From positions 1 to 64,000 of the forward strand of contig NZ_JAKLTR010000005.1 in assembly GCF_022012415.1 (NCBI RefSeq): 64,000 nt of DNA. Direction: 5' to 3'. Origin of the DNA: Terrimonas ginsenosidimutans (GTDB lineage Bacteria > Bacteroidota > Bacteroidia > Chitinophagales > Chitinophagaceae). Under the pieces are notes generated by a model. It made no database searches, was not told the DNA's origin, and saw only the letters and a list, made by a program, of their open reading frames with translations. Each line of letters starts with the position of its first letter. Position 1 is the first letter of the stretch. Below, piece by piece: positions 1 to 64,000 of this stretch. A program made the position numbers and the translations under genes.

Positions 1-75
1 CAACCCCTCGGGAAAAAAACGCCTTGCCCGCCCGGCAAAAAAAGTGCACAGAGCCTTCGACCTCCCGTCGAAAAA
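1..75. repeat. Outer flank of a probable third foldback repeat copy
   Basis: These bases match the right-hand flank of the foldback repeat at 15287-15352 block by block: a TCGG(G) run with A-tract, the CGCCTTGCCCGCC(C)GGC block, a second A-tract, and the small palindrome TTCGACCTCCCGTCGAA at 56-72. In the intact copy these blocks begin about 15 bp outside the 58-bp terminal repeat. I infer that the body of another copy lies just left of the window. The left edge cannot be seen. Confidence 0.7.
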
Positions 76-97
76 AACCACCTTCCCCGAAATCATT

Positions 98-105
98 TAC
101 CTTTG
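98..105 (+). promoter_or_regulatory. TAnnTTTG -7 promoter element for the DUF3109 gene
   Basis: TACCTTTG matches the Bacteroidetes -7 consensus exactly. It ends four bases before the ATG at 110, so transcription would start at or within a few bases of the start codon and the mRNA would have almost no leader. No clear -33 TTG at the usual spacing was identified. Confidence 0.5.
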
Positions 106-109
106 CCCC

Positions 110-706
110 ATGATTGTAATAGACAACATCCTGATCAGTGACGAAGTAATCGAAAAGAGGTTTGTCTGCGACCTGGGAAAATGCAAAGGCGGGTGCTGCG
201 AAGACGGCGATGCCGGTGCTCCGTTGGCCAAAGACGAACTGGCAATGGTAGATAAATATTACGAAAAGATTAAATCCTATCTCCCGGCCGATGCCATCGC
301 CGAGATCGAGAGAAAAGGACTCTACGAATATAATGACGAATTCGGCTGGGTTACCCCCACATTGCCAAGCGACAATGAGATCTGTGTTTATGCCTATCGC
401 GAGCGCGACGGCATGATCAAATGCGCATTCGAACAGGCTTATTATGACGGGCTGATCTCCTGGAAAAAACCCATCAGCTGCCACCTGTATCCTATCATCG
501 CTAAATCAGGCGTGCATGGCGATTATGAACGCGTCAATTACGAACCGCGGGAGCAGATGTGCAAACCAGCCTGTCAGCTCGGTGAAGAACTGAAGGTACC
601 CGTCTACAAATTCCTGAAAGAGCCACTTATCAGAAAATACGGCGAAGAGTTTTACGAAACACTCGACGCTATTGCCACCGGTTATTTTGATGAAAATGAA
701 AAATAG
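110..706 (+). CDS. DUF3109 family cysteine-rich protein
   Basis: This 198-residue protein matches the conserved, uncharacterised DUF3109 family of Bacteroidetes. It carries many cysteines in conserved-looking spacing: C20, C25, C29 and C30 (CDLGKCKGGCC), a later C and CAFE, SCHLYP, and CKPAC near residue 155. The pattern resembles the metal- or Fe-S-binding arrangement of YkgJ-like proteins, but the ligand is unknown. An upstream in-frame ATG at 44 lies in repeat sequence; ATG 110 is chosen because the family begins close to this point and a promoter element sits just before it. The LutB-like gene follows after 6 bp, so the two are probably co-transcribed. Confidence 0.85.
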   Translation: MIVIDNILISDEVIEKRFVCDLGKCKGGCCEDGDAGAPLAKDELAMVDKYYEKIKSYLPADAIAEIERKGLYEYNDEFGWVTPTLPSDNEICVYAYRERDGMIKCAFEQAYYDGLISWKKPISCHLYPIIAKSGVHGDYERVNYEPREQMCKPACQLGEELKVPVYKFLKEPLIRKYGEEFYETLDAIATGYFDENEK

Positions 707-712
707 CAACAG

Positions 713-2104
713 GTGAAAGATACAGTTTCCCGTTTTCAAACAAAAAGTGCTGAGAAAGCTGCGGACCTCAAACACCGCAAGACGATCAATTTCAATATTG
801 GTAAATACAATGCTGTTGTGCCAAATGGTAAGCAGCAGTTTGCGGAACTTGAACTTGCCCGTGAGCGGGCCAAGAACCTGAAATGGCGTGCCATCGAAAC
901 GCTTGATCAGCATCTTGAAAGTTTTGAGTCGAACATCTCCCGTCGTGGTGCTAAAGTGATCTGGGCAGAAAATGCAGAACAGGCCCTGGCAGAGATCGGG
1001 AAGATCTGCGAAGAAAAGAACTGCAAAACGCTGGTGAAAAGCAAGAGCATGGTCACAGAGGAGATCCACCTGAACCACTATCTTGAAAAGAAGGGTATCG
1101 AGAGCATTGAAACAGACCTGGGAGAATACATTCAGCAACTGGATAACGAGCCCCCCTATCATATCGTTACGCCTGCCATGCACAAAAGCAAGGAGGACAT
1201 CGCTAAACTTTTTGCCGAAAAACTGGGCACAGACCCCTCTCTGACTCCCGAACAACTGACCCTTGTTGCACGGGATATCCTCCGCCAGAAATACAGGGAG
1301 GCAGAAGTAGGGGTGACCGGCGCTAACTTTATCATTGCGGATATTGGCGCGGTTGCCGTTACAGAGAATGAGGGCAATGGCCGGCTCAGCTGCTCCATGC
1401 CGAAAACACATATCGTCATCGTTGGAATTGAAAAGGTGATCCCATCTATGACGGATCTGGGCTTGTTCTGGCCCTTATTGGCCACATTCGGAACAGGTCA
1501 GCGGATCACCTCCTATAACACGATCATTGCGGGGCCAAAGCAACCCGGAGAAACGGATGGGCCCGAAGAAATGTATGTGATCCTGCTTGACAATGGCAGG
1601 ACCAATATTCTTGCCAGTGAAAAGCAAAGGGAAAGCCTTTATTGCATCCGTTGCGGCGCTTGTCTGAATGCTTGCCCTGTTTATAAAAATATTGGCGGCC
1701 ATACTTATGGGACAACATACAGCGGTCCTATCGGATCAGTGATCACCCCGAATCTGAAAGAGATGGGTGACTGGAAACATCTGAGCTATGCATCATCACT
1801 TTGCGGGAATTGTACGGAAGTTTGCGCCGTTAAGATCAATCTCCATGAATTATTGTTAGAGAACAGGCATGAAGCTGTTGTGGAAAAGGAAACAGACTTC
1901 TCTGAACGTATCGTGTGGAAGATGTGGAAGACGGCTATGCTCAAAAGAAAATGGATGAATGCCGGCAGTGGGAACATGAAAAGCTGGGTCATCAATAAAG
2001 TAGGGAAAGCCTGGACAAAAAATCACGGCAAGCTTGATTTTCCAAAGAAATCATTCAATGAGCAGTGGTTAGAGAAACATCCGGAAGACAAAAGGAAAAG
2101 ATAG
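713..2104 (+). CDS. lutB: LutB-like LUD domain iron-sulfur protein
   Basis: The 463-residue protein has an N-terminal LUD domain (about residues 65-300) followed by a ferredoxin-type region with two cysteine clusters: CIRCGACLNACP starting at residue 311 and CGNCTEVC starting at residue 364. This is the layout of LutB, the iron-sulfur subunit of the LutABC L-lactate oxidation system, which acts in the cytoplasm. The start is GTG, 6 bp after the DUF3109 stop. No lutA-like gene is adjacent; a single-LUD LutC-like gene lies about 24 kb away at 26598. A role in lactate oxidation is inferred from the family and has not been demonstrated for this group. Confidence 0.85.
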   Translation: MKDTVSRFQTKSAEKAADLKHRKTINFNIGKYNAVVPNGKQQFAELELARERAKNLKWRAIETLDQHLESFESNISRRGAKVIWAENAEQALAEIGKICEEKNCKTLVKSKSMVTEEIHLNHYLEKKGIESIETDLGEYIQQLDNEPPYHIVTPAMHKSKEDIAKLFAEKLGTDPSLTPEQLTLVARDILRQKYREAEVGVTGANFIIADIGAVAVTENEGNGRLSCSMPKTHIVIVGIEKVIPSMTDLGLFWPLLATFGTGQRITSYNTIIAGPKQPGETDGPEEMYVILLDNGRTNILASEKQRESLYCIRCGACLNACPVYKNIGGHTYGTTYSGPIGSVITPNLKEMGDWKHLSYASSLCGNCTEVCAVKINLHELLLENRHEAVVEKETDFSERIVWKMWKTAMLKRKWMNAGSGNMKSWVINKVGKAWTKNHGKLDFPKKSFNEQWLEKHPEDKRKR

Positions 2105-2131
2105 TATCTTAACGGTTGTACAATTACTCCT

Positions 2132-3439
2132 TTGCTCGTTTACACTCCTGAAATAACGCCCCGCATACAATACATCTTCGATTTTATCGGGAAGGAACTG
2201 CTGCAGGAAGGATTCTTCCTTACAAGCGATAGACAAACATTCATCAATGATACAAATCCAGCTATCAACTATTCGGACGAACGGATCAGAACAGACGAAT
2301 GGTTTTTAAAAGCAACACCGCTTTTATCAGAAACAGGCATTCAACAACAGGATGTTTCATGTTCCGAACAACCGGGCTTTAAAACTTTTTTTCCAACAAA
2401 AGGTGATCTTCCTTTCGACATCTTCGCCGCTGCGTTCTATCTCTTAAGCCGTTATGAAGAATATCTTCCGCATGAAAAGGATATGTACGGAAGATACGCT
2501 CATCAAAATTCACTTGCATTCCGTGAAGGATTTTTGAATGTTCCATTGGTTAATACCTGGCTTGACTTCTTTAAGACATCTTTGAAAAACAGGTTTCCTT
2601 CGCTTGTATTCAAATCCACTTCATTTCTGTTCCTTCCGACATACGATATTGACATTGCATGGTCATTTAAACACAAAGGTTGGCGAAGACAACTTGGAGG
2701 ATTTGCCAGATTATTTTTAACAGGAAAATGGAGCGATATTGGCAATCGCCTCTCTGTTCTCAGGGGTAAAACAAAAGATCCGTTTGATGCATACGGCTGG
2801 ATGAATCAGCTGCATGAGAAGTATAAGCTGAAGCCCTACTATTTCTTTTTACTGGCTACCAGACCGGGGAAGTATGACAAGAATATCTCACCGTTCAATA
2901 CGGCGATGAAGAACCTGGTCAGTGAACATGTCATCCGTTATCCTGTCGGAATTCATCCTTCATGGCAAAGCGGAGAAGATCATCATGAATTAAATAAAGA
3001 GATCGGGTTACTGGCAGATCTGACCGGTAACAAAATACTGTCGTCCCGGCAGCATTATATCCGGTTTACATTACCGGAAACATTCCGAAGACTGATCGGT
3101 AGTGGTGTAGGCTTTGACTTTTCAATGGGATATGGAAGTATCAATGGATTCAGAGCGTCAGTTGCAACTCCCTTCTATTGGTATGACCTGGAAAAGGAAT
3201 TGCAGACAAGCCTGCTACTATTCCCATTTTGTTTTATGGAAGCGAACTCGTTTTATGAACAACATGATTCGCCGCAACAGGCTTTGGCAGAAATGAAGCA
3301 TTATTACAAAGTGGTGAAGGAAGTAAACGGAACATTTATCATGATCTGGCATAATTCATTCCTGGGGACAGATGAATTGTATAGAGGCTGGCGTGACGTA
3401 TACGCAGAATTTATGCGTATTAATGCCGGACAAAAATAG
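2132..3439 (+). CDS. Polysaccharide deacetylase family protein (DUF7033-like N-terminus)
   Basis: The 435-residue protein looks like the Bacteroidetes family that joins a DUF7033-like N-terminal region to a divergent NodB-type deacetylase fold. Visible motifs are TYDIDIAW (metal-binding Asp pair, about residue 170), GIHPSW (His motif, about residue 275) and IWHNSF near the C-terminus. No signal peptide is seen, so it may act in the cytoplasm, possibly on envelope glycan precursors. The start is taken as TTG at 2132 because the product then begins LVYTPEITPRI, as is usual in this family; no ATG precedes it in frame. It follows lutB by 27 bp. Substrate unknown. Confidence 0.75.
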   Translation: MLVYTPEITPRIQYIFDFIGKELLQEGFFLTSDRQTFINDTNPAINYSDERIRTDEWFLKATPLLSETGIQQQDVSCSEQPGFKTFFPTKGDLPFDIFAAAFYLLSRYEEYLPHEKDMYGRYAHQNSLAFREGFLNVPLVNTWLDFFKTSLKNRFPSLVFKSTSFLFLPTYDIDIAWSFKHKGWRRQLGGFARLFLTGKWSDIGNRLSVLRGKTKDPFDAYGWMNQLHEKYKLKPYYFFLLATRPGKYDKNISPFNTAMKNLVSEHVIRYPVGIHPSWQSGEDHHELNKEIGLLADLTGNKILSSRQHYIRFTLPETFRRLIGSGVGFDFSMGYGSINGFRASVATPFYWYDLEKELQTSLLLFPFCFMEANSFYEQHDSPQQALAEMKHYYKVVKEVNGTFIMIWHNSFLGTDELYRGWRDVYAEFMRINAGQK

Positions 3440-3785
3440 AGAAAGACCCTAGCCGGTGTTGCAGCGGTGTATTACAGGCGGATTAACTGAACAGAAAGGC
3501 GGATGTGTCTGCCGGGGTTCAACCCTAAAGAAACCATACAGAACCCCTGACTAAACCTCGGTCATATGTCTCGCGAAGGTCACGTAAACATCACGTAAAC
3601 TTTTTCGTGGATTTAACGGAAATGTCTGGAAGCCGTTTGTTTACCGGAAGATACAAACATAACCATCAGGGAATACTGTCCGATGAGGGGCAGCAAGCAG
3701 TTTTCAGGAAAGATGGGTAATGACCAACAATGTCCCGCAAACGGAATCCAAGCCGGGAAGATAAAATCCTGGAAGGATGGTTGGA
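3440..3785. other. Intergenic region between convergent genes, no gene seen
   Basis: About 350 bp separate the convergent deacetylase and EamA genes. I see no credible reading frame and no strong terminator. The only regularity is a short direct repeat, CACGTAAAC at 3581-3589 and again at 3592-3600, whose meaning is unknown. Confidence 0.4.
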
Positions 3786-4808
3786 TCAGATCCCCTCAGC
3801 TTCCGGTTGTTCCACTGCTGGCAGCGCTTTGAATGCTTTATTCACAAGATAAACGCCTGCGAGCGCAACCAGCCCTCCGGCAATGATATACAAAGTTATC
3901 TTCTCTGAAAAAAGTAATGCACCCAACATTGCTGCCACGACCGGATTGACATAGGCATAAATAGAAGCCTGCTCCGTCGGCAGATTCTGCAATGCATATA
4001 AATAAGCCATAAAAGAAATAAGCGAGCCAAACAGAACGAGATAGCCTACAGAAGCCCAGGATTGCCAGGGGATCTCGCTGAAAGGAATTGCCAGCTTACT
4101 GGAAGGGGTATTGGCAACCTGTGTAAACACAAGAAGTATAAAACCAGAGATCACCATTTGTAATCCGAGGCTGAAATATGGATTGAAAGATGCCGCTTTC
4201 TTCTTTGTATAAAGTGTTCCGAATGCCCAGGTCCAGGTAGCCGCCAGTGAGATAAGAATACCAAACCTGAAATCCGGGTTTTGAAAGTCACTCAAATGAT
4301 CAAAAAATACAACACAGATCCCGGCAAACCCTATCAGTAATCCGATGATCGCTTTTGTTGGGATTTTTGTGCTGGAAGTAAACAGCCCGATAACAACGAT
4401 CCATAAAGGAAAGATGGAGCCGATAATCGCACCAAGCCCGGCTGTGATATGCTGCAGGCCCCAGGTGCTAAGCCCGTTTGTCAATGCAAAGTTCAGCAGG
4501 CTCAATATAACAATGCTGACCCATTCTTTTCTATTAGGAAGTTTAGCGCCTTTTGAAAGAAAGTAGATCACATAGCATAATCCGCCAATGCTTTGCCTGA
4601 TGCCAGCCATTTGCAATGATGGCATGTATTTCACTCCCTGTTTTGAGGCAAGCCAGGTAGTGCCCCATAAAAAGCAAACCATCGCCAAAGCGAATATCGC
4701 TTTGGCGCGGGTGCCTTTACGCCGGATCGTCAGCGGATTAAAAACCGATAACCCGCGAACGGAATTACCGGTTTGTGATAATGTTTTGTATAGGTCGAAA
4801 CGGGGCAT
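3786..4808 (-). CDS. EamA/DMT family transporter
   Basis: The 340-residue protein has about ten hydrophobic segments arranged as two EamA repeats, typical of drug/metabolite transporters in the inner membrane. The first segment carries the common FLWGTTWLA motif near residue 47 and the second half ends with a NPVVAAMLGALLFSE-like segment characteristic of the family. The start codon overlaps the purH stop by one base (TAATG), so the gene is translationally coupled to purH. Direction and substrate cannot be told from sequence; coupling to purH would fit a purine-related or generic efflux substrate, but that is only a guess. Confidence 0.85.
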   Translation of the reverse strand: MPRFDLYKTLSQTGNSVRGLSVFNPLTIRRKGTRAKAIFALAMVCFLWGTTWLASKQGVKYMPSLQMAGIRQSIGGLCYVIYFLSKGAKLPNRKEWVSIVILSLLNFALTNGLSTWGLQHITAGLGAIIGSIFPLWIVVIGLFTSSTKIPTKAIIGLLIGFAGICVVFFDHLSDFQNPDFRFGILISLAATWTWAFGTLYTKKKAASFNPYFSLGLQMVISGFILLVFTQVANTPSSKLAIPFSEIPWQSWASVGYLVLFGSLISFMAYLYALQNLPTEQASIYAYVNPVVAAMLGALLFSEKITLYIIAGGLVALAGVYLVNKAFKALPAVEQPEAEGI

Positions 4809-6331
4809 TAATGTTTAAAATGCCTTGTGCCCGTGATCACCATCGCCAGTTTGTTTTCCTGGCAATAATCGATCGAATCTTTATCCCGGATCGAACCGCC
4901 AGGCTGGATAAACGAAGTGATACCGGCTTCATGACCCATCTTCACACAATCATTGAACGGGAAGAATGCATCACTTGCCATTACCGCACCGTTGAGGTCG
5001 AAGTTGAATTGTTTTGCTTTTTCGACAGCCTGCCTCAAAGAATCTATACGGCTTGTTTGTCCGCAACCTTTTCCGATCAGCTGCCTGTCTTTTACCAGTG
5101 CGATCGCATTTGACTTGAGATGCTTACAAACCAGGTTTGCGAAGAGCAGATCATCTTTTTCCGCAGCGGTTGTGGCACGGCCACCCGCTTCTTTCCATTC
5201 CGCAAAATTGCCTTCGTCAACACCCTGGGCCAGTACACCATTCAGTACAGATTTATATTGCACTTTATTACCTGGTTGTGCTTTTAACTGAAGCAGGATA
5301 CGATTCTTTTTTGACTTCAGAATGGTCAGCGCTTCATCGCTGAAAGAAGGGGCGATCAACACTTCAAAGAAGAGTTCGTTGATCGCTTCTGCAGTAGCAG
5401 CATCAACCGTTCCGCTTGTTACGAGCACACCGCCAAACGCGCTTTCCGGATCTCCCGCCAGTGCGGCATCCCAGCTTTCTTTGATGCTGCTTCGCTGTGC
5501 AATACCGCATACATTGGTATGCTTGATGATCGCAAATGTAATACCAGCACCAGCAAAAGGGAACTCGTTGATAAGCTGAACAGCAGCGTCAACATCCACA
5601 AGGTTATTATAAGAAAGTTCTTTACCGTTCAATTGAGCGAACAGTTTATCGAGATCTCCATAGAATACCCCGGTCTGGTGGGGGTTTTCGCCGTAGCGCA
5701 TTGTTTTCGGGAACGGAATTGATTCCAGGAAATACAGAGAGCTTTCTGTATTAAAGTATTTTGCGATCGCGACATCGTAATGAGCAACAGTCTCGAATGC
5801 TTTTGCCGCAAACATTTTGCGTTGTTCAAGGCTCAGCTCGCCATTTTGATTGCGCAGGATCTCTTCCAGTACGGAGTAATCTTTCTTAGCTGCAATCACG
5901 GTTACATCGCGGAAGTTCTTCGCTGCGGCACGGATCATTGAAGGTCCTCCGATATCGATCTTTTCAATGATGAGTTTCTCTTCACTGGTAGAAGCAACCG
6001 TTTCTTCAAATGGATAAAGGTCCACGATCACAAGGTCAAGTTCAGGGATATTATATTGCTTCATTTCCTCAACATGCGTATCATCGTCACGTTTTCCCAG
6101 GATCCCGCCGAACACAGACGGGTGAAGCGTTTTTACCCGGCCTCCAAGAATAGACGGGTAAGTGGTCAGGTTTTCAACCGGAACTACATTGATGCCCAGT
6201 TTTTCGATAAACTGCTGAGTGCCGCCGGTGGAATAGATCGTCACACCATTTTCAGACAGCCATTTTACGAGAGAGTCAAGACCGTCTTTGTAAAAAACGG
6301 AAATCAATGCAGATTGGATCTTCTTATTCAT
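4808..6331 (-). CDS. purH: Bifunctional AICAR transformylase / IMP cyclohydrolase
   Basis: PurH catalyses the last two steps of de novo IMP synthesis: formylation of AICAR using 10-formyl-THF, then ring closure. The 507-residue length is normal. The N-terminal MGS-like cyclohydrolase domain (about 1-190) has the STGGTQQFIE and GGRVKTLHP motifs; the C-terminal transformylase domain includes RYGENPHQ, KHTNVCG, and the terminal PGGSIRD and VITGTRHF. It follows comEC on the minus strand after 76 bp, has its own promoter element inside that gap, and is overlapped by the EamA transporter gene. Confidence 0.97.
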   Translation of the reverse strand: MNKKIQSALISVFYKDGLDSLVKWLSENGVTIYSTGGTQQFIEKLGINVVPVENLTTYPSILGGRVKTLHPSVFGGILGKRDDDTHVEEMKQYNIPELDLVIVDLYPFEETVASTSEEKLIIEKIDIGGPSMIRAAAKNFRDVTVIAAKKDYSVLEEILRNQNGELSLEQRKMFAAKAFETVAHYDVAIAKYFNTESSLYFLESIPFPKTMRYGENPHQTGVFYGDLDKLFAQLNGKELSYNNLVDVDAAVQLINEFPFAGAGITFAIIKHTNVCGIAQRSSIKESWDAALAGDPESAFGGVLVTSGTVDAATAEAINELFFEVLIAPSFSDEALTILKSKKNRILLQLKAQPGNKVQYKSVLNGVLAQGVDEGNFAEWKEAGGRATTAAEKDDLLFANLVCKHLKSNAIALVKDRQLIGKGCGQTSRIDSLRQAVEKAKQFNFDLNGAVMASDAFFPFNDCVKMGHEAGITSFIQPGGSIRDKDSIDYCQENKLAMVITGTRHFKH

Positions 6332-6394
6332 CCGGTATTTTTTTGATGTTGATAAAGGTCCGGGAGACGGACCGATCTTTTAAAAAATGAGCCG

Positions 6395-6402
6395 CAAAAG
6401 TA
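6395..6402 (-). promoter_or_regulatory. TAnnTTTG -7 promoter element for purH
   Basis: On the minus strand TACTTTTG, followed by C, matches the Bacteroidetes -7 consensus about 60 bp upstream of the purH start. The leader contains a small hairpin (GGTCCG/CGGACC, plus-strand 6358-6374), which might act as a weak comEC terminator or a purH leader structure. Confidence 0.45.
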
Positions 6403-6407
6403 CGCTA

Positions 6408-8471
6408 TCATAACTTCATCACAAAAGCTCCTTTTGTGCGCACATCATGATATGGAATACCGGATGCTTCACATTCAAGCTGCCAGCGCCGGGAAATGTA
6501 CGCCGGGACGGATGCATCAGCCACTACCTGCCTGATAGTCATAGCCTCAAGAAGCCCGCTGGCATCGGATGACGGCTTCTGCGACAAAATGATGAGGTCG
6601 ATCTTCTCTGGAAGATCTGATGACTGATACCTCAATGTGCGATCAATAATGACGATCCTTTTGGACAGAAATGACAGATAATTGCCGGAATTGACCAACA
6701 GGCTGGCATAAGGTTGTTTCAAGCGGAATAAACTGCGCGTAAGTCCCTGATCATGATCACCAGGTTCCGCATTGCCAATCGAGGCAAAAGCCCTCCCCCC
6801 GATAAAGTCGGCCGACTGCCGGTACACAATGATCATCTGCTGGTTAGCGGTTTTAAGAAAAGATATGCAGCGGATCGTGGCGAATGCCATTAACATCAGC
6901 GAGGCAGCATAGAGTAACATCCGCGTTCTGTCCCTGTAGATAAGACAGCAAAGGAGGAAGATCAGGAACGCCGCCAGGAATACGGCCTGTAAAAAGCTTA
7001 TCTGCAAGCCATCCCATACGGCATAGGGTAATTGCTCTACCCGCTCAACACAGGTATTCATCAGGCGTATCAGAAATGAAGTAAGGGCTGCGGTGAGAGA
7101 ATAGAGAAATGGTATAAAACTGATCAGGCAAAGGAAGATCTCCAGCAGAAGAATAAGGCTTGATAGCGGGACTGCGATGATGTTTGATATCAGAAAGTAA
7201 TTCGGAAACTGATGGAAATGATAAATGCAGATCGGCAGCGTGAGTAATTGCGCCGCAAGAGTGACGGCATTCATTTGCCAGATACTATCAACCAGTTTAT
7301 TGCTGAAACTCAACAGATGGTAGATCGGTTTCATAAAAACAACTATGCCAATGATGGCTGCATAAGACAATTGAAATCCGGCATCCCAAAGCCAGAACGG
7401 ATTGTAACAAAGGAGGAGAAATGCGGATACTGCCAGGGAATTGAGAACATTTGATCGGCGCGACAAACTGTTACCGATAACAATGCAGGTGAACATGATC
7501 GCAGACCGTAATACGGATGGTTGTGCGCCGGCAAGCAGTGTAAAGATCCATAGACCGGCAATGATGAATACAGGGCCGATCCATTTTAGCCTGCGATTTC
7601 TGGAAAGAGGCTGCAGCATCTGCACGAGCAGCCAGTAGATCAATCCAAGATGTAACCCGGAAATAGCAATGATATGGACCACGCCCGTATTGGTATAAGA
7701 TTGGACAAGTGTTTGATCAAGTTCGTCTTCATAGCCGATCAGCAGGGCTTCCGCCAGTCCGCGCTCCCTTTTTTCGGGAAAAGCTTTTTGGAAGGTAGAG
7801 AGCACCCGGTTTCTGATCCGGTTAATGAAGCCGGCAATAATACGCTGCTCCCGCCCCACGATGACGAAATCGTTTTTCAGAAACAACTGGTGTGTTATCC
7901 CATGGAATAGAGAGTATTCACCGTAATCAAAAGCGCCGGGACTTGCTTTCGGAGAAATTGGCTGAAGCCGGGAGTGGGTGACGAGGATATCGCCGGCGTT
8001 CAGATCCTGCAGGTTATTACTTTTTGGAACATACACATAGATCTTTCCTTTTACTGATAATTGCTGATCTTCCCGGATCAATTTGATCACAGTGGCGGTT
8101 GTTTTGAAACTTTTCTGCTTTTCTGAAGGGGGTTCGAGCAGTTTTATTACCAAAGCGTCAGTTTCTTGGTATATATTACCAAGCCAAAGGGAGCGTTTCC
8201 GAATATCCTGTTGCCAGACAGCGATGGCTCCTAAAGCGAGAAATAGCAGAAATACCGATAGACCATTGATAAACCCGGATCTGAACCGGCTGAAAAACGG
8301 CAGTACAGAAAAGCTGTAAACCGCTATCAGTCCGATGCTAACCAACGCTAAACCCAACAGCACACTGACCGGAGTGGGCCAGTAGTATTGACAGGCGATC
8401 CCCAGAAAAAAAGGGATCACGAGCCGGCTTACCGGGACTTTTTTCCAGAAAAAACGGGTTGAATTCGGCAT
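6408..8471 (-). CDS. comEC: ComEC/Rec2 family DNA uptake channel protein
   Basis: The 687-residue polytopic membrane protein has the order expected of ComEC: N-terminal transmembrane pair, a DUF4131-like soluble region (about 90-230), and then the Competence domain with the conserved AISGLHLGLIYWLL segment near residue 275 and many following membrane helices. The family forms the inner-membrane channel for DNA uptake in natural transformation. The C-terminal soluble part (about 540-687) is in the place of the metallo-beta-lactamase domain but lacks an HxHxDH motif, as in many Bacteroidetes members. Start ATG is followed by a basic N-terminus and a membrane helix. Confidence 0.88.
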   Translation of the reverse strand: MPNSTRFFWKKVPVSRLVIPFFLGIACQYYWPTPVSVLLGLALVSIGLIAVYSFSVLPFFSRFRSGFINGLSVFLLFLALGAIAVWQQDIRKRSLWLGNIYQETDALVIKLLEPPSEKQKSFKTTATVIKLIREDQQLSVKGKIYVYVPKSNNLQDLNAGDILVTHSRLQPISPKASPGAFDYGEYSLFHGITHQLFLKNDFVIVGREQRIIAGFINRIRNRVLSTFQKAFPEKRERGLAEALLIGYEDELDQTLVQSYTNTGVVHIIAISGLHLGLIYWLLVQMLQPLSRNRRLKWIGPVFIIAGLWIFTLLAGAQPSVLRSAIMFTCIVIGNSLSRRSNVLNSLAVSAFLLLCYNPFWLWDAGFQLSYAAIIGIVVFMKPIYHLLSFSNKLVDSIWQMNAVTLAAQLLTLPICIYHFHQFPNYFLISNIIAVPLSSLILLLEIFLCLISFIPFLYSLTAALTSFLIRLMNTCVERVEQLPYAVWDGLQISFLQAVFLAAFLIFLLCCLIYRDRTRMLLYAASLMLMAFATIRCISFLKTANQQMIIVYRQSADFIGGRAFASIGNAEPGDHDQGLTRSLFRLKQPYASLLVNSGNYLSFLSKRIVIIDRTLRYQSSDLPEKIDLIILSQKPSSDASGLLEAMTIRQVVADASVPAYISRRWQLECEASGIPYHDVRTKGAFVMKL

Positions 8472-8799
8472 ATTTCCAGCAAATACAGCGATTAATCAGG
8501 AAAGGTTGTTTGATTACGGCAGGGACCGCTTTTTGAAGTACGTTCAATATTCCAATATTTATACGGGTAAATCACCATTTTTTTACGGTGTTTTAAGCGG
8601 GTGTAATAACGGTTTTGAATAAATAATCTTCCCGTTTTTATTCCATTTTTTTCACAGAATTCCTTGATTATCCTTATTGTATAAATATGTTTAATTCATA
8701 AATTATTGATTATATAGAAATTATACGATAGCCTGCAGCCTGCTGGGGTGATAGTTTTGACTTGTAAACGGTTTTACACCACTCAAAAAAATTAAGGCT
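8472..8799. promoter_or_regulatory. Divergent intergenic region with TAnnTTTG at 8752-8759
   Basis: This 328-bp AT-rich gap separates comEC (minus) from the conserved protein gene at 8800 (plus). TAGTTTTG at 8752-8759 is an exact -7 match about 40 bp before that gene's ATG. No reading frame of note is present. The rest of the gap, rich in A/T runs, shows nothing I can name. Confidence 0.45.
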
Positions 8800-9258
8800 A
8801 TGGTAACTATTCAAACAAAATCATTAAAGGCAGGTAAGCAAGTAGATACGAAACACGTAGACAACGCGATCCGCAATTACAAGCAGGAGAGATGGGCGCA
8901 GAATTCTGAGCGTCTTGGGAAGGCAGATTCGCTTAGTGTTTGGTACAGCATTGAGGAGCTCGAGGAGTTTATCGCATTGAGTAAGGAGCATGGCGCGGAC
9001 GGTCTTAAAATGTATTTCGGAGCGTACGATAAAAATAACACGGAAGATCCTTTGCGTGCGGGACGTCAGACGATCGTGATCGTGGCTACAAAACATAAAG
9101 AAGGCAATACAAACAAGGATGTATATATCCAGACAGAGCAGGGGTCAAGTGTTCTTGCTTATAATATGGGAGCGATCTGTCCTCCATTCTGTGGAAAAGA
9201 TGGCGGTCTTGGCGTAACTATCCTGGATAAGGGCGAAGAGGGATTTGTTCTGGTTTAA
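8800..9258 (+). CDS. Conserved Bacteroidetes protein of unknown function
   Basis: The 152-residue soluble protein has no signal peptide and no membrane segment. I recognise the type from many Bacteroidetes genomes (the C-terminal pattern ICPPFCG ... LGVTILDKGEEGF is typical) but know no function. The N-terminus is basic (IQTKSLKAGKQV); a central region reads SIEELEEFI and MYFGAYD. The gene stands alone with its own promoter element and a strong terminator, which suggests single-gene regulation. Confidence 0.75.
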   Translation: MVTIQTKSLKAGKQVDTKHVDNAIRNYKQERWAQNSERLGKADSLSVWYSIEELEEFIALSKEHGADGLKMYFGAYDKNNTEDPLRAGRQTIVIVATKHKEGNTNKDVYIQTEQGSSVLAYNMGAICPPFCGKDGGLGVTILDKGEEGFVLV

Positions 9259-9286
9259 TCGCTGATTTGCCCTGGGAAAATTTTAC

Positions 9287-9318
9287 AGAACCTCCGCTAT
9301 CGGAGGTTCTGTTTTTTT
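9287..9318 (+). terminator. Intrinsic terminator
   Basis: AGAACCTCCG / CGGAGGTTCT form a 10-bp perfect stem with a TAT-containing short loop, followed directly by GTTTTTTT. It ends the single-gene unit that starts at 8800. Confidence 0.9.
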
Positions 9319-9347
9319 AGGCTACATTTAGAGCTTATTATAGCTGA

Positions 9348-9995
9348 ATGTATCCTACGTATATCTATTTCATGGCGATCAGCCTTTTGGCAAGCTTGAC
9401 AATCTATTTTGTCGATAAGCCGTCTATGCGCTATCTCAAGCTTTTTCCGCCTTTTTTGCTGGTTACAACCAGCATAGAAACATTCGGTTTTTATCAGGCT
9501 TCCATAGGCAAATCAACAGTTCTTCTTTACAATTTTTTTTCAGTTTTCGAATTCTGCTTCTATTTCTATGTCATCTCACTGCTGATCACTAATCTCAAAG
9601 TAAAGCGGGCGGTATTGATCACGGTATTCTTATACGCTATTGCCGCCTGTATCAATATTCTGTTCATCCAGGGAGTGAAAATGATCCATACGTTCACTTA
9701 TTCTATCGGTTGTCTGCTGATCGTTGCCTTTTGCATTTATTACTTTTTCGAGCTGTTCCGCCTTCCGAAATCTGTTAAATTGCAGAGTAATCCCGCATTC
9801 TGGATCTGTACCGGACTTTTATTTTATTATTGCTGTGGTTTTCCATTGTATGGCTTGTTTAATTACCTGATGCAGATCTCGGTGTTGTTGGTCAGGAACT
9901 TTTTTACTATCATCACTATTCTAAATATATTTCTCTATTCCTTATTCACGATCGGCTTTCTATGCATAATCAGGACCAGGAAATATACTTCGTAA
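9348..9995 (+). CDS. Multi-pass membrane protein of unknown function
   Basis: The 215-residue protein is almost entirely hydrophobic, with about seven transmembrane segments and short basic loops. I do not recognise a named family. Its end overlaps the start of the histidine kinase gene by 34 bp in another frame, so the two are tightly coupled and it may provide the sensing membrane part or a partner for the two-component pair that follows. This functional link is an inference from position only. Confidence 0.7.
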   Translation: MYPTYIYFMAISLLASLTIYFVDKPSMRYLKLFPPFLLVTTSIETFGFYQASIGKSTVLLYNFFSVFEFCFYFYVISLLITNLKVKRAVLITVFLYAIAACINILFIQGVKMIHTFTYSIGCLLIVAFCIYYFFELFRLPKSVKLQSNPAFWICTGLLFYYCCGFPLYGLFNYLMQISVLLVRNFFTIITILNIFLYSLFTIGFLCIIRTRKYTS

Positions 9996-10768
9996 CGATC
10001 GTTGGGCTGATACTGGGCTTGTTGCTGGTTGGCTTTATCGTTACTGCGCTTTTCCTTTACCAGCGCCGCCAACGCCGGCAGGAGTTGGAGGTGGAACGGT
10101 TAAAGGATATGTACGAAAAGGAAGCACTGCGTTCCCAACTCGAGATCCAGGAAGATACTTTTAAAACGATCGCCCAGGAGCTCCATGATAATATCGGGCA
10201 AATGCTTTCGGTTGTAAAGCTTACCCTCTCGATCGTACCGGTAGAAAAGGAACACGTGGCATTTGAACAGATCCAGAGCTCTCAGCAACTGCTGAATAAA
10301 GCCATCTTTGATCTTTCCAATCTTACCAAAGGTCTACATACAGACAGGATCGCTCAGATCGGTCTGGCAGAGTCCATCCGCTTTGAATTATATGCACTGA
10401 AAAAAGCGGGCATCCTTCAGGTCCAGTTTTCGATAGACGGAGATGAAGCGGAGCTTCCAGAGCAGAAATCCATCTTCCTGTTCCGGATCTTTCAGGAGTC
10501 GTTAAATAATATCTTAAAACACTCCAAGGCCACTACACTGATCGTACATTTGAGTTTTTCGGAGGAGTTGTTCACGATGGAGATCACGGATAATGGCGTC
10601 GGATTTGATGTACATGAAAAAAGGGGTTCCACTAATTCGTACAGCGGTGTTGGGTTGAAAAGCGTTTTCAACCGCGCAAAACTTATCGGCGCAGATCTTT
10701 CTATCGACAGCAGTCCCGCAAATGGAACAACAATCTGGATAGAACTTCCCCTGGATAAGGAATCATAA
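9962..10768 (+). CDS. NarL-type sensor histidine kinase
   Basis: The 268-residue protein has one N-terminal transmembrane helix (about 10-32), a short coiled linker, a HisKA_3 dimerisation domain with the phosphoacceptor in ELHDNIGQ (H75), and a HATPase_c domain with an N box in FQESLNNILKHS and a G1 box DNGVGFDV. It has no extracellular sensor domain, so the signal must come through the membrane helix or a partner such as the preceding seven-helix protein. The response regulator begins 2 bp after its stop. The pair forms one operon. Confidence 0.93.
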   Translation: MHNQDQEIYFVTIVGLILGLLLVGFIVTALFLYQRRQRRQELEVERLKDMYEKEALRSQLEIQEDTFKTIAQELHDNIGQMLSVVKLTLSIVPVEKEHVAFEQIQSSQQLLNKAIFDLSNLTKGLHTDRIAQIGLAESIRFELYALKKAGILQVQFSIDGDEAELPEQKSIFLFRIFQESLNNILKHSKATTLIVHLSFSEELFTMEITDNGVGFDVHEKRGSTNSYSGVGLKSVFNRAKLIGADLSIDSSPANGTTIWIELPLDKES

Positions 10769-10770
10769 TC

Positions 10771-11430
10771 ATGGCAAAAACAAAGCAGAAAATACAGGTC
10801 GCAATTGCTGATGATCACAGTCTTCTTCGCAATGCACTCGCAAAACTTATCGGAACATTTGAGGGTTACACCGTGATCTTTGAAGCAGACAACGGAAAAG
10901 ACCTTCGCACCAAGATCATGCAAAACGTTGTTCCCGACATTGTACTACTCGATATCAATATGCCGGAAATGGATGGTTTCGAAACAACACAATGGCTTCA
11001 TAAAACCTATCCGCATATAAAAATACTGGCCCTGTCCATGCTGAGTGATGAAAAAACGATCATCAAGATGTTCCGGCTCGGTGCTAAAGGATATCTTCTG
11101 AAAAACACCGATCCTGCAGAACTCAAACAGGCGCTGGATTCGATCGTAGATAAAAGTGTTTATCTCTCAGAGTATGTGTCTGGCAAGCTGGTAATGGGAC
11201 TTCACCAGGAAGCTGAGCCCACGGAGAAAGAAGTTGTGCTGCAGGAAAAGGAGCGCGAATTCCTCAGATGGGTGTGCTCCGAACTATCGTATAAGGAAAT
11301 TGCAGAAAAGATGTTCCTGAGTCCAAGAACAATTGACGACTACCGGCAGTCTCTCTTCAATAAACTCAAAGTGCATAGCCGCGTAGGGCTGGTAATGTAC
11401 TCCATTAAGAATGGTATTGTGGAAATGTAA
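10771..11430 (+). CDS. NarL/FixJ family response regulator
   Basis: The 219-residue protein has a receiver domain (about 5-125; acidic pair in ADDHS, phosphoacceptor D61 in LLDINMPEMDG, conserved K in KGYLLKNTD) and a C-terminal LuxR-type helix-turn-helix (about 150-215, ELSYKEIAEKMFLSPRTIDDY). It is the DNA-binding partner of the kinase directly upstream. Targets are unknown. Confidence 0.95.
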   Translation: MAKTKQKIQVAIADDHSLLRNALAKLIGTFEGYTVIFEADNGKDLRTKIMQNVVPDIVLLDINMPEMDGFETTQWLHKTYPHIKILALSMLSDEKTIIKMFRLGAKGYLLKNTDPAELKQALDSIVDKSVYLSEYVSGKLVMGLHQEAEPTEKEVVLQEKEREFLRWVCSELSYKEIAEKMFLSPRTIDDYRQSLFNKLKVHSRVGLVMYSIKNGIVEM

Positions 11431-11437
11431 AGAGTAA

Positions 11438-11520
11438 GTCCAAATTAAAAATTAAAAAAAATACCCTGACAAAGGAACTCTTCCAATGCCAGGGTAATTT
11501 TTTTTATTTTTAATTTGGAC
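11438..11520. terminator. Long AT-rich hairpin between convergent genes
   Basis: Two 31-nt arms (11438-11468 and 11490-11520) are inverted repeats of each other apart from a one-base shift inside the A/T run, around a 21-nt loop. They begin and end with GTCC/GGAC and contain AAATTAAAAA runs. The hairpin lies exactly between the response regulator stop and the carB stop and can end transcription in both directions. It resembles the hairpin at 26496-26566. Confidence 0.8.
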
Positions 11521-11523
11521 TTT

Positions 11524-14349
11524 TTACTTCGACAGGTACATGCTCCTGTCTTTATAAAGTTGTCTGAAATAGGGGTCTCTCAGATCTTTTACAAACCTGA
11601 TCGCTTCACCGGTTGATTTCATTTCAGGTCCGAGTTCTTTATTCACGCCGGGGAATTTGTTGAAGCTGAACACCGGTTCTTTGATCGCGAAGCCTTTCAG
11701 CTTTTTCTCAAACTTGAAATCCTTCAGTGTATTTGCTCCGATCATGATCTTGGTAGCCACATTCAGGTATGGGATCTGGTATGCTTTTGCGATGAATGGA
11801 GTGGTGCGTGACGCGCGCGGATTTGCTTCGATCACGAATACTTTTCCGTCTTTGATCGCAAACTGAATATTGATCAACCCTTTTATTTTCAATGCCCTGG
11901 CGATCTTTTCGGAATAATACTCCATCGTAGTCACTTCCATTGGAGTGAGATTGAATGCCGGTAGAACGGCATTGCTGTCTCCACTGTGAATACCTGCCGG
12001 TTCGATGTGTTCCATCACTCCCATTACGTGGAAGTTCTCGCCGTCAAATATCGCGTCCACTTCAGCTTCCTGGCAACGGTCGAGGAAGTGATCGATCAGG
12101 ATCTTATTTCCAGGGATATGTTTCAGAAGGCTTACTACAGCCTTTTCCACTTCTTCGTCATTGATCACGATCCGCATGCGCTGTCCGCCGAGTACATAGG
12201 AAGGGCGAACCAGTACGGGATATCCTACATTATTGGCAACCGCGATCGCTTCATCCACATCGTATGCAGTTCCGTAATCCGGATAAGGAATGCTCAGCTC
12301 TTTCAGCAGATCACTGAAACGGCCGCGATCTTCTGCGATATCCATACTGTCATATGAAGTACCGATGATCTTGATTCCTTTATTATGAAGTTTTTCTGCC
12401 AGCTTCAACGCTGTTTGTCCACCCAGCTGAACGATCACACCTTCTGGTTTTTCATGCTCGATGATATCCCAGAGATGTTCCCAGTATACCGGCTCGAAGT
12501 ATAATTTGTCTGCGATATCAAAATCTGTAGAAACGGTTTCAGGGTTACAGTTTACCATGATCGCTTCGTAACCTGCCTCTTTGATCGCGAGTAATCCGTG
12601 AACGCAGCAGTAATCGAATTCAATGCCCTGCCCGATACGGTTAGGGCCAGAACCCAGTACAACGATCTTTTTCTTATCGGAGACCTTGCTTTCGTTAATG
12701 TTGCCACTTTCAAACGTGGAGTAGAAATAAGGCGTTTTTGCTTCAAATTCTGCAGAGCAGGTATCTACCATTTTATAGACACGTGTGATACCGGCTTCTT
12801 TTCTTTTCTTATATACGTCTTCTTCGTCACCATGTTCAAGGATACGGCTGATCTGCTCATCACTAAAGCCGTTTACTTTTGCTTCTTTCAGCAGCTCGAT
12901 GGGTAAAGTATCAAGATCGTATTTCGCGATCTCTTTTTCTATGTTGCAGATCTTCTGGATCTCTGCGATGAACCAGCGGTCGATGCCATTGGTCGCTTTA
13001 GAGATCGTTCCGATAGAGATACCAGCCATCAATGCGTCTTTGATACGGAAGATGCGGTCCCATTTCGGTACTTTGATATATTCCAGCAGCTCTTCAGCGT
13101 GCATCATGCTTTTGCCGTAGTATCCGAGACCAACAGCGTTGTTCTCCAGGCTCTGACATGCTTTCTGGATCGCTTCTGTGAAACTGCGTCCGATAGACAT
13201 CACTTCACCAACGCTTTTCATCTGGAGGCCGAGTGTATCGTCAGCTCCTTTGAACTTATCGAAGTTCCAGCGCGGCACTTTCACTATCACGTAGTCAAGT
13301 GCCGGTTCGAAATAAGCAGAAGTTGTTTTGGTGATCTGGTTTTCCAGTTCATCCAGGTTGTATCCGATTGCCAGTTTTGCCGCGATTTTCGCGATTGGAT
13401 AACCAGTCGCTTTTGATGCAAGCGCGGATGAACGGCTTACGCGCGGATTGATCTCGATCGCGATGATCTCTTCTGTATTCGGGTTGAGGGAGAATTGGAC
13501 ATTACATCCGCCGGCGAAGTTGCCGAGGTCACGCATCATCATGATCGCTGTGTTCCTCATGAGCTGCATAGCGGTATCGCTCAGTGTCATTGCCGGGGCA
13601 ACCGTGATGGAATCGCCGGTATGCACACCCATCGGGTCAAAATTCTCTACGGTGCAGATGATACAAACGTTGTCGGCCGAGTCACGGAGCAATTCGAGCT
13701 CGAACTCTTTCCAGCCAAGTACAGCTTTTTCAACCAGCACTTCGTGTATGGGTGAAGCCTGAAGGCCGCGGTTGAGCGCCTCATCCAGGTCGTTTTTATC
13801 ATGTACGAAACCACCGCCGGTTCCTCCAAGTGTGAAAGAGGGGCGGATCACCAGCGGGAAGCCGATCTCCTGTGCAAATTCCTTTCCTTCCAGGAAAGAG
13901 TTGGCAGTTTTGGCTGTCGCTACGGGTACACCAAGCGCGATCATCCACTGGCGGAATTTTTCACGGTCTTCTGCTTTGTCGATGGCCTTAATGTCCACAC
14001 CGATCAGGCGAACGTTGTATTTTTCCCAGATCCCGAGGTCTTCGGCTTCTTTAGCCAGGTTGAGCGCTGTTTGGCCACCCATTGTTGGTAACACCGCGTC
14101 GATCTGGTTTTCTTCCAGGATCTGTTCAATGCTTTCCACTGTTAGTGGAAGCAGGTACACTTTGTCTGCCATCATAGGGTCGGTCATGATGGTAGCCGGG
14201 TTGCTGTTGATCAGGTACACTTTCACACCCTCTTCGCGAAGGCTGCGGGCTGCCTGGGTACCGGAATAGTCAAATTCACAGGCCTGACCAATAACAATAG
14301 GCCCTGAGCCGATGATCAGGACCGAACGAATGGAAGTATCTTTTGGCAT
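11524..14349 (-). CDS. carB: Carbamoyl-phosphate synthase large subunit
   Basis: CarB makes carbamoyl phosphate from bicarbonate, ammonia (from the CarA glutaminase) and two ATP, feeding pyrimidine and arginine synthesis. The 941-residue protein contains both ATP-grasp halves: the first begins with [21 protein letters not shown] near residue 8, the second with [18 protein letters not shown] near residue 560. It stops at about the point where the E. coli enzyme enters its C-terminal MGS-like allosteric domain, so that roughly 130-residue domain is absent, as in other short Bacteroidetes CarB proteins. The carA gene is not in the window. Confidence 0.96.
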
Positions 14350-14407
14350 CTTTAACTAAGAAGGGGGTTAACCGGATTGCCCGGGGTTATTGTCAAAACA
14401 AATTCCG

Positions 14408-14415
14408 CAAAATTA
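14408..14415 (-). promoter_or_regulatory. TAnnTTTG -7 promoter element for carB
   Basis: The minus strand reads TAATTTTG followed by C, an exact match to the Bacteroidetes -7 consensus, about 58 bp upstream of the carB ATG. Confidence 0.45.
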
Positions 14416-14566
14416 AGGGAATCGGGTGGTTTTGGAGGGGGTAAGGGGAAAGTTTTTTAGGGGTAGGTCGGTAGGGCGCTTGTACTTTTTGATCTGACGC
14501 AAAAAAGAAGCGGAAATAGCCTGCCCGCGCCAGGCCACCGCGTGTTAAAATGGGTGAAGGAGGTTT

Positions 14567-14638
14567 TTTCGACAGGAGCGTCGAAAGGCTCTTTTTTGCC
14601 GGCGGGCAAGGCGCTCTTTTTCGAGGGGTTGCCTCGAA
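14567..14638. repeat. Left outer palindromic flank of foldback repeat copy 1
   Basis: Three nested blocks are visible: a TTCGAC...GTCGAA palindrome (about 14569-14585), the GCCGGCGGGCAAGGCG block (14598-14613), and the hairpin TTCGAGGGGTTGCCTCGAA (14620-14638), which abuts the 58-bp terminal repeat. Each has an inverted counterpart on the other side at 15274-15352, so the palindromic arrangement extends beyond the terminal repeats to about 785 bp. Confidence 0.7.
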
Positions 14639-15273
14639 GACTCCGTTTACTTTTTTTGCCTTGATGCAAAAAAAGTAACAAAAAAAGATCAAGGCTGGGA
14701 AAAACTGGCTAAAAATGGGAGGATGTCACCTGCACCAAAAAAACTCGCCCGTCCAGGTTTAGGATTGAATGGTGTGTTGGGCTCAGACAGTTTTTGGCGC
14801 CTTCGCACACCTGCGGTGTGGCTCAGACGGTGCCAGCCTCCCATTTTCTTAACGCCATTTTTTCCAAGGCCGGGGGCGTTGAGAGAGGAGGATTCGGTTG
14901 CGAGGAATATTCGTTATAACTCAGTAGCTGTTTCATAATTTGAAAATGGTACTCTTTCTATTCTATACGTTTGTAATAAGAGAACAGAAAACCTGCTAGA
15001 ACCGTATGGTTACAATCCTGTCGAGGCCTTCTGCCCGCTTTAAGAGCGGCGGCCTAGCGCAAATGGCGTTAAAAAAATTATGGGCGTAACCGACGAGCCG
15101 AAGGCGAGGGCGCTTAAATATTGTCTGAGCCAACACGCCAATCAATCCCAAACACTCCTCCGGCGAGTTTATTTTAGTGCCAGGTGCAGCCCATAATTTT
15201 TAGCCATTTGCGCGTAGCCTTGATCTTTTTTTGTTACTTTTTTTGCATCAAGGCAAAAAAAGTAAACGGAGTC
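14639..15273 (+). repeat. Foldback repeat element, copy 1 (635 bp)
   Basis: The ends 14639-14696 and 15216-15273 are perfect 58-bp inverted repeats. Inside are two hairpin-forming arms, A (14697-14865) and B (15057-15213), facing each other across a spacer of about 190 bp. In arm A the ends GGGAAAAACTGGC and GCCATTTTTTCC pair; in arm B GCGCAAATGGC and GCCATTTGCGC pair. Both arms share a core that includes AACTCGCC, a GGATTGA(A/T)TGG stretch and a CTCAGACA stretch. Short open frames inside have no protein-like features. The element sits between carB and a small-protein gene. The family is unknown to me; it could be a non-autonomous mobile element or a structured RNA repeat. Confidence 0.85.
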
Positions 15274-15352
15274 TTTCGACCTCACCTCGGAAAAAAACGC
15301 CTTGCCCGCCGGCAAAAAAGTAAACGGACCCTTCGACCTCCCGTCGAAAAAC
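15274..15352. repeat. Right outer palindromic flank of foldback repeat copy 1
   Basis: It mirrors the left flank: an imperfect TTCGACCTCACCTCGGAA hairpin (15275-15292), CGCCTTGCCCGCCGGC (15298-15313), and the palindrome TTCGACCTCCCGTCGAA (15332-15348). The same series is found at window positions 1-75. The following 180 bp up to the terminator at 15536 hold nothing I can identify. Confidence 0.7.
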
Positions 15353-15535
15353 ACCATGCTTCCGCATATAAAGCGCTACGAAGTTCAAAGCTTCTACCGT
15401 AAAAAGCAAGTACATTTAAATGAATAAACTCCAACATCACACTATCACTACCCTCACAAAACAGGAAAGCAATTCCCCACCTCCTCCAATCGCAAACTAA
15501 ATTATAATGCGCCGCAGGCCCACTAACAATTGTAA

Positions 15536-15564
15536 GCATAAAAAAAGCGGCCATACGGCCGCTT
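15536..15564 (-). terminator. Intrinsic terminator of the small exported protein gene
   Basis: Read on the minus strand, AAGCGGCC/GGCCGCTT form an 8-bp GC-rich stem with a GTAT loop followed by a run of T. It lies 34 bp after the stop of the gene at 15598-15801. Confidence 0.88.
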
Positions 15565-15597
15565 ACAATATATATCGGGATGTCAAAAGCAAATTGA

Positions 15598-15801
15598 TCA
15601 GCTATGATAGGTAGACATTTCAATCTCGTCCAGGACGATCTCCTGACGATCGGCGTGTTGTTCCTGCGCGCTTCTCTCCGGTTGACGGCTTTTCATTTTC
15701 GCAACCCACTTATGACGCATTTGCTGGCCCTTTACTTTACCAACAAACACACCTGCAAATACGATCATACCTAACACCGCGGAGTAAAAAACTTTTCTCA
15801 T
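15598..15801 (-). CDS. Small membrane-anchored or exported protein, unknown
   Basis: The 67-residue product starts with a basic residue pair and a hydrophobic segment (about 5-24, FYSAVLGMIVFAGVFVG), followed by a hydrophilic, charged tail rich in Q, R, E and K. This fits a signal peptide or single membrane anchor. No family is recognised. A well-placed terminator follows the stop, which supports a real transcription unit. The gene is bordered by the foldback repeat on one side and by a divergent M23 peptidase gene on the other. Confidence 0.55.
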   Translation of the reverse strand: MRKVFYSAVLGMIVFAGVFVGKVKGQQMRHKWVAKMKSRQPERSAQEQHADRQEIVLDEIEMSTYHS

Positions 15802-16030
15802 AACACAACACTTTAGAAGTGAAAAATTCGGTACTGCAAGCTAAAATTTCGTGCCACAATTTGCAATACCACTATAAGGGTACAACGAATTAATGTTTTT
15901 CTAATAAAGAGTTGAGTGAACTGTTAAAAGCTGCATGCAGACTGAACATTTTGTTATGTACAAAACGAATATTTTTTTGTCGATTCTTTGCAACCATCCA
16001 AAAACATAAAATGTCCTTAACTTTATTTTA

Positions 16031-17812
16031 ATGATTAGATGTATTACTACCACCGTCGCTTGTCTGTTATTATTTCAGGGATTAACTTTTTCACAGACAC
16101 CTTCGTACCCTAAAGGATATTTTCGCTGGCCATTGAATCTGAATCCGGAGATCGTTGCAAATCTCGGTGAACTGCGCTCCAATCACTGGCATATGGGATT
16201 GGACATGCGCACAAATCAGGTGGTAAATCAGATGGTATATGCAGCAGCTGATGGCTACGTAGCTTATATCGGCGTACGACCCTTAAGTTTTGGAAGATTT
16301 ATCATTATCAATCATCCGAATGGGCTATCCACCCTGTATGCTCACCTGAATGATTTTGCTCCGGATATTGAAAAATATGTGACCGAACAGCAGTATAAAC
16401 AACAAAGCTGGCCTGTTGAGCTGGAAATACCCGCTACCCTTTTTCCTGTTAAAAAAGGAACATTTATCTCTTACAGCGGAACGACCGGCGGTTCGCAAGG
16501 ACCGCATGTGCATTTCGAAATAAGAGATACAAAAAGCGGGAAATGCCTGAATCCGATGATGTTTGGTTTTCCACTTACAGATAATGTACCCCCGTCCATA
16601 ACCAGGTTGGTAATGTATAACAGGGAAGGCCCTGTATTTTATACGAAACCGGCATTTTTTCCCGTAAAGAAAATTGCAACGGGTTATGTGCCATCGCAAG
16701 CTGGTGTAATAAAAACGACGAACAGCAAGATCAGCTTTGCGATCCAGGCAATCGACCGGATCAGCGGATCGTCAAACGAGGATGGCTTCTATTCAGCATT
16801 TCTTTACCTTGATAACAAGCTTGTAAACGGTTTTGTTCTTGATAGCATCGGGTATGATCAAACCCGTTATCTGAACGCACAGGTTGACTATACTTTGCGC
16901 TTCAACGGCGGGCCCTGGGTGCAACATCTGTCAAGGCTACCCGGAAACGTTGGCAACGTATATCGTCCCCAATGGGAAGAAGGTGTGATCCGGTTGGAAG
17001 ATACACTCGTGCACGCGGTAAGAATTGAAGTAAAAGACGCGAATCAGAACCTGTCTGTTCTTAATTTCTCGGTACAGCGCAAAATTGTACCGCCATCTGA
17101 TAAGATCACTCCGGCAAAGCCTTTCGTTCCTAACTACGTGAATATTTTTGAGCAGCCCGATTTTCAAATGTATCTGCCGGAAAAGGCGATCTATGATACG
17201 GTTTATCCTAATTACCACCGGGCTGCATCAAACGCTACCAATGCGGTGTCTGCGATCCATCAGATCAGCAACCCTTCTATTCCGGTCGAAGGAAAAATAA
17301 GAGTAAGTATCAAGCCTGACCGGTCAGTACCGGCAAACTGGCGCAATAAGCTCATCATCCAGCGAACCTACAGGAATAGCCAGGACAACAGGCTTGCTTC
17401 CTGGAATAATGAATGGGTCTCTGCGGAATTTGGAGATTTCGGAAACTACCAGGTAATCGCGGATCTTACCCCACCGGCCTTGAGTGAGTTGGGCAAGGGA
17501 GACACGATCAATCTCAGCGGCGCAAAAAGGATCGCCTTTACTCCAACAGATAATATGGGGATTAAAAGCTTCAGAGCCGAACTGAACGGACAATGGCTGC
17601 GGTTTACCAACGATAAAGGCCGCACCTGGATATATGAGTTTGACGAAAGAGTACCTTATGGAGTTTATCAACTGAAAGTAGAAGTGCAGGATATAGTCGG
17701 AAACACTACTACTAAAACATGGTGGTTCAAAAGAGCCGCCTATACACCGCCTCCACCAAAGAAAAAAGCCACTAAAGCCCGTTCAAAGAAGGTGGTGAAG
17801 AAGAAAAAATAA
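16031..17812 (+). CDS. M23 family metallopeptidase (exported)
   Basis: The 593-residue protein has a signal peptide (cleavage near residue 20, TFSQTPSYP) and an N-terminal LytM/M23 domain with zinc-binding motifs HWHMGLD (H54, D58) and HVH (H159, H161). M23 enzymes cut peptide cross-links in peptidoglycan, in the periplasm. The remaining 400 residues look like beta-rich domains, followed by a very basic Lys/Arg tail (about the last 25 residues) that could bind anionic envelope polymers. A promoter-like TAACTTTA lies shortly before the ATG, so the leader would be short. Confidence 0.88.
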   Translation: MIRCITTTVACLLLFQGLTFSQTPSYPKGYFRWPLNLNPEIVANLGELRSNHWHMGLDMRTNQVVNQMVYAAADGYVAYIGVRPLSFGRFIIINHPNGLSTLYAHLNDFAPDIEKYVTEQQYKQQSWPVELEIPATLFPVKKGTFISYSGTTGGSQGPHVHFEIRDTKSGKCLNPMMFGFPLTDNVPPSITRLVMYNREGPVFYTKPAFFPVKKIATGYVPSQAGVIKTTNSKISFAIQAIDRISGSSNEDGFYSAFLYLDNKLVNGFVLDSIGYDQTRYLNAQVDYTLRFNGGPWVQHLSRLPGNVGNVYRPQWEEGVIRLEDTLVHAVRIEVKDANQNLSVLNFSVQRKIVPPSDKITPAKPFVPNYVNIFEQPDFQMYLPEKAIYDTVYPNYHRAASNATNAVSAIHQISNPSIPVEGKIRVSIKPDRSVPANWRNKLIIQRTYRNSQDNRLASWNNEWVSAEFGDFGNYQVIADLTPPALSELGKGDTINLSGAKRIAFTPTDNMGIKSFRAELNGQWLRFTNDKGRTWIYEFDERVPYGVYQLKVEVQDIVGNTTTKTWWFKRAAYTPPPPKKKATKARSKKVVKKKK

Positions 17813-17817
17813 TCATT

Positions 17818-17858
17818 AAAGGAAAGAACGCCAACTGGTATTCTTTCCTTTTTTTTGC
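17818..17858 (+). terminator. Intrinsic terminator
   Basis: AAAGGAAAGAA (17818-17828) and TTCTTTCCTTT (17841-17851) form an 11-bp stem with a 12-nt loop followed by a run of T. It separates the M23 peptidase from the peroxiredoxin gene, whose ATG follows almost at once. Confidence 0.8.
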
Positions 17859-17861
17859 GCC

Positions 17862-18329
17862 ATGGCAACACACTTGACCGAAGGAGATAAAGCACCGGCT
17901 TTTTCCGGAAAAGATCAAAATGGAGATAAGGTCTCCCTTTCCTCATATAAAGGGCAAAAGATCGTTTTATATTTCTACCCGCAGGATGATACACCCACCT
18001 GTACGATACAGGCGTGCAATCTTCGTGATAATTTCGCCTTGCTGAAAAAGGAAGGTTTTGTTGTGATCGGGATAAGCCCTGATGATATCAGCGACCATAA
18101 AAAGTTTGAAGCAAAATACCAGCTGCCATTCACACTTGTGGCGGACCCTGATCACTCCATCATAGATAAGTACGGAGTATGGGGTGAAAAACAACTTTAT
18201 GGCCGCAAATACATGGGCCTTTACCGCACAACATTTGTGATAGATGAGAAAGGGATCATCCGCAAGATCTACCTGCGGCCAAAAAATAAGGCCCATGCAG
18301 AAGAGATCATACGCAATTGGAAAGGATGA
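17862..18329 (+). CDS. bcp: Bcp/PrxQ-type thioredoxin-dependent peroxiredoxin
   Basis: The 155-residue cytoplasmic protein reduces peroxides using thioredoxin. The peroxidatic Cys is C47 in PTCTIQAC and the resolving Cys is C52, the five-residue spacing typical of atypical two-Cys BCP/PrxQ enzymes. Length and the YFYPQDDTP motif are typical. The start ATG lies four bases after the terminator of the previous gene, so its promoter must overlap that terminator or it depends on read-through. Confidence 0.93.
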   Translation: MATHLTEGDKAPAFSGKDQNGDKVSLSSYKGQKIVLYFYPQDDTPTCTIQACNLRDNFALLKKEGFVVIGISPDDISDHKKFEAKYQLPFTLVADPDHSIIDKYGVWGEKQLYGRKYMGLYRTTFVIDEKGIIRKIYLRPKNKAHAEEIIRNWKG

Positions 18330-18600
18330 TACTGTGTCTTATGGCATTGCGTTCCGGTAAAAAACGGTAGCCTTTGATTTGGCCTGCCACTTTCTTCCAT
18401 TGGTCCGGGATTTTTCCGGAAAGCAGCAACTTATAGAACGAGTCTGTATTTCCCACTCTATCTCCATCTGAATAATGATAAAAAGACGCTCTGCTGATCT
18501 CAGTGTGGCTTTTTTTGAAGCAACCCGGATTGTTTTTCATACGATGTATACAGGTAACTGCGACAACCTGCGGTTTAAACACAATACCGAAAACTACAGT

Positions 18601-19536
18601 ATGAAAAATAGACTTGTTTTAATGGCTCTTGCGTGCTCACAATATTCAAATGCGCAGGACAGCACAGCTATTGCCACACCCGTGCCGGCTAAAGATGTTT
18701 CCTATGTTTGGTTATTCTCCTCTCCTCGTTTGATCAATGCGAATACAGTGGAATTGATCCCAAAACATGTGCTTGAATTCAAGGTGACGCATAATTTTGG
18801 CGATATCGCCGGAGATAATGGAGGGGGTAAAACGTTCTTCGGGCTGGACAATGCCACCGATGTTCGCATTGGTTTTCAGTATGGATTAAGCAAACGCATT
18901 AACCTCATTGCAGCAAGAGCAAAAGGCGCCGGTTCCGTACAGCAGTTATATGAGCTTGGGATCAAGTATCGGTTAATGCAGCAGGCGGAGGACGCACAGC
19001 ATCCGGTATCGGTTACATTGTTTGCAAACAACGTGATCTCCGCAATGACCAGAAGCCCGTTATCAAACCAGGAAAATTCTTTTGATGATTTTATTGACCG
19101 GAACAGCCAGACAGTTCAGCTGATGATCGGGAGGCGGTTCGGAAACCTGAGTTTGCAGCTAAGCCCAACGATGGTCAACCGGAACTTTGTTCCTTCAAAC
19201 GATGACCAGACCATGTTCGCTTTGGGCGGAGCATTCAGGCTTCCTGTAAAAGGGCGATTTAGTGTGTTGGTTGATTACTTCCACACGTTCCGCAGCCAGC
19301 AAAGCAAAGACTTTTACAAAACGCAGGGCGTAAATTTCTATGATGCACTCGGTGTTGGTATCGAACTGCTAACAGCAGGGCATGTGTTTCACCTAAACTT
19401 CACCAACGCAACAGAGATCCTTGAGAACAGATTTATTCCGCGTACGGTCACATCATGGGGAAAGGGACAATTCCGTTGGGGCTTTACCGTTTCCCGGGAT
19501 TTTAATTTATTCTACAAAAAGAAAAAGAGAAAGTAA
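18601..19536 (+). CDS. DUF5777 family outer-membrane beta-barrel protein
   Basis: The 311-residue product starts with a short signal peptide (MKNRLVLMALACS..., cleavage near SNAQD) and continues with alternating beta strands ending in an aromatic-rich barrel pattern. The internal motifs FGDIAG, FFGLDNATDVRIGFQYG and the general layout match the DUF5777 barrel family. An in-frame ATG exists at 18475 but would place 42 hydrophilic residues before the signal peptide, so 18601 is preferred. Genes of this family often sit near c-type cytochromes; here a cytochrome-like lipoprotein gene converges on it. Function unknown. Confidence 0.8.
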   Translation: MKNRLVLMALACSQYSNAQDSTAIATPVPAKDVSYVWLFSSPRLINANTVELIPKHVLEFKVTHNFGDIAGDNGGGKTFFGLDNATDVRIGFQYGLSKRINLIAARAKGAGSVQQLYELGIKYRLMQQAEDAQHPVSVTLFANNVISAMTRSPLSNQENSFDDFIDRNSQTVQLMIGRRFGNLSLQLSPTMVNRNFVPSNDDQTMFALGGAFRLPVKGRFSVLVDYFHTFRSQQSKDFYKTQGVNFYDALGVGIELLTAGHVFHLNFTNATEILENRFIPRTVTSWGKGQFRWGFTVSRDFNLFYKKKKRK

Positions 19537-19613
19537 AATAGCTCACATGCAAACCAGTTGGTAACAAGAAAGGCCTTCGTTTTTACGGAGGCCTCATTGT
19601 TGGCGGGGGTGAT

Positions 19614-19693
19614 GTTTAAAAGTTTAAGAGTTTAATAGTTTATTAGTTGAGGAAGTCAAACAATTAAACTATTAAACTCTTAAACTTTTAAAC
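19614..19693. terminator. Perfect 29-bp AT-rich hairpin between convergent genes
   Basis: The arms 19614-19642 and 19665-19693 are perfect 29-nt inverted repeats built of TTTAAA- and TTTAAGAG-like steps, with a 22-nt loop. A second small hairpin (AGGCCTTCGT/ACGGAGGCCT, 19571-19594) precedes it. Together they lie between the stops of the DUF5777 gene and the SprB/cytochrome gene and probably end transcription from both sides. Confidence 0.8.
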
Positions 19694-19716
19694 TACTGAA
19701 GGTTGGAACATGGTCT

Positions 19717-20553
19717 TTAATCTGAATACCGTCCGCCAGCATTCAACCATGCAGTGATCTTGTCTTTATCTGCCTGGGCCAGCGCGCCAGATGGCGGCAT
19801 GGAAGATGGGTTGTTGTCTACCGCTCTCGCTTTGATACGATCTTTGTTGGTTATAATATTGCATTCAACCTGCCAGTTCATTCCTCCGTTTGCAATGGAA
19901 TTATTATGACAGCTCTGGCAGTTATTTACAATAAGCGTTCTTACTGCAGAAAACAATGGACCGGCAACAGGAGCTGCGATGTTTACAGTGGTAGTACCAG
20001 TGCAGCCATTTACATCTTTTGCAGTTACAGTATATGATCCTGCGGCCAGGTTACTGAATGTGCCTGTGGCCTGGTATGATGCGCCGTCAATGCTATAGGT
20101 GATACCAGTGCTGCCGGTTGCAGATGCATTGATACTGCCTGTTGTAGATGATGAGCATGCCCCACCAGGAGTAGCAGTGGCTGTTACGATAATGTTTACA
20201 CCGCTGCATGATGGCGTGGGTGATGTTAATGTAAATGTCTGAGTGCCGGTGCAACCGGCGGATGTTCTCGCTGTAACAGTATAGTTTCCTGCAGCAAGAC
20301 CGGTGAAGTTCCCGGAGGATTGAAACGTGCCATTATTCAGGCTATAGGTAAGTCCGGTGCCGCCTGAAGCAGTGGCATTGATACTTCCGTTAGTCCCACC
20401 GGGTGTGGATGGATTTGTTGGAGTACCGCTTACCGCAACAGTTACACCACTACATGGATCTGCAGGAGGATCATCACTGCCTTTGCTGCATGCAATGGCG
20501 ATGATCGCGCATGCAGATAACAGCATTAATACAATAACATAGTTCTTTTTCAT
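19717..20553 (-). CDS. Lipoprotein with SprB-like repeats and a cytochrome c-type C-terminus
   Basis: The product (278 residues from the second in-frame ATG) has a lipoprotein signal ending in a Cys near residue 22 (IAIACSKGS). Two SprB-type repeats of about 75 residues follow, each with the GSINA(T/S)ASG, TYS(L/I)(N/D)G and AAG(N/S)YTVTA pattern. The C-terminal 85 residues carry one CxxCH heme-binding motif (NCQSCH) and a MPPSG segment that can supply the Met ligand. It is therefore likely a heme-bearing, surface- or periplasm-anchored lipoprotein. The first ATG at 20580 would add nine residues before the signal. Confidence 0.82.
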   Translation of the reverse strand: MKKNYVIVLMLLSACAIIAIACSKGSDDPPADPCSGVTVAVSGTPTNPSTPGGTNGSINATASGGTGLTYSLNNGTFQSSGNFTGLAAGNYTVTARTSAGCTGTQTFTLTSPTPSCSGVNIIVTATATPGGACSSSTTGSINASATGSTGITYSIDGASYQATGTFSNLAAGSYTVTAKDVNGCTGTTTVNIAAPVAGPLFSAVRTLIVNNCQSCHNNSIANGGMNWQVECNIITNKDRIKARAVDNNPSSMPPSGALAQADKDKITAWLNAGGRYSD

Positions 20554-20968
20554 ACCAGGAGTTTTAGATGGAATCGGCATATAGCATGAACGAGTTGCCT
20601 TTGAACCCTGGTTTATTTTATAGTAAAGTAGATTGAATGCCGAATGAGTGTTTATGATCCATATCTGTTTCCAGGGACAAGATTGTATCAGATGTATATT
20701 GATAAAGATTTTTAGAAAATATCGTCAACAACCGATGTCTATGATACAGGAGATAATAGCCGGTGAAAAATTTAAACCAGGACTTTCTATCTGGTATTTG
20801 CAGCAAGGAGAAGAGATCATGATCTTAAATAGGAACCTCTACTATGAAAAGTAAATCAAATAGCAAGAACAAGAAATGGCTACAACGGATGCTGCAGCCA
20901 TTTCTTTCTTCTGATCTGAAACAGATCGTTGCCGTGACCGGCAGCCCTCAAAAAAACGTTGGGATTGT
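20554..20968. other. Intergenic region, no gene supported
   Basis: About 415 bp lie between the SprB/cytochrome start and the barrel protein's stop, both on the minus strand. Short plus-strand frames here have no family features. A stem AGAAATGGCT/AGCCATTTCT (about 20873-20908), followed on the minus strand by T-rich sequence, may be the terminator of the sigma/barrel unit. Confidence 0.45.
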
Positions 20969-22249
20969 TTATTTACCCATTCTTGCAAATGGCTTGTATC
21001 CGACAGTAAACAGTATGCCTGTATTATTCAGCTTCACTTTTCCAAAACCTACGCCTCCAAGCGGCAGTTTCATATAAGGCTCAGCCATCAGCGAAAGCCT
21101 GTTGTTGAATTTATACTGGTATCCTCCTGAAAGTTGTACTATCGAAAATATGTGATCATTTTCATTGTTGATCGTTCTCTCCCTGTAACGATCCTGCCCT
21201 GACGGATCCTTGTAATAATACTCGTATGTCTCTTCCTTCATCAAATAAGATGACAGTCCTCCGGATAAAAACCACTGATGTCTTTTTGCTGAAGGGAAAG
21301 AGTACACAACATTCAATGGGATCTCATACACAAGGCAATTCGCGTCTATCTTTTGTAAATTCGGATAATAGTCCCAAAACCCTTTAGGCGGATTATAATC
21401 ACTTGAATCCGCATAATACAATTTTCTGCTTACCAGGAATCCGGTTCTTATCTGTATCCGATCACTGACCGAATAACCTAAACCGATCCCATACTGCATT
21501 TTCCAGTCGCCGGTTTTGTTTAGACCTACGAGGCTGAGATCAGGTCCTGTTGAAAAACTGATCTGCCATTTTGAACCTTTACCACTCCTGCTCTTTTCTT
21601 TCTTTTCTTCTACCGTTTCCGTTGCTTGCTGTTCTTCTTTTTTCTCTTCGATGGTTTGCGTAACAGAGTCTGTTACTGCCGGGTTATTATTCGCCTGCTG
21701 GCGATCATCGTTGGATGGCGTATGCTTATTTTCGTTTTCTGCAGTGGATACATTTTCTGCAGGACTTTGTCTTGTATCAATTACGGCAGCGGGAATAGAA
21801 GGTTTTTGATATTGCTTACTTCTTCCATTTTCAGCGATGGTGGAAGTTCTTTTTTGCCTGGCGACATTGTTGTTATCTAAAACCGGTTGTTCAGTGGTAA
21901 CAGAAGGATGCCCGATCGGGTAATGATCCCCCGGTGCAGCCACGGTAGAATTAACGTTTGGATCTTCACTGGTGGCTTCGGAACTCATTTGTGTATTATC
22001 AGGGTCGGGAAAGCTACTGTTGCTGCTGAATGATTCAACCGGGGCTTGTTTATAAGTAGTTAGAATGACAAGCATAGACAATCCCGCCAGCAACAAAAAG
22101 AGTATGGGCATGAACGGCCGTTTCTTTTTCTTTTCCGGGAGGTGCTTGTCGAGCAGCACATTCATCTTGTTCCAGTCTTCTTCATGGAACGGTGGCAGAT
22201 GATTGTCTGCTGCGTCATTGATTTTTTTATCAAATTCGTCAGACCACAT
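20969..22249 (-). CDS. Envelope-spanning protein: cytoplasmic head, one TM helix, C-terminal beta-barrel
   Basis: The 426-residue protein has an acidic N-terminal segment (1-45) without a signal peptide, a single transmembrane helix (about 46-66) preceded by a Lys/Arg cluster, a long low-complexity linker (about 67-225) rich in S, T, E, N and P, and a C-terminal region (about 228-426) with the strand pattern of a PorT/OmpA-like outer-membrane beta-barrel. Its start overlaps the end of the ECF sigma gene by 11 bp. The position and N-terminal layout are those of an anti-sigma factor, so it may couple envelope state to the sigma factor, but no recognised anti-sigma domain is evident. Confidence 0.7.
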   Translation of the reverse strand: MWSDEFDKKINDAADNHLPPFHEEDWNKMNVLLDKHLPEKKKKRPFMPILFLLLAGLSMLVILTTYKQAPVESFSSNSSFPDPDNTQMSSEATSEDPNVNSTVAAPGDHYPIGHPSVTTEQPVLDNNNVARQKRTSTIAENGRSKQYQKPSIPAAVIDTRQSPAENVSTAENENKHTPSNDDRQQANNNPAVTDSVTQTIEEKKEEQQATETVEEKKEKSRSGKGSKWQISFSTGPDLSLVGLNKTGDWKMQYGIGLGYSVSDRIQIRTGFLVSRKLYYADSSDYNPPKGFWDYYPNLQKIDANCLVYEIPLNVVYSFPSAKRHQWFLSGGLSSYLMKEETYEYYYKDPSGQDRYRERTINNENDHIFSIVQLSGGYQYKFNNRLSLMAEPYMKLPLGGVGFGKVKLNNTGILFTVGYKPFARMGK

Positions 22250-22820
22250 TTTTACTGACTATTTCATTTTGTTGAAACAATATTTTTTGCAATTGCTTCT
22301 TGGCTTTTGCAAGGTTCGATTTTGATGTTCCGGTAGAAATGCCGAGTTCTTTTGCAATTTCATCATGGCTGAAACCTTCGATCACAAACAGGTTGAATAC
22401 CGTTCTGTAACCCGGTGTCAGGAATTTTATTGCCTGAAGGATCTCTTCATATGATAGTTTATCCACCGCGTCTTCATGGGTATCCGGCACATGCATATAG
22501 GTCTCGTTCAGTTCGCCTGTCAGTTGGTGTTTCTGATTTTTCCGGAAATGATCAATTGCCGTGTAGATCATAATTTTCCGCAACCAGCCTTTAAATGAGC
22601 TGACGGTATCAGTATAGGCCGGTTTGAACCGGTAGATCTCGACAAAAACCTTGAGAAAGCCGTCATTGAGGATTTCGGTGGCGTCTTCCTGACGGTTGGT
22701 ATAGCGGTAACAGATGGACATGGCATAGCCATAGAAAGAGCTGTATATTTTTTTCTGGCTCTCCCTACTGTTCAGAGTGCATCCCCTGATATGCTCCTGT
22801 AATTCTTCCGCGGAAAGCAA
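22239..22820 (-). CDS. ECF-type RNA polymerase sigma factor
   Basis: The 193-residue protein has region 2 (about 25-95, with the DATEILNDGFLKVF core) and region 4 (about 125-180, with FNLFVIEGFSHDEIAKELGIS forming the helix-turn-helix) and lacks regions 1 and 3, as in ECF sigma-70 factors. It is co-transcribed with, and overlaps, the barrel protein gene that likely regulates it. Target promoters are unknown. Confidence 0.93.
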   Translation of the reverse strand: MLSAEELQEHIRGCTLNSRESQKKIYSSFYGYAMSICYRYTNRQEDATEILNDGFLKVFVEIYRFKPAYTDTVSSFKGWLRKIMIYTAIDHFRKNQKHQLTGELNETYMHVPDTHEDAVDKLSYEEILQAIKFLTPGYRTVFNLFVIEGFSHDEIAKELGISTGTSKSNLAKAKKQLQKILFQQNEIVSKNVV

Positions 22821-23017
22821 ATCCTGTTGGTTTAAACGGTGAATCGTAGATCAGCGGATAAAGGTTGCCTCATAATGTACGAAAATTTTCAAGGCGGTGT
22901 CTGATACCGGGGATCGAATGATCACAATGACCGCAATTTTTGGGTGATCTGACGGGCAGGAAAGTGTAAAAGAAATTGTAAATATTTGGTTAATAATAGT
23001 ATACAATTACCTATCGA

Positions 23018-23788
23018 TCATCGCCCTTCTATCACCCACTCAATTTCTCCTGTCCGGAATTCTTCCTCAATGCCATGCTCTGTTACCAGCAGTCCGTCTT
23101 TATTAACGGTTTTGATCAGCGCTTCGAAGATCCGGTTGTCCTTTTTGAGCTTTACACGTGCGCTTTTTTTATATAACCTGTTGAGATATAAATCATAAAG
23201 TGTATCAAAACCGGACGTCCGGAGTGTACGTAAACGTTCATCCAGCAGGTTGCAGAGCTCGCGGGCGAGATCAGCAGGATCAAAATTTTTGCCGGTGATC
23301 TGTTTGAGTGATACGGGGTTTTTTACTGATGCGGGAAAGCTGGTCTGGTTGATATTGATACCAATTCCGGCGACCGCCCATTTCCACTCGTGATTGCCAC
23401 CTATCACGTTCTCAATCAATATTCCACCTGCCTTTCTGTCCTGCCAATAAAGGTCATTCGGCCATTTGATCCTTGTATCCTCTCCGGCGTACAGGTTGAA
23501 AAGGTCGGCAGCTGCAAGAGCCACACAGGCGCTGAGCTGAAATTGTTGGGCCAGGGAGAGGGGGTGAGGGTTAATAACCGTACTCAGTATAAGATTTACG
23601 CCCTTATCCATGGACCAAACCTTGCCGCGTTGTCCTTTTCCGGCTACCTGTTCGTGTGCGAAAAAGGCCGCGCCATGTTGTGCCATTCCCGCATGAACCT
23701 GTTGAAGGGCATAATTGTTGGTACTGTCAATAGACTTTAGCTCAATAAATGGTGTGCCGAGGGCAGGGTAAAAAGGCAGTTGTGGCAA
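23018..23788 (-). CDS. birA: Biotin--[acetyl-CoA-carboxylase] ligase
   Basis: BirA activates biotin with ATP and attaches it to the biotin carrier protein. The 256-residue protein contains the catalytic GKGQRGKVW motif near residue 50, the KWPNDLYW motif near residue 110 and GIGININQ near 145. It has no N-terminal helix-turn-helix, so it is a stand-alone ligase and not a biotin repressor. It is divergent from rsfS. Confidence 0.93.
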   Translation of the reverse strand: MPQLPFYPALGTPFIELKSIDSTNNYALQQVHAGMAQHGAAFFAHEQVAGKGQRGKVWSMDKGVNLILSTVINPHPLSLAQQFQLSACVALAAADLFNLYAGEDTRIKWPNDLYWQDRKAGGILIENVIGGNHEWKWAVAGIGININQTSFPASVKNPVSLKQITGKNFDPADLARELCNLLDERLRTLRTSGFDTLYDLYLNRLYKKSARVKLKKDNRIFEALIKTVNKDGLLVTEHGIEEEFRTGEIEWVIEGR

Positions 23789-23796
23789 TTAATTGC

Positions 23797-23804
23797 TATT
23801 TTTG
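23797..23804 (+). promoter_or_regulatory. TAnnTTTG -7 promoter element for rsfS
   Basis: TATTTTTG lies in the birA-rsfS divergent gap, about 110 bp upstream of the rsfS start. A good -33 partner was not found at the usual spacing. Confidence 0.4.
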
Positions 23805-23913
23805 AGCAAAGTAAATGAGTTTATGGTTCCGGGTTTATAAGTTTATTATGTGTGCCTACCTAAAAGACCTCCCAGGCCAAAAACTAAACAGCTAACTAAA
23901 AACATTCAGATTA

Positions 23914-24318
23914 TTGGAACAACTTGAATCACTGTCTACCCGCAAAAAGAAAAGTGCAGTCCGGTTAACTCAGCGCTCCAAAATTATCAAAACCATCATT
24001 ACCGCAATACAGGAGAAGAAGGGTGAAAAGATCATATCCCTTGACCTTAAAAAAATCGATGAAGCGGTTTCCGATTTTTTTATCATTTGTGAAGCTGGAA
24101 GTCAGCCTCAGGTGAGAGCTATTGCTGATCATGTGGAGCATCTTGTAAGTCAGCAGTGCGATGAAACCCCCTATCATTCCGAAGGAAAGCAGGCTTCCCA
24201 ATGGGTGCTGATCGACTATGTGAACGTGGTAGTGCATGTAATGCTGCATGAAAGCAGGGAATTTTATAAACTGGAAGAAATGTGGAGCGATGCCCCCCTG
24301 GAGCATCATAATGAATAA
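23914..24318 (+). CDS. rsfS: Ribosome silencing factor
   Basis: RsfS (Iojap/RsfA) binds ribosomal protein uL14 and blocks subunit joining under starvation. The 134-residue protein shows the family core: IQEKKGEKIISLDL, VSDFFIICEAGS, EGKQASQWVLIDY and VVHVMLHESREFYKLEEMW. The start is TTG at 23914; no in-frame ATG lies between it and the conserved core, so this start or another non-ATG start must be used. FtsH follows after 71 bp, a gene order common in Bacteroidetes. Confidence 0.93.
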   Translation: MEQLESLSTRKKKSAVRLTQRSKIIKTIITAIQEKKGEKIISLDLKKIDEAVSDFFIICEAGSQPQVRAIADHVEHLVSQQCDETPYHSEGKQASQWVLIDYVNVVVHVMLHESREFYKLEEMWSDAPLEHHNE

Positions 24319-24389
24319 CGTAAAAGATCGGCGCAGCCGAATGCTATATCAATATCTTTTTTTATTATAAACCGCAGGAACACTGGAAT

Positions 24390-26474
24390 ATGTCACAAGA
24401 ACCATCGTATAACAAGAACGAGAAAAACCAGCCGCCCAGGTTCAGCAACCGTCCGAACGGTGAAGATCCGGGAGGAAAGAAAGGCCCGAAATTCAGCATC
24501 TATTGGATCTATGCAATCATTTTTGCCATATTGATCGGCTTCCAGTTATTTGGAAGTGCATTCAATTCAAATACAGCAACGGTAGACCAGGGGCTTTTTG
24601 TAGAGGCCCTGAAAGCCGGCGATATAAAAGAATATACGGTTGTATCCAACCGTAACGTGGTTAAGGTAGAACTGAAACAACAGGCCCTGCCTAAATATGA
24701 AAGCATTCTGAAAAAGGACGGGAACAAGATCCCAGCTAAAGGTCCGCAGATGAGTTTCAAAATATTATCTGTTGATGCATTCGCAGATGATATGCGTGAA
24801 CTTAAAAATGCTAATCCCAGCATTGTAAGTACCGTTGCCAAAGTTGAACCGGAAAGCGAGTTTTGGGGTAAAGGTTTGTCCTTCCTCCTTCCTATTCTCC
24901 TGTTCATTGGTGTATGGATACTGCTGATGCGTAAAATGGGTTCCGGCGGCGGCGCTGGCGGTGGCCCTGGTGGTATATTCAATATCGGAAAATCAAAGGC
25001 AACCCTTTTTGATAAAGGAACAAAGGTAAATATCACGTTCGCAGATGTTGCAGGTCTTGATGAGGCGAAAGTGGAAGTAATGGAAATCGTTGACTTCCTG
25101 AAAAGCCCTAAAAAATATACAGCTCTTGGTGGTAAGATCCCGAAAGGAGCGCTGCTTGTTGGCCCTCCCGGTACTGGTAAAACCCTTCTTGCAAAAGCAA
25201 TGGCCGGCGAAGCACAGGTACCATTCTTTAGCCTTAGCGGTTCCGACTTCGTGGAAATGTTTGTGGGTGTTGGTGCAAGTCGCGTAAGAGATCTTTTCAA
25301 ACAGGCAAGAGAGAAAGCTCCGTGTATCATCTTTATTGATGAGATCGATGCGATTGGACGTGCACGCGGTAAAAATGTTATGATGAGCAATGATGAAAGG
25401 GAAAGCACCCTGAATCAGCTCCTCGTTGAAATGGATGGCTTTGGCACAGATACAGGCATTATCGTACTGGCGGCGACTAACCGCCCTGACGTTCTCGATA
25501 CAGCCCTTCTTCGTCCGGGCCGTTTCGACAGACAGATCTCTATCGATAAGCCTGATGTAAAAGGCCGCGAAGCGATCTTCAAAGTGCATCTTAAACCGAT
25601 CAAGATCTCTGAAACCCTCGATATTCATAAACTGGCTGAACAAACACCTGGCTTTGCCGGGGCTGACATCGCCAACGTTTGTAATGAAGCTGCGCTGATC
25701 GCCGCCCGTAATGGAAAAGCTGCTGTTGATATGCAGGACTTCCAGGATGCGGTGGACAGGGTGATCGGTGGTCTCGAGAAAAAGAATAAGATCATTTCTC
25801 CAGATGAGAAAAAGATCATCGCCTATCACGAAGCGGGTCATGCCGTATGTGGATGGTTCCTTGAGCACGCTTACCCACTGCTGAAAGTAACGATCGTTCC
25901 GCGTGGTACTGCCGCTCTCGGATATGCGCAATACACTCCGAAAGAGCAATATCTCTATAATACGGATCAGTTAAGCGATCAGATCTGTATGACTTTGGGC
26001 GGTCGCGCAAGCGAAGATATCTTCTTCGGAAAGATCTCAACCGGTGCTCAGAATGACCTTCAGCAGATCACACGCACCGCGTATGCAATGGTGACTGTTT
26101 ACGGTATGAACGAAAAGGTTGGTAATGTAAGCTTCTACGACCCTCAACAGGAAACAAGCTTTACTAAACCGTATTCTGAAGAAACATCAAAGATCATTGA
26201 CCAGGAAGTTCGTTTACTGATTGACAATGCTTATCTAAAAACAAAGCAACTTCTCACCGATAAAAAAGAACAGGTAGCTAAACTTGCTGAAGCATTGCTT
26301 GAAAAAGAAGTACTATTCCAAAGCGATGTGGAATTGCTGATCGGTAAGAGACCTTTTGAAGAGAAGAAAGCGTTGACAGAAGATACGGATACCCCGCTGA
26401 ACCCCGATAATAGTGAGATCTCAGCAGGCGTTCCTCCATATGATAGCGACATTACAAATAAATCACTGCCATAG
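24390..26474 (+). CDS. ftsH: ATP-dependent zinc metalloprotease FtsH
   Basis: FtsH degrades misassembled membrane proteins and some cytosolic regulators. The 694-residue protein has two transmembrane helices (about 36-57 and 165-182), a Gly-rich linker, an AAA+ domain with Walker A GPPGTGKT at residue 257, Walker [11 protein letters not shown] and second region of homology RPGRFDRQ, and the zinc-binding HEAGH at residue 480. The N-terminal 30 residues are polar and disordered. It lies downstream of rsfS and upstream of the LUD-domain gene. Confidence 0.97.
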
Positions 26475-26495
26475 TATCTCTATAGAGCAGTAAGG

Positions 26496-26566
26496 TAAAA
26501 AGTCAAAATTAAAAAGCAAAAGCACTGGTTTCGAAACTGCTTTTACTTTTTAATTTTGACTTTTTA
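26496..26566. terminator. Long AT-rich hairpin after ftsH
   Basis: The arms 26496-26524 and 26538-26566 are 29-nt inverted repeats with one mismatch, around a 13-nt loop. The sequence AGTCAAAATTAAAAA echoes the arm of the hairpin at 11438-11520. It lies in the 123-bp gap between ftsH and the LUD gene on the same strand and so probably ends ftsH transcription. Confidence 0.75.
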
Positions 26567-26597
26567 ATTATGAACGAATGACTCAATCTGGTATAAC

Positions 26598-27233
26598 ATG
26601 AATATATCGCCGGCGAAAGAGAACATACTGAAACGTATCCGGACGGCATTAAGCGTTCCTACACCCCTTCCCTTTCCAAAAAGTGAAGGCTATGACTCTG
26701 TTTATAAGCCTGCATCCGAGGAAGCAACAGTAGAGTTTGCCGAGCAATTCAGCAAGCTCCAGGGCCGTTTTGTTTATTGTGTGAGCCGCGAAGAACTGGC
26801 GCTTCAGTTGACTGGTCTTGTTGAAAAAATGGACTGGCAAAATATCTATTGTATAGAAGATGCATTGTTGAATGATGCCGGCATTTCTTTGAATGAAAGG
26901 CTGGTAAAAACGGATCTTGCCAACTGCGATGTTTCTGTGACCGGCTGCGAATCCCTTGTTGCCCGTACCGGGTCTATTGTGATGAGCTCAGCTCAGCAAA
27001 GTGGAAGAACTACCAGTGTTTACGCACCTGTTCATATCTGCATTGCTTACAGCAGCCAACTGGTGTATGATGTAAAAGACGCCTTGCAACTGTTAAAAGA
27101 AAAGTATGGAACAGCGTTGCCTTCACAAATAACATTCGCTACAGGGCCGAGTCGTACAGCCGATATCGAAAAAACGCTGGTGGTGGGTGTGCATGGTCCA
27201 AAAGAGGTATATGTGTTTTTTGTTGAGTCGTGA
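26598..27233 (+). CDS. LutC-like single LUD domain protein
   Basis: The 211-residue protein is a stand-alone LUD (DUF162) domain like LutC/YkgG, with the C-terminal GPSRTADIEKTLVVGVHGP motif typical of the family. LutC works with LutA and LutB in iron-sulfur dependent L-lactate oxidation. Here it is separated from the lutB-like gene at 713 by about 24 kb and follows ftsH, and no lutA is in view. It may still serve the same complex; this is inferred from the family. Confidence 0.85.
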   Translation: MNISPAKENILKRIRTALSVPTPLPFPKSEGYDSVYKPASEEATVEFAEQFSKLQGRFVYCVSREELALQLTGLVEKMDWQNIYCIEDALLNDAGISLNERLVKTDLANCDVSVTGCESLVARTGSIVMSSAQQSGRTTSVYAPVHICIAYSSQLVYDVKDALQLLKEKYGTALPSQITFATGPSRTADIEKTLVVGVHGPKEVYVFFVES

Positions 27234-27332
27234 TTGATCCGTATTCTTTGCCGTTCTTTCCGGATACATCCCCTCTATGGAATTACTTTCGTAAATTGTT
27301 CTTACTCGCTAACCGCATTGTATTTTTATAAC

Positions 27333-27767
27333 ATGACAAGCCCCGGCATTTATCAGTTGTTTGTATATGGCTCTCTGTGCAGCCATTTTCGCAGTCCCGC
27401 GTATGAATACATCGCGCGTTATTTCAATCTGTCAGGAGATGCTACCGTTCAGGGAAAGATCTTTGATATGGGAGAATACCCGGCCGCCGTTCCGGTGAAT
27501 GATGGATCCGTGATCGTGGGAGAATTATACAGCATAAAGAATGAAAGAGAATTCGCATGGGCTATCTGCCAGTTAGACGATTATGAAGGTGTGCATGTGG
27601 AAGCGCATGAATCGCCTCAATACCGTCGGGAAATTGTCCAGGTAACCTCCGGGGGATCCACCATTCCTGCGTGGATCTACTGGTTCAATGGAGATGTTCA
27701 CGGCAGACCTCTAGTGGCTTCCGGCGATATGGTCGATTACCAGCGAACAAAGCAAACTGCTGAATAG
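27333..27767 (+). CDS. Gamma-glutamylcyclotransferase-like (AIG2/GGCT) protein
   Basis: The 144-residue protein matches the AIG2-like GGCT fold: the substrate-loop motif YGSL near residue 12, a central acidic residue region, and LDDYEG near residue 88. Such enzymes cyclise gamma-glutamyl-amine compounds, but many bacterial members have unknown substrates. The in-frame TTG at 27234 would add 33 residues unlike the family, so ATG 27333 is chosen. Confidence 0.8.
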   Translation: MTSPGIYQLFVYGSLCSHFRSPAYEYIARYFNLSGDATVQGKIFDMGEYPAAVPVNDGSVIVGELYSIKNEREFAWAICQLDDYEGVHVEAHESPQYRREIVQVTSGGSTIPAWIYWFNGDVHGRPLVASGDMVDYQRTKQTAE

Positions 27768-27848
27768 CTCCTTGCTGAACCCTGGCGTTTGAATCAATAT
27801 TTTGCATGCTGAAGCCGCAATGCGAACCTCCGTTAAAATAACCTGATC

Positions 27849-28631
27849 GTGCAATTACCCCACGGCAAAAAAATATATTTCCTTTCTGATTTCCATCTTG
27901 GCGCGCCCGATCATGTGGCCAGCCTTGAGCGTGAAAAGATCATCGTTCGCTTCCTTGATGAAATAAAGGCAGATGCTGCAGAGGTCTTTCTCGTTGGCGA
28001 CATGTTCGATTTCTGGTATGAATATAAACAGGTCGTGCCAAGAGGATACGTCCGGCTGCTCGGAAAAATGGCCGAGCTTTCTGATGCCGGGATCAAGTTG
28101 CATTTCTTTGTCGGCAACCATGATATGTGGATGAAGAACTACTTTCAGCAGGAATTGAACATCCCGGTTTATTTTGAGCCGATAGAGCTGACGCGTAATG
28201 GCAAACAGTTTCTGATAGGACATGGCGATGGCCTTGGCCCGGGCGATCATGGATATAAACGCCTGAAGAAAGTATTCAGGAACCCGGTATGCCAATGGTT
28301 GTTCGGCATTTTACCTCCTGCGATCGGCATAGGGCTCGCCAATTACTTCAGCCGCCGCAGCCGTGCGCAGACCGGATCGTCAGAAGAAACATTTCTCGGT
28401 GAAGACAAAGAATGGCTGATCATTTACTGCAAAGAAGTATTGCAAAAAAAGAAGGTGGATTTCTTTGTGTTTGGTCACAGGCATTTGCCAATAGATTTCG
28501 CCTTGCAACCAAACAGCCGGTATGTGAATCTTGGAGACTGGATCAGCTATTTCACCTATGCGGTATTTGACGGGGAGGGAATAAAATTGCTATCTTATAC
28601 AGGGAACGATCACAAGATCATTCGTAATTGA
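27849..28631 (+). CDS. lpxH: UDP-2,3-diacylglucosamine diphosphatase
   Basis: This 260-residue metallophosphoesterase carries the full set of calcineurin-type motifs: SDFHLGAP, GDMFDFWYEY, GNHDMWM, GHGDG and FGHRHLP. The spacing and the FDFWYEY motif fit LpxH, which makes lipid X in lipid A synthesis at the inner membrane. The start is GTG at 27849. The next gene's ATG overlaps its TGA stop (TGATG). Confidence 0.88.
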   Translation: MQLPHGKKIYFLSDFHLGAPDHVASLEREKIIVRFLDEIKADAAEVFLVGDMFDFWYEYKQVVPRGYVRLLGKMAELSDAGIKLHFFVGNHDMWMKNYFQQELNIPVYFEPIELTRNGKQFLIGHGDGLGPGDHGYKRLKKVFRNPVCQWLFGILPPAIGIGLANYFSRRSRAQTGSSEETFLGEDKEWLIIYCKEVLQKKKVDFFVFGHRHLPIDFALQPNSRYVNLGDWISYFTYAVFDGEGIKLLSYTGNDHKIIRN

Positions 28632-29440
28632 TGCGGAAACTTATTCTACTATACGTTTTACTATTTGCGACATTCGTCTCGATGGCGCAAACAGATAGTG
28701 CATTCCGCTATATCCGTTCGGTAAAAGGCGAGATCGCCGCATTTACCGTCGATAATCTCGACAATATTTATCTTCTCGGTACAACCAACCAGATCAAAAA
28801 ACTGAATTCAAATGGGGATTCCGTGGCGGTTTACAACAACGTAAAACGCTATGGGCAGGCTACTCTGATAGATGTGTCCAATCCACTTAAGATCCTTCTG
28901 TACTACAGGGATTTTGCGACGATTGTTATGCTGGACCGGTTTCTAAATGAAGTAAACACCATCGATCTGCGCCGGCAGAATATTTTTCAGGCAAAAGCGA
29001 TCGGCCAGTCATTTGACAATAAGGTGTGGGTGTATGATGAAGTGGAAAACAAACTGAAGAAGGTGGATGAGGATGGAAAGATCCTTCAGGAAACTCCCGA
29101 TTTCAGACAACTGTTCAACAGTGCTCCATCGCCACAGAAAATATTTGACCAGGAGCGGTATGTTTATCTTTATGATTCGGCACAGGCCGTGTTCGTGTTC
29201 GATTATTATGGCACCTTGAAGAATAAGATCCTCATAGAAGGCTGGAAGAATTTCAAAGTAGCCGGAAAATATATCTATGGCTCAAAAGAAAACAAGCTGG
29301 TGCGATACGATATTTCCAGCTTGAAGGTAGATGAGTGGAACCTCCCGGATCAGTTGCGCACTGCCCGCAGTTTTAACTTTAGCGGAACCCGCTTATATAC
29401 ACTTCAGAAAGATGGGATTGATATCTATGAATTTCAATGA
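28631..29440 (+). CDS. Exported beta-propeller-like protein, unknown function
   Basis: The 269-residue protein has a signal peptide (hydrophobic segment 4-17, cleavage near SMAQTD). The body is built of repeated short beta motifs with D-x-x-x-N-I-Y-L-L and V-Y-D-E-type patterns, suggestive of NHL- or YWTD-like blades, but no named family is recognised. The ATG overlaps the lpxH stop by one base, so the two are translationally coupled and may share a role at the envelope. Confidence 0.7.
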   Translation: MRKLILLYVLLFATFVSMAQTDSAFRYIRSVKGEIAAFTVDNLDNIYLLGTTNQIKKLNSNGDSVAVYNNVKRYGQATLIDVSNPLKILLYYRDFATIVMLDRFLNEVNTIDLRRQNIFQAKAIGQSFDNKVWVYDEVENKLKKVDEDGKILQETPDFRQLFNSAPSPQKIFDQERYVYLYDSAQAVFVFDYYGTLKNKILIEGWKNFKVAGKYIYGSKENKLVRYDISSLKVDEWNLPDQLRTARSFNFSGTRLYTLQKDGIDIYEFQ

Positions 29441-29499
29441 ACCGGGGCTGCTCACTATTAACATTACACATACGTCAACATAATACAGGTTTCATTTTT

Positions 29500-29507
29500 T
29501 ATATTTG
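29500..29507 (+). promoter_or_regulatory. TAnnTTTG -7 promoter element for the MscS gene
   Basis: TATATTTG followed by C is a very good -7 match about 62 bp upstream of the MscS ATG. Confidence 0.5.
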
Positions 29508-29568
29508 CGTCATCCATTCCGTTCCCAGGAAGCAAGACCTCAACACAATTCAATTTATTATATAGGGT

Positions 29569-30675
29569 ATGAACGATATACTTGACGAGATATGGTTGGA
29601 GAACACTTTACGCAGTTACATGATCGTGGCATCGGTGATCGTCCTGATGCTTTTAGTGAAGAAGTATATCGCTCAATCTGTTGCTCACCTGATCTTCCAG
29701 TTTGTAAAACGGGTTTGGAAAGATGTTGATAAAAGAACTTTTACCAGTCTGGTAACAAAACCGCTTGGCATGTTCCTGGTGATCTTTGTATCACTGGCTA
29801 CTTTGCACAAGCTGAAATTCCCGTCGGTCATCAATGCCGATATCTTCAATATCACATTGAAGCAGTTATTGCATGCACTGGGTTCGATGGTGCTCATCAT
29901 TTCTTTCTTCAGGCTGTTATTAAAGATGATTGATTTTATCGCCATCATTTTGCATATAAGAGCTGACAGGCTGAATGATACAACGGACAACCAATTGATT
30001 GTTTTCTTTAAGGACTTTTTCAAAGTGCTGCTTTCGATCGTCGGATTGTTGATGATCCTGAAATTTGTATTCGGATTTAAAATCGGAAATGTATTAACGG
30101 GTCTTAGTATCGTTGGTGCGGCTGTGGCGCTTGCATTGCGGGAAAGTCTTGAGAACCTGATCGCATCGTTCATTATCTTCTTCGACAAGCCTTTCAGTAT
30201 GGGAGATGTGGTGAAAGTGCATAATTTCACAGGCACCATAGAAAAGATCGGATTGAGAAGCACGCGTATCAGAACCGATCAAAAGACGTATATCACTGTT
30301 CCCAATAAGCAAATGGTTGATAGTATTACCGATAACCTGTCTCTGCGTACGCAAAGAAAAGTGGAGATGAGATTAGAGATCGGACTTACGACAAGTTCTG
30401 CTCAACTCGACCAATTCATCAATGGCGTTCGTAAGATACTCGATCAGCCGGAAGTGGAGACTTCGACAGTAATTTTGAGTGATATTACGCCCTCTGCTTT
30501 TCTTATAGTGATCGATTATTTTACAGGCCCAATTACACAACAGGACTTCAATACAGTCAAGGAGCAGAACAATTTTGCTGTGCTGAGGTTAATGGAGCAA
30601 ATGAACCTGGAGATCTCCGGTGCTGTAACGGATATTAAAATTGTTACAGAAGCAGAGACTATTTCGCAGCGTTGA
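29569..30675 (+). CDS. MscS family mechanosensitive ion channel
   Basis: The 368-residue inner-membrane protein has four N-terminal hydrophobic segments and the conserved MscS pore helix and following segment (GLSIVGAAVALALRESLEN, then IIFFDKPFSMGD, about residues 180-215), then the cytoplasmic beta and alpha/beta domains. Such channels open under membrane tension to release solutes. Its 3' end overlaps the convergent thioredoxin gene by 17 bp. Confidence 0.93.
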   Translation: MNDILDEIWLENTLRSYMIVASVIVLMLLVKKYIAQSVAHLIFQFVKRVWKDVDKRTFTSLVTKPLGMFLVIFVSLATLHKLKFPSVINADIFNITLKQLLHALGSMVLIISFFRLLLKMIDFIAIILHIRADRLNDTTDNQLIVFFKDFFKVLLSIVGLLMILKFVFGFKIGNVLTGLSIVGAAVALALRESLENLIASFIIFFDKPFSMGDVVKVHNFTGTIEKIGLRSTRIRTDQKTYITVPNKQMVDSITDNLSLRTQRKVEMRLEIGLTTSSAQLDQFINGVRKILDQPEVETSTVILSDITPSAFLIVIDYFTGPITQQDFNTVKEQNNFAVLRLMEQMNLEISGAVTDIKIVTEAETISQR

Positions 30676-31180
30676 TGATTTCTCTCAGCTCCTTGTCAAA
30701 CATGCCGGATTTGCCGTATTCCACTACGCGTCCCATTTCTTTTCCGTTCTTCATCACTATGATCGTGGGCACATTGATAATATTAAGTGATTCGGAAAGA
30801 TTGTCAAGGGTTTTCTTATTCCGGTCAACACCGATCAACGTTATTTTTGATGAAGGATAGCCTGCGGCATCCAGCAGCAGAAAGAACCGGGGTATGATAA
30901 AATGTGAATCCTCGCACCACGTGCCCATGAACGTGATAAATTGAATTGAATCTTTCTGTTGTTTAAGCGCTTCTACGGCTTTCTTGTTGGGGGTAAATCC
31001 TTTTGTATTAGGTGCATACCATTTGAAACTGGTGTCTTTTTCCACATCTTCCCTCGTGATCAGGCCTTTGAAGATCTTACTGCCGTCATAGTTTTTGGAG
31101 AGCTCGAAATACTGTTGTGAATGAACGGTTCCTGTCATTAATAACATTGCAATGCCTGCAATGAAGAGTTGCTTTCTCAT
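30659..31180 (-). CDS. Exported thioredoxin-fold protein with a WCxDS active site
   Basis: The 173-residue protein has a signal peptide (RKQLFIAGIAMLLMTG, cleavage after HSQ) and a thioredoxin-like fold. The active-site segment reads FMGTWCEDSH, so the second Cys of the usual CxxC is Ser; a cis-Pro region (NVPTIIVMKNGKEMGRVVEYG) is present. It cannot form the usual intramolecular disulfide and may act by a monothiol mechanism or have lost redox activity. The ATG at 31222 would place 14 polar residues before the signal peptide, so ATG 31180 is chosen. Confidence 0.8.
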   Translation of the reverse strand: MRKQLFIAGIAMLLMTGTVHSQQYFELSKNYDGSKIFKGLITREDVEKDTSFKWYAPNTKGFTPNKKAVEALKQQKDSIQFITFMGTWCEDSHFIIPRFFLLLDAAGYPSSKITLIGVDRNKKTLDNLSESLNIINVPTIIVMKNGKEMGRVVEYGKSGMFDKELREIINAAK

Positions 31181-31315
31181 TGTAAAAATGATTTCGTTGA
31201 TTTTGGAGTTTGATCTATCCATGCGTTAGCATGAATACGCCAGAGATTAATGCATTAACCTATTCGATGATGCAGAAAGGAATGTTAAAGTTGCAGGGAT
31301 TATAAAAAATCTTTA

Positions 31316-32320
31316 TCAGAGATTTGTCCGGAGCTCCAGCAAAAATGATTTGATCTTTTCCAGCGACTGGATCATTGCAAATTTGTCTTCTACCTTTTTA
31401 TTTCTTTTCAGAAAATCTTTTGCTCCTTCGATAGTGAATTTGCGACGGCGGAGAAGATCATAGATCAGTACCAGGTTTTTTATGTCAACCGGGCGGAAGA
31501 ATCGATCGCCTTTTCTGTTTTTACGCGGCTGAAGAATATCGAATTCTGTTTCCCAGTAGCGGATGAGTGATTGATTTTCGCGGAACATGGTGGCCACTTC
31601 ACCGATTGAATAATACTGCTTCGAGAAAAGGATATCATCTTCAGGGATCTGGATCAGGTCGGCAGCAATGGCTGTTTCTTTTAGTGATTTTCTTCCGCGT
31701 GTTGAGCTGATCCGTTTAGGAAGAGGGGGTGTTTCAGCAATAATTTCCTCCTGCGTAACGGTATTTACCAGCGGTTCAGCCGGTTCCTGTTCTGTTTCAA
31801 TGAAAGACACTTTGCTGACTGAAGCAACAACCGGATCTTCCTTTTTTTCGCGGGATTGCTCCTCTTCTTCATTAATTATTTCAATGATACGCGGAGGGAC
31901 TGGCGCAATTCCACCGGCAACAATGGGTTGCGGTTCAGTCTGCATTTTTTCTTCCTGAATGGAATGTACGTCTTCGATTGTGTCGGGAGCGGGATCTTCG
32001 CCAGTTTCCAGGACAGGCGATTCCTCTTCTTCCTCATCGCTTAATTCAATGATGGCCGGAGGAGTTGGCGCCGTTGTGGCGTGAGCAGTTTCCTGCACGA
32101 TCAACTTTTCTTCAGTTTGAACGGGGCCAGCTTCTTCAATTATTTCAGCGGGAGAATCGCCCGTTGCTTCAATTGCTGTTTGCAGTGTTTCTTCCTCTTC
32201 AACAATCTCAACAATACGCGGTGGAGTTGGCGCCGTATTGGACAACGTCACTTTCTCCACTGGAGCCGGGGCTTCTGCGGGTGCATCAAATAACGTTATT
32301 TGCTGAAGTTGTTTCTTCAT
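31316..32320 (-). CDS. MerR family regulator with a tandem-repeat acidic N-terminus
   Basis: The 334-residue protein has a C-terminal MerR-type winged helix (about 236-305; YYSIGEVATMF, SLIRYWETEF, FRPVDIKNLVLIYDLLRRRKF) followed by a helix. In contrast to a normal MerR, about 200 residues precede the DNA-binding domain. They are acidic, predicted disordered, and hold three units of about 55 residues, each opening with A-P-x-P-P-x-I-(V/I)-E-(I/L)-x-x-E-E-E-E at residues 30, 84 and 139. The role of the repeats is unknown; they could be protein-binding motifs. The gene is monocistronic or lies downstream of the M23 gene. Confidence 0.85.
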   Translation of the reverse strand: MKKQLQQITLFDAPAEAPAPVEKVTLSNTAPTPPRIVEIVEEEETLQTAIEATGDSPAEIIEEAGPVQTEEKLIVQETAHATTAPTPPAIIELSDEEEEESPVLETGEDPAPDTIEDVHSIQEEKMQTEPQPIVAGGIAPVPPRIIEIINEEEEQSREKKEDPVVASVSKVSFIETEQEPAEPLVNTVTQEEIIAETPPLPKRISSTRGRKSLKETAIAADLIQIPEDDILFSKQYYSIGEVATMFRENQSLIRYWETEFDILQPRKNRKGDRFFRPVDIKNLVLIYDLLRRRKFTIEGAKDFLKRNKKVEDKFAMIQSLEKIKSFLLELRTNL

Positions 32321-32403
32321 ACAGAGCCACGAAGTTACTTATGAATGCTATGCTCCGCAAAGGTTATACCAGTATGTGGAAAAAAGGCGTTTAGAGAGAC
32401 TGC

Positions 32404-33375
32404 TTAGTCAAAGCTCTGGTTAGACGAAGCAGCCTGTTTCAGCAGGCGATCAAACTGTTCCGGAGAAAGATCATTATAGAAGAAGTATACCGGATCTATC
32501 TTATTACCGTTTTTGTGAACTTCATAGTGGCAGTGCGGCCCGGTTGATTTACCGGTACTTCCAACCCAGCCAATTACCTCACCTCTTTTAACGGCCTGAC
32601 CGGAGCGCGATTTTACTTTTACCATGTGCCCGTAAAGTGTTTCATATCCATAGCCGTGTTTGATCACCACATAGTTTCCGTATCCATTACCGGTATTGCC
32701 AGCTACACTCACCGTCCCGTCGGCAGTGGCATAGATAGGTGTACCCTGTGGAGCGGCAAAGTCGAGACCTGCGTGCATCTTGATGGTCTTGTACACCGGG
32801 TCGATCCGGTATCCGAAGCCTGAAGCGATCCGGTTGAGGTCGGCATTACTTACAGGCTGGATGGCTGGTGTATGAGAGAGCAGGGCCTCTTTATTCTTTA
32901 CGAGACCGTCGATCTCATTATACGATGCGTTCTGGGCTTTAATGCGGCTGTTGAGGTTAGCGATCGTATTGTTAATGGATGTCAGTAATTGGTTATTGCT
33001 CATGCTCATGATGGTGGCAAACTCTCTCTGATCCTCCAGTTCTTTTGCGCGCGCACTGTCAGGAATTGGATTTGCCTCAAAAATGGACCGGTAAACATTG
33101 TTGTCCCTTTTTTCCAGTTCCTTCATCTGCTGGCTCAGTGAAGAAAGCTGTTCATCCAACTCAGCATATTTATCCTTCAGACGTTCATTCTGGAGACGCA
33201 GGATCTTTTCATTGGGAGAGCCGACAAACTGGAAAGCGAAGTAAGAGATGAGGATGGCTGTAACCACAGCTGCGGCAACAAAGCCAAAGATCCGCAGCAG
33301 CTTTACGCGCAGCGGTACTTCCAGCTTCTCATAGCGAAGGGTATTGGTGTTATAGTAATATTTGATTTTCTTCAT
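32404..33375 (-). CDS. M23 family metallopeptidase with membrane anchor and coiled coil
   Basis: The 323-residue protein has a short cytoplasmic N-terminus, one transmembrane helix (about 29-50), a coiled-coil region (about 58-170) and a C-terminal M23 domain with H and D of HAGLDFA, and GPHCHYEV. It has the layout of the Bacteroidetes M23 enzymes that act at the periplasmic face on peptidoglycan, similar to the EnvC/MepM type. Divergent from alaS. Confidence 0.9.
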   Translation of the reverse strand: MKKIKYYYNTNTLRYEKLEVPLRVKLLRIFGFVAAAVVTAILISYFAFQFVGSPNEKILRLQNERLKDKYAELDEQLSSLSQQMKELEKRDNNVYRSIFEANPIPDSARAKELEDQREFATIMSMSNNQLLTSINNTIANLNSRIKAQNASYNEIDGLVKNKEALLSHTPAIQPVSNADLNRIASGFGYRIDPVYKTIKMHAGLDFAAPQGTPIYATADGTVSVAGNTGNGYGNYVVIKHGYGYETLYGHMVKVKSRSGQAVKRGEVIGWVGSTGKSTGPHCHYEVHKNGNKIDPVYFFYNDLSPEQFDRLLKQAASSNQSFD

Positions 33376-33439
33376 GTCAAGCAGCCTTTACCGGTTTTCC
33401 TGTGGGTATGCCGTTTGATTCTTTTAACTTTGTCTCCGC

Positions 33440-33516
33440 CCGCCGTAGCTTTAGCCAGGGCGGACCCGCCTTCGCTAAAGCTACGGCGGATTTTTTCCGG
33501 GGGCAAGCCCCGGAAA
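33440..33516. repeat. Two intergenic hairpins between the M23 gene and alaS
   Basis: The first hairpin has a perfect 16-bp stem, CCGCCGTAGCTTTAGC (33440-33455) with its inverse at 33474-33489. The second is formed by TTTTCCGGGG and CCCCGGAAAA-type arms at about 33493-33516. Both lie upstream of the alaS start and upstream of the divergent M23 gene. The first looks like a dispersed palindromic repeat; it may also form a leader or terminator structure. Confidence 0.65.
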
Positions 33517-33568
33517 AACAAATATATACTGTAAATCAGTAAAAATCAACCCAATTATCATTCTCAAG

Positions 33569-36190
33569 ATGTTGACCAGCGAAGAAATAAGAAAAGAGTT
33601 TCTAGACTTTTTCCGTTCCAAGGGCCACGAAATCGTGCCTTCAGCCCCGATCGTAGTAAAAAACGACCCCACCCTGATGTTCACAAACGCAGGGATGAAC
33701 CAGTTCAAAGACTATTTTCTTGGAAATAAAAAAGCCCCCTATTCCCGCGCGGCTGACACCCAGAAATGCCTTCGCGTAAGCGGAAAACATAATGACCTGG
33801 AAGAGGTAGGTGTAGACACCTACCACCACACCATGTTCGAAATGCTTGGTAACTGGAGCTTCGGAGATTATTTCAAAAAAGACGCGATCGCCTGGAGCTG
33901 GGAGCTGCTGACCGACGTTTACAAACTCGACAAAGACCGGCTTTATGTGACCATCTTTGAGGGTGACGGGAAAGAAGGCCTTCCCAGAGATGAGGAAGCC
34001 TATAACGAATGGAAAAAAGTGATCGCTGAAGACCGTATTCTCCTGGGCTCAAAGAAGGATAATTTCTGGGAAATGGGTGATACCGGACCATGCGGACCCT
34101 GCACGGAGATCCATGTTGATTGTCGCCCGGATGAAGAAAGAAAACAGGTCGATGGGAAAACACTGGTGAATAATGACCATCCGCAGGTGATCGAGATTTG
34201 GAATAATGTATTCATCCAGTTTAACCGTATGAAGAACGGCAGCCTTGAATCACTGCCTGCCAGGCACGTTGACACAGGTATGGGCTTCGAACGTCTCGTT
34301 CGCGTAATACAAGCGAAGACCAGCAATTACGACACAGATATATTCTCCGGTACGATCCAGAAAGTAGAAGAGATCACGGGGAAAAAATATGATTACAGCG
34401 ATAGCAAAGAAGCGGTAGCCTTCCGCGTGCTTGCTGATCATATCCGGGCGATCAGTTTCACTACCGCTGATGGCCAGCTTCCTTCCAACACCGGTGCAGG
34501 TTATGTGATCCGCAGGATCCTGCGAAGGGCTGTAAGGTATTATTATACTTACCTTGATTATAAGCAACCCCTGTTGCACCAGCTTGTATTGGGCCTGTCG
34601 CTCCAATTCAAATACGTATTCCCTGAGCTATATCAGCAAGCGGAGTTTGTAACAAGAGTGATAAGAGAAGAGGAGGAGTCATTCCTGCGCACACTGGAGA
34701 AAGGGTTGAAGAAAGTTGATGATATTCTCCAGACTTCATCACTTAAAAAGATCGACGGTAAGAATGCCTTCGAGCTGTACGACACTTACGGCTTCCCGAT
34801 CGACCTTACAAGACTCATTGCGTCTGAAAATAATCTTTCCGTTGACGAAGACGCTTTCACCGCGGAAATGCAAAAGCAGAAGGACCGGTCGCGTGCCGCA
34901 ACTGCTATTGATACGGAAGATTGGGTTGATATCAATAAGGCCGACCGCACTGTATTTGTTGGATATACAGAACTGCAAAGCGAAACTCAGGTGGTGAAGT
35001 ACCGCAAGGTAAAATCAAAAGGGAAGGAACAATACCAGGTTGTACTTGAAACAACTCCTTTTTATGCGGAAAGCGGTGGCCAGGTTGGCGATACAGGAAC
35101 GCTTGTGTTTGGCGAAGAAAAGGTTGCTGTGACGGATACAAAGAAAGAAAACGATCTGATCATTCAGTTCATTGACAAGCTGCCGTCAGATATATCGTTG
35201 CCGGTGATCGCTTCTGTTAATACCGCGAACCGGTTAAGCACAACCTATAATCATACAGCAACACACCTGATGCATGCCGCACTGCGCGAAGTATTAGGCA
35301 CGCACGTTACGCAGAAGGGTTCACTCGTTTCCCCGGAAGTATTGCGTTTCGACTTCTCTCATTTTTCTAAAATGACAGATGAGGAGATCCGCAGGGTGGA
35401 AATGATCGTGAATGAAAAGATCAGGGAAAATATTCCTGTTGTTATAAGGGAGTTGCCGAAAGAAGAAGCATTGAAGCTTGGCGCAATGGCACTGTTTGGA
35501 GAAAAATACGGAGACACCGTTCGGGTGGTGATCGCAGATCCATCGTACTCTATAGAGCTTTGTGGTGGCACCCACGTTGGCGCAACGGGGCAGATCGGAT
35601 TGTTTACCATCACCGCTGAATCAGCGGTGGCGGCCGGCGTGCGACGCATTGAAGCGTTGACTGGTGCGGGAGCGATCCGTTATGTAAACGATAAACTGGG
35701 CCAGATCAAACAGGCCGGCGAATTATTGAAAGTAAAAGAACCTATCAAGGCCATCGAGAAATTGATGGAAGATAAAGTTGCACTGGAAAAAAAGATCGAG
35801 CGGCTGGAAGCACGTCAGCTCGTTGGTATCCGGAATGAGTTGCTGAAGAAAGATGAGATCGTTAATGGTGTCACCTTTATCGGCGACATCATCGAAGTGG
35901 ATAATGCAGACGCGCTGAAAAAGCTCTGTGTCGACCTCAAAACTAACCTTAACGATTATCTTGTCGTGTTGGCTGCAAATATTGGAGGTAAACCATTCGT
36001 GGCGATCGGGATGTCTGAAACAGTGGCTGCAGCGAAGGATCTTGATGCTGCAAAGATCATTAAAGAACATATCGCGCCATTGATCAAAGGTGGTGGTGGT
36101 GGTCAAAAGTTACTGGCAACTGCAGGTGGTCAGGACGCCGCTAAACTGGGAGAGGTGGTCGTGTCGGTAAAGAAATTACTGGAAGCTTAA
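33569..36190 (+). CDS. alaS: Alanine--tRNA ligase
   Basis: AlaRS charges tRNA-Ala. The 873-residue protein has the class II core (RKEFLDFFRSKGHEIVPSAP, FTNAGMNQFKDYFLG, DTGMGFERL), the editing domain with HTATHLMH and CGGTHV zinc-binding motifs, and the C-terminal region with KGGGGGQKLLATAGG. The length is normal. The last bases overlap a small convergent gene by four bases. Confidence 0.97.
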   Translation: MLTSEEIRKEFLDFFRSKGHEIVPSAPIVVKNDPTLMFTNAGMNQFKDYFLGNKKAPYSRAADTQKCLRVSGKHNDLEEVGVDTYHHTMFEMLGNWSFGDYFKKDAIAWSWELLTDVYKLDKDRLYVTIFEGDGKEGLPRDEEAYNEWKKVIAEDRILLGSKKDNFWEMGDTGPCGPCTEIHVDCRPDEERKQVDGKTLVNNDHPQVIEIWNNVFIQFNRMKNGSLESLPARHVDTGMGFERLVRVIQAKTSNYDTDIFSGTIQKVEEITGKKYDYSDSKEAVAFRVLADHIRAISFTTADGQLPSNTGAGYVIRRILRRAVRYYYTYLDYKQPLLHQLVLGLSLQFKYVFPELYQQAEFVTRVIREEEESFLRTLEKGLKKVDDILQTSSLKKIDGKNAFELYDTYGFPIDLTRLIASENNLSVDEDAFTAEMQKQKDRSRAATAIDTEDWVDINKADRTVFVGYTELQSETQVVKYRKVKSKGKEQYQVVLETTPFYAESGGQVGDTGTLVFGEEKVAVTDTKKENDLIIQFIDKLPSDISLPVIASVNTANRLSTTYNHTATHLMHAALREVLGTHVTQKGSLVSPEVLRFDFSHFSKMTDEEIRRVEMIVNEKIRENIPVVIRELPKEEALKLGAMALFGEKYGDTVRVVIADPSYSIELCGGTHVGATGQIGLFTITAESAVAAGVRRIEALTGAGAIRYVNDKLGQIKQAGELLKVKEPIKAIEKLMEDKVALEKKIERLEARQLVGIRNELLKKDEIVNGVTFIGDIIEVDNADALKKLCVDLKTNLNDYLVVLAANIGGKPFVAIGMSETVAAAKDLDAAKIIKEHIAPLIKGGGGGQKLLATAGGQDAAKLGEVVVSVKKLLEA

Positions 36191-36312
36191 TAACGAATAG
36201 CCTTGGGGTCTTTTTTCGGGTATGCTCTTCTGATCTCAAAATAAATGCTGATGGCATATGCAATCACGAAAGCACAAAGCACAATGGCGCCTACTGCAAA
36301 TACTTTATACAT
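36187..36312 (-). CDS. 41-residue single-pass membrane protein
   Basis: The frame encodes 41 residues: MYKVF, a hydrophobic helix (about 4-24, AVGAIVLCAFVIAYAISIYF) and a basic tail ending EIRRAYPKKDPKAIRY. The composition (clean transmembrane segment plus positively charged C-terminus) is that of genuine small membrane proteins. The stop overlaps the alaS stop on the opposite strand by four bases. No family is recognised and there is no strong ribosome binding site, which is usual in this phylum. Confidence 0.55.
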   Translation of the reverse strand: MYKVFAVGAIVLCAFVIAYAISIYFEIRRAYPKKDPKAIRY

Positions 36313-36600
36313 GGGTGAACAGTTCGTTTAGATGGTTGGTGGCAGGCTCAAAAATGAGAAATTATTTGATCATTTTCCCCGAAAACTACTTAGTAAAACT
36401 ACCTGGGAAATTCCCCTTTCAATTCTCCTCTGCTAGACTTTGAGCAGCGATCATTTCTAGTAACATATTGAAAATTAAGCCGGTACCAACCGGCTTTTTT
36501 CTATTCTAAACCCTGCCCGTATCAAATCATAGCAAAAATGTACCAAGGTGCACCGGATGGGCAGGATATTTACGATCTTTCCGCAAACCGTTGCGTAAAT
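36313..36600 (+). other. Intergenic region ending in an orphan terminator
   Basis: No credible protein gene is seen here. A strong intrinsic terminator lies at 36477-36502: AAGCCGGT/ACCGGCTT stem, ACCA-type loop and T run, oriented on the plus strand. The nearest plus-strand gene, alaS, ends almost 290 bp upstream, so the terminator may belong either to a long alaS 3' end or to a small RNA starting in this interval. A smaller stem (CTGCT/AGCAG, about 36430-36446) precedes it. Confidence 0.5.
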
Positions 36601-36633
36601 CAGGTTGAGCACAAATCAATCATTTAACATTTC

Positions 36634-36671
36634 CGAAACGTTTCGTATTTCATGAAATGTCTTTATATTTG
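36634..36671 (+). promoter_or_regulatory. Palindromic operator and -7 element of the PDZ protein gene
   Basis: CGAAACGTTTCG (36634-36645) is a perfect 12-bp palindrome and TTTCATGAAA (36648-36657) a second one. They lie immediately upstream of TATATTTG (36664-36671), an exact Bacteroidetes -7 element 44 bp before the ATG. A protein bound at the palindrome would cover the -33 region, so repression or regulated activation is likely. The regulator is not known. Confidence 0.55.
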
Positions 36672-36714
36672 ATCTACGAAAAGCAACGTAGATAATCTCA
36701 CTAAACTAAAAAGT

Positions 36715-37719
36715 ATGAAACAGGTCATTCAGAGAATTTCTTTCACCTTATTAATGTCCGCTGCTATTTTGCCAGCTTCGCTGCTTGCACAGTCGGACAA
36801 GAACAAAGATTCAAAAGACGCGGAGCAGATCATTATCACGCTTAAGGGAGACACCAAAGAAACATTGGTCCTTGAGCTGAAAGGTGACAAGCTTACAGTT
36901 AACGGAAAAGATGTTAAAGACCTGGATGGCGACGTTTCGGTTCAGCGTAATAAGATCAAGGATGTGAAATCTCTGGCGATCACAAGAGGCGGTGGTAATC
37001 GCTATTCATATAATTATAACAACGACAATTTCAACTCCCTTGCGTTTGATGACAACCGCGCAATGCTGGGTGTTACATCTGAAAAAGTGGACAATGGTGC
37101 GGAAGTACGGGAAGTAACAACGGGAAGCGCTGCTGAAAAGATTGGATTGAAAAAAGGAGACGTGATCACTAAGATCGATGATAAAAAGATCGACTCTCCG
37201 GATGATCTGTCTGCTGCTGTCAGAAAACACAAAGCAGGAGAGAAAGTAACGGTTACTTATCTGCGGGACAAAAAAGAACAGAAAGGCGTAGCCGAGCTTA
37301 CAAAATGGAAAGGCGTTACGGTGTATGGTAATAGCCCGGAAAATTTCCAGTTTGATCTTGGTGACCTTGGTGATCTGAGTAAGATTACTCCACGAATCAA
37401 CAATAATTTCGGGCAGAACTGGAGCTGGTCCGGTGGCAATGGCCAGAAACTTGGCCTCTCCGTACAGGATTCAGAAGACGGAAAAGGCGTGAAAGTGATT
37501 AATCTCGATGATGAAGGAAGTGCTGCGAAGAGCGGTCTGAAAGAAGACGATGTGATCACAGAAATAGACGGAAAAGCGGTAAACAGTGCTGACGAAGTTG
37601 CTAAAATCGTTCGCGAAAGCCGTGAAAAGATCAGTATCAACGTAAAACTGCTGCGTGACGGGAAGGCCCAGTCCTTAGACGTGAAGATCCCGCGTAAGCT
37701 GAAAACAGCGAATCTTTAA
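36715..37719 (+). CDS. Exported protein with two PDZ domains
   Basis: The 334-residue protein has a signal peptide (cleavage after LLAQS, about residue 26), a beta-rich N-terminal part, and two PDZ domains at about 115-195 (LGVTSEKV, GLKKGDVITKIDDKKI) and 243-330 (LGLSVQD, GLKEDDVITEIDGKAV). There is no DegP-type trypsin domain, so it is not a protease by itself; it may be a periplasmic adaptor or chaperone that binds peptide ends. It has its own regulated-looking promoter and a terminator. Confidence 0.85.
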   Translation: MKQVIQRISFTLLMSAAILPASLLAQSDKNKDSKDAEQIIITLKGDTKETLVLELKGDKLTVNGKDVKDLDGDVSVQRNKIKDVKSLAITRGGGNRYSYNYNNDNFNSLAFDDNRAMLGVTSEKVDNGAEVREVTTGSAAEKIGLKKGDVITKIDDKKIDSPDDLSAAVRKHKAGEKVTVTYLRDKKEQKGVAELTKWKGVTVYGNSPENFQFDLGDLGDLSKITPRINNNFGQNWSWSGGNGQKLGLSVQDSEDGKGVKVINLDDEGSAAKSGLKEDDVITEIDGKAVNSADEVAKIVRESREKISINVKLLRDGKAQSLDVKIPRKLKTANL

Positions 37720-37745
37720 TTCTCTATTGCATTTATAGTTTAGTA

Positions 37746-37778
37746 AAACCCTGTACGAAAGTACGGGGTTTGTTTTTT
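37746..37778 (+). terminator. Intrinsic terminator after the PDZ gene
   Basis: AAACCCTGTAC and GTACGGGGTTT form an 11-bp stem (one G-U pair) with a GAAA tetraloop followed by GTTTTTT. Confidence 0.9.
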
Positions 37779-37803
37779 CCTCACAGCACCCGTCAAAATG
37801 GTT

Positions 37804-37811
37804 TATTTTTG
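37804..37811 (+). promoter_or_regulatory. TAnnTTTG -7 promoter element for gatB
   Basis: TATTTTTG followed by C ends 11 bases before the gatB ATG at 37823, implying a leader of only a few bases. Confidence 0.5.
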
Positions 37812-37822
37812 CCCTTCTTATC

Positions 37823-39271
37823 ATGACGGATCAATCAACATACGAAATCGTTATCGGGCTGGAAGTGCACGCGCAGCTTCTCACCCTCAGCAAATTATTC
37901 TGTGGCGACAGTATCGCTTATGGAGCGTCCCCCAACACCCAGGTCAGCCCGATCACTCTCGGGCATCCGGGAACTCTCCCCAAGATGAACAAAAAAGCGA
38001 TCGAACATGCTATTCGCATGGGCCTGGCCTGCCACTGTGAAATAGAACGGGAAAACTACTTCGCACGCAAAAATTATTTCTACCCGGATCTTCCAAAAGG
38101 GTACCAGATCTCTCAACACACGACGCCGATCTGTAAAGGCGGATATGTTGAGATCAAATCAGGCACAGAACGCAGACAGATCAGGCTGAACCGGATCCAT
38201 CTGGAAGAAGATGCAGGTAAAAGTTTGCATGATGTGGATGAGCTGAATACCTGCCTCGACTATAACCGTGCGGGCACACCACTGATCGAGATCGTTAGCG
38301 AGCCGGATCTCCGCAGCGCGGAAGAAACGGTTGCCTATCTTACTGAACTCCGCAAACTTGTCCGCTATCTCGATGTTTGTGACGGAAACATGGAAGAGGG
38401 CAGCCTTCGTTGTGATGTAAATATCTCTGTAAGAAAAAAAGGAGACACACGGCTCGGAACCAAAGTGGAAGTGAAGAACCTTAACTCTATCCGCAATGCA
38501 AAACGCGCGGTAGAAGCTGAGGCGGCGAGACTCATTGGGCTTATCGAGAATGGAGAACCGGTTCAACAACAAACCAGAAGTTTTGATGCAGATAAGGGTA
38601 CGACCTTCGCCATCCGTGATAAGGAAGATGCGGATGACTATCGTTACTTCGCGGACCCAGACCTTACTCCTTTTCAGCTCGAAGAATCTTTTATTGAAGA
38701 GATAAGATCTGCATTGCCTGTACTACAGGAAGATCGTGTAAAGAAATACACAACGGAGCTCAACCTTCCCGAGTATGATGCGCGGGTGCTGACAGACGAA
38801 AAAGAGCTTGCTGAATATTACGAGGCAACCATTGTGCATACCACCCTTTATAAAGCTGCGGCAAACTGGATGCTTGGTCCTGTAAAATCATGGATGAATG
38901 AACATAACAGGTCCATCGCTGAATTTCCAATTCAGCCTGCGCAACTGGCCACACTCATACAGTTGACCGACGAAGGAAAACTCAGCTTCTCTGTTGCTTC
39001 CACAAAATTATTCTCTTACCTGCTGGCGAATCCAACGGTTGAGCCATTAAAAGCCGCGGAACAACAAAATCTCCTGCAACAATCCAATGCCGGTTCATTA
39101 GAGCCCATCATTGACGAAGTGTTGCTGAAATTCAAAGACAAAGTTGCCGAATATAAAAAAGGCAAAAAAGGTGTGCTATCGCTTTTTGTAGGAGAAGTAA
39201 TGAAGCGTTCGAAGGGAAAGGCTGATCCAAAAGTGACCAATGAAATTATTTTAGAGAAACTCAAAAACTAA
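37823..39271 (+). CDS. gatB: Asp-tRNA(Asn)/Glu-tRNA(Gln) amidotransferase subunit B
   Basis: GatB is the tRNA-binding kinase subunit of the GatCAB complex that converts Glu-tRNA(Gln) or Asp-tRNA(Asn) to the amidated form. The 482-residue protein has IGLEVHAQL near the start, YPDLPKGYQISQ, HLEEDAGKS, DYNRAGTPLIEIVSEPD and EVKNLNSIRNA, and a C-terminal YqeY-like helical domain. gatA and gatC are not in the window. Confidence 0.96.
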   Translation: MTDQSTYEIVIGLEVHAQLLTLSKLFCGDSIAYGASPNTQVSPITLGHPGTLPKMNKKAIEHAIRMGLACHCEIERENYFARKNYFYPDLPKGYQISQHTTPICKGGYVEIKSGTERRQIRLNRIHLEEDAGKSLHDVDELNTCLDYNRAGTPLIEIVSEPDLRSAEETVAYLTELRKLVRYLDVCDGNMEEGSLRCDVNISVRKKGDTRLGTKVEVKNLNSIRNAKRAVEAEAARLIGLIENGEPVQQQTRSFDADKGTTFAIRDKEDADDYRYFADPDLTPFQLEESFIEEIRSALPVLQEDRVKKYTTELNLPEYDARVLTDEKELAEYYEATIVHTTLYKAAANWMLGPVKSWMNEHNRSIAEFPIQPAQLATLIQLTDEGKLSFSVASTKLFSYLLANPTVEPLKAAEQQNLLQQSNAGSLEPIIDEVLLKFKDKVAEYKKGKKGVLSLFVGEVMKRSKGKADPKVTNEIILEKLKN

Positions 39272-39321
39272 AAGCTGTATTCCTGTATTATACAGGAGTG
39301 CTCTAAAAAATTGAATCGTTT

Positions 39322-40500
39322 ATGCAAAGATTGATCATTACCATTCTTGCCGGTGTTTTACTGGTTGCGTGTGAGAACAAATCCGGCTCGAAGTATTTTG
39401 AGGTGTCGGGAATTATCGCCAACTCCAATGCTAAATATATTTATCTGGAAAAAGCTCCTGCTAATTCGAGGGTTCCATCTGTAGAAGACTCTGTTAAGCT
39501 TGAGCCGGGTGGAAAGTTTGTGCTGATCGCAAAGCCGGACGAAGCGGCTGTTTTTAATCTGCGGCTTGATCAGAACATGTACCCTGTAGCCTCTGTGATC
39601 AATGATACTGATAAAGTAAAACTGACCATTCAGCTGAATAAAGAAAACCAGCAATTCGCAGATAAATACGAAGTGCAGGGGTCCCCGGCAAGCCAGGAGA
39701 TGAAAGAGTTCATGTATGCGTTCGGCAACAGTCTTCAGGGCATTTATGGTTATTTGCGTCAGGCCGAAACACTGCGTAAAGAGGGTGCAGCGGATAGTGT
39801 GCTCTTTCCTATCATGACGAAGAAACGGGAACTGGCCGAACAAGTAAAGCAGCTTACTCTTGCTTCTCTGGCTAAGGTATCAAACCCCGCACTTGCAATA
39901 TTTGAATTGGGTTACTATCAAACTGCTGCGAATGAAGGGAGTTTTGGACTGGAACCATTATCAAATGAAACGGTAAGTGAACTTATTGCTTCCGCTGCGA
40001 AGAAATTTCCCGGACATTCAGGTGTTGCAGATGTCAAAAAGACTTTAGATGAACAGGCGCAACGTGCGCAGGCCGCCAGCTGGATCGGCAAAGAGGCGCC
40101 GGATTTTGAATTGCCGGACGTGAATGGAACTCCGGTAAAATTGAGTTCTTTCCGTGGAAAATATGTGCTGGTAGATTTTTGGGCAAGCTGGTGTGGTCCA
40201 TGCCGTGCTGAAAACCCTGCAGTGGTACAAGCGTTCAATAAATTCAAAGGCAGAAATTTTACCGTGCTGGGTGTGTCTCTTGACCGTCCCGGGCAAAAAG
40301 AGAACTGGTTGCAGGCGATCAAAGACGACAAACTTAACTGGACGCAGGTGAGTGATCTTCAGTTCTGGAGTAGTGCGGTGGTCGGCCTTTATCATTTTGA
40401 CGGCATCCCGTTCAACATACTGGTAGATCCGCAGGGAAGGGTTGTGGCGGAAGGATTGAGAGGAAGTATGCTGGAAGCAAAGTTATCGGAAGTATTATGA
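39322..40500 (+). CDS. TlpA-like thioredoxin lipoprotein with DUF4369-type N-terminus
   Basis: The 392-residue protein has a lipoprotein signal (AGVLLVAC, Cys near residue 18), a DUF4369-like beta domain (about 25-130), a helical linker, and a C-terminal TlpA/AhpC-TSA domain (about 255-392) with the active site WASWCGPC (C291, C294). It probably acts as a periplasmic thiol-disulfide reductase. It follows gatB by 50 bp. Such proteins are numerous in Bacteroidetes and their specific partners are unknown. Confidence 0.9.
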   Translation: MQRLIITILAGVLLVACENKSGSKYFEVSGIIANSNAKYIYLEKAPANSRVPSVEDSVKLEPGGKFVLIAKPDEAAVFNLRLDQNMYPVASVINDTDKVKLTIQLNKENQQFADKYEVQGSPASQEMKEFMYAFGNSLQGIYGYLRQAETLRKEGAADSVLFPIMTKKRELAEQVKQLTLASLAKVSNPALAIFELGYYQTAANEGSFGLEPLSNETVSELIASAAKKFPGHSGVADVKKTLDEQAQRAQAASWIGKEAPDFELPDVNGTPVKLSSFRGKYVLVDFWASWCGPCRAENPAVVQAFNKFKGRNFTVLGVSLDRPGQKENWLQAIKDDKLNWTQVSDLQFWSSAVVGLYHFDGIPFNILVDPQGRVVAEGLRGSMLEAKLSEVL

Positions 40501-40518
40501 TCTCAGCTTAGACGAAAG

Positions 40519-40564
40519 CAAAAGAAAAAGGAAGCATTGGTTAAAATGCTTCCTTTTTCTTTTG
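40519..40564. terminator. Bidirectional terminator between convergent genes
   Basis: Arms 40519-40538 and 40545-40564 form a perfect 20-bp stem with a six-base loop. T-rich arms on each strand allow termination in both directions, between the TlpA-like gene and the PUL-like lipoprotein. Confidence 0.88.
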
Positions 40565-40576
40565 CGAGAGATTCTC

Positions 40577-41422
40577 TTATCTGGCCATTGTCATTTCCCA
40601 TCTGGCCATAAGACCGGCAGATGTAAAGAGATCAATGTAGATCGTAAAGGTTGGAGTACAGTATGTAAAGAAACTGGTTGTTCCTGGCGTCGTTCTTACA
40701 GAAATAGGTAAACCTGTTGAGGTTTGTACAAATCCTGTAGCCTGTGGATCGATCGTAACACTAAATGAACCCGGCGTGGAATAGTCAAATTTTGCCAGCG
40801 CTTCGATGCCGCTATCATAAAGATTGGTAATAGTTGCAGTCGACGATGTAGTATTTACTCGCGTTACTCCAGTAATGGTAGATGTGTATGGTCCGTAGCT
40901 TCCATCCTCATATGTCTGGGTATAGTTTCCTGACATATTTGCAAACACAACGTCAGATTCCAGACACTGTGCGATGTTAAGCGTAAACCTACTGTTCAGC
41001 GTAGGTGAAGCATCAGCAGCGTCTGCAAACGCAAAACGAACTGTATCCCTTCTTCCGCTGGAGTATTGACTAAAGGCACCGGTTACAACGATCGTGTCTG
41101 TGATCTTGCCAGGAGCAAAATTCAGGGTCTTCGTATATGTGTAATGTGTTCCCTCAACCGCTCCTGTGGTAGATGTCGCAACAATATTTACTGTCCGTGT
41201 TTTGCCACTTGTTAACGGCTGCGTCAGGCCGACAGGAATTTTATAAATAGTTGTCGGTGTAAGAATGCTGTAGTTAGCTGAAGAAGCTGCCGGGAGGAAT
41301 AGAGCATATTCTCCTGGGTTGAGGGTTTCCGCATTTTCATCTTTCATACAGCCGGACATTGCTGTGATCAGCAACAGCATAAAGCTGAAGGCCAAAGAAA
41401 TTTTTTTAATTGAAGTTATCAT
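40577..41422 (-). CDS. SusCD-associated lipoprotein (DUF1735/DUF4843-like)
   Basis: The 281-residue protein has a lipoprotein signal (LLLITAMSGC, Cys near residue 25) and a beta-rich body: an N-terminal Calx-beta/DUF1735-like part with VEGTHYTY and FAPGKITDTIVV, and a C-terminal part rich in Thr and Ser. It lies directly after susD (47 bp) at the end of the susC-susD operon, where surface-exposed glycan- or peptide-binding lipoproteins are usually encoded. The ligand is unknown. Confidence 0.75.
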   Translation of the reverse strand: MITSIKKISLAFSFMLLLITAMSGCMKDENAETLNPGEYALFLPAASSANYSILTPTTIYKIPVGLTQPLTSGKTRTVNIVATSTTGAVEGTHYTYTKTLNFAPGKITDTIVVTGAFSQYSSGRRDTVRFAFADAADASPTLNSRFTLNIAQCLESDVVFANMSGNYTQTYEDGSYGPYTSTITGVTRVNTTSSTATITNLYDSGIEALAKFDYSTPGSFSVTIDPQATGFVQTSTGLPISVRTTPGTTSFFTYCTPTFTIYIDLFTSAGLMARWEMTMAR

Positions 41423-41469
41423 TTGATACCTTTTTTAAGTAGTTAAATTAGTTCGTTGCGCTGCGGGCA

Positions 41470-42957
41470 TTAGTAGCCCGGGTTCTGTTGAATGTTATCA
41501 TTCACAGATCTTTCATCGAAAGGAATTGGGAGAGCCCATTCTCTTGCGTTAGATGCCAGCGTACAAACTGCCGGAGAAATGCTTGGGTTTCCGCAACCGC
41601 CAGCACGGACAATTGTTCTTGTGGTTCTTTTGAGATCGAAGAAACGATGTCCTTCTCCGAAGAGTTCTCTTCTTCTTTCATTTGCGATCGCAGTCAGTAG
41701 TGCAGCGCCGGTCAGGTTCTCATTAGTATAGTTGGTGATCCTTGCAGCACGCAGTACATTCAGATCATTCATGGCAGCAGTTTCCTGTGCGGGACTTGTT
41801 CTTGCACGTGCTTCAGCACGGATCAGGTACATTTCACCGGTGCGGAATACAGGGAAGTTTGCATTACCATCGGTCAGTCCGGCTTTACCACGATATTTTC
41901 TCATAACGAGACGCGGACCGTTTGCCACAGCAATTGTTGCGAAATAAGCCGTGTAACGGACATCATCATTCCGGATCAGACCGGTAGTACCATCCATTGT
42001 AGCAATTTCTGCAGCAGGAGCATATGCGCTTCTGTTGTTCTGAGAGAAGTAGACGCCGCCGCCGGGGCCACCCTGACCCGCATCAAACTGTGCGTTCCAG
42101 ATGATCTCACCAGCATTCTGTTCATTATACATACCGGCAAAACTGGCGGCTGGAGCAAGCGGGCGTGCAGTGATCACATCTGACGCTGCAGTAATTGCTT
42201 CTGTGTACATTCCTGCATACAGATACACACGCGCCTGGATGGCTTTTGCGCCCGCCAGGTCAATATTAGGACGCTTGATTGTTGAAGGGTTGATCGTGGC
42301 ATCGACATTTCCCAACAGCCCTACCGCGGCAGTGAGATCCGCAATTACCCTGTCATAGAAATCTTTATTATTCAAACGGGCCGGTTTTACACTGGGAGAT
42401 ACGAGAAACTCCGTCATGTAAGGCACCGCAAGAATTGTAGTGCTGTTTCGGTCATATGAAGTTGCAAAAAAACGGAACAGGTCAAAATGGGCATGTGCTC
42501 TGATCGCAAGTGCCTGACCTTTTATGCGGTTAGCTCTTCTCTGATTGTCGGTAGTGGTGAACTTATCGATATCACGCAATACGATATTCGCGTTGGTGAT
42601 GACCGCATAAGGTGCAGCCCAGATACCTCTGACAAGTGCATCGTCTTCTGCATAGATCCAGTCGGTCAGAGATTTATAGTTTGCAAGAGACTCATTCGTC
42701 TCCAGCAGGTTGTCACTCATCATGTCGGGCATCAGTGAGAAACCTGAACCATTTCCATCTCCGTAGTAACTACCGCTTCTGAAGCGTGAATAGGCAGCGG
42801 TGAGTACTTCTTCAACCTGATCGATACTTGAAGGGTTTTCCAGTGCTTCCAGAGAGAATTCCGGTTTAAGGTCAACCAGGTCGCTTTTCGAACAACCTGT
42901 TGCAAGTGTTGCAGCCAGGACCGTTGCAGCGAAAATATGTTTAAAAACTTTTTTCAT
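41470..42957 (-). CDS. RagB/SusD family outer-membrane lipoprotein (pair 1)
   Basis: The 495-residue protein has a lipoprotein signal (LAATLATGC, Cys near residue 22) and the SusD pattern: YAVITNANIVL, IKGQALAIRAHAHFDLFRF near residue 150, and the C-terminal ERRRELFGEGHRFFDLKR and final NPGY. SusD proteins form the lid of the SusC transporter at the cell surface and bind the substrate. Pairs with the SusC encoded 25 bp upstream. Confidence 0.95.
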   Translation of the reverse strand: MKKVFKHIFAATVLAATLATGCSKSDLVDLKPEFSLEALENPSSIDQVEEVLTAAYSRFRSGSYYGDGNGSGFSLMPDMMSDNLLETNESLANYKSLTDWIYAEDDALVRGIWAAPYAVITNANIVLRDIDKFTTTDNQRRANRIKGQALAIRAHAHFDLFRFFATSYDRNSTTILAVPYMTEFLVSPSVKPARLNNKDFYDRVIADLTAAVGLLGNVDATINPSTIKRPNIDLAGAKAIQARVYLYAGMYTEAITAASDVITARPLAPAASFAGMYNEQNAGEIIWNAQFDAGQGGPGGGVYFSQNNRSAYAPAAEIATMDGTTGLIRNDDVRYTAYFATIAVANGPRLVMRKYRGKAGLTDGNANFPVFRTGEMYLIRAEARARTSPAQETAAMNDLNVLRAARITNYTNENLTGAALLTAIANERRRELFGEGHRFFDLKRTTRTIVRAGGCGNPSISPAVCTLASNAREWALPIPFDERSVNDNIQQNPGY

Positions 42958-42982
42958 ATATATTCAGTAATAATATTAGTAA

Positions 42983-45937
42983 TTAGAAACCAAGAGACAC
43001 ACCTACAGTTGTTTGAACAAGTGCAGGATACTGCGCACCTACTAACACAGGAGAGCTGCTTTCAGGATCAAAGCTTCTGAAGTTGGTTTTAGTCCACCAG
43101 TTCTGGCCCTGAACAAATATCCTTGCAGATCTGATCTTCAGTTTTGTCAACACATTTGTTGGTACAGTATAACCCAGTGTTACGTTCCGGAGACGCCAGA
43201 AGCTGCCATCTTCGAGGAAACGGGTTGTGTTAGACTGGAATGCATTACCTCCGGCTGAAGTTGGCCTTGGAATGTTGGTAACATCTCCGGGCTTCTGCCA
43301 TTCGTTCAACAATTCAATTGACATGTTGTCAAACAGGTAAGAAGGGTTTGCGAGGTTGATCATATCGTTGTTGAACACGTCCCTGTTCAGGAAGAAGTTC
43401 ACCTGTGCGCTCAGATCAAATCCTTTGTACATAACAGTGGTAGACAAACCGCCAAACCATGGGGCGTCACTTGTTCCGAATGTTCTCAGGTCAGCAGTTG
43501 AATAAGTCTGCGTCAGTGTACCTGCCTGTGTGAGGTATAGCGCATTACCGTTTGCAGCATTCACCCCAGCGTAAGGAACCAGGTAGAATGTATTGATCGG
43601 CTTGCCAACCGCGAGGATCGTTGTACCATTGATGATAGAATCATCAGGCACTGATACAACTCTGTTACGATTGTAAGTAATGTTACCTTCAACAGTCCAG
43701 CGGAAATCAGCCGTTCTGATGATATCTCCTCTGAGGGACAGCTCGATACCCTTATTGCTCAGCGTACCGCTGTTACCAGGTATTGTTGCGAATCCGGTGG
43801 TCTGGGACACAGGCTGATTGAAGTACAGGTTATTTGTTCTTCTGTCATATGCTTCGATCGTACCAGACAGGCGACGCTTAAAGAAAGCAAAGTCAACACC
43901 AAGGTTTATAGTCCGGTTAACTTCCCAGCGGTAGTTCAGGTTTCCTGGTTGAGTAAGGCTCCAACCATTCGCGCCATTGTAGCTGATACGGCCGAACTGA
44001 GGAAGGTGGCCATAGTCACCCGCAGCACTTATATAATTACCTGTTGTACCGTATGAAGCTCTTAAACGCAGGTCGTCAAGTTTGCCTGCATTTTCGAGGA
44101 AACCTTCGTCGCTAACTACCCAGGTAGCACCCACTGATCCGAAATTCTGGAACCTGTTATCAACACCCAGTCTTGAAGAACCATCACGACGGCCAACTAA
44201 AGTCAGGTAATATTTACTTTTAAAGCCATAGTTCAACAGGGCGAAGTAAGATTGAAGACCGTTCTGCGTACCGCTTCCAGAAACCTGCGGGATATAACCG
44301 TTGGTAGCATTACCGGCAGTGATACCTGTTTCATTTGTAAAGCCGTTTGTAAGACCATAACCGGTAAAGCCCATTGCCCGGAAATCCGTTTTCACTGCTT
44401 CCATGAAAATACCTCCATCGATCTCATGATCACCAAATGTCTGTTTGTAGTTAAGTGAAGTAGTTCCTGTGTAACGGAACTGGCGGTTTGCAGAACGAGC
44501 AAGACTACCATTCCCACCAGCAGCCTGTGCTCCTGTGTAGGTGGTCCTGTCATAATAGACAGATCCTTCATTCTGGGCAAAATCACCTCCCCAGTTGGTA
44601 CGCGCATATAAACCTTTCAGGAAAGGGAAATGGAATTCGAGATATGCGGAGCCTACGCCTTTGAACTGGAGAGTTTGTCTTTGGTTAACAAAGAGCTCCA
44701 TTGCAGCGTTTGGCTGACCTGATGTAAGAACACCTACGCCACCAAGTTGCTGGTAGTCGCCGGTATTTGGATCGATCGCGCGTTCATATGGATTTGACCA
44801 ACGGATCGCATTCAGTGGAGAACCGATATAGGCAGTTGCTTCATCAGTACCTCTGATCTTTGAGTAACCCACCTGCATGCTCACACCGAAGCGCCAGTTC
44901 TTGATCGTATTGTCCACATTCACACGGGCAGTATAACGTTTCAAACCTGTTTGCTGAACGATACCTTCCTGGTCGAGATAAGAAAGAGAAGCGTAGAATC
45001 TGCTGTTTGCAGTACCACCACTTGCGCTCAGCTGATGCTGTTGTGTAACACCTGTCTGGAACAAGGCATCTCTCCAGTTGAAGTTTACGTTACGCAAGCT
45101 GTCTGCTTCAGCAGCAGACCAACCGTAAGGGTTACCACGGCGCAACTCATAGTCGATCTTTTGTGCGCTGTTCATAACGATCAGCCTGTCATCAGGCAAT
45201 TGGCTGTAACCAAGTTGCATGTCATAATTCAGGTTAAGCTGACCAGCGCGGCCACGGCGTGTCGTGATAACGATCACACCATTTGCTCCACGCGAACCGT
45301 ACATCGCAGTACCGACCGCATCTTTCAGGATCTCGATCCTGTCAAAGTCTCCCTGGTTCATGCTGGCGAAATCGGCAGCCGAGATCTCGATACCGTCCAT
45401 GATATACAATGGAACGTTACCTCCACTGATCGAACCATTACCACGAACACGGACAACCGCATTCGCACCAGGCTGACCACTATTCGCAACTACAGATACA
45501 CCGGAAGCTTTACCCTGTAAGGCCTGGTCGAAAGATCCGAAAGGCTGCTTACGGACGTCTTCTGCAGTTACAGAGACGGTTGCGCCGGAGAATTTCTTTT
45601 TTTGTGTAGTAGTGTAACCCGTTACGATCACATTTTCAAGATCAGTAGCAGCAGCCCTGAGCGATGCATTGACCTCTGTTTTTGTCCCGATGTCTACTGA
45701 AGTTGGTTCAAAACCGACACTTGAGAAAAGCAGTGCGGTTGCTGAAGCCGGAACGGCTAATGAGTAGGAGCCATCTGTACCTGTTGTAGCCCCAACACTT
45801 GTTCCTCTGACGACGACAGATGCATTGGGCAGGGGATTGCCCTTATCATCTCTCACAGTTCCTCTGATTGTTTTTTGCGCCAATACCTGACCTGCAAAAA
45901 GCAGAACGGCTATTAGCCCTAGCAACAGTTTTCTCAT
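42983..45937 (-). CDS. SusC/RagA family TonB-dependent transporter (pair 1)
   Basis: The 984-residue outer-membrane protein has a signal peptide (cleavage after VLAQ), a carboxypeptidase regulatory-like beta domain (about 23-105), a TonB box region, a plug domain with PLYIMDGIEI and MYGSRGANGVIVITT, and a C-terminal beta-barrel ending in GVSLGF. It imports ligands captured by its SusD partner using TonB energy. No sigma/anti-sigma pair, SusR or hydrolase gene is adjacent. Its leader and N-terminus resemble those of the second SusC. Confidence 0.95.
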   Translation of the reverse strand: MRKLLLGLIAVLLFAGQVLAQKTIRGTVRDDKGNPLPNASVVVRGTSVGATTGTDGSYSLAVPASATALLFSSVGFEPTSVDIGTKTEVNASLRAAATDLENVIVTGYTTTQKKKFSGATVSVTAEDVRKQPFGSFDQALQGKASGVSVVANSGQPGANAVVRVRGNGSISGGNVPLYIMDGIEISAADFASMNQGDFDRIEILKDAVGTAMYGSRGANGVIVITTRRGRAGQLNLNYDMQLGYSQLPDDRLIVMNSAQKIDYELRRGNPYGWSAAEADSLRNVNFNWRDALFQTGVTQQHQLSASGGTANSRFYASLSYLDQEGIVQQTGLKRYTARVNVDNTIKNWRFGVSMQVGYSKIRGTDEATAYIGSPLNAIRWSNPYERAIDPNTGDYQQLGGVGVLTSGQPNAAMELFVNQRQTLQFKGVGSAYLEFHFPFLKGLYARTNWGGDFAQNEGSVYYDRTTYTGAQAAGGNGSLARSANRQFRYTGTTSLNYKQTFGDHEIDGGIFMEAVKTDFRAMGFTGYGLTNGFTNETGITAGNATNGYIPQVSGSGTQNGLQSYFALLNYGFKSKYYLTLVGRRDGSSRLGVDNRFQNFGSVGATWVVSDEGFLENAGKLDDLRLRASYGTTGNYISAAGDYGHLPQFGRISYNGANGWSLTQPGNLNYRWEVNRTINLGVDFAFFKRRLSGTIEAYDRRTNNLYFNQPVSQTTGFATIPGNSGTLSNKGIELSLRGDIIRTADFRWTVEGNITYNRNRVVSVPDDSIINGTTILAVGKPINTFYLVPYAGVNAANGNALYLTQAGTLTQTYSTADLRTFGTSDAPWFGGLSTTVMYKGFDLSAQVNFFLNRDVFNNDMINLANPSYLFDNMSIELLNEWQKPGDVTNIPRPTSAGGNAFQSNTTRFLEDGSFWRLRNVTLGYTVPTNVLTKLKIRSARIFVQGQNWWTKTNFRSFDPESSSPVLVGAQYPALVQTTVGVSLGF

Positions 45938-46193
45938 TTGCGTATTTAGTTTTTAAAAAATAAAAAAAGTGTACACACTTCCTATAAAAAGGTTCTCAAA
46001 ATAGAGAAACCCTTCTATAAATGATTTTGGTAGAAAAAATCTAATAATGATGTGAACGGTCCCAGAGCTGACAATACCTTAGACAAAAAAGGATATCAAA
46101 TTGCTGCATCGTGTTTAATCGCTAGAAAACAAAAAAATACAAATTAAAAAACTGTTAATATGTATTTGTAGTTCTTGTTCACGGATGCTCGCC

Positions 46194-46868
46194 TTACTGC
46201 AACGTTAGAAAATATTCGAAAACATTAATGAGGTCCGCTTCCGTTTTGAAACGGAACTTCTTCTCCTCAATGTAAGTTGCGACCTGTTGTTGCTTACTGC
46301 CAAACAGGGCAGCAACAGCATTTTTATTCTGCTCCACTTTCTGTAGAGCCTGGCCTGTAAAAACAGCGAAAAAGCTTTCCCGCTTTTTATAAGTTCGGGT
46401 GATCCCACTTTCGCCATAGCCGCGTGTTTCTGTGTAAGTGATGGAGATCTGCTTCAGCAGTTTCAGCTTTTCATTGTTGACCAGCACCTGGTATACAGGA
46501 GTTCGTGTTACGTTGATAGAGGCACCCTGGCCGTCCAGGAAGATCTCCTGGGATCCGGGCTTCATGATCTTCATGCTCTTTACGGGAGTAGAAACAGCCA
46601 TTTCATTGCCTGCGTCATCAGTAAACAGGATCTGATTATCGGCAAGGTTCAACCGGGCTTTTACATTATTGTAAACCTTGTTATTCTGAAAGATGATCTC
46701 TGAGGGGTAATATTCTTCAAATAAGAAGGGGCTTCCATCGGAAATGTAGTTTCCAGCGGTAGTTATCAAGGGGCGTCCATTGGCATCGGTGACGAATGGT
46801 GTGTTTTGTTGTGCGCAAACAATACCACTATAGCCAATCAGACAGAGAACGGTGATTTTTTTAAGCAT
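46194..46868 (-). CDS. Small exported protein, paralogue B of the SusCD cluster
   Basis: The 224-residue protein has a signal peptide (cleavage after VCAQ, residue 19). The body is mixed alpha/beta: an N-terminal half with short strands, a VYQVLVNNEKLKLLKQ segment, and a C-terminal lysine-rich helix ending KFRFKTEADLINVFEYF. It shares this layout with the protein at 48006-48665, which ends with the similar YIKERKLNLKKEKDIAEAVQYY. Function and family name are unknown. It lies alone between the decayed paralogue and susC pair 1. Confidence 0.65.
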   Translation of the reverse strand: MLKKITVLCLIGYSGIVCAQQNTPFVTDANGRPLITTAGNYISDGSPFLFEEYYPSEIIFQNNKVYNNVKARLNLADNQILFTDDAGNEMAVSTPVKSMKIMKPGSQEIFLDGQGASINVTRTPVYQVLVNNEKLKLLKQISITYTETRGYGESGITRTYKKRESFFAVFTGQALQKVEQNKNAVAALFGSKQQQVATYIEEKKFRFKTEADLINVFEYFLTLQ

Positions 46869-47047
46869 AGGTTGAATATTTCGAAAAATTGGCGATGTGT
46901 AATGTAAAGAATTTTTCTATTGAAATGTTAAAATCTGTTTAAAAAATTGATTGATAGCGATTTATGGGATACATGTTTCTTCCTTCTGCGCCCAGATGGT
47001 CCATCGCCGCACAGGATTTTAATTCCAAAAGGATATGGATGGGTATC

Positions 47048-47072
47048 AAAAAAGCCCGCGATTGCGGGCTTT
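47048..47072 (-). terminator. Terminator within the decayed paralogue region
   Basis: AAAGCCCGC and GCGGGCTTT form a 9-bp stem with a four-base loop; on the minus strand a T run follows. It lies just downstream of the homologous end of the pseudogene, suggesting it once ended that gene's transcript. The open frame now reads through it. Confidence 0.8.
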
Positions 47073-47100
47073 CAGGTATTTTCGGGAATACCTGGTCATC

Positions 47101-47514
47101 AAACTTTCCCGAAAATTTGAACACCTCGATTAGCGCTTCTTCGCTTTTGCATCTCAGCTTTTTTGCTGATGAATAATGCCACTGCTGATGACTGCGGACC
47201 AAATAGTGTAGCCACTCCACTTTTTTTATTTTCTTCAGCTTTTTATTGCCTGGGGTTACCGCCGCGAAATATATCTCAGTGTGTTTGAATCCTGATGGTG
47301 TTTGCCTCAATATAAGGCTTCACATTAATATACGTGACGAGAAGCTGTTTAACAGGGTATCAGAACTATCTCTTACTACAATTTCATATACGAAAGCTCC
47401 GGGAGCGTTCAGTGCCTGGCCAAACCCTCCCAGTGTACGCTCCTGCCTGATCTTAACGTCACCCGTTCCGACGTGGTGAAAACGGACCCGTCCTAGAATA
47501 GCTATACAGGTCAA
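47101..47514 (-). pseudogene. Decayed third paralogue of the small exported protein family
   Basis: Two minus-strand frames hold pieces of the family. In 47101-47280 the translation runs EIYFAAVT...HQQWHYSSAKKLRCKSEE ALIEVFKF and aligns without gaps to ESFFAVFT...KQQQVATYIEEKKFRF and ADLINVFEYF of the protein at 46194-46868. In 47390-47480, in another frame, ALNAPGAFVYEIVVRD matches the region ASINVTRTPVYQVLVN upstream in the same paralogue. The start and signal peptide are missing and the frames do not join, so the gene is broken. The alignment was made by eye. Confidence 0.6.
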
Positions 47515-48005
47515 TCACCAATCCTGCCAGTAATTGTACAGTCTTACATGGACATGAAGATGCATTCGCATTTATTACGTTTGAATTTTACCTGACATTC
47601 ATCCTTATATTTTGTCATCATTTATCTCATTTTCTTTCTTTTTAGAATCACAGCAAATACAAAAAAAATGCACCGCCCTTCTCAGGACTGCCCTCCTCCA
47701 CCAGTCCTGAAAATGACGGTGACTAAGAAATTTCTCTGCTGTAATATCGCATCAGGGAATAGGTGAATGCAAGGGGAAAACACAAAGTCTATCGTGAAAT
47801 AACGGCAGACTTAAGTTGAAAAAGCAGGTTTTTGTTGCAGAATGCACCCGGTCAGTTATTCATTGCCGTTCAGCAAACTTGTAGGTAGGAATCTAATAGA
47901 ACGGATAAGAAAATGGAGGCTCTCCCGGGAAGGATGCCTCCATTGAAAAAATAATTTTTATGGTTGTTTGAAGGAAAGACAGATTTTCTTGTCCCGGTAA
48001 AACGA
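47515..48005. other. Intergenic region with terminator at 47912-47944
   Basis: About 490 bp without a credible gene. AATGGAGGC and GCCTCCATT (47912-47920 and 47936-47944) form a stem that, on the minus strand, is followed by T-rich sequence and probably ends the gene at 48006. A short CAGGACT/AGTCCTG inverted repeat lies near 47675-47710. The rest may include remnants of the decayed paralogue's upstream region. Confidence 0.5.
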
Positions 48006-48665
48006 TCAAAGTGAATTGTAATACTGAACTGCTTCAGCAATATCTTTCTCTTTCTTCAGATTTAGTTTTCTCTCTTTAATATAGGCTTCAACTTTTTCTT
48101 TATGATCTTTTGTGTAAGACAATAGTTCGTCTTTACCTGCTTTGAACAGTGTGACTGTTTCGCCTTGTTTTACAAAAAGGCGGGAAGAATTATTGAATGC
48201 TTTGATCACTCCACGGTTCACTTCGTTTACATCTGATACAAGCTTGATATCGGACTTGTACAGACTGATCTTTCCTTCTGCCAATACCTGTACATACTGG
48301 TTAGGTTGTAAGCTTGGTCCGCTGATCCCTTTTTTAAAATACATGTAAGAGGAGCTATCGCCTTCTCTGGGCATCAGTACGAAACTTTTGATCGGCGTTT
48401 GAAACTCAAATGGCTCATCATTTCTTTTAAAGAACAGAACATTATTATAGGCGTCGAGTTTCAATTCGAGCGACTTGTAGGTGCCTTCAGCAGCAGTTGC
48501 TGTGCCTTTGGTCCATTTATCGGAAAGGAATGGAGTTCCCTTCATTTCTGAGTAAAGTCCTGCGTTATATGTTTTGTTTGAAACCGGATCATTAAGGACC
48601 ATGTCTTGAGAGCGGGAGGCGGTGCCTGCCAGGACGAATAATGCGATCAGCAATTTGTGTTTCAT
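48006..48665 (-). CDS. Small exported protein, paralogue A of the SusCD cluster
   Basis: The 219-residue protein has a signal peptide (MKHKLLIALFVLAG, cleavage near SRSQ). The fold layout parallels the protein at 46194: strand-rich N-terminal half, a YVQVLAEGKISLYKSD segment, and a lysine-rich C-terminal helix. The ATG at 48686 would add seven residues before the signal; ATG 48665 is chosen. It follows susD pair 2 but is separated from it by a strong terminator, so it is a separate transcription unit. Function unknown. Confidence 0.7.
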   Translation of the reverse strand: MKHKLLIALFVLAGTASRSQDMVLNDPVSNKTYNAGLYSEMKGTPFLSDKWTKGTATAAEGTYKSLELKLDAYNNVLFFKRNDEPFEFQTPIKSFVLMPREGDSSSYMYFKKGISGPSLQPNQYVQVLAEGKISLYKSDIKLVSDVNEVNRGVIKAFNNSSRLFVKQGETVTLFKAGKDELLSYTKDHKEKVEAYIKERKLNLKKEKDIAEAVQYYNSL

Positions 48666-48741
48666 GGAAAAAATATTAGTGATCAATATACAAATAAAGT
48701 TCCGAAAAAGACTGGCTACTCCTGCTGCCGCAATGTTAAAA

Positions 48742-48778
48742 AATAAGGGCCTTCTCCGAAGAGAGGCCCTTATTTTTT
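48742..48778. terminator. Bidirectional terminator after susCD pair 2
   Basis: AATAAGGGCCT (48742-48752) and AGGCCCTTATT (48764-48774) form a perfect 11-bp stem with T runs on both strands. It ends the susC-susD transcript 22 bp after the susD stop. Confidence 0.9.
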
Positions 48779-48799
48779 ATTTGCTTAAGCAGACCGGGA

Positions 48800-50197
48800 T
48801 TAGTTATATCCTGCGTTCTGTTGTGGGCGGATAGTTGGGTTAACATCAAGTTCTGTCTGAGGAATAGGCAAAACTCTTCTGAAGTTGCTGTAAGGAATAT
48901 TCCTTGCAGCAGCCGGATAGTTAGTACCTCTTACGATATCTCTTTTGAGACGCATGTAGTCGAGGTAACGATCACCTTCAAATGCCAGTTCTTTTCTTCT
49001 TTCAGTGATGATGTCTTCATAAAGCTGAACGCCTGTTGAAGCGATCGCTGTTGCGTTTCTGCGTGACGTCACATAGTTAACGTAATCGCGTGCTGCAGTT
49101 TCCTCAGCGGGATAAGAAGCTTCCGCTGCGATCAGGTACATTTCGCTAAGGCGAAGAACTTTGGTATCACTATAGTCACCAGAGATAACAGGGTATTTGT
49201 TTACAGTCGGGATCGATGCTCCGCCTCTTGTTGCCATTGGATACAAAGCACGACGAACGTCTGTAGTTTCAAATAATGCATACAGGGGATCATTTACAAC
49301 AAGATCTCCGTAGTTACCAGCCTGGCTGTAGATATATGATAAAGCATCAAATGCAAGGTTAGCAACCGCGTCAGAAGAAACTTCAAATAAAGTTTCCAGT
49401 TTCGTTGTTGTAACCGCTGATCCTGCCCAGTAGCCAGCGTGGTTCGCAGCAGTTACAGCAGTAAACCCACCGTTATTGATTACGTCAAGCGCTGCTGTTT
49501 TAGCATTTGGCATATCGTTCATCGTGAGATATACTTTAGCCTGCAAACCTTTCGCAGCATATTTGCTGAACTGAGAAGAGTTTACGTATCTGGTCATCAT
49601 GGTATATGCTTTGTTCAGATCATCATTGATCTGGGCATATACTTCCTGAACCGTACTACGGCCTGGCTTAAGTTCCGGATCGTAAGTGAGTACGATAGGA
49701 ACACCAGGGCCACTGGGGTTATCCGTGTATGGACGGGCAAAATAGCGAACGAGGTTGAAATAAATCAATGCCCTGATAGCATAAGCCTCACCTTTATACT
49801 GGTCAACATTCGCGCTTGCAGGCAATGGTGCCGCGATCACTCTGTTAGCCCTGAGAATAGCTGAGTAACCTGCAGTCCATGCGCCTAAGGCGTTTGCGTC
49901 AGTTGTGTTAAAAGTGAAGTTGTTATACAGAGTGTACCTGTTTGTGTTCAGGGTATGCTGATAGCTGTTGTCAGCCATGATATCACCCCAGATCGGGAAT
50001 GACCTGCCGAACAGATCCACATTACGAAGACCTGCATAAGCACCTCTGAGGGCGATCAGCAGATCGGCCTCGGTAGCTAATGCAACACCCGGATCAACAT
50101 TCGTCGGTGAGTTTAATTCGAGAAACGACTTTTTGCAGGAGCCCAACAAAGAAATTGCCAGTACAGCAACCCCCGCATATTTTAAGAATGTTTTCAT
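48800..50197 (-). CDS. RagB/SusD family outer-membrane lipoprotein (pair 2)
   Basis: The 465-residue protein (from the second ATG) has a lipoprotein signal with LAISLLGSCKKS, the SusD core with AIRALIYFNLVRYFARPYTD near residue 140, and the C-terminal TERRKELAFEGDRYLDYMRL and final QNAGYN. It is the surface lid of the SusC encoded 21 bp upstream. The substrate is unknown; the longer in-frame start at 50206 adds three residues only. Confidence 0.95.
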   Translation of the reverse strand: MKTFLKYAGVAVLAISLLGSCKKSFLELNSPTNVDPGVALATEADLLIALRGAYAGLRNVDLFGRSFPIWGDIMADNSYQHTLNTNRYTLYNNFTFNTTDANALGAWTAGYSAILRANRVIAAPLPASANVDQYKGEAYAIRALIYFNLVRYFARPYTDNPSGPGVPIVLTYDPELKPGRSTVQEVYAQINDDLNKAYTMMTRYVNSSQFSKYAAKGLQAKVYLTMNDMPNAKTAALDVINNGGFTAVTAANHAGYWAGSAVTTTKLETLFEVSSDAVANLAFDALSYIYSQAGNYGDLVVNDPLYALFETTDVRRALYPMATRGGASIPTVNKYPVISGDYSDTKVLRLSEMYLIAAEASYPAEETAARDYVNYVTSRRNATAIASTGVQLYEDIITERRKELAFEGDRYLDYMRLKRDIVRGTNYPAAARNIPYSNFRRVLPIPQTELDVNPTIRPQQNAGYN

Positions 50198-50218
50198 AAT
50201 AAACAAATGCTTTTTTAA

Positions 50219-53215
50219 TTAGAAACTTACGTTGATACCTGCAGAGATTGTTTTAGGAATAAAGACGTTCAGGTTAGACGTACTTGTGGTACCCTGTTCT
50301 GGATCGAAAGGCAGATTTTTGTCTTTAACCCATGTAAACAGGTTCGCTCCTCTTACATAAACAACTGCATTCGTCAGTTTAATTTTAGAGATCAGATTTT
50401 TAGGGAGTGTATATCCCAATTGCAGGTTACGCAGGCGTACGAAATCACCCTGGTTCAGGTAGAACGTTGATGCACTCTGGAACGCATTGTTTCCACCATA
50501 TACATATCTTGGGATATCAGTTGTCTGACCGGCAGCTGTCCAGCGATCAAGTTGTCTTGCAACTTTGTTGTAAGTAGCGCCGAAGCCAGATCCGAGGTAG
50601 TAGCTACCCCAGCTATCATACACATAGTTTCCGAAGTTGTAGTACAGTTGGATGTCAAGTGTGAGTCCTTTATAGCTAAAGGTGTTCGTAAATCCACCAA
50701 AGTATTTAGGTAATGCATTACCCAAAGTAGCTCTCGCTCCTGCGCCAGGATAAGTTCCTGTTGTAGCAGCATGATCCGGACCAGTGTACCATAATGGAGC
50801 TCCGTTTGCAGGATCAACACCAGCATACTCTCTCAGGAAGAAAGTTCTGTATGCTTCACCCTGACGGATGATAAAGCTACCATCAGCGATGTCGTTTCCA
50901 CCTGGCAGGCTTGTGATCTTATTCGTGTTATGTGCGAAGTTGAAATCAACTACCCATGAGAAGTCTCTTGTGCGGACCGGTGTAGCGTTGATCGTAACTT
51001 CAATACCTTTATTCTCCATTGCACCAAGGTTTCTTGTACGTGAGCTGAAACCTGAAGTACGGGAAAGAGGTACGTTCAACAGAAGGTCTTCAGACTTTCT
51101 GATATAGTAATCAGCAGTCAGGTTGATACGGCCTTTCAGGAAGCTTACGTCAACACCCACGTTCCATGGTTTGTTCAGCTCCCAGGTCAGACTTGAGTCA
51201 CCAACGTTTGATGGAGCACTACCAGGAAGCTGGTTATAGTTTGCACCATATCCATAAAGCGTCAACCAGTCATAGTTACCGATGTTCGCGTTACCGTTGA
51301 TACCATAAGAGCTACGAAGTTTCAGCTGGCTGATAAAGTCAACATTCTCCATGAACGCTTCTTTCTCGATATTCCATGCCAGACCTACTGATCCGAAGTT
51401 ACCATACTTGTTATTAGCACCGAAACGTGATGAACCATCACGGCGGAATGTACCAGAAAGTATGAAACGGTTCTGGTAGTTCAATGTTGCAGAAGCAAAT
51501 TGAGACAGGAATGAATATTCACTGATCGTTGCAGATGAGGTGGTCGGACGGGAACCTACAGCTGGCATAGTCAGGTTGAAGTTCGGTGGGAAATCCTGTG
51601 ACTGTACGCTGATGAAATAAGCATTGGACTTTTGGCTTTCGTAACCAACCTGCGCATTCAGCATCAGATCTCCGCTACGGTTAAGTGCCTGGTCAAAATC
51701 AAGCGTGTTTGTCCAAACCCAGTTGTAATAACGTGTGTAGTATGCAAACGCCCGGCCATTTGACGCAGCACCATCACCGTGAGTTGGGTTATTGTATTGA
51801 TCTTCTTCCAGTACGTTGTAATCAGCACCATAAGAGCTGCGGAACTTCAGGTTTGGAAGGATCTTGTATTCTCCTGACAATGTTCCTCTGAGAGAAGATT
51901 GTCTCAGGAAACGTTTGTCGATCTCAGACAGTGCAATAACGTTGTGCAGACCTCCCAGGTTTGAGAAGTTGTAAGAGCCATCAGCGTTATAAGCAGGTCT
52001 TGAAGGAAGAAGGAAGTAAGAAGAGAGGATCGGGTTACCAAATGCACCACCATTGAGCGGAGCACGCTGGTTAGCAAAACCTCCATTCACGTTCATATTG
52101 AAACTGAGTTTTTCATCCAGTTTATGCTGAACACGGACATTTGCATTCGTTCTTCTCAACTGAGAGTTGATAGAAGTACCTTGCTGATAGAAATGACCAC
52201 CAGACAGGAAGAACGTAGTTTTGTCGTTACCGCCCTGGGCACTGATGTTATACTGTTGCTGCGCTCCGCTTCTTTCAACGGCATCAAGCCAGCTGAAATC
52301 AGAAAAGTTGCCACCGTTATATCCGAGACCGTTAAGAGTGGTTGTCTGCTGAGCTGCTGTATAGCCTGCGTTAACCATACCTTCCTGAGTCAGCTGAAAA
52401 TATTCAGCAGAGTTCAGCGGTCTGTATTTGTCATTTTTGTAAGCAGTGCTGTTTGAACCAACCTCTGTGTCAAAACGGAAAACAGTTTTACCTGCTTTAC
52501 CTTTTTTAGTAGTTACAACGATTACACCATTTGCAGCACGGCTACCGTAGATCGACTGAGAAGCCGCATCCTTCAATACAGTGATGCTTTCTACGTCATT
52601 CGGGTTAAGTGTGCTTAACAGGTTCGCTGTAGTCTGAAGTCTCGATGCATCTCCTGAGTTAACAGGGATACCGTCGATTACCCAAAGCGGACCGGTACCT
52701 GCGTTGATCGAGCTGATACCACGGATAAGGATCGCCTGGCTTGAACCTGGCTGACCTGAACCAGCCACTGATTGCAGACCTGCAACCATGCCCTGGATGC
52801 CCTTATCGATTGAAGTAAATGGCCTGTTCTCGATATCAGCAGCTTTAATTGAAGCAATTGAACCAGTAACATTCGCCTTTTTCTGTGAACCATAACCTGT
52901 TACAACTACTTCCTGAAGAGCGCGGTCTTCAAGTTTTAAAGTAACATTGATCACATTTTGTGAACCAACAGCCACTTCTTCCGTACCCATATTCACAGAA
53001 GAGATAACAAGCGTTTTTGCGTTGGGAGTAAGAGTGAGCGTGAAATTTCCCTGCTCATTTGTCACAACACCGGAGGTGGTGCCTTTAATAGATACCGAGG
53101 CGTTCGGAATCGGATCGCCTTTTTCGTCAACCACCTTCCCAGTGATTGATCTCTGAGCTAACAGCTGTCCCGTCAATAGAAGAACAGCAGTTAGAACTAC
53201 TAACAGTTTTCTCAT
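50219..53215 (-). CDS. SusC/RagA family TonB-dependent transporter (pair 2)
   Basis: The 998-residue protein has a signal peptide (MRKLLVVLTAVLLL, cleavage after LLAQ), a carboxypeptidase regulatory-like domain, a plug domain with PLWVIDGIPVN and IYGSRAANGVIVVTT, and a beta-barrel ending ISAGINVSF. The in-frame ATG at 53275 would add a 20-residue hydrophilic extension, so 53215 is chosen; sequence just upstream of this ATG resembles that upstream of the other susC. It is the first gene of the susC-susD operon. Confidence 0.95.
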   Translation of the reverse strand: MRKLLVVLTAVLLLTGQLLAQRSITGKVVDEKGDPIPNASVSIKGTTSGVVTNEQGNFTLTLTPNAKTLVISSVNMGTEEVAVGSQNVINVTLKLEDRALQEVVVTGYGSQKKANVTGSIASIKAADIENRPFTSIDKGIQGMVAGLQSVAGSGQPGSSQAILIRGISSINAGTGPLWVIDGIPVNSGDASRLQTTANLLSTLNPNDVESITVLKDAASQSIYGSRAANGVIVVTTKKGKAGKTVFRFDTEVGSNSTAYKNDKYRPLNSAEYFQLTQEGMVNAGYTAAQQTTTLNGLGYNGGNFSDFSWLDAVERSGAQQQYNISAQGGNDKTTFFLSGGHFYQQGTSINSQLRRTNANVRVQHKLDEKLSFNMNVNGGFANQRAPLNGGAFGNPILSSYFLLPSRPAYNADGSYNFSNLGGLHNVIALSEIDKRFLRQSSLRGTLSGEYKILPNLKFRSSYGADYNVLEEDQYNNPTHGDGAASNGRAFAYYTRYYNWVWTNTLDFDQALNRSGDLMLNAQVGYESQKSNAYFISVQSQDFPPNFNLTMPAVGSRPTTSSATISEYSFLSQFASATLNYQNRFILSGTFRRDGSSRFGANNKYGNFGSVGLAWNIEKEAFMENVDFISQLKLRSSYGINGNANIGNYDWLTLYGYGANYNQLPGSAPSNVGDSSLTWELNKPWNVGVDVSFLKGRINLTADYYIRKSEDLLLNVPLSRTSGFSSRTRNLGAMENKGIEVTINATPVRTRDFSWVVDFNFAHNTNKITSLPGGNDIADGSFIIRQGEAYRTFFLREYAGVDPANGAPLWYTGPDHAATTGTYPGAGARATLGNALPKYFGGFTNTFSYKGLTLDIQLYYNFGNYVYDSWGSYYLGSGFGATYNKVARQLDRWTAAGQTTDIPRYVYGGNNAFQSASTFYLNQGDFVRLRNLQLGYTLPKNLISKIKLTNAVVYVRGANLFTWVKDKNLPFDPEQGTTSTSNLNVFIPKTISAGINVSF

Positions 53216-53454
53216 TTGCAGATTTAGTTTACGTGTATAAAAAAAAACCGGCTCCCTCATTGTAAGTGAGCACATCGAACAAAACTTCTACAGAGTGATT
53301 TTCTTTTGGTTTGTCGCGGAACCGGATAAGTGGACGATCGATCTTACTCGCGTGATCATTAACGATGGTGGCCACATCATAAAGGAACTGCGAGTGGGGA
53401 TATTTCGTCCTTTTGTGTCGTTAAAAATAGAGAAAAATCGATTATAGGCAAAAA

Positions 53455-53483
53455 ATTACCCGTAGCCGGCGGCTACAGGTAAT
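53455..53483. terminator. Terminator between the MMPL gene and susC pair 2
   Basis: ATTACC-C-GTAGCC and GGCTAC-A-GGTAAT form a 12-bp stem with one mismatch and a GGC loop; A/T runs flank both sides. It lies downstream of the MMPL stop on the minus strand. The remaining 240 bp up to the susC start show no gene. Confidence 0.8.
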
Positions 53484-53516
53484 GAATTTGTTTTTTGTAT
53501 AATATTTAAATACAGC

Positions 53517-55862
53517 TTATTGAGCGTCCCTGCGCTTCTTCTCCATCCCGATCAGTAAGGCAGGCAGCAGCACCAGGTTGGTCAGGGTAGCCGTGATCAG
53601 GGTGAGCGAGGTCAGCCATCCCAGCGCCTTCGTTCCGCCAAACCCGCTGAAACTGAAGATGATAAACCCTGCGATCAATACAAGGGAGGTATATATAATA
53701 CTGATGCCTGTGCTATGGATCGTTTCAATCACCGTTTTCTTACGGTCAAACCCCTGATGTGGCAATTCCTGTTTATAATTGATCAGGAACCGGATCGTGA
53801 TGTCGATCGCGATTCCCAGCGCAACGCTGAATACAAGCACCGTTGAAGGTTTCAACGGCACTCCAACCCATCCCATTACACCTGCCGTGATCACCAGCGG
53901 GATCACGTTGGGGATCAAAGAACACATCAATATGCGGAAGGATTTAAAAAGATAAAGCATACAGAGCGCGATTAACAGGAAAGCCCAGAAGATACTTTCT
54001 TTCAAACCATTGATGATGAATGCGCTTCCTTCAAGAAACGTAATGCTTGTTCCCGTCAGGCGTACATCATACCTGTTCTTTGGGAACAGGGTATCAACTT
54101 TCTTCTGAATGCTGTCCAGCACCAGCGGCAGACGGGCGCTGCCTACATCAGCCATATTGATGCTGATCCGGGCCTCCTGGCCATTACTGTCAATGAATGT
54201 AGATACCAGTTTTGTAAAAGAATTAGTGGCAACTGCACCGCTGTCATTACTCTTTTTGAAGTTGAGGTACTGCGCAAGAGCAGGCAATTCAAAATCGGAA
54301 GGCATGGCATAGTTCGCACTATCGCCTTCATAGAATGCCTGCTTCGCAAACTTCAGTCCCTCCGTGATACTCAGCGGACGGGCGAGCGATGGCATGGTAG
54401 ACACATAAGCCGAAAGCGAATCCATCTTCAGCAGGTTATTCAGATTGCGGGTAATGCCATATTTCTTTTTAGTGGTGTCTGCCACGAGGATCTCCAATGG
54501 CATGACTCCTTTGAAATTACTTTCGAAGAATTTCAGATCGGTATAGATCTTATCCGTTTTTGGTATATCGTCAACGATGTAACCAACACTTTTCAATTTA
54601 AAGATGCCTATTGTAGCTACCGCTACAATAGCAATGGTAACGGTATAGATCAGCTTGCGGTGATTCAACGCCCAAACCTCCAGGCGGTCAAGCCACCGGT
54701 TAAGCCGTGCGTTCTCGAGGTAGCGCATATGACGCGCTTTTGGTACCGGCAACAGGCTTAATGCCGTTGGGATCAGGATAAGTGAAATGAGAAACAGCGC
54801 CATGATATTGATGCCGGCCACCACGCCAAATTCCTGCAGGATCTCACTCTTCGTTAATGCAAATACGGCAAAGCCGATCCCCGCCGCAAGGTTGCAGAAA
54901 AGTGTCACAATACCCATTCGACCGACCATGGTGATCAACGCCTGACGGCGGTCTCCGGTATCATTGTATGCAGTGTGATATTTATTCAGAAAATAAATAC
55001 AGTTTGGAATACCGATCACCACCAACAGCGGCGGGATCAATGCTGTAAGCAATGTGATCTTGTAATGAAACAAATGCATTGTTCCCATACTGAAAAGAAC
55101 ACCGATGATCACAACGGCCAGCGAAAGTATCATGGAACTGAAGGAACGGAAGAATAGCAGCAGGATCAGCGCAGATAATACCACCGATGCAAGGAGGAAC
55201 AGCTGCATTTCATTGGCGATACGCGTACTCATCTCTGTTCTGATCAGCGGCAGCCCGCTGAGATAGACCTTCTGTCCCGTTCTTTTCTCAAAATCCGCAA
55301 CAACTGTTGTGATCCCGGAAACAACATCATTTCTTTTTTTGGAATTGATCAGCGTTTTCTCAACGCTTACGCCCATCAGGTAAGCATTTGTTTGGGGATT
55401 ATAAAGCAGGCCATGATAGAAAGGCAAACTGCGGAAAACAGCTGCGCAACTATCCAGCTCTTCCTGGGAGAGTTTTTTATCCGGAAAGATGGGAAGAGCA
55501 TTCAGTTTTTCTGTTGACGAATCTTTCAGAAGGGTAATGGCAGAAGGAACGGAGATCACATCCGTAACGCCTATTGATCTCTTCAATTGCTTTTGCAATT
55601 GTGCATATTCGTTGAAAAGCTTTTCTTCAAAGAGTTTGTCGGTCTGGATCCCTACAACCATCAGGTTGCCATCCTGGCCATACTTGTTTTTGAACTGCTG
55701 ATAAGTAATGTTGGCCGGGTGATCTGCCGGAATAGCTCTCGTAAAGTCATAACTAAGCTGGACCTGTAAACCCCAGTAGGCCATCAGCGCAGTGCTGGCT
55801 GCCAGTATAATAAGAAGGGGCCAACGATAATTAAGAATGAACTGTCCTAGTTTTCTCCACAT
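53517..55862 (-). CDS. MMPL/RND superfamily exporter
   Basis: The 781-residue inner-membrane protein has the RND layout in two halves: a first TM helix, a large periplasmic domain, five or six helices (with the GIPNCIYFLNKYH and sterol-sensing-like motifs), and a repeat of the same in the second half (SVALGIAIDITIRFLINYK). Members export lipids, pigments or other hydrophobic molecules. The longer in-frame start at 55952 lies in tandem repeat sequence and gives no membrane-protein-like start, so ATG 55862 (MWRKLGQFIL) is chosen. No membrane-fusion or outer-membrane partner is adjacent. Confidence 0.88.
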   Translation of the reverse strand: MWRKLGQFILNYRWPLLIILAASTALMAYWGLQVQLSYDFTRAIPADHPANITYQQFKNKYGQDGNLMVVGIQTDKLFEEKLFNEYAQLQKQLKRSIGVTDVISVPSAITLLKDSSTEKLNALPIFPDKKLSQEELDSCAAVFRSLPFYHGLLYNPQTNAYLMGVSVEKTLINSKKRNDVVSGITTVVADFEKRTGQKVYLSGLPLIRTEMSTRIANEMQLFLLASVVLSALILLLFFRSFSSMILSLAVVIIGVLFSMGTMHLFHYKITLLTALIPPLLVVIGIPNCIYFLNKYHTAYNDTGDRRQALITMVGRMGIVTLFCNLAAGIGFAVFALTKSEILQEFGVVAGINIMALFLISLILIPTALSLLPVPKARHMRYLENARLNRWLDRLEVWALNHRKLIYTVTIAIVAVATIGIFKLKSVGYIVDDIPKTDKIYTDLKFFESNFKGVMPLEILVADTTKKKYGITRNLNNLLKMDSLSAYVSTMPSLARPLSITEGLKFAKQAFYEGDSANYAMPSDFELPALAQYLNFKKSNDSGAVATNSFTKLVSTFIDSNGQEARISINMADVGSARLPLVLDSIQKKVDTLFPKNRYDVRLTGTSITFLEGSAFIINGLKESIFWAFLLIALCMLYLFKSFRILMCSLIPNVIPLVITAGVMGWVGVPLKPSTVLVFSVALGIAIDITIRFLINYKQELPHQGFDRKKTVIETIHSTGISIIYTSLVLIAGFIIFSFSGFGGTKALGWLTSLTLITATLTNLVLLPALLIGMEKKRRDAQ

Positions 55863-55870
55863 AAAGATTG

Positions 55871-55913
55871 AATTAACGCGAGTGAACGCGAATTGACGCG
55901 AATTTACGCGAAT
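55871..55913. repeat. Four tandem 10-bp repeats upstream of the MMPL gene
   Basis: The plus strand reads AATTAACGCG, AGTGAACGCG, AATTGACGCG, AATTTACGCG in direct succession, followed by AAT. All units keep xACGCG in phase, one per helical turn. The array ends eight bases before the chosen ATG on the minus strand, in the place of the leader or promoter. Similar AATTCGCGT-type runs are common in Bacteroidetes genomes. Confidence 0.8.
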
Positions 55914-56112
55914 ACAGCCAACCATCGCTGAAGCTTCGGGTGGCGGGGACATCTTCTTTTAGGGAACCCAGGATCAAATATCCTTATATCGAGTTCCCTG
56001 GACGTATGAACAACCTCCTTTGCTGCGCTCCGGCAGTTCGGTCGGCTATCGGACGCGGGGAACCTTCGGCCATAGCGGGCGCAATTTAAAGCGTTTTGTT
56101 TCCGGTTTGCGA

Positions 56113-56120
56113 TAATTTTG
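56113..56120 (+). promoter_or_regulatory. TAnnTTTG -7 promoter element for the porZ-like gene
   Basis: TAATTTTG matches the -7 consensus exactly and ends four bases before the GTG start codon at 56125. The transcript would have no leader or one of only a few bases. Confidence 0.5.
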
Positions 56121-56124
56121 ACCC

Positions 56125-58419
56125 GTGCGAACTCTACTACTTTTTACGATCCTGGGGATCAGCCTGTCCGTTTGTGCTCAGCAAAGAGACGCTCCGATCG
56201 GGATCTGGAAGGAATATCTTCCCTACAATAGTGTTATCGATGTTGCAGGAGGCAACGGGGTTATCTATGCCGCTACACCGTACAGTTTGTTTACAGTAAC
56301 CCTTGCCGGCAATAGCATCGAAAGGCTGAGCCGGGTCACCGGGCTCAGCGAAACAGGCATCAGCGCAATATTGTATGATCATTTGCAGGAGAAGCTGGTG
56401 GTATGTTATTCCAACAGCAATATTGATATCCTTTACCGGAACGATATAATTAATGTGCCGGATCTCAAACGTGCCGCCGTTATCGGAGACAAAACCATTT
56501 ACCAGGTCCATGCGCTGGATAAGAACTATTATCTATCCACCGGCCTCGGCGTGATCGTGATCGATGGTGATAAATATGAAGTAAAGGATTCCTGGTTTAT
56601 AGGAGCGGACGGGCAGCAGGTAAAAGTGAACAGTTTTACCAATGATGCGGTCAGTTACTATGCTGCCACGATACAGGGGTTAAAGCGGGCGAACCGTAAT
56701 GCGTCCAACCTGGCAGATCATACGCAATGGCAGCTGATGAGTGGGGTCAATGGATTGCCTGCAGGTGAATGTCAGCATGTGACAGTACTTCAGAATAAAG
56801 TGATCGCTCTTGCGGGAAACAGTCTTTGGCAGCTCAATGGGAATAACTGGCAGTTGTGGTATGAGGCTGATTGGCCGGTCATCAGCGTATCTGTGTCGGA
56901 AGACAGGATGTTGATCTGTGAGCGGACAGCAACCGGCGAAAGCCGGGTGGTCATTCTGGATGCGAATGCATCTGTTCAGCGAACGATCACCCAGCCGGGC
57001 GTCGTGTCATTTCCGAGGAAAGCGATCATCTCAGAGCGTGATACATGGCTCGCCGATCAGTTCGGGGGGCTCACGCATTTCACCGCCGGTAGTTACGAAC
57101 AGTACAGGCTCAACTCTCCCGAAGCGACAGCCAGCGGAGAGATCACCGTTTTCAACAATACTTTTTATGCTACCGCTGGTGAAGTGAATGAAGCATGGAA
57201 CTATCAGTACAATGGCAACGGATTCTATATATTGAAAGATGGCCAGTGGGATAATATAAACAGGTTCCGTTTTCCGCAACTGGATACGCTGCTCGATTTT
57301 GTTACAATTGCCGTCGATCCGGCAGATGAATCCATCTGGGCAGGCTCTTTTGGAGGAGGTCTGCTGCATGTAACCGGCTCGGACTTTTCTGTTATCAAAC
57401 AGAATATACTTTCACCCGCGCTTGGAGATCCGGCCAGTTATCGTGTATCTGGTCTTGCGTTTGACCGGGATCATACGTTGTGGGTGTCGAATTTCGGAGC
57501 GGCACAACCCCTGCTTGCCAGGAAAACTGATGGCAGCTGGACAAGGTTCTCGATTCCATTTCTTATCACAGAGAATGCTTTAACGCAGATCATTTCCGAC
57601 GACAATAACTATAAATGGATAGTAGCGGCCAAAGGAGGTGGATTGATCTGCTTTGATCCGGGTAGCTCCATCGAAAGTACTGGCGATGATCGCTGGAAAA
57701 GATTTACCAACGGAACAGGAAATGGCAACCTTCCCGCAGCGGATGTACGGTGCGTGGCGAAAGATAAAAGCGATTTTATCTGGGTGGGAACCACGAATGG
57801 AATTGGCGTCATACAATGCAGCGGACAAATTTTTACCGGCCAGGGTTGTGAGGCCGCGTGGCCCGTGGTAAAACAGGGGAACTTTGCCGGATATCTTTTC
57901 AGCGGACAGGTTGTGCGAAGTATTGCAGTTGATGGAGCCAACCGTAAATGGGTGGCAACAGATAATGGCGTGTGGTTGGTCAGTGCAACAGGTGAAGAAG
58001 TGTTATACCAGTTCACAGAAACCAATAGTCCCCTGCTCAGCAATGCTGTCAGACAGGTGACAGTAAATGGCAAAACAGGGGAAGTGTTCTTTGCAACAGC
58101 CAGGGGGATCTGTTCTTTCCGCGGAACAGCTACGGAAGGCAGCCAGCGCAATGAAAACGTATTGGTATATCCCAATCCTGTTCCTCCGGGTTACAATGGT
58201 ACAATCGGCATAAAAGGGCTGGTGAATGATGCGATCGTAAAGATCACGGAAATGGATGGCCGGCTGGTTTACCAGACAAGAGCGCTTGGCGGCCAGGCCG
58301 TATGGGACGGCAAGGACTATCGCGGCAGACGGATCTCCACTGGAGTCTATCTTGTTGTAATAAGTAAGGAAGACCGTCAGGAAAAAACAGTGAGTAAAAT
58401 AGTATTTATCAGTAAATAG
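56125..58419 (+). CDS. porZ: PorZ-like type IX secretion system protein
   Basis: The 764-residue protein has a signal peptide (RTLLLFTILGISLSVCAQ), two seven-bladed-type beta-propeller regions built of Reg_prop repeats (first near 20-330 with IYAATPYSLFT and SETGISAILYD; second near 350-660 with KWVATDNGVW), and a C-terminal domain with YPNPVPPG and GVYLVVI typical of T9SS sorting domains. In Porphyromonas gingivalis, PorZ binds the anionic LPS used to anchor T9SS cargo at the surface. The start is GTG; recO follows with one base between stop and start. Confidence 0.8.
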   Translation: MRTLLLFTILGISLSVCAQQRDAPIGIWKEYLPYNSVIDVAGGNGVIYAATPYSLFTVTLAGNSIERLSRVTGLSETGISAILYDHLQEKLVVCYSNSNIDILYRNDIINVPDLKRAAVIGDKTIYQVHALDKNYYLSTGLGVIVIDGDKYEVKDSWFIGADGQQVKVNSFTNDAVSYYAATIQGLKRANRNASNLADHTQWQLMSGVNGLPAGECQHVTVLQNKVIALAGNSLWQLNGNNWQLWYEADWPVISVSVSEDRMLICERTATGESRVVILDANASVQRTITQPGVVSFPRKAIISERDTWLADQFGGLTHFTAGSYEQYRLNSPEATASGEITVFNNTFYATAGEVNEAWNYQYNGNGFYILKDGQWDNINRFRFPQLDTLLDFVTIAVDPADESIWAGSFGGGLLHVTGSDFSVIKQNILSPALGDPASYRVSGLAFDRDHTLWVSNFGAAQPLLARKTDGSWTRFSIPFLITENALTQIISDDNNYKWIVAAKGGGLICFDPGSSIESTGDDRWKRFTNGTGNGNLPAADVRCVAKDKSDFIWVGTTNGIGVIQCSGQIFTGQGCEAAWPVVKQGNFAGYLFSGQVVRSIAVDGANRKWVATDNGVWLVSATGEEVLYQFTETNSPLLSNAVRQVTVNGKTGEVFFATARGICSFRGTATEGSQRNENVLVYPNPVPPGYNGTIGIKGLVNDAIVKITEMDGRLVYQTRALGGQAVWDGKDYRGRRISTGVYLVVISKEDRQEKTVSKIVFISK

Positions 58420-58420
58420 A

Positions 58421-59167
58421 ATGCCGGACAAATTACATCAAACAAGAGGGATCGTATTGCGTACCGTAAAGTATGGAGAAACAAGTGTGATCGTTTCCAT
58501 GTTCACAGAGTTGTTTGGCCTGCAGTCTTATCTTGTGAACGGGGTGAGGGCATCTTCCAAAAAAGGAAGCGGCAAGGCTAATCTTTTTCAACCGTCCGCC
58601 ATACTTGATATGGTAGTTTACCATAGCGAAATGAAACAGCTGCAGCGGATCAAAGAGTTCCGGTGGGGGCATATCTACCAGCATGTTTTGACGGACGTAA
58701 GAAGGAATGCGGTTGCCATGTTTATGATAGAGCTGTTGTCAAAATGCGTGAAGCAACCAGAGAATAACCCAGACCTGTATTTCTTTGCTGAAGATGCATT
58801 GCTGCATCTCGACAAAGGGTCGGATACCGTTTCTGCCAATTTCCCCTTATTCTTCGCATTGCATCTTCCGGTCTTTTTTGGGTTAAGGGTCCAGGATAAT
58901 TATTCAGAAGACGCAACTTATCTCGACCTCCAGGAAGGCCAGTTTGTTGAGCATCTTCCTATGCACAGTATGATCCTTGAAGGTAAAGGAGCGTATATCA
59001 CTTCACAGCTATTGAAAGTGCAGCAGCCGGAAGAGCTGGAGAATATCGGGTTAAATCATGAATTCCGCAGGGGACTATTACAAGCATACGAAAAGTACTA
59101 CCTGCTGCATGTTCCCGATTTCGGAACGCTGCGGACATTGCCGGTATTGAGAGAAGTTCTGGGATGA
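58421..59167 (+). CDS. recO: DNA repair protein RecO
   Basis: RecO helps load RecA at single-strand gaps with RecR. The 248-residue protein has an N-terminal OB fold (HQTRGIVLRTVKYGETSVIV, FGLQSYLVNG) followed by the helical domain. The usual zinc-finger cysteines are not evident (only isolated Cys in the central region), as in other Bacteroidetes RecO. It begins one base after the porZ stop and is likely co-translated. Confidence 0.92.
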   Translation: MPDKLHQTRGIVLRTVKYGETSVIVSMFTELFGLQSYLVNGVRASSKKGSGKANLFQPSAILDMVVYHSEMKQLQRIKEFRWGHIYQHVLTDVRRNAVAMFMIELLSKCVKQPENNPDLYFFAEDALLHLDKGSDTVSANFPLFFALHLPVFFGLRVQDNYSEDATYLDLQEGQFVEHLPMHSMILEGKGAYITSQLLKVQQPEELENIGLNHEFRRGLLQAYEKYYLLHVPDFGTLRTLPVLREVLG

Positions 59168-59199
59168 TCTGCGTAATCAGCGGGAACAAAATGGGCGGA

Positions 59200-60351
59200 T
59201 CAAAGCAGACGGTCGCATTGGGAAAGATCTTCCTTGCAAAGAACCACTCCGGGGGTTTTGCCTTTTTCGAAACTCCCGAACCTGTCCTGGATACGCAATG
59301 CCTTTGCCCCGTTCAATGTCGCCCAGTTAAATAAGGATTCTATCGGAATTTCAGGGAAATGTGTCCGCACAGTCTTCAATTCTTGCAGGACACTGAGCTG
59401 ATGATTGGAAGCCAGGCTGTCTGTACCGAATACAAGCGAACAGTTCTCCCGCATCAGTAATGAAATATCAGGCAGCTGACCGGTGATGTACAGGTTTGCG
59501 TTCGGGCAAAGACACCAGTATAACTGCGGCATACCTGCGGTTTTACTAACGCGGATATCTTCCGCTGAAGTGTATACATTATGCACCAGGATCACCTGCT
59601 GTTCCTGCAAGAACCTGGGCAGGAAGGTTTGCACACTTGTTTTACCAGAGGCGATAAACCCGGAAATATCGATCTTCATTTTCTCGTAAAAAGAAAGGAA
59701 ATCTCCTTTCCGTTCCAGGAACAGTTCATTCTCTGGTATTGTTTCCTGGTTATGTATGGTGAGCAGATCATTACCATCCAGGTGAATGATCTTTTCCCAC
59801 AGTACCTCCGATACAGAATACGGGGCATGAGGAACGATCGATGCGGGCAGTGAATGACTGGAAAATGCCTGCCGGATCTGTAAGGCCCGTTGGAAACGCT
59901 CTTCAGCAACAACAGCTGTGAAGCCACTTGCTTCCACGAAGTTCTGATAGTACAGGCTGCTGGTGATCTTTTGCTGGAGCGTTAATGCATTGTTGCAGAT
60001 ATCTCCAACGGCTACGATCCCGTTCCGCGTCATTTCGTCGTCAGCCAGGGCGATCGCGTCCTGGATCTCATCTTCGCTGAAATGACGGAGCCGGATTATA
60101 TCGTATACAAAGTTGATCAGCCCTGTTTTTTCGGCAATAGCGCCTTTCATATGGCTTAGTTCGAGGTGACAATGGCAATTGATGAATCCCGGGCTCAGTA
60201 CTCCCGAAAAGTGCTGAACGCCCTCGCCGGCATCAGTCGCCGGAACGATTGCCTCAACAACTCCATTATTGTCCATGATCAGCACCTGGTTTTCCGCGAC
60301 CATCTGTTCTCCATCAAAAAGCTGATCCGCACTGAATTTTTTATAAGCCAT
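59200..60351 (-). CDS. Amidohydrolase family metal-dependent hydrolase
   Basis: The 383-residue protein is a TIM-barrel amidohydrolase: the HxH metal motif in FINCHCHLELSHMKG near residue 62, VPHAPYSVS and TIHNQE in the middle, and the catalytic Asp in FGTDSLASN near residue 318. It resembles the aminofutalosine deaminase/cytosine deaminase-like group but the substrate is unassigned. Start at ATG 60351 is chosen over 60414, which would add 21 residues not typical of the family. Convergent with recO. Confidence 0.85.
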   Translation of the reverse strand: MAYKKFSADQLFDGEQMVAENQVLIMDNNGVVEAIVPATDAGEGVQHFSGVLSPGFINCHCHLELSHMKGAIAEKTGLINFVYDIIRLRHFSEDEIQDAIALADDEMTRNGIVAVGDICNNALTLQQKITSSLYYQNFVEASGFTAVVAEERFQRALQIRQAFSSHSLPASIVPHAPYSVSEVLWEKIIHLDGNDLLTIHNQETIPENELFLERKGDFLSFYEKMKIDISGFIASGKTSVQTFLPRFLQEQQVILVHNVYTSAEDIRVSKTAGMPQLYWCLCPNANLYITGQLPDISLLMRENCSLVFGTDSLASNHQLSVLQELKTVRTHFPEIPIESLFNWATLNGAKALRIQDRFGSFEKGKTPGVVLCKEDLSQCDRLL

Positions 60352-60401
60352 CCGGCAAAATTCCCGTTTTGAAAATCCAAATCCCAAAAAATTATTCTTG
60401 T

Positions 60402-60409
60402 TACCTTTG
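60402..60409 (+). promoter_or_regulatory. TAnnTTTG -7 promoter element, possible long prfA leader
   Basis: TACCTTTG followed by C is a good match on the plus strand, but prfA starts 220 bp downstream. If used, prfA has a leader of about 215 nt, which contains a 10-bp direct repeat CGTTGGCCGA (60460-60469 and 60474-60483). No reading frame is evident in the leader. Confidence 0.35.
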
Positions 60410-60629
60410 CACACATTTTGAGGAAAATCGATTACCAGGGATGAGTTCCTAAGATTGTTCGTTGGCCGATGACCGTTGGCCGAATAAATGACAGAGAGCT
60501 AATAGCTTAATTTTATCATCCGGACACGTGACCTTCAGAATTTGTTATTAATCAGGAGCTAAAAATTCGGCCATCGACAGGCTTGATGACTGCTTCTTTA
60601 ACGAAAACCACTTTTCAACAGTAGGTAAT

Positions 60630-61694
60630 ATGCTAGACAGACTTGAAGCGATAAAAGCAAGATTTGACCAGTTAGGGGTTGCCCTGACAAACCCTGAGAT
60701 CGTGGGGAATAACAAACGGTTTGCGGAAACCAGCAAAGAGTACCGCGGGCTGGAAAAGGTCGTGATTGCTTACGATGCTTACCGTAAGATCCTGGACGAT
60801 ATCGAGTTCTATAAAGAGGCGTTGAATGGTGATGATGAAGAAATGCGTGACCTGGCAAAAATGGAAGCACCTGAGCTGGAGGAAAAAAAGCAGCAGGCGG
60901 AAGCCCATATCCGGCAGTTGCTGATCCCGAAAGATCCCCAGGATGATAAGAACGCAATCCTTGAGATCAGGGCAGGAACCGGTGGCGATGAAGCCAGCCT
61001 GTTTGCCGGAGATCTGTTACGAATGTATATCCGCTATTGTGAACGCAAAGGCTGGAAAACGGCTGTGTTGAGTGAGAACGAAGGAACGGTAGGCGGTTAC
61101 AAAGAGGTGCAGCTGGAAGTCAGCGGAGACGACGTATATGGAACATTGAAGTTTGAGAGTGGTGTCCACCGTGTGCAGCGAGTACCGAATACTGAAGCAT
61201 CCGGGCGTGTTCATACATCTGCGGCTACTGTAGCGGTAATGCCGGAAGCAGAAGAGGTGGATTTCGAGTTGAACCCGGCGGACGTAAAAATGGAAACTGC
61301 GCGAAGCGGTGGTGCCGGTGGCCAGAACGTTAACAAGGTAGAAACGAAAGTAATGCTGACGCATATTCCTACCGGGACAGTTGTCGTGTGTCAGACGGAA
61401 CGATCCCAGCTCGGCAACCGTGAGAAGGCGATGCAGATGATGAGGACCAAATTATATGAAGAGCAGGTAAGAAAGCAGGAGGATGAAATTGCCCGCCACA
61501 GGAAAAGCCTGGTGAGTACAGGTGACAGGAGCGCAAAGATCAGAACCTATAATTTCCCCCAGGGACGTTGTACAGATCACCGGATCGGCCTTACCCTTTA
61601 TAATCTGCAGGAGGTGTTGAATGGTGGAATTGAAGAGTTGATCGATGCGCTGCAATTTGCAGAGAATGCGGAAAAATTGACAAAACAGAATTAA
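60630..61694 (+). CDS. prfA: Peptide chain release factor 1
   Basis: RF1 recognises UAA and UAG and releases the nascent peptide. The 354-residue protein contains the GGQ motif (residues 230-232, in [11 protein letters not shown]), the RAGTGGDEA motif near residue 113, and a VHRVQRVP(N)TE segment. The anticodon-like loop has the [12 protein letters not shown] region typical of RF1. Length is normal. Confidence 0.96.
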
Positions 61695-61737
61695 TATAAC
61701 AATTCACCAGGTCTGGTTAGACAGATCGAATATTATA

Positions 61738-61788
61738 AAGGCAAGAGCCGGAATTCCTTCATTTTTTGAAGATTCCGGCTCTTGCCTT
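61738..61788. terminator. Long hairpin downstream of prfA
   Basis: Arms 61738-61754 and 61772-61788 form a perfect 17-bp stem (AAGGCAAGAGCCGGAAT and its inverse) around a loop with a T run. There is no strong T tract after it on the plus strand, so termination by the T-rich loop or an RNA-stability role are both possible. Confidence 0.65.
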
Positions 61789-62250
61789 AAACGTCAATGA
61801 TAACCTGAGAGAGAATACGTTCAGCCGGTCAATATGCCTGGCTATAATTAACGCTTCTTTAATAGTGAGCGGGCTGATTTGGCAACCGTTTAATTTGTGT
61901 GATCCGAGAGGAATATAATACCCGTTTGTGGGTATTGACATCCCTGTAAATCATTAGTATATTGCTGATACGTAAAATTGCTCTAATCGATTTTTAATCT
62001 AAAGCGGAGCGCAAGTTTACGTAAACGCCTGTCGTCTTACTTTAAAGTTTGGTCTGGTTTATGCAAAATAACCAATGAGCGAATCTTAATAGTAACGCAG
62101 TTCTTTACATGGTGTACGAGTAGCAGGAAAGGAAAACGAAGCTTGGGAAAAAAAATCTACAAGCTGAGGTTTTACGAGAGAGATTGAGGTGAAAATACGA
62201 CAAAAGTTCTTTTAGACATTCGTTAACAACACTGAGTACACTAATGGCAG
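61789..62250. other. Intergenic region without a supported gene
   Basis: About 460 bp between prfA's hairpin and the candidate small RNA. A minus-strand frame at 61759-61941 (60 residues, with a segment SPLTIKEALIIARHIDRL) runs into the hairpin and matches no family I know; it could be a fragment of a LuxR-like helix-turn-helix but support is weak. Nothing else is seen. Confidence 0.4.
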
Positions 62251-62258
62251 TAAATTTG
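62251..62258 (+). promoter_or_regulatory. TAnnTTTG -7 element of a candidate small RNA
   Basis: TAAATTTG followed by C is an exact -7 match about 90 bases upstream of a strong terminator, with no protein gene on this strand between them. Confidence 0.5.
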
Positions 62259-62262
62259 CGTT

Positions 62263-62371
62263 ATAGATTACAACAACACAACAGTTATAAACTCATTATA
62301 AAAGCAGTCAATTTTCTCATAAGCAGTTAGTTTTGGTTGCGACCCCTGTTTCTACAGGGGTCTATTTTTTT
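62263..62371 (+). ncRNA. Candidate small RNA of about 105-110 nt
   Basis: The interval begins just after a -7 element and ends with an intrinsic terminator at 62341-62371: GACCCCTG/CAGGGGTC perfect 8-bp stem, TTTCTA loop, then a T run, all on the plus strand. No plus-strand gene lies within 500 bp upstream, so the terminator needs a transcript of its own. The body is A-rich and largely unstructured (ACAACAACACAACAG). A 28-codon frame starting at 62244 spans the area but would begin upstream of the predicted transcription start. The end overlaps the convergent VanZ gene's 3' end by ten bases. Family unknown. Confidence 0.45.
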
Positions 62372-62745
62372 ATATACCTGTAGTAAGAGAAACCTGTTCC
62401 GATCAAACTTCCCACTGCATCTGCGATGATGTCTCCAGTATCAAACGACCTGTTTGGTATATAATTTTTTTGAACAAACTCCATAGCGATTCCGTAGATA
62501 AGGCAGATCACGCCAGCGATAATAAAGTAAATAGCGTTATTAGTTTTGCGCGTATGATTGTTTTTGTAAATAGCCCAGCAAAGTGCTACAGCCATCATTC
62601 CAAATAAAAATATATGGACCCATTTATCCAGTTGAATGTTGCTCATCCAGTTTTTGCTCGGAAATGAAGAGCCGGGCAATGTCATTAAAATAGTGCAGAT
62701 GATGATCCATGCTATAAATGCAAATACAGAATAGTGAAAGCGCAC
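62362..62745 (-). CDS. VanZ family membrane protein
   Basis: The 127-residue protein has four transmembrane segments and the VanZ-like pattern: LPGSSFP near residue 25, LDKWVHIFLFGMM near residue 40, a YGIAMEFVQ segment near residue 84 and SFDTGDIIADAVGSLIG near residue 100. VanZ proteins are small membrane proteins, originally linked to teicoplanin resistance, whose biochemical role is unclear. It appears to be a single gene. Confidence 0.85.
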   Translation of the reverse strand: MRFHYSVFAFIAWIIICTILMTLPGSSFPSKNWMSNIQLDKWVHIFLFGMMAVALCWAIYKNNHTRKTNNAIYFIIAGVICLIYGIAMEFVQKNYIPNRSFDTGDIIADAVGSLIGTGFSYYRYIKK

Positions 62746-62796
62746 GGTATTTTTTTTGCAATATTAGGGTCTTCTTTTTCAGTGTGCAATAAAAAG

Positions 62797-62820
62797 AAGG
62801 GGCCCCAGAAGAGGCCCCTT
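62797..62820. terminator. GC-rich hairpin upstream of the VanZ gene
   Basis: AAGGGGCC and GGCCCCTT form a perfect 8-bp stem with an eight-base loop. On the minus strand T-rich sequence follows, so it would stop transcription coming from the repeat side into the VanZ gene. Confidence 0.6.
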
Positions 62821-62911
62821 GTTTAACCAACTATAGAACCGAAAATTGCCTTCGCAATTATCAATTCTTACTATATACGATAGTGATCGGGTGTTGGATT
62901 TGAGTGGGGAT

Positions 62912-62951
62912 GCCCGGCGGGCAAAGCGCTTTTTTTCGACGGGAGGTCGAA
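62912..62951. repeat. Left outer palindromic flank of foldback repeat copy 2
   Basis: The GCCCGGCGGGCAAAGCGC block (62912-62929) and the palindrome TTCGACGGGAGGTCGAA (62935-62951), which abuts the terminal repeat, match the flanking blocks of copy 1. Confidence 0.7.
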
Positions 62952-63610
62952 GACTCTGTTTACTTTTTTTGCCTTGATGCAAAAAAAGTAACAAAAAAAG
63001 ATCAAGGCTACGCGCAAATAGCCAGCCCCGCACTCGATGCGGGGGCTAAAAATTATGGGCTGCGCCTGGCACTAAAATAAACTCGCCGGAGGAGGGTTTG
63101 GGGTTGATTGGCGTGCTGGCTCAGACAATATTTTAGCGCCCTCGCCTTCGGCTCGTCGGTTACGCCCATAATTTTTTTAACGCCATTTGCGCTAGGCCGG
63201 CCCCTCTTAAAGCGGGGAGAAGGCCTTGACAGGATTGTAACCTTACAGTTCTAGCAGGTTTTCTGTTCTCTTATTACAAACGTATAAATAGAAAGAGTAC
63301 CATTTTCAAATTATGATACAGCAACTGAGTTACAACGAATCATCTTCGCAACCGAATCCTCCTCTCTCAACGCCCCCGGCCTTGGAAAAAATGGCGTTAA
63401 GAAAATGGGAGGCTGGCACCGTCTGAGTCACACCGCAGGTGTGCGAAGGCGCCAAAAACTGTCTGAGCCCAACACGCCAATCAATCCTAAACCTGGACGG
63501 GCGAGTTTTTTTGGTGCAGGTGACATCCTCCCATTTTTAGCCATTTTTTCCCAGCCTTGATCTTTTTTTGTTACTTTTTTTGCATCAAGGCAAAAAAAGT
63601 AAACGGAGTC
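62952..63610 (-). repeat. Foldback repeat element, copy 2 (659 bp), inverted relative to copy 1
   Basis: The reverse complement of this interval follows copy 1 (14639-15273) along its full length with scattered differences. The terminal inverted repeats are 62952-63009 and 63553-63610 with a single mismatch. Arm B lies on the left and arm A on the right. It is 24 bp longer than copy 1, and this difference is accounted for by one insertion at 63020-63043 in arm B. Small open frames inside are not protein-like. It lies between the VanZ gene and the anti-sigma factor gene, about 48 kb from copy 1. Confidence 0.88.
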
Positions 63611-63628
63611 TTTCGACCTCCCGTCGAA
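63611..63628. repeat. Right outer palindrome of foldback repeat copy 2
   Basis: TTCGACCTCCCGTCGAA follows the terminal repeat directly after one T, as at other ends of the element. Beyond it (63629-63701) I see no further repeat blocks and no gene. Confidence 0.7.
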
Positions 63629-63701
63629 AAAAAGAGCATTGCTTCGGGCAAACACCCCATCGAATGAATAATCACACTTAAAAACAACGGCTCCACAAAC
63701 A

Positions 63702-63746
63702 AAAAAGCGAAACGCCACGGCTTAAATCCGTGGCGTTTCGCTTTTT
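63702..63746 (-). terminator. Intrinsic terminator of the anti-sigma factor gene
   Basis: Arms 63702-63720 and 63728-63746 form a perfect 19-bp stem (AAAAAGCGAAACGCCACGG and its inverse) with a seven-base loop. On the minus strand it follows the gene at 63762 by 15 bp and ends in a T run. Confidence 0.93.
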
Positions 63747-63761
63747 GCTTTTACAAGGGCA

Positions 63762-64000
63762 CTATCTGTTCCCCAGTGTATACATTGGGCCTTCCGGCTT
63801 TGGATTACCACCGGCTTTCTCCAGCGTAATCGCAAATGCCTGCGCTCCTGACACATTATTCATTCGAAGCAACAACGGTCGCTGGCCGATAAGGTATTGG
63901 TTATCGATCATGCCGAGATCAACCGGTTGACCATCCAGTATTGCCCATAGCTGGTACTGTTTATCGCTTGCTGGTTTCGGCAGGTTATTCACCAGCAGGA
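63762..64000 (-). CDS. Anti-sigma factor, RskA-type C-terminal domain (partial)
   Basis: Only the C-terminal 79 or so residues are in the window; the gene continues past the right edge. The visible part has the RskA (anti-sigma-K) pattern: DKQYQLWAILDGQPVDLGMID near the edge and AFAITLEKAGGNPKPEGPMY at the end. An internal GTG at 63992 is not the true start, because the frame stays open to the edge. An ECF sigma factor gene would be expected upstream, outside the window. Confidence 0.85.
   Translation of the reverse strand, partial: LLVNNLPKPASDKQYQLWAILDGQPVDLGMIDNQYLIGQRPLLLRMNNVSGAQAFAITLEKAGGNPKPEGPMYTLGNR

Follow-up and report, generated by a model that had tools for sequence, protein, structure and literature searches.

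Among described systems, the closest to the element reported here are triple-helix H-type pseudoknots, integron attC arrays, the REP/BIME/REPIN sequences with their RAYT genes, and the BrickBuilt MITE of Porphyromonas gingivalis. Triple-helix H-type pseudoknots are found in telomerase RNA, in the ToxI antitoxin RNA and in the SAM-II and preQ1-II riboswitches, and the triple-helix RNA ends known are mostly rare devices with a protective or catalytic role. Integron attC arrays are clusters of co-oriented folded sites. A REP is 20–40 bp long (PMC3733652), and the report on BrickBuilt describes 12-bp terminal inverted repeats (TIRs) like those of IS5-family elements together with 23-nt repeats (PMC4596501).

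The present element is REPIN-like in distribution: it is intergenic, non-coding and folded, occurs as singlets, inverted doublets and clusters, and varies in copy number among relatives. Its module is, however, several times longer than a REP, it ends in a pseudoknot capable of forming a triple helix, unlike a REPIN, and it does not lie beside the RAYT genes examined, three of which adjoin other palindromes. The link to RAYT genes that defines REPINs thus fails as far as tested. With the known triple-helix pseudoknots the element shares a loop strand that follows a helix rich in A-U; here the covariation is exact. It differs from them in that the pseudoknot is the 3' terminus of a multi-copy repeat, dispersed and with no consistent neighbour gene. 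Like BrickBuilt, it is non-coding and has inverted ends, tandem repeats and a copy number in the range of ~10–20; the available part of that report mentions stem loops and no pseudoknot (PMC4596501), whereas the element described here is pseudoknot-ended.

The window analysed is a stretch of 64,000 nucleotides at the start of a contig of Terrimonas ginsenosidimutans. It carries two copies of the unit in opposite orientation, copy 1 at 14639–15273 and copy 2 at 62952–63610, which match over the entire unit with 93% identity, in agreement with the preliminary description. That description also gave each copy 58-bp TIRs, perfect in copy 1; indeed, 58 of 58 bases match in copy 1 (60 if the repeat is lengthened by 2 on each side), and copy 2 has one mismatch in the first 58 bases. 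Past these bases both halves of the unit remain diverged inverted repeats that make up modules of 220–230 nt, and most of the "58-bp terminal repeat" is the 3'-terminal H-type pseudoknot of each module. Two inverted, multi-copy repeats were therefore seen correctly, but a foldback element with 58-bp TIRs is an incomplete picture, as it misses the two outward-facing modules with their pseudoknot ends. No credible protein gene had been found in the unit, which holds: the longest stop-to-stop stretch is 99 codons, and the modules vary in the manner of a folded nucleic acid.

In copy 1, module A occupies 14643–14872, with the minus strand as the folded strand and the 3' end on the left (assigned by consensus fold and covariation). 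Its 3'-terminal pseudoknot, at 14644–14695 on the minus strand, is matched by R1, a covariance model of the 50-nt pseudoknot end. The core (14873–15049) is variable among the copies aligned. Module B (15050–15269, by consensus fold) has the plus strand as its folded strand and its 3' end on the right, with an R1-matched pseudoknot at 15217–15268 on the plus strand. Both are type I modules, as are all modules in the window. In copy 2, the alignment of 18 copies places module B on the minus strand at 62956–63199 (R1 match to the pseudoknot at 62957–63008), the core at 63200–63377, and module A on the plus strand at 63378–63606 (R1 match at 63554–63605).

Beyond these ends the element continues into arrays of hairpin units, ~57 bp each, that mirror one another. 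The left array of copy 1 (14563–14638; inverted repeat I10) consists of inward hairpin units with the hairpins TTGCC-GGCG-GGCAA and TCGAGG..CCTCGA, and is mirrored by the right array at 15274–15352, which is recognisable by its sequence, inverted repeat and unit signature. Copy 2 has an array unit on its left (62914–62951; the same three features) and on its right a hairpin (63611–63646; inverted repeat I12) that falls below the unit signature. Around the 18 full-length copies found in the genome, a simple signature detects 24 units on the left, 29 on the right and 0 in the opposite orientation, and only 3 of the 36 flanks (two on the left, one on the right) are without a unit. The hairpin stems of these units vary in matched pairs, e.g. 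TCGAC...GTCGA, TCGAGG...CCTCGA and TCGATG...CATCGA. At the left edge of the window, where traces of a third copy had been reported, a trace of the repeat is present, but it amounts to just one array unit (10–90, by unit signature), which belongs to another copy and lies where the contig ends. Since base 1 of the window is base 1 of the contig (C45), a repeat of this kind is probably where the assembly broke off. To the left of copy 1, at 14480–14560, the eye can make out what may be a degraded module end (GTACTTTTTGATCTGACGCAAAAAAG).

A wider search for the unit, proposed in the preliminary description as a check, returned 18 copies of full length, together with numerous partial matches, in the genome of the organism itself (7,144,125 bases in 64 contigs), as well as modules in the relatives searched. 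The number 18 is a lower bound because 11 further matches stop within 21 bases of a contig end, and the repeat probably accounts for many of the assembly breaks in this genome. Together with 54 matches to the end model in 7.14 Mb, the full-length and partial copies exclude a chance origin. The full-length copies are 84–100% identical to copy 1, and all 18 have a single layout of module A, core and module B. The core, ~177 bp between the outward-facing modules, differs in sequence from copy to copy, and inspection of the alignment by eye showed no promoter common to the 18 cores.

Each module combines the 3'-terminal H-type pseudoknot with a long hairpin, in which GGCGTTAAGAAAATT and AATTTTTAGCC are the strands close to the base. 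Covariation shows this arrangement to be the predicted fold of a single strand. The test set contained 22 modules (19 from relatives, 3 from the organism's own genome) out of 67 found by sequence motifs with pairing ignored; of those from other genomes, L034, L047, L059 and the second modules of L041 and L051 were left out because of doubtful ends or near-duplicates. In this pairing-blind set, 95.7% of the cells in 35 pairs, which include both pseudoknot stems, are paired, and 18 of the 35 pairs show changes on both sides. None of 500 shuffled controls was as high on any of five covariation measures. Sliding the partners by 1–3 columns lowers pairing to at most 55.6%, a comparison that favours the counted structure because this structure was derived from an overlapping first set, with many sequences in both sets. 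That earlier set (21/22 non-redundant modules) had given 96.0% pairing, 21 of 36 pairs changed on both sides, and 38 G-U against 5 A-C combinations; its ends had been picked because the two pseudoknot stems, and in part the outer helix, were paired in them, hence the recount on pairing-blind modules. For 21 type I modules, likewise found through stem pairing, the consensus fold has 30 pairs, 20 of them with compensating changes.

The pseudoknot can also be followed with a search pattern that ignores the far strand of its stem 1. That strand, TCAAG, lies within 40 nt in 95 of the 114 pattern matches listed, compared with 4% in shuffled sequence, and the variable base of stem 1 is paired in 91 of these 95 (48 T-A and 43 C-G). 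At two positions left free by the pattern, the second helix is paired in 113 and 112 of the 114 matches listed. The 19 matches without the far strand imply that some are degenerate or unrelated.

Read along the favoured strand, the end consists of the 5' strand of stem 1, a linker, the 5' strand of stem 2, the 3' strand of stem 1, which serves as the loop of stem 2, and the 3' strand of stem 2. The linker crosses the second helix, is pyrimidine-rich and mostly ends in G. In 183 of 199 ends it is a mirror image, both by length and by the order of A and G, of the purine tract in stem 2, compared with a mean of 48 and a maximum of 66 when linkers are dealt among the ends at random; another 11 keep the mirror rule and miss the length rule, and 5 break the mirror rule. 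Scored in the base-triple register with the base next to stem 1 left out, 194 linkers match in 200 ends, which were found by the two stems alone, represent 103 distinct helix–linker strings and include later loci from the organism's own genome. Among 37 tracts that contain G, the mirror register alone fits 18, both registers fit 14, neither fits 5, and the direct register alone fits 0; a first count, in which the G before the stem was taken as internal, had yielded 11 mirror, 13 direct and 16 undiscriminating, and was repeated without the last base. With a linker that runs parallel to the purine strand and matches it at each base, a U.A-U / C+.G-C major-groove triplex can form on the pyrimidine-linker strand at the 3' end of the module. 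The choice of strand matters because the opposite strand would give a purine triplex. Two interlocked helices and a loop strand that matches the purine strand, all traced by covariation, are what is expected of an H-type triple helix, and we consider this predicted structure to be the firm result of the analysis.

A structure of this kind argues against a MITE of a cut-and-paste (DDE) transposon, in which the 58 bp would be ordinary terminal inverted repeats. The inverted ends, the lack of a gene and the many copies are all as a MITE would have them. However, selection on internal pairing and base triples is unexpected for TIRs recognised as a duplex, and elsewhere the module also occurs without a nearby partner end. 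The preliminary description would have yielded to a transposase-bearing parent with the same ends or to a lack of further copies; copies abound, and no transposase-bearing copy was noticed in the loci read. A MITE is thus very improbable.

Folding energies favour the pyrimidine-linker strand in 19 of the 22 modules, including 18 of the 19 from relatives; among those from the organism's own genome, module B of L016 favours the predicted strand, and module A of L001 and module B of L004 have no preference for it. On this strand, G-U combinations outnumber A-C combinations by 34 to 5 in the 22 modules and by 17 to 5 (p 0.017) when one near-fixed G-U column is removed. It is chiefly this tolerance of G-U pairs that points to RNA rather than single-stranded DNA, in which the same pairs and triples could also form. 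The element probably acts as RNA.

Relatives of the element are widespread. A search of the same family, which scored two candidates per genome and so provides a lower bound, matched the unit or module in at least 102 of 294 genomes, the organism's own included. Many of the relatives fetched are single modules with identical end types and differing insides, and 22 mutually dissimilar modules range from 162 to 269 nt in length. When each species was represented by one genome, a pattern scan found at least 114 stretches, some of them in cultured environmental strains such as Foetidibacter luteolus YG09 and Ferruginibacter paludis CECT 8366. Among the 80 matches listed, 76 belong to Bacteroidota according to their record titles, 3 are labelled Desulfobacterota/Deltaproteobacteria (2 of them in one assembly) and 1 is from an unclassified bacterium; genera among the matches listed include Chitinophaga, Sphingobacterium, Faecalibacter, Tannerella and Marinilabilia. 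Judging by these matches, related modules, single or paired, are present across Bacteroidota. A single type of pseudoknot end is combined with different upstream domains: when 167 ends were sorted by a crude and permissive motif criterion, 93 fell into type I and 26 into type II, and 48 stayed unsorted. An open frame ends nearby at 36 of the 167 ends with no shared protein seen by eye, and the idea that one of the upstream types is the end of a gene was dropped. In several modules (L232:13900-14600, L063) another palindrome, like TCCCGATAGCTATCGGGA, interrupts the pseudoknot. The exact end pattern is carried by just 3 viral contigs, so phages do not look like the main carriers, and a search of plasmid and phage records with the 635-bp unit itself produced no DNA match.

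Database comparisons provide no name for the element. The window has no match to any of 4227 Rfam families at gathering level, and a permissive Rfam 15 search of 21 related loci (11 at E ≤ 1 and 10 at E ≤ 0.5) gave none at gathering score; the 7 sub-threshold matches in related loci are all to unrelated families. No tRNA or tmRNA was found in the window. No description of the element was found in the open literature, the scope of a search to which most subscription papers are external.

The number of R1 matches per genome ranges from 0 to 54. The organism's own genome contains 54 sites and the sole congener compared contains 1; R1 matches occur in 9 of the 24 nearest-group genomes (own included), with 0 in the other 15, and in nine further genomes, picked because earlier searches had matched them, there are 4 to 30 per genome. 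Genomes without an R1 match may still hold diverged modules, e.g. G006, with none by R1 and a weak match in the family search. At the site of copy 1, the congener has kept the gene order, and its interval is ~220 bp versus 1170 bp and is without the element. The corresponding interval for copy 2 is ~108 bp versus 2385 bp, again without the element, from which it follows that other DNA differs there too. The congener's single R1 match lies elsewhere than both window sites, and its single module (in an interval of ~281 bp) is absent from the matching place (~76 bp) in the genome of T. ginsenosidimutans. Intergenic DNA has diverged at the matching sites, which hides exact insertion ends and target duplications. 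At the place of copy 1 the congener has a different long palindrome (CACAAAGACGACGAAGGCCACAAAG...; L251, G001:C4:202900-204100).

Elements are found mostly between genes. In long loci, 139 of 147 distinct elements are outside ORFs of at least 110 codons, and 8 are inside. The gene upstream of the RNA is co-directional with it in 74 of the 112 elements that have both neighbours; both neighbours share its strand in 48 of the 112 and neither does in 19. In 47 of 71 loci the RNA strand is the C-rich one (p 0.009); because local skew also tracks gene direction, no conclusion about a replication-strand bias is drawn. A host 3'-UTR or regulatory element, such as an mRNA stabiliser or processing site, that spread by recombination and duplication instead of transposition would account for this placement outside ORFs and on the strand of the upstream gene, and also for the strong selection on structure seen as covariation. 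It is at odds with the spread from 54 matches to 1 inside a single genus and the lack of any in 15 of the 24 relatives searched, with the many similar copies inside one genome, and with the loci inspected by eye, in which no consistent neighbouring gene was seen. We therefore regard a host regulatory element as unlikely. As far as comparison of sequences can show, copies are dispersed, lie mostly outside genes, vary strongly in number and are missing from the matching congener sites. The many copies, the 0 to 54 matches among relatives and the absence at congener sites point to a mobile-like history, and there is good support for regarding the element as a dispersed repeat that is non-autonomous.

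In the nine chosen genomes, neighbouring ends no more than 700 bp apart are outward in 8 cases, inward in 1 and on the same strand in 9, and of the 33 at distances of 0.7–10 kb, 27 share a strand. Local duplication, as opposed to jumping, may have produced such co-directional clusters. Folded sites that cluster in one orientation between genes are reminiscent of integron attC arrays; unlike these, clusters of the present element occur at several places of one chromosome (G254). One cluster comprises 13 module ends on one strand within ~56 kb (G094:C3:255000-325000, L228–L231). Among its 20 typed proteins, 9 match a T9SS sorting domain, 8 of them above the cut-off. An integron-like array was considered for this cluster and set aside: it is surrounded by secreted proteins with T9SS tails, and no integrase was found among the 20 ORFs typed of 76. 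The co-oriented clusters of G254 (L232, L233) are located amid HNH, AAA, subtilase, RelA/SpoT and HEPN-nucleotidyltransferase genes (8 typed), neighbourhoods that appear to be organised as in defence islands.

A gene-less element that moves would need a helper, which was sought in two protein families, RVT_1 and Y1_Tnp, in 18 carrier and 15 non-carrier genomes; no general helper was found. Neither the reverse transcriptase (RT) class nor the Y1 class looks like one, because each is absent from some carriers and present in genomes without matches. A rare, diverged or other enzyme is possible.

The Y1 family was of interest because the element could be a giant REPIN, i.e. an outward-facing REP/REPIN-type pair that a RAYT (TnpA-REP, Y1) mobilises in the form of folded single-stranded DNA. 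Singlets, inverted doublets and clusters are organised as in REPs, and 16 of the 18 carrier genomes have a Y1_Tnp match. Three Y1 genes (in G254, G094 and G008) are ~2–3.4 kb from a pseudoknot, a nearness taken from coordinates that may be due to chance. A study of Bacteroidetes RAYTs reports atypical secondary structures beside subclass 2.6 (PMC6006769). On the other hand, Y1_Tnp (E ≤ 0.001) is missing from 2 of the 18 carriers, G141 with 30 R1 matches and G296 with 4, and Y1 genes are present in 10 of the 15 genomes without R1 matches. None of 31 Y1 loci fetched (of 88 matches; 21 in carriers) has a pseudoknot within ~1.5 kb, and the three nearest Y1 genes have other short palindromes next to them, on either flank in G254 and on a single flank in G094 and in G008. 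The RAYT-driven reading is hence unlikely.

Alternatively, the element could be a SINE-like retroelement, its RNA being the template of a reverse transcriptase with affinity for the 3' pseudoknot, in the way that telomerase makes use of a pseudoknot with a triple helix. In favour of this, the folded strand has conserved boundaries with the structured end on its 3' side. There is one retron-like RT in the organism's own genome, and in G141 a type VI retron-like RT is located between modules. However, an RVT_1 match is absent from 9 of the 18 carriers, including G014, G254, G094 and G240 with 16–26 matches, RTs are about equally frequent in genomes with matches (9/18) and without (7/15), and both RTs that were typed best match defence retron models. 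We consider this retroelement reading rather improbable. The RT of the organism's own genome (L083:955-2424, G000:C63) has retron type XIII as its best PADLOC model. For the RT of G141 (L239:9315-10386; C1 ~4877314-4878385), which has a small ORF adjoining, the best model is retron type VI; this RT was taken as cargo and not as the helper. Modules may thus flank defence cargo.

The preliminary description had offered a mobile element or a structured RNA. Support was found for each option, and the two are not exclusive: the history is mobile-like, and base pairs and base triples covary as in a folded single strand. Our joint reading, which we think is probably correct though with considerable reservation, is that of a non-coding, non-autonomous dispersed element of two outward-facing modules of ~220 nt, acting as an RNA with a triplex 3' end that is used for copying. 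The most likely mechanism, inferred from the comparisons above, is one in which the triple-helix end both caps the RNA and provides a handle for copying. The functional form would be an RNA transcribed with or beside co-directional genes. Its triple-helix knot would block 3'-5' exonucleases, mark the 3' end and stabilise the RNA, and an enzyme would use the same pseudoknot end to copy the element into new sites. Once copied, modules would come together in pairs and clusters and acquire hairpin arrays, the state seen in the genome of T. ginsenosidimutans. A broader proposal, that these elements form a phylum-wide and previously undescribed class of gene-less mobile RNAs, with several types of upstream domain and a triplex 3' end that protects the RNA and serves an enzyme as a copying handle, is put forward tentatively and is open to considerable doubt.

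In this element, a predicted triple-helix end tips a dispersed repeat found across a phylum, with all three strands covarying. If the element acts as RNA, it would offer many natural variants from which to learn what rules base triples obey and how bacteria protect 3' ends. Movement, if it occurs, would point to a copying enzyme not yet known. In either case, annotators gain a family to mask or name.
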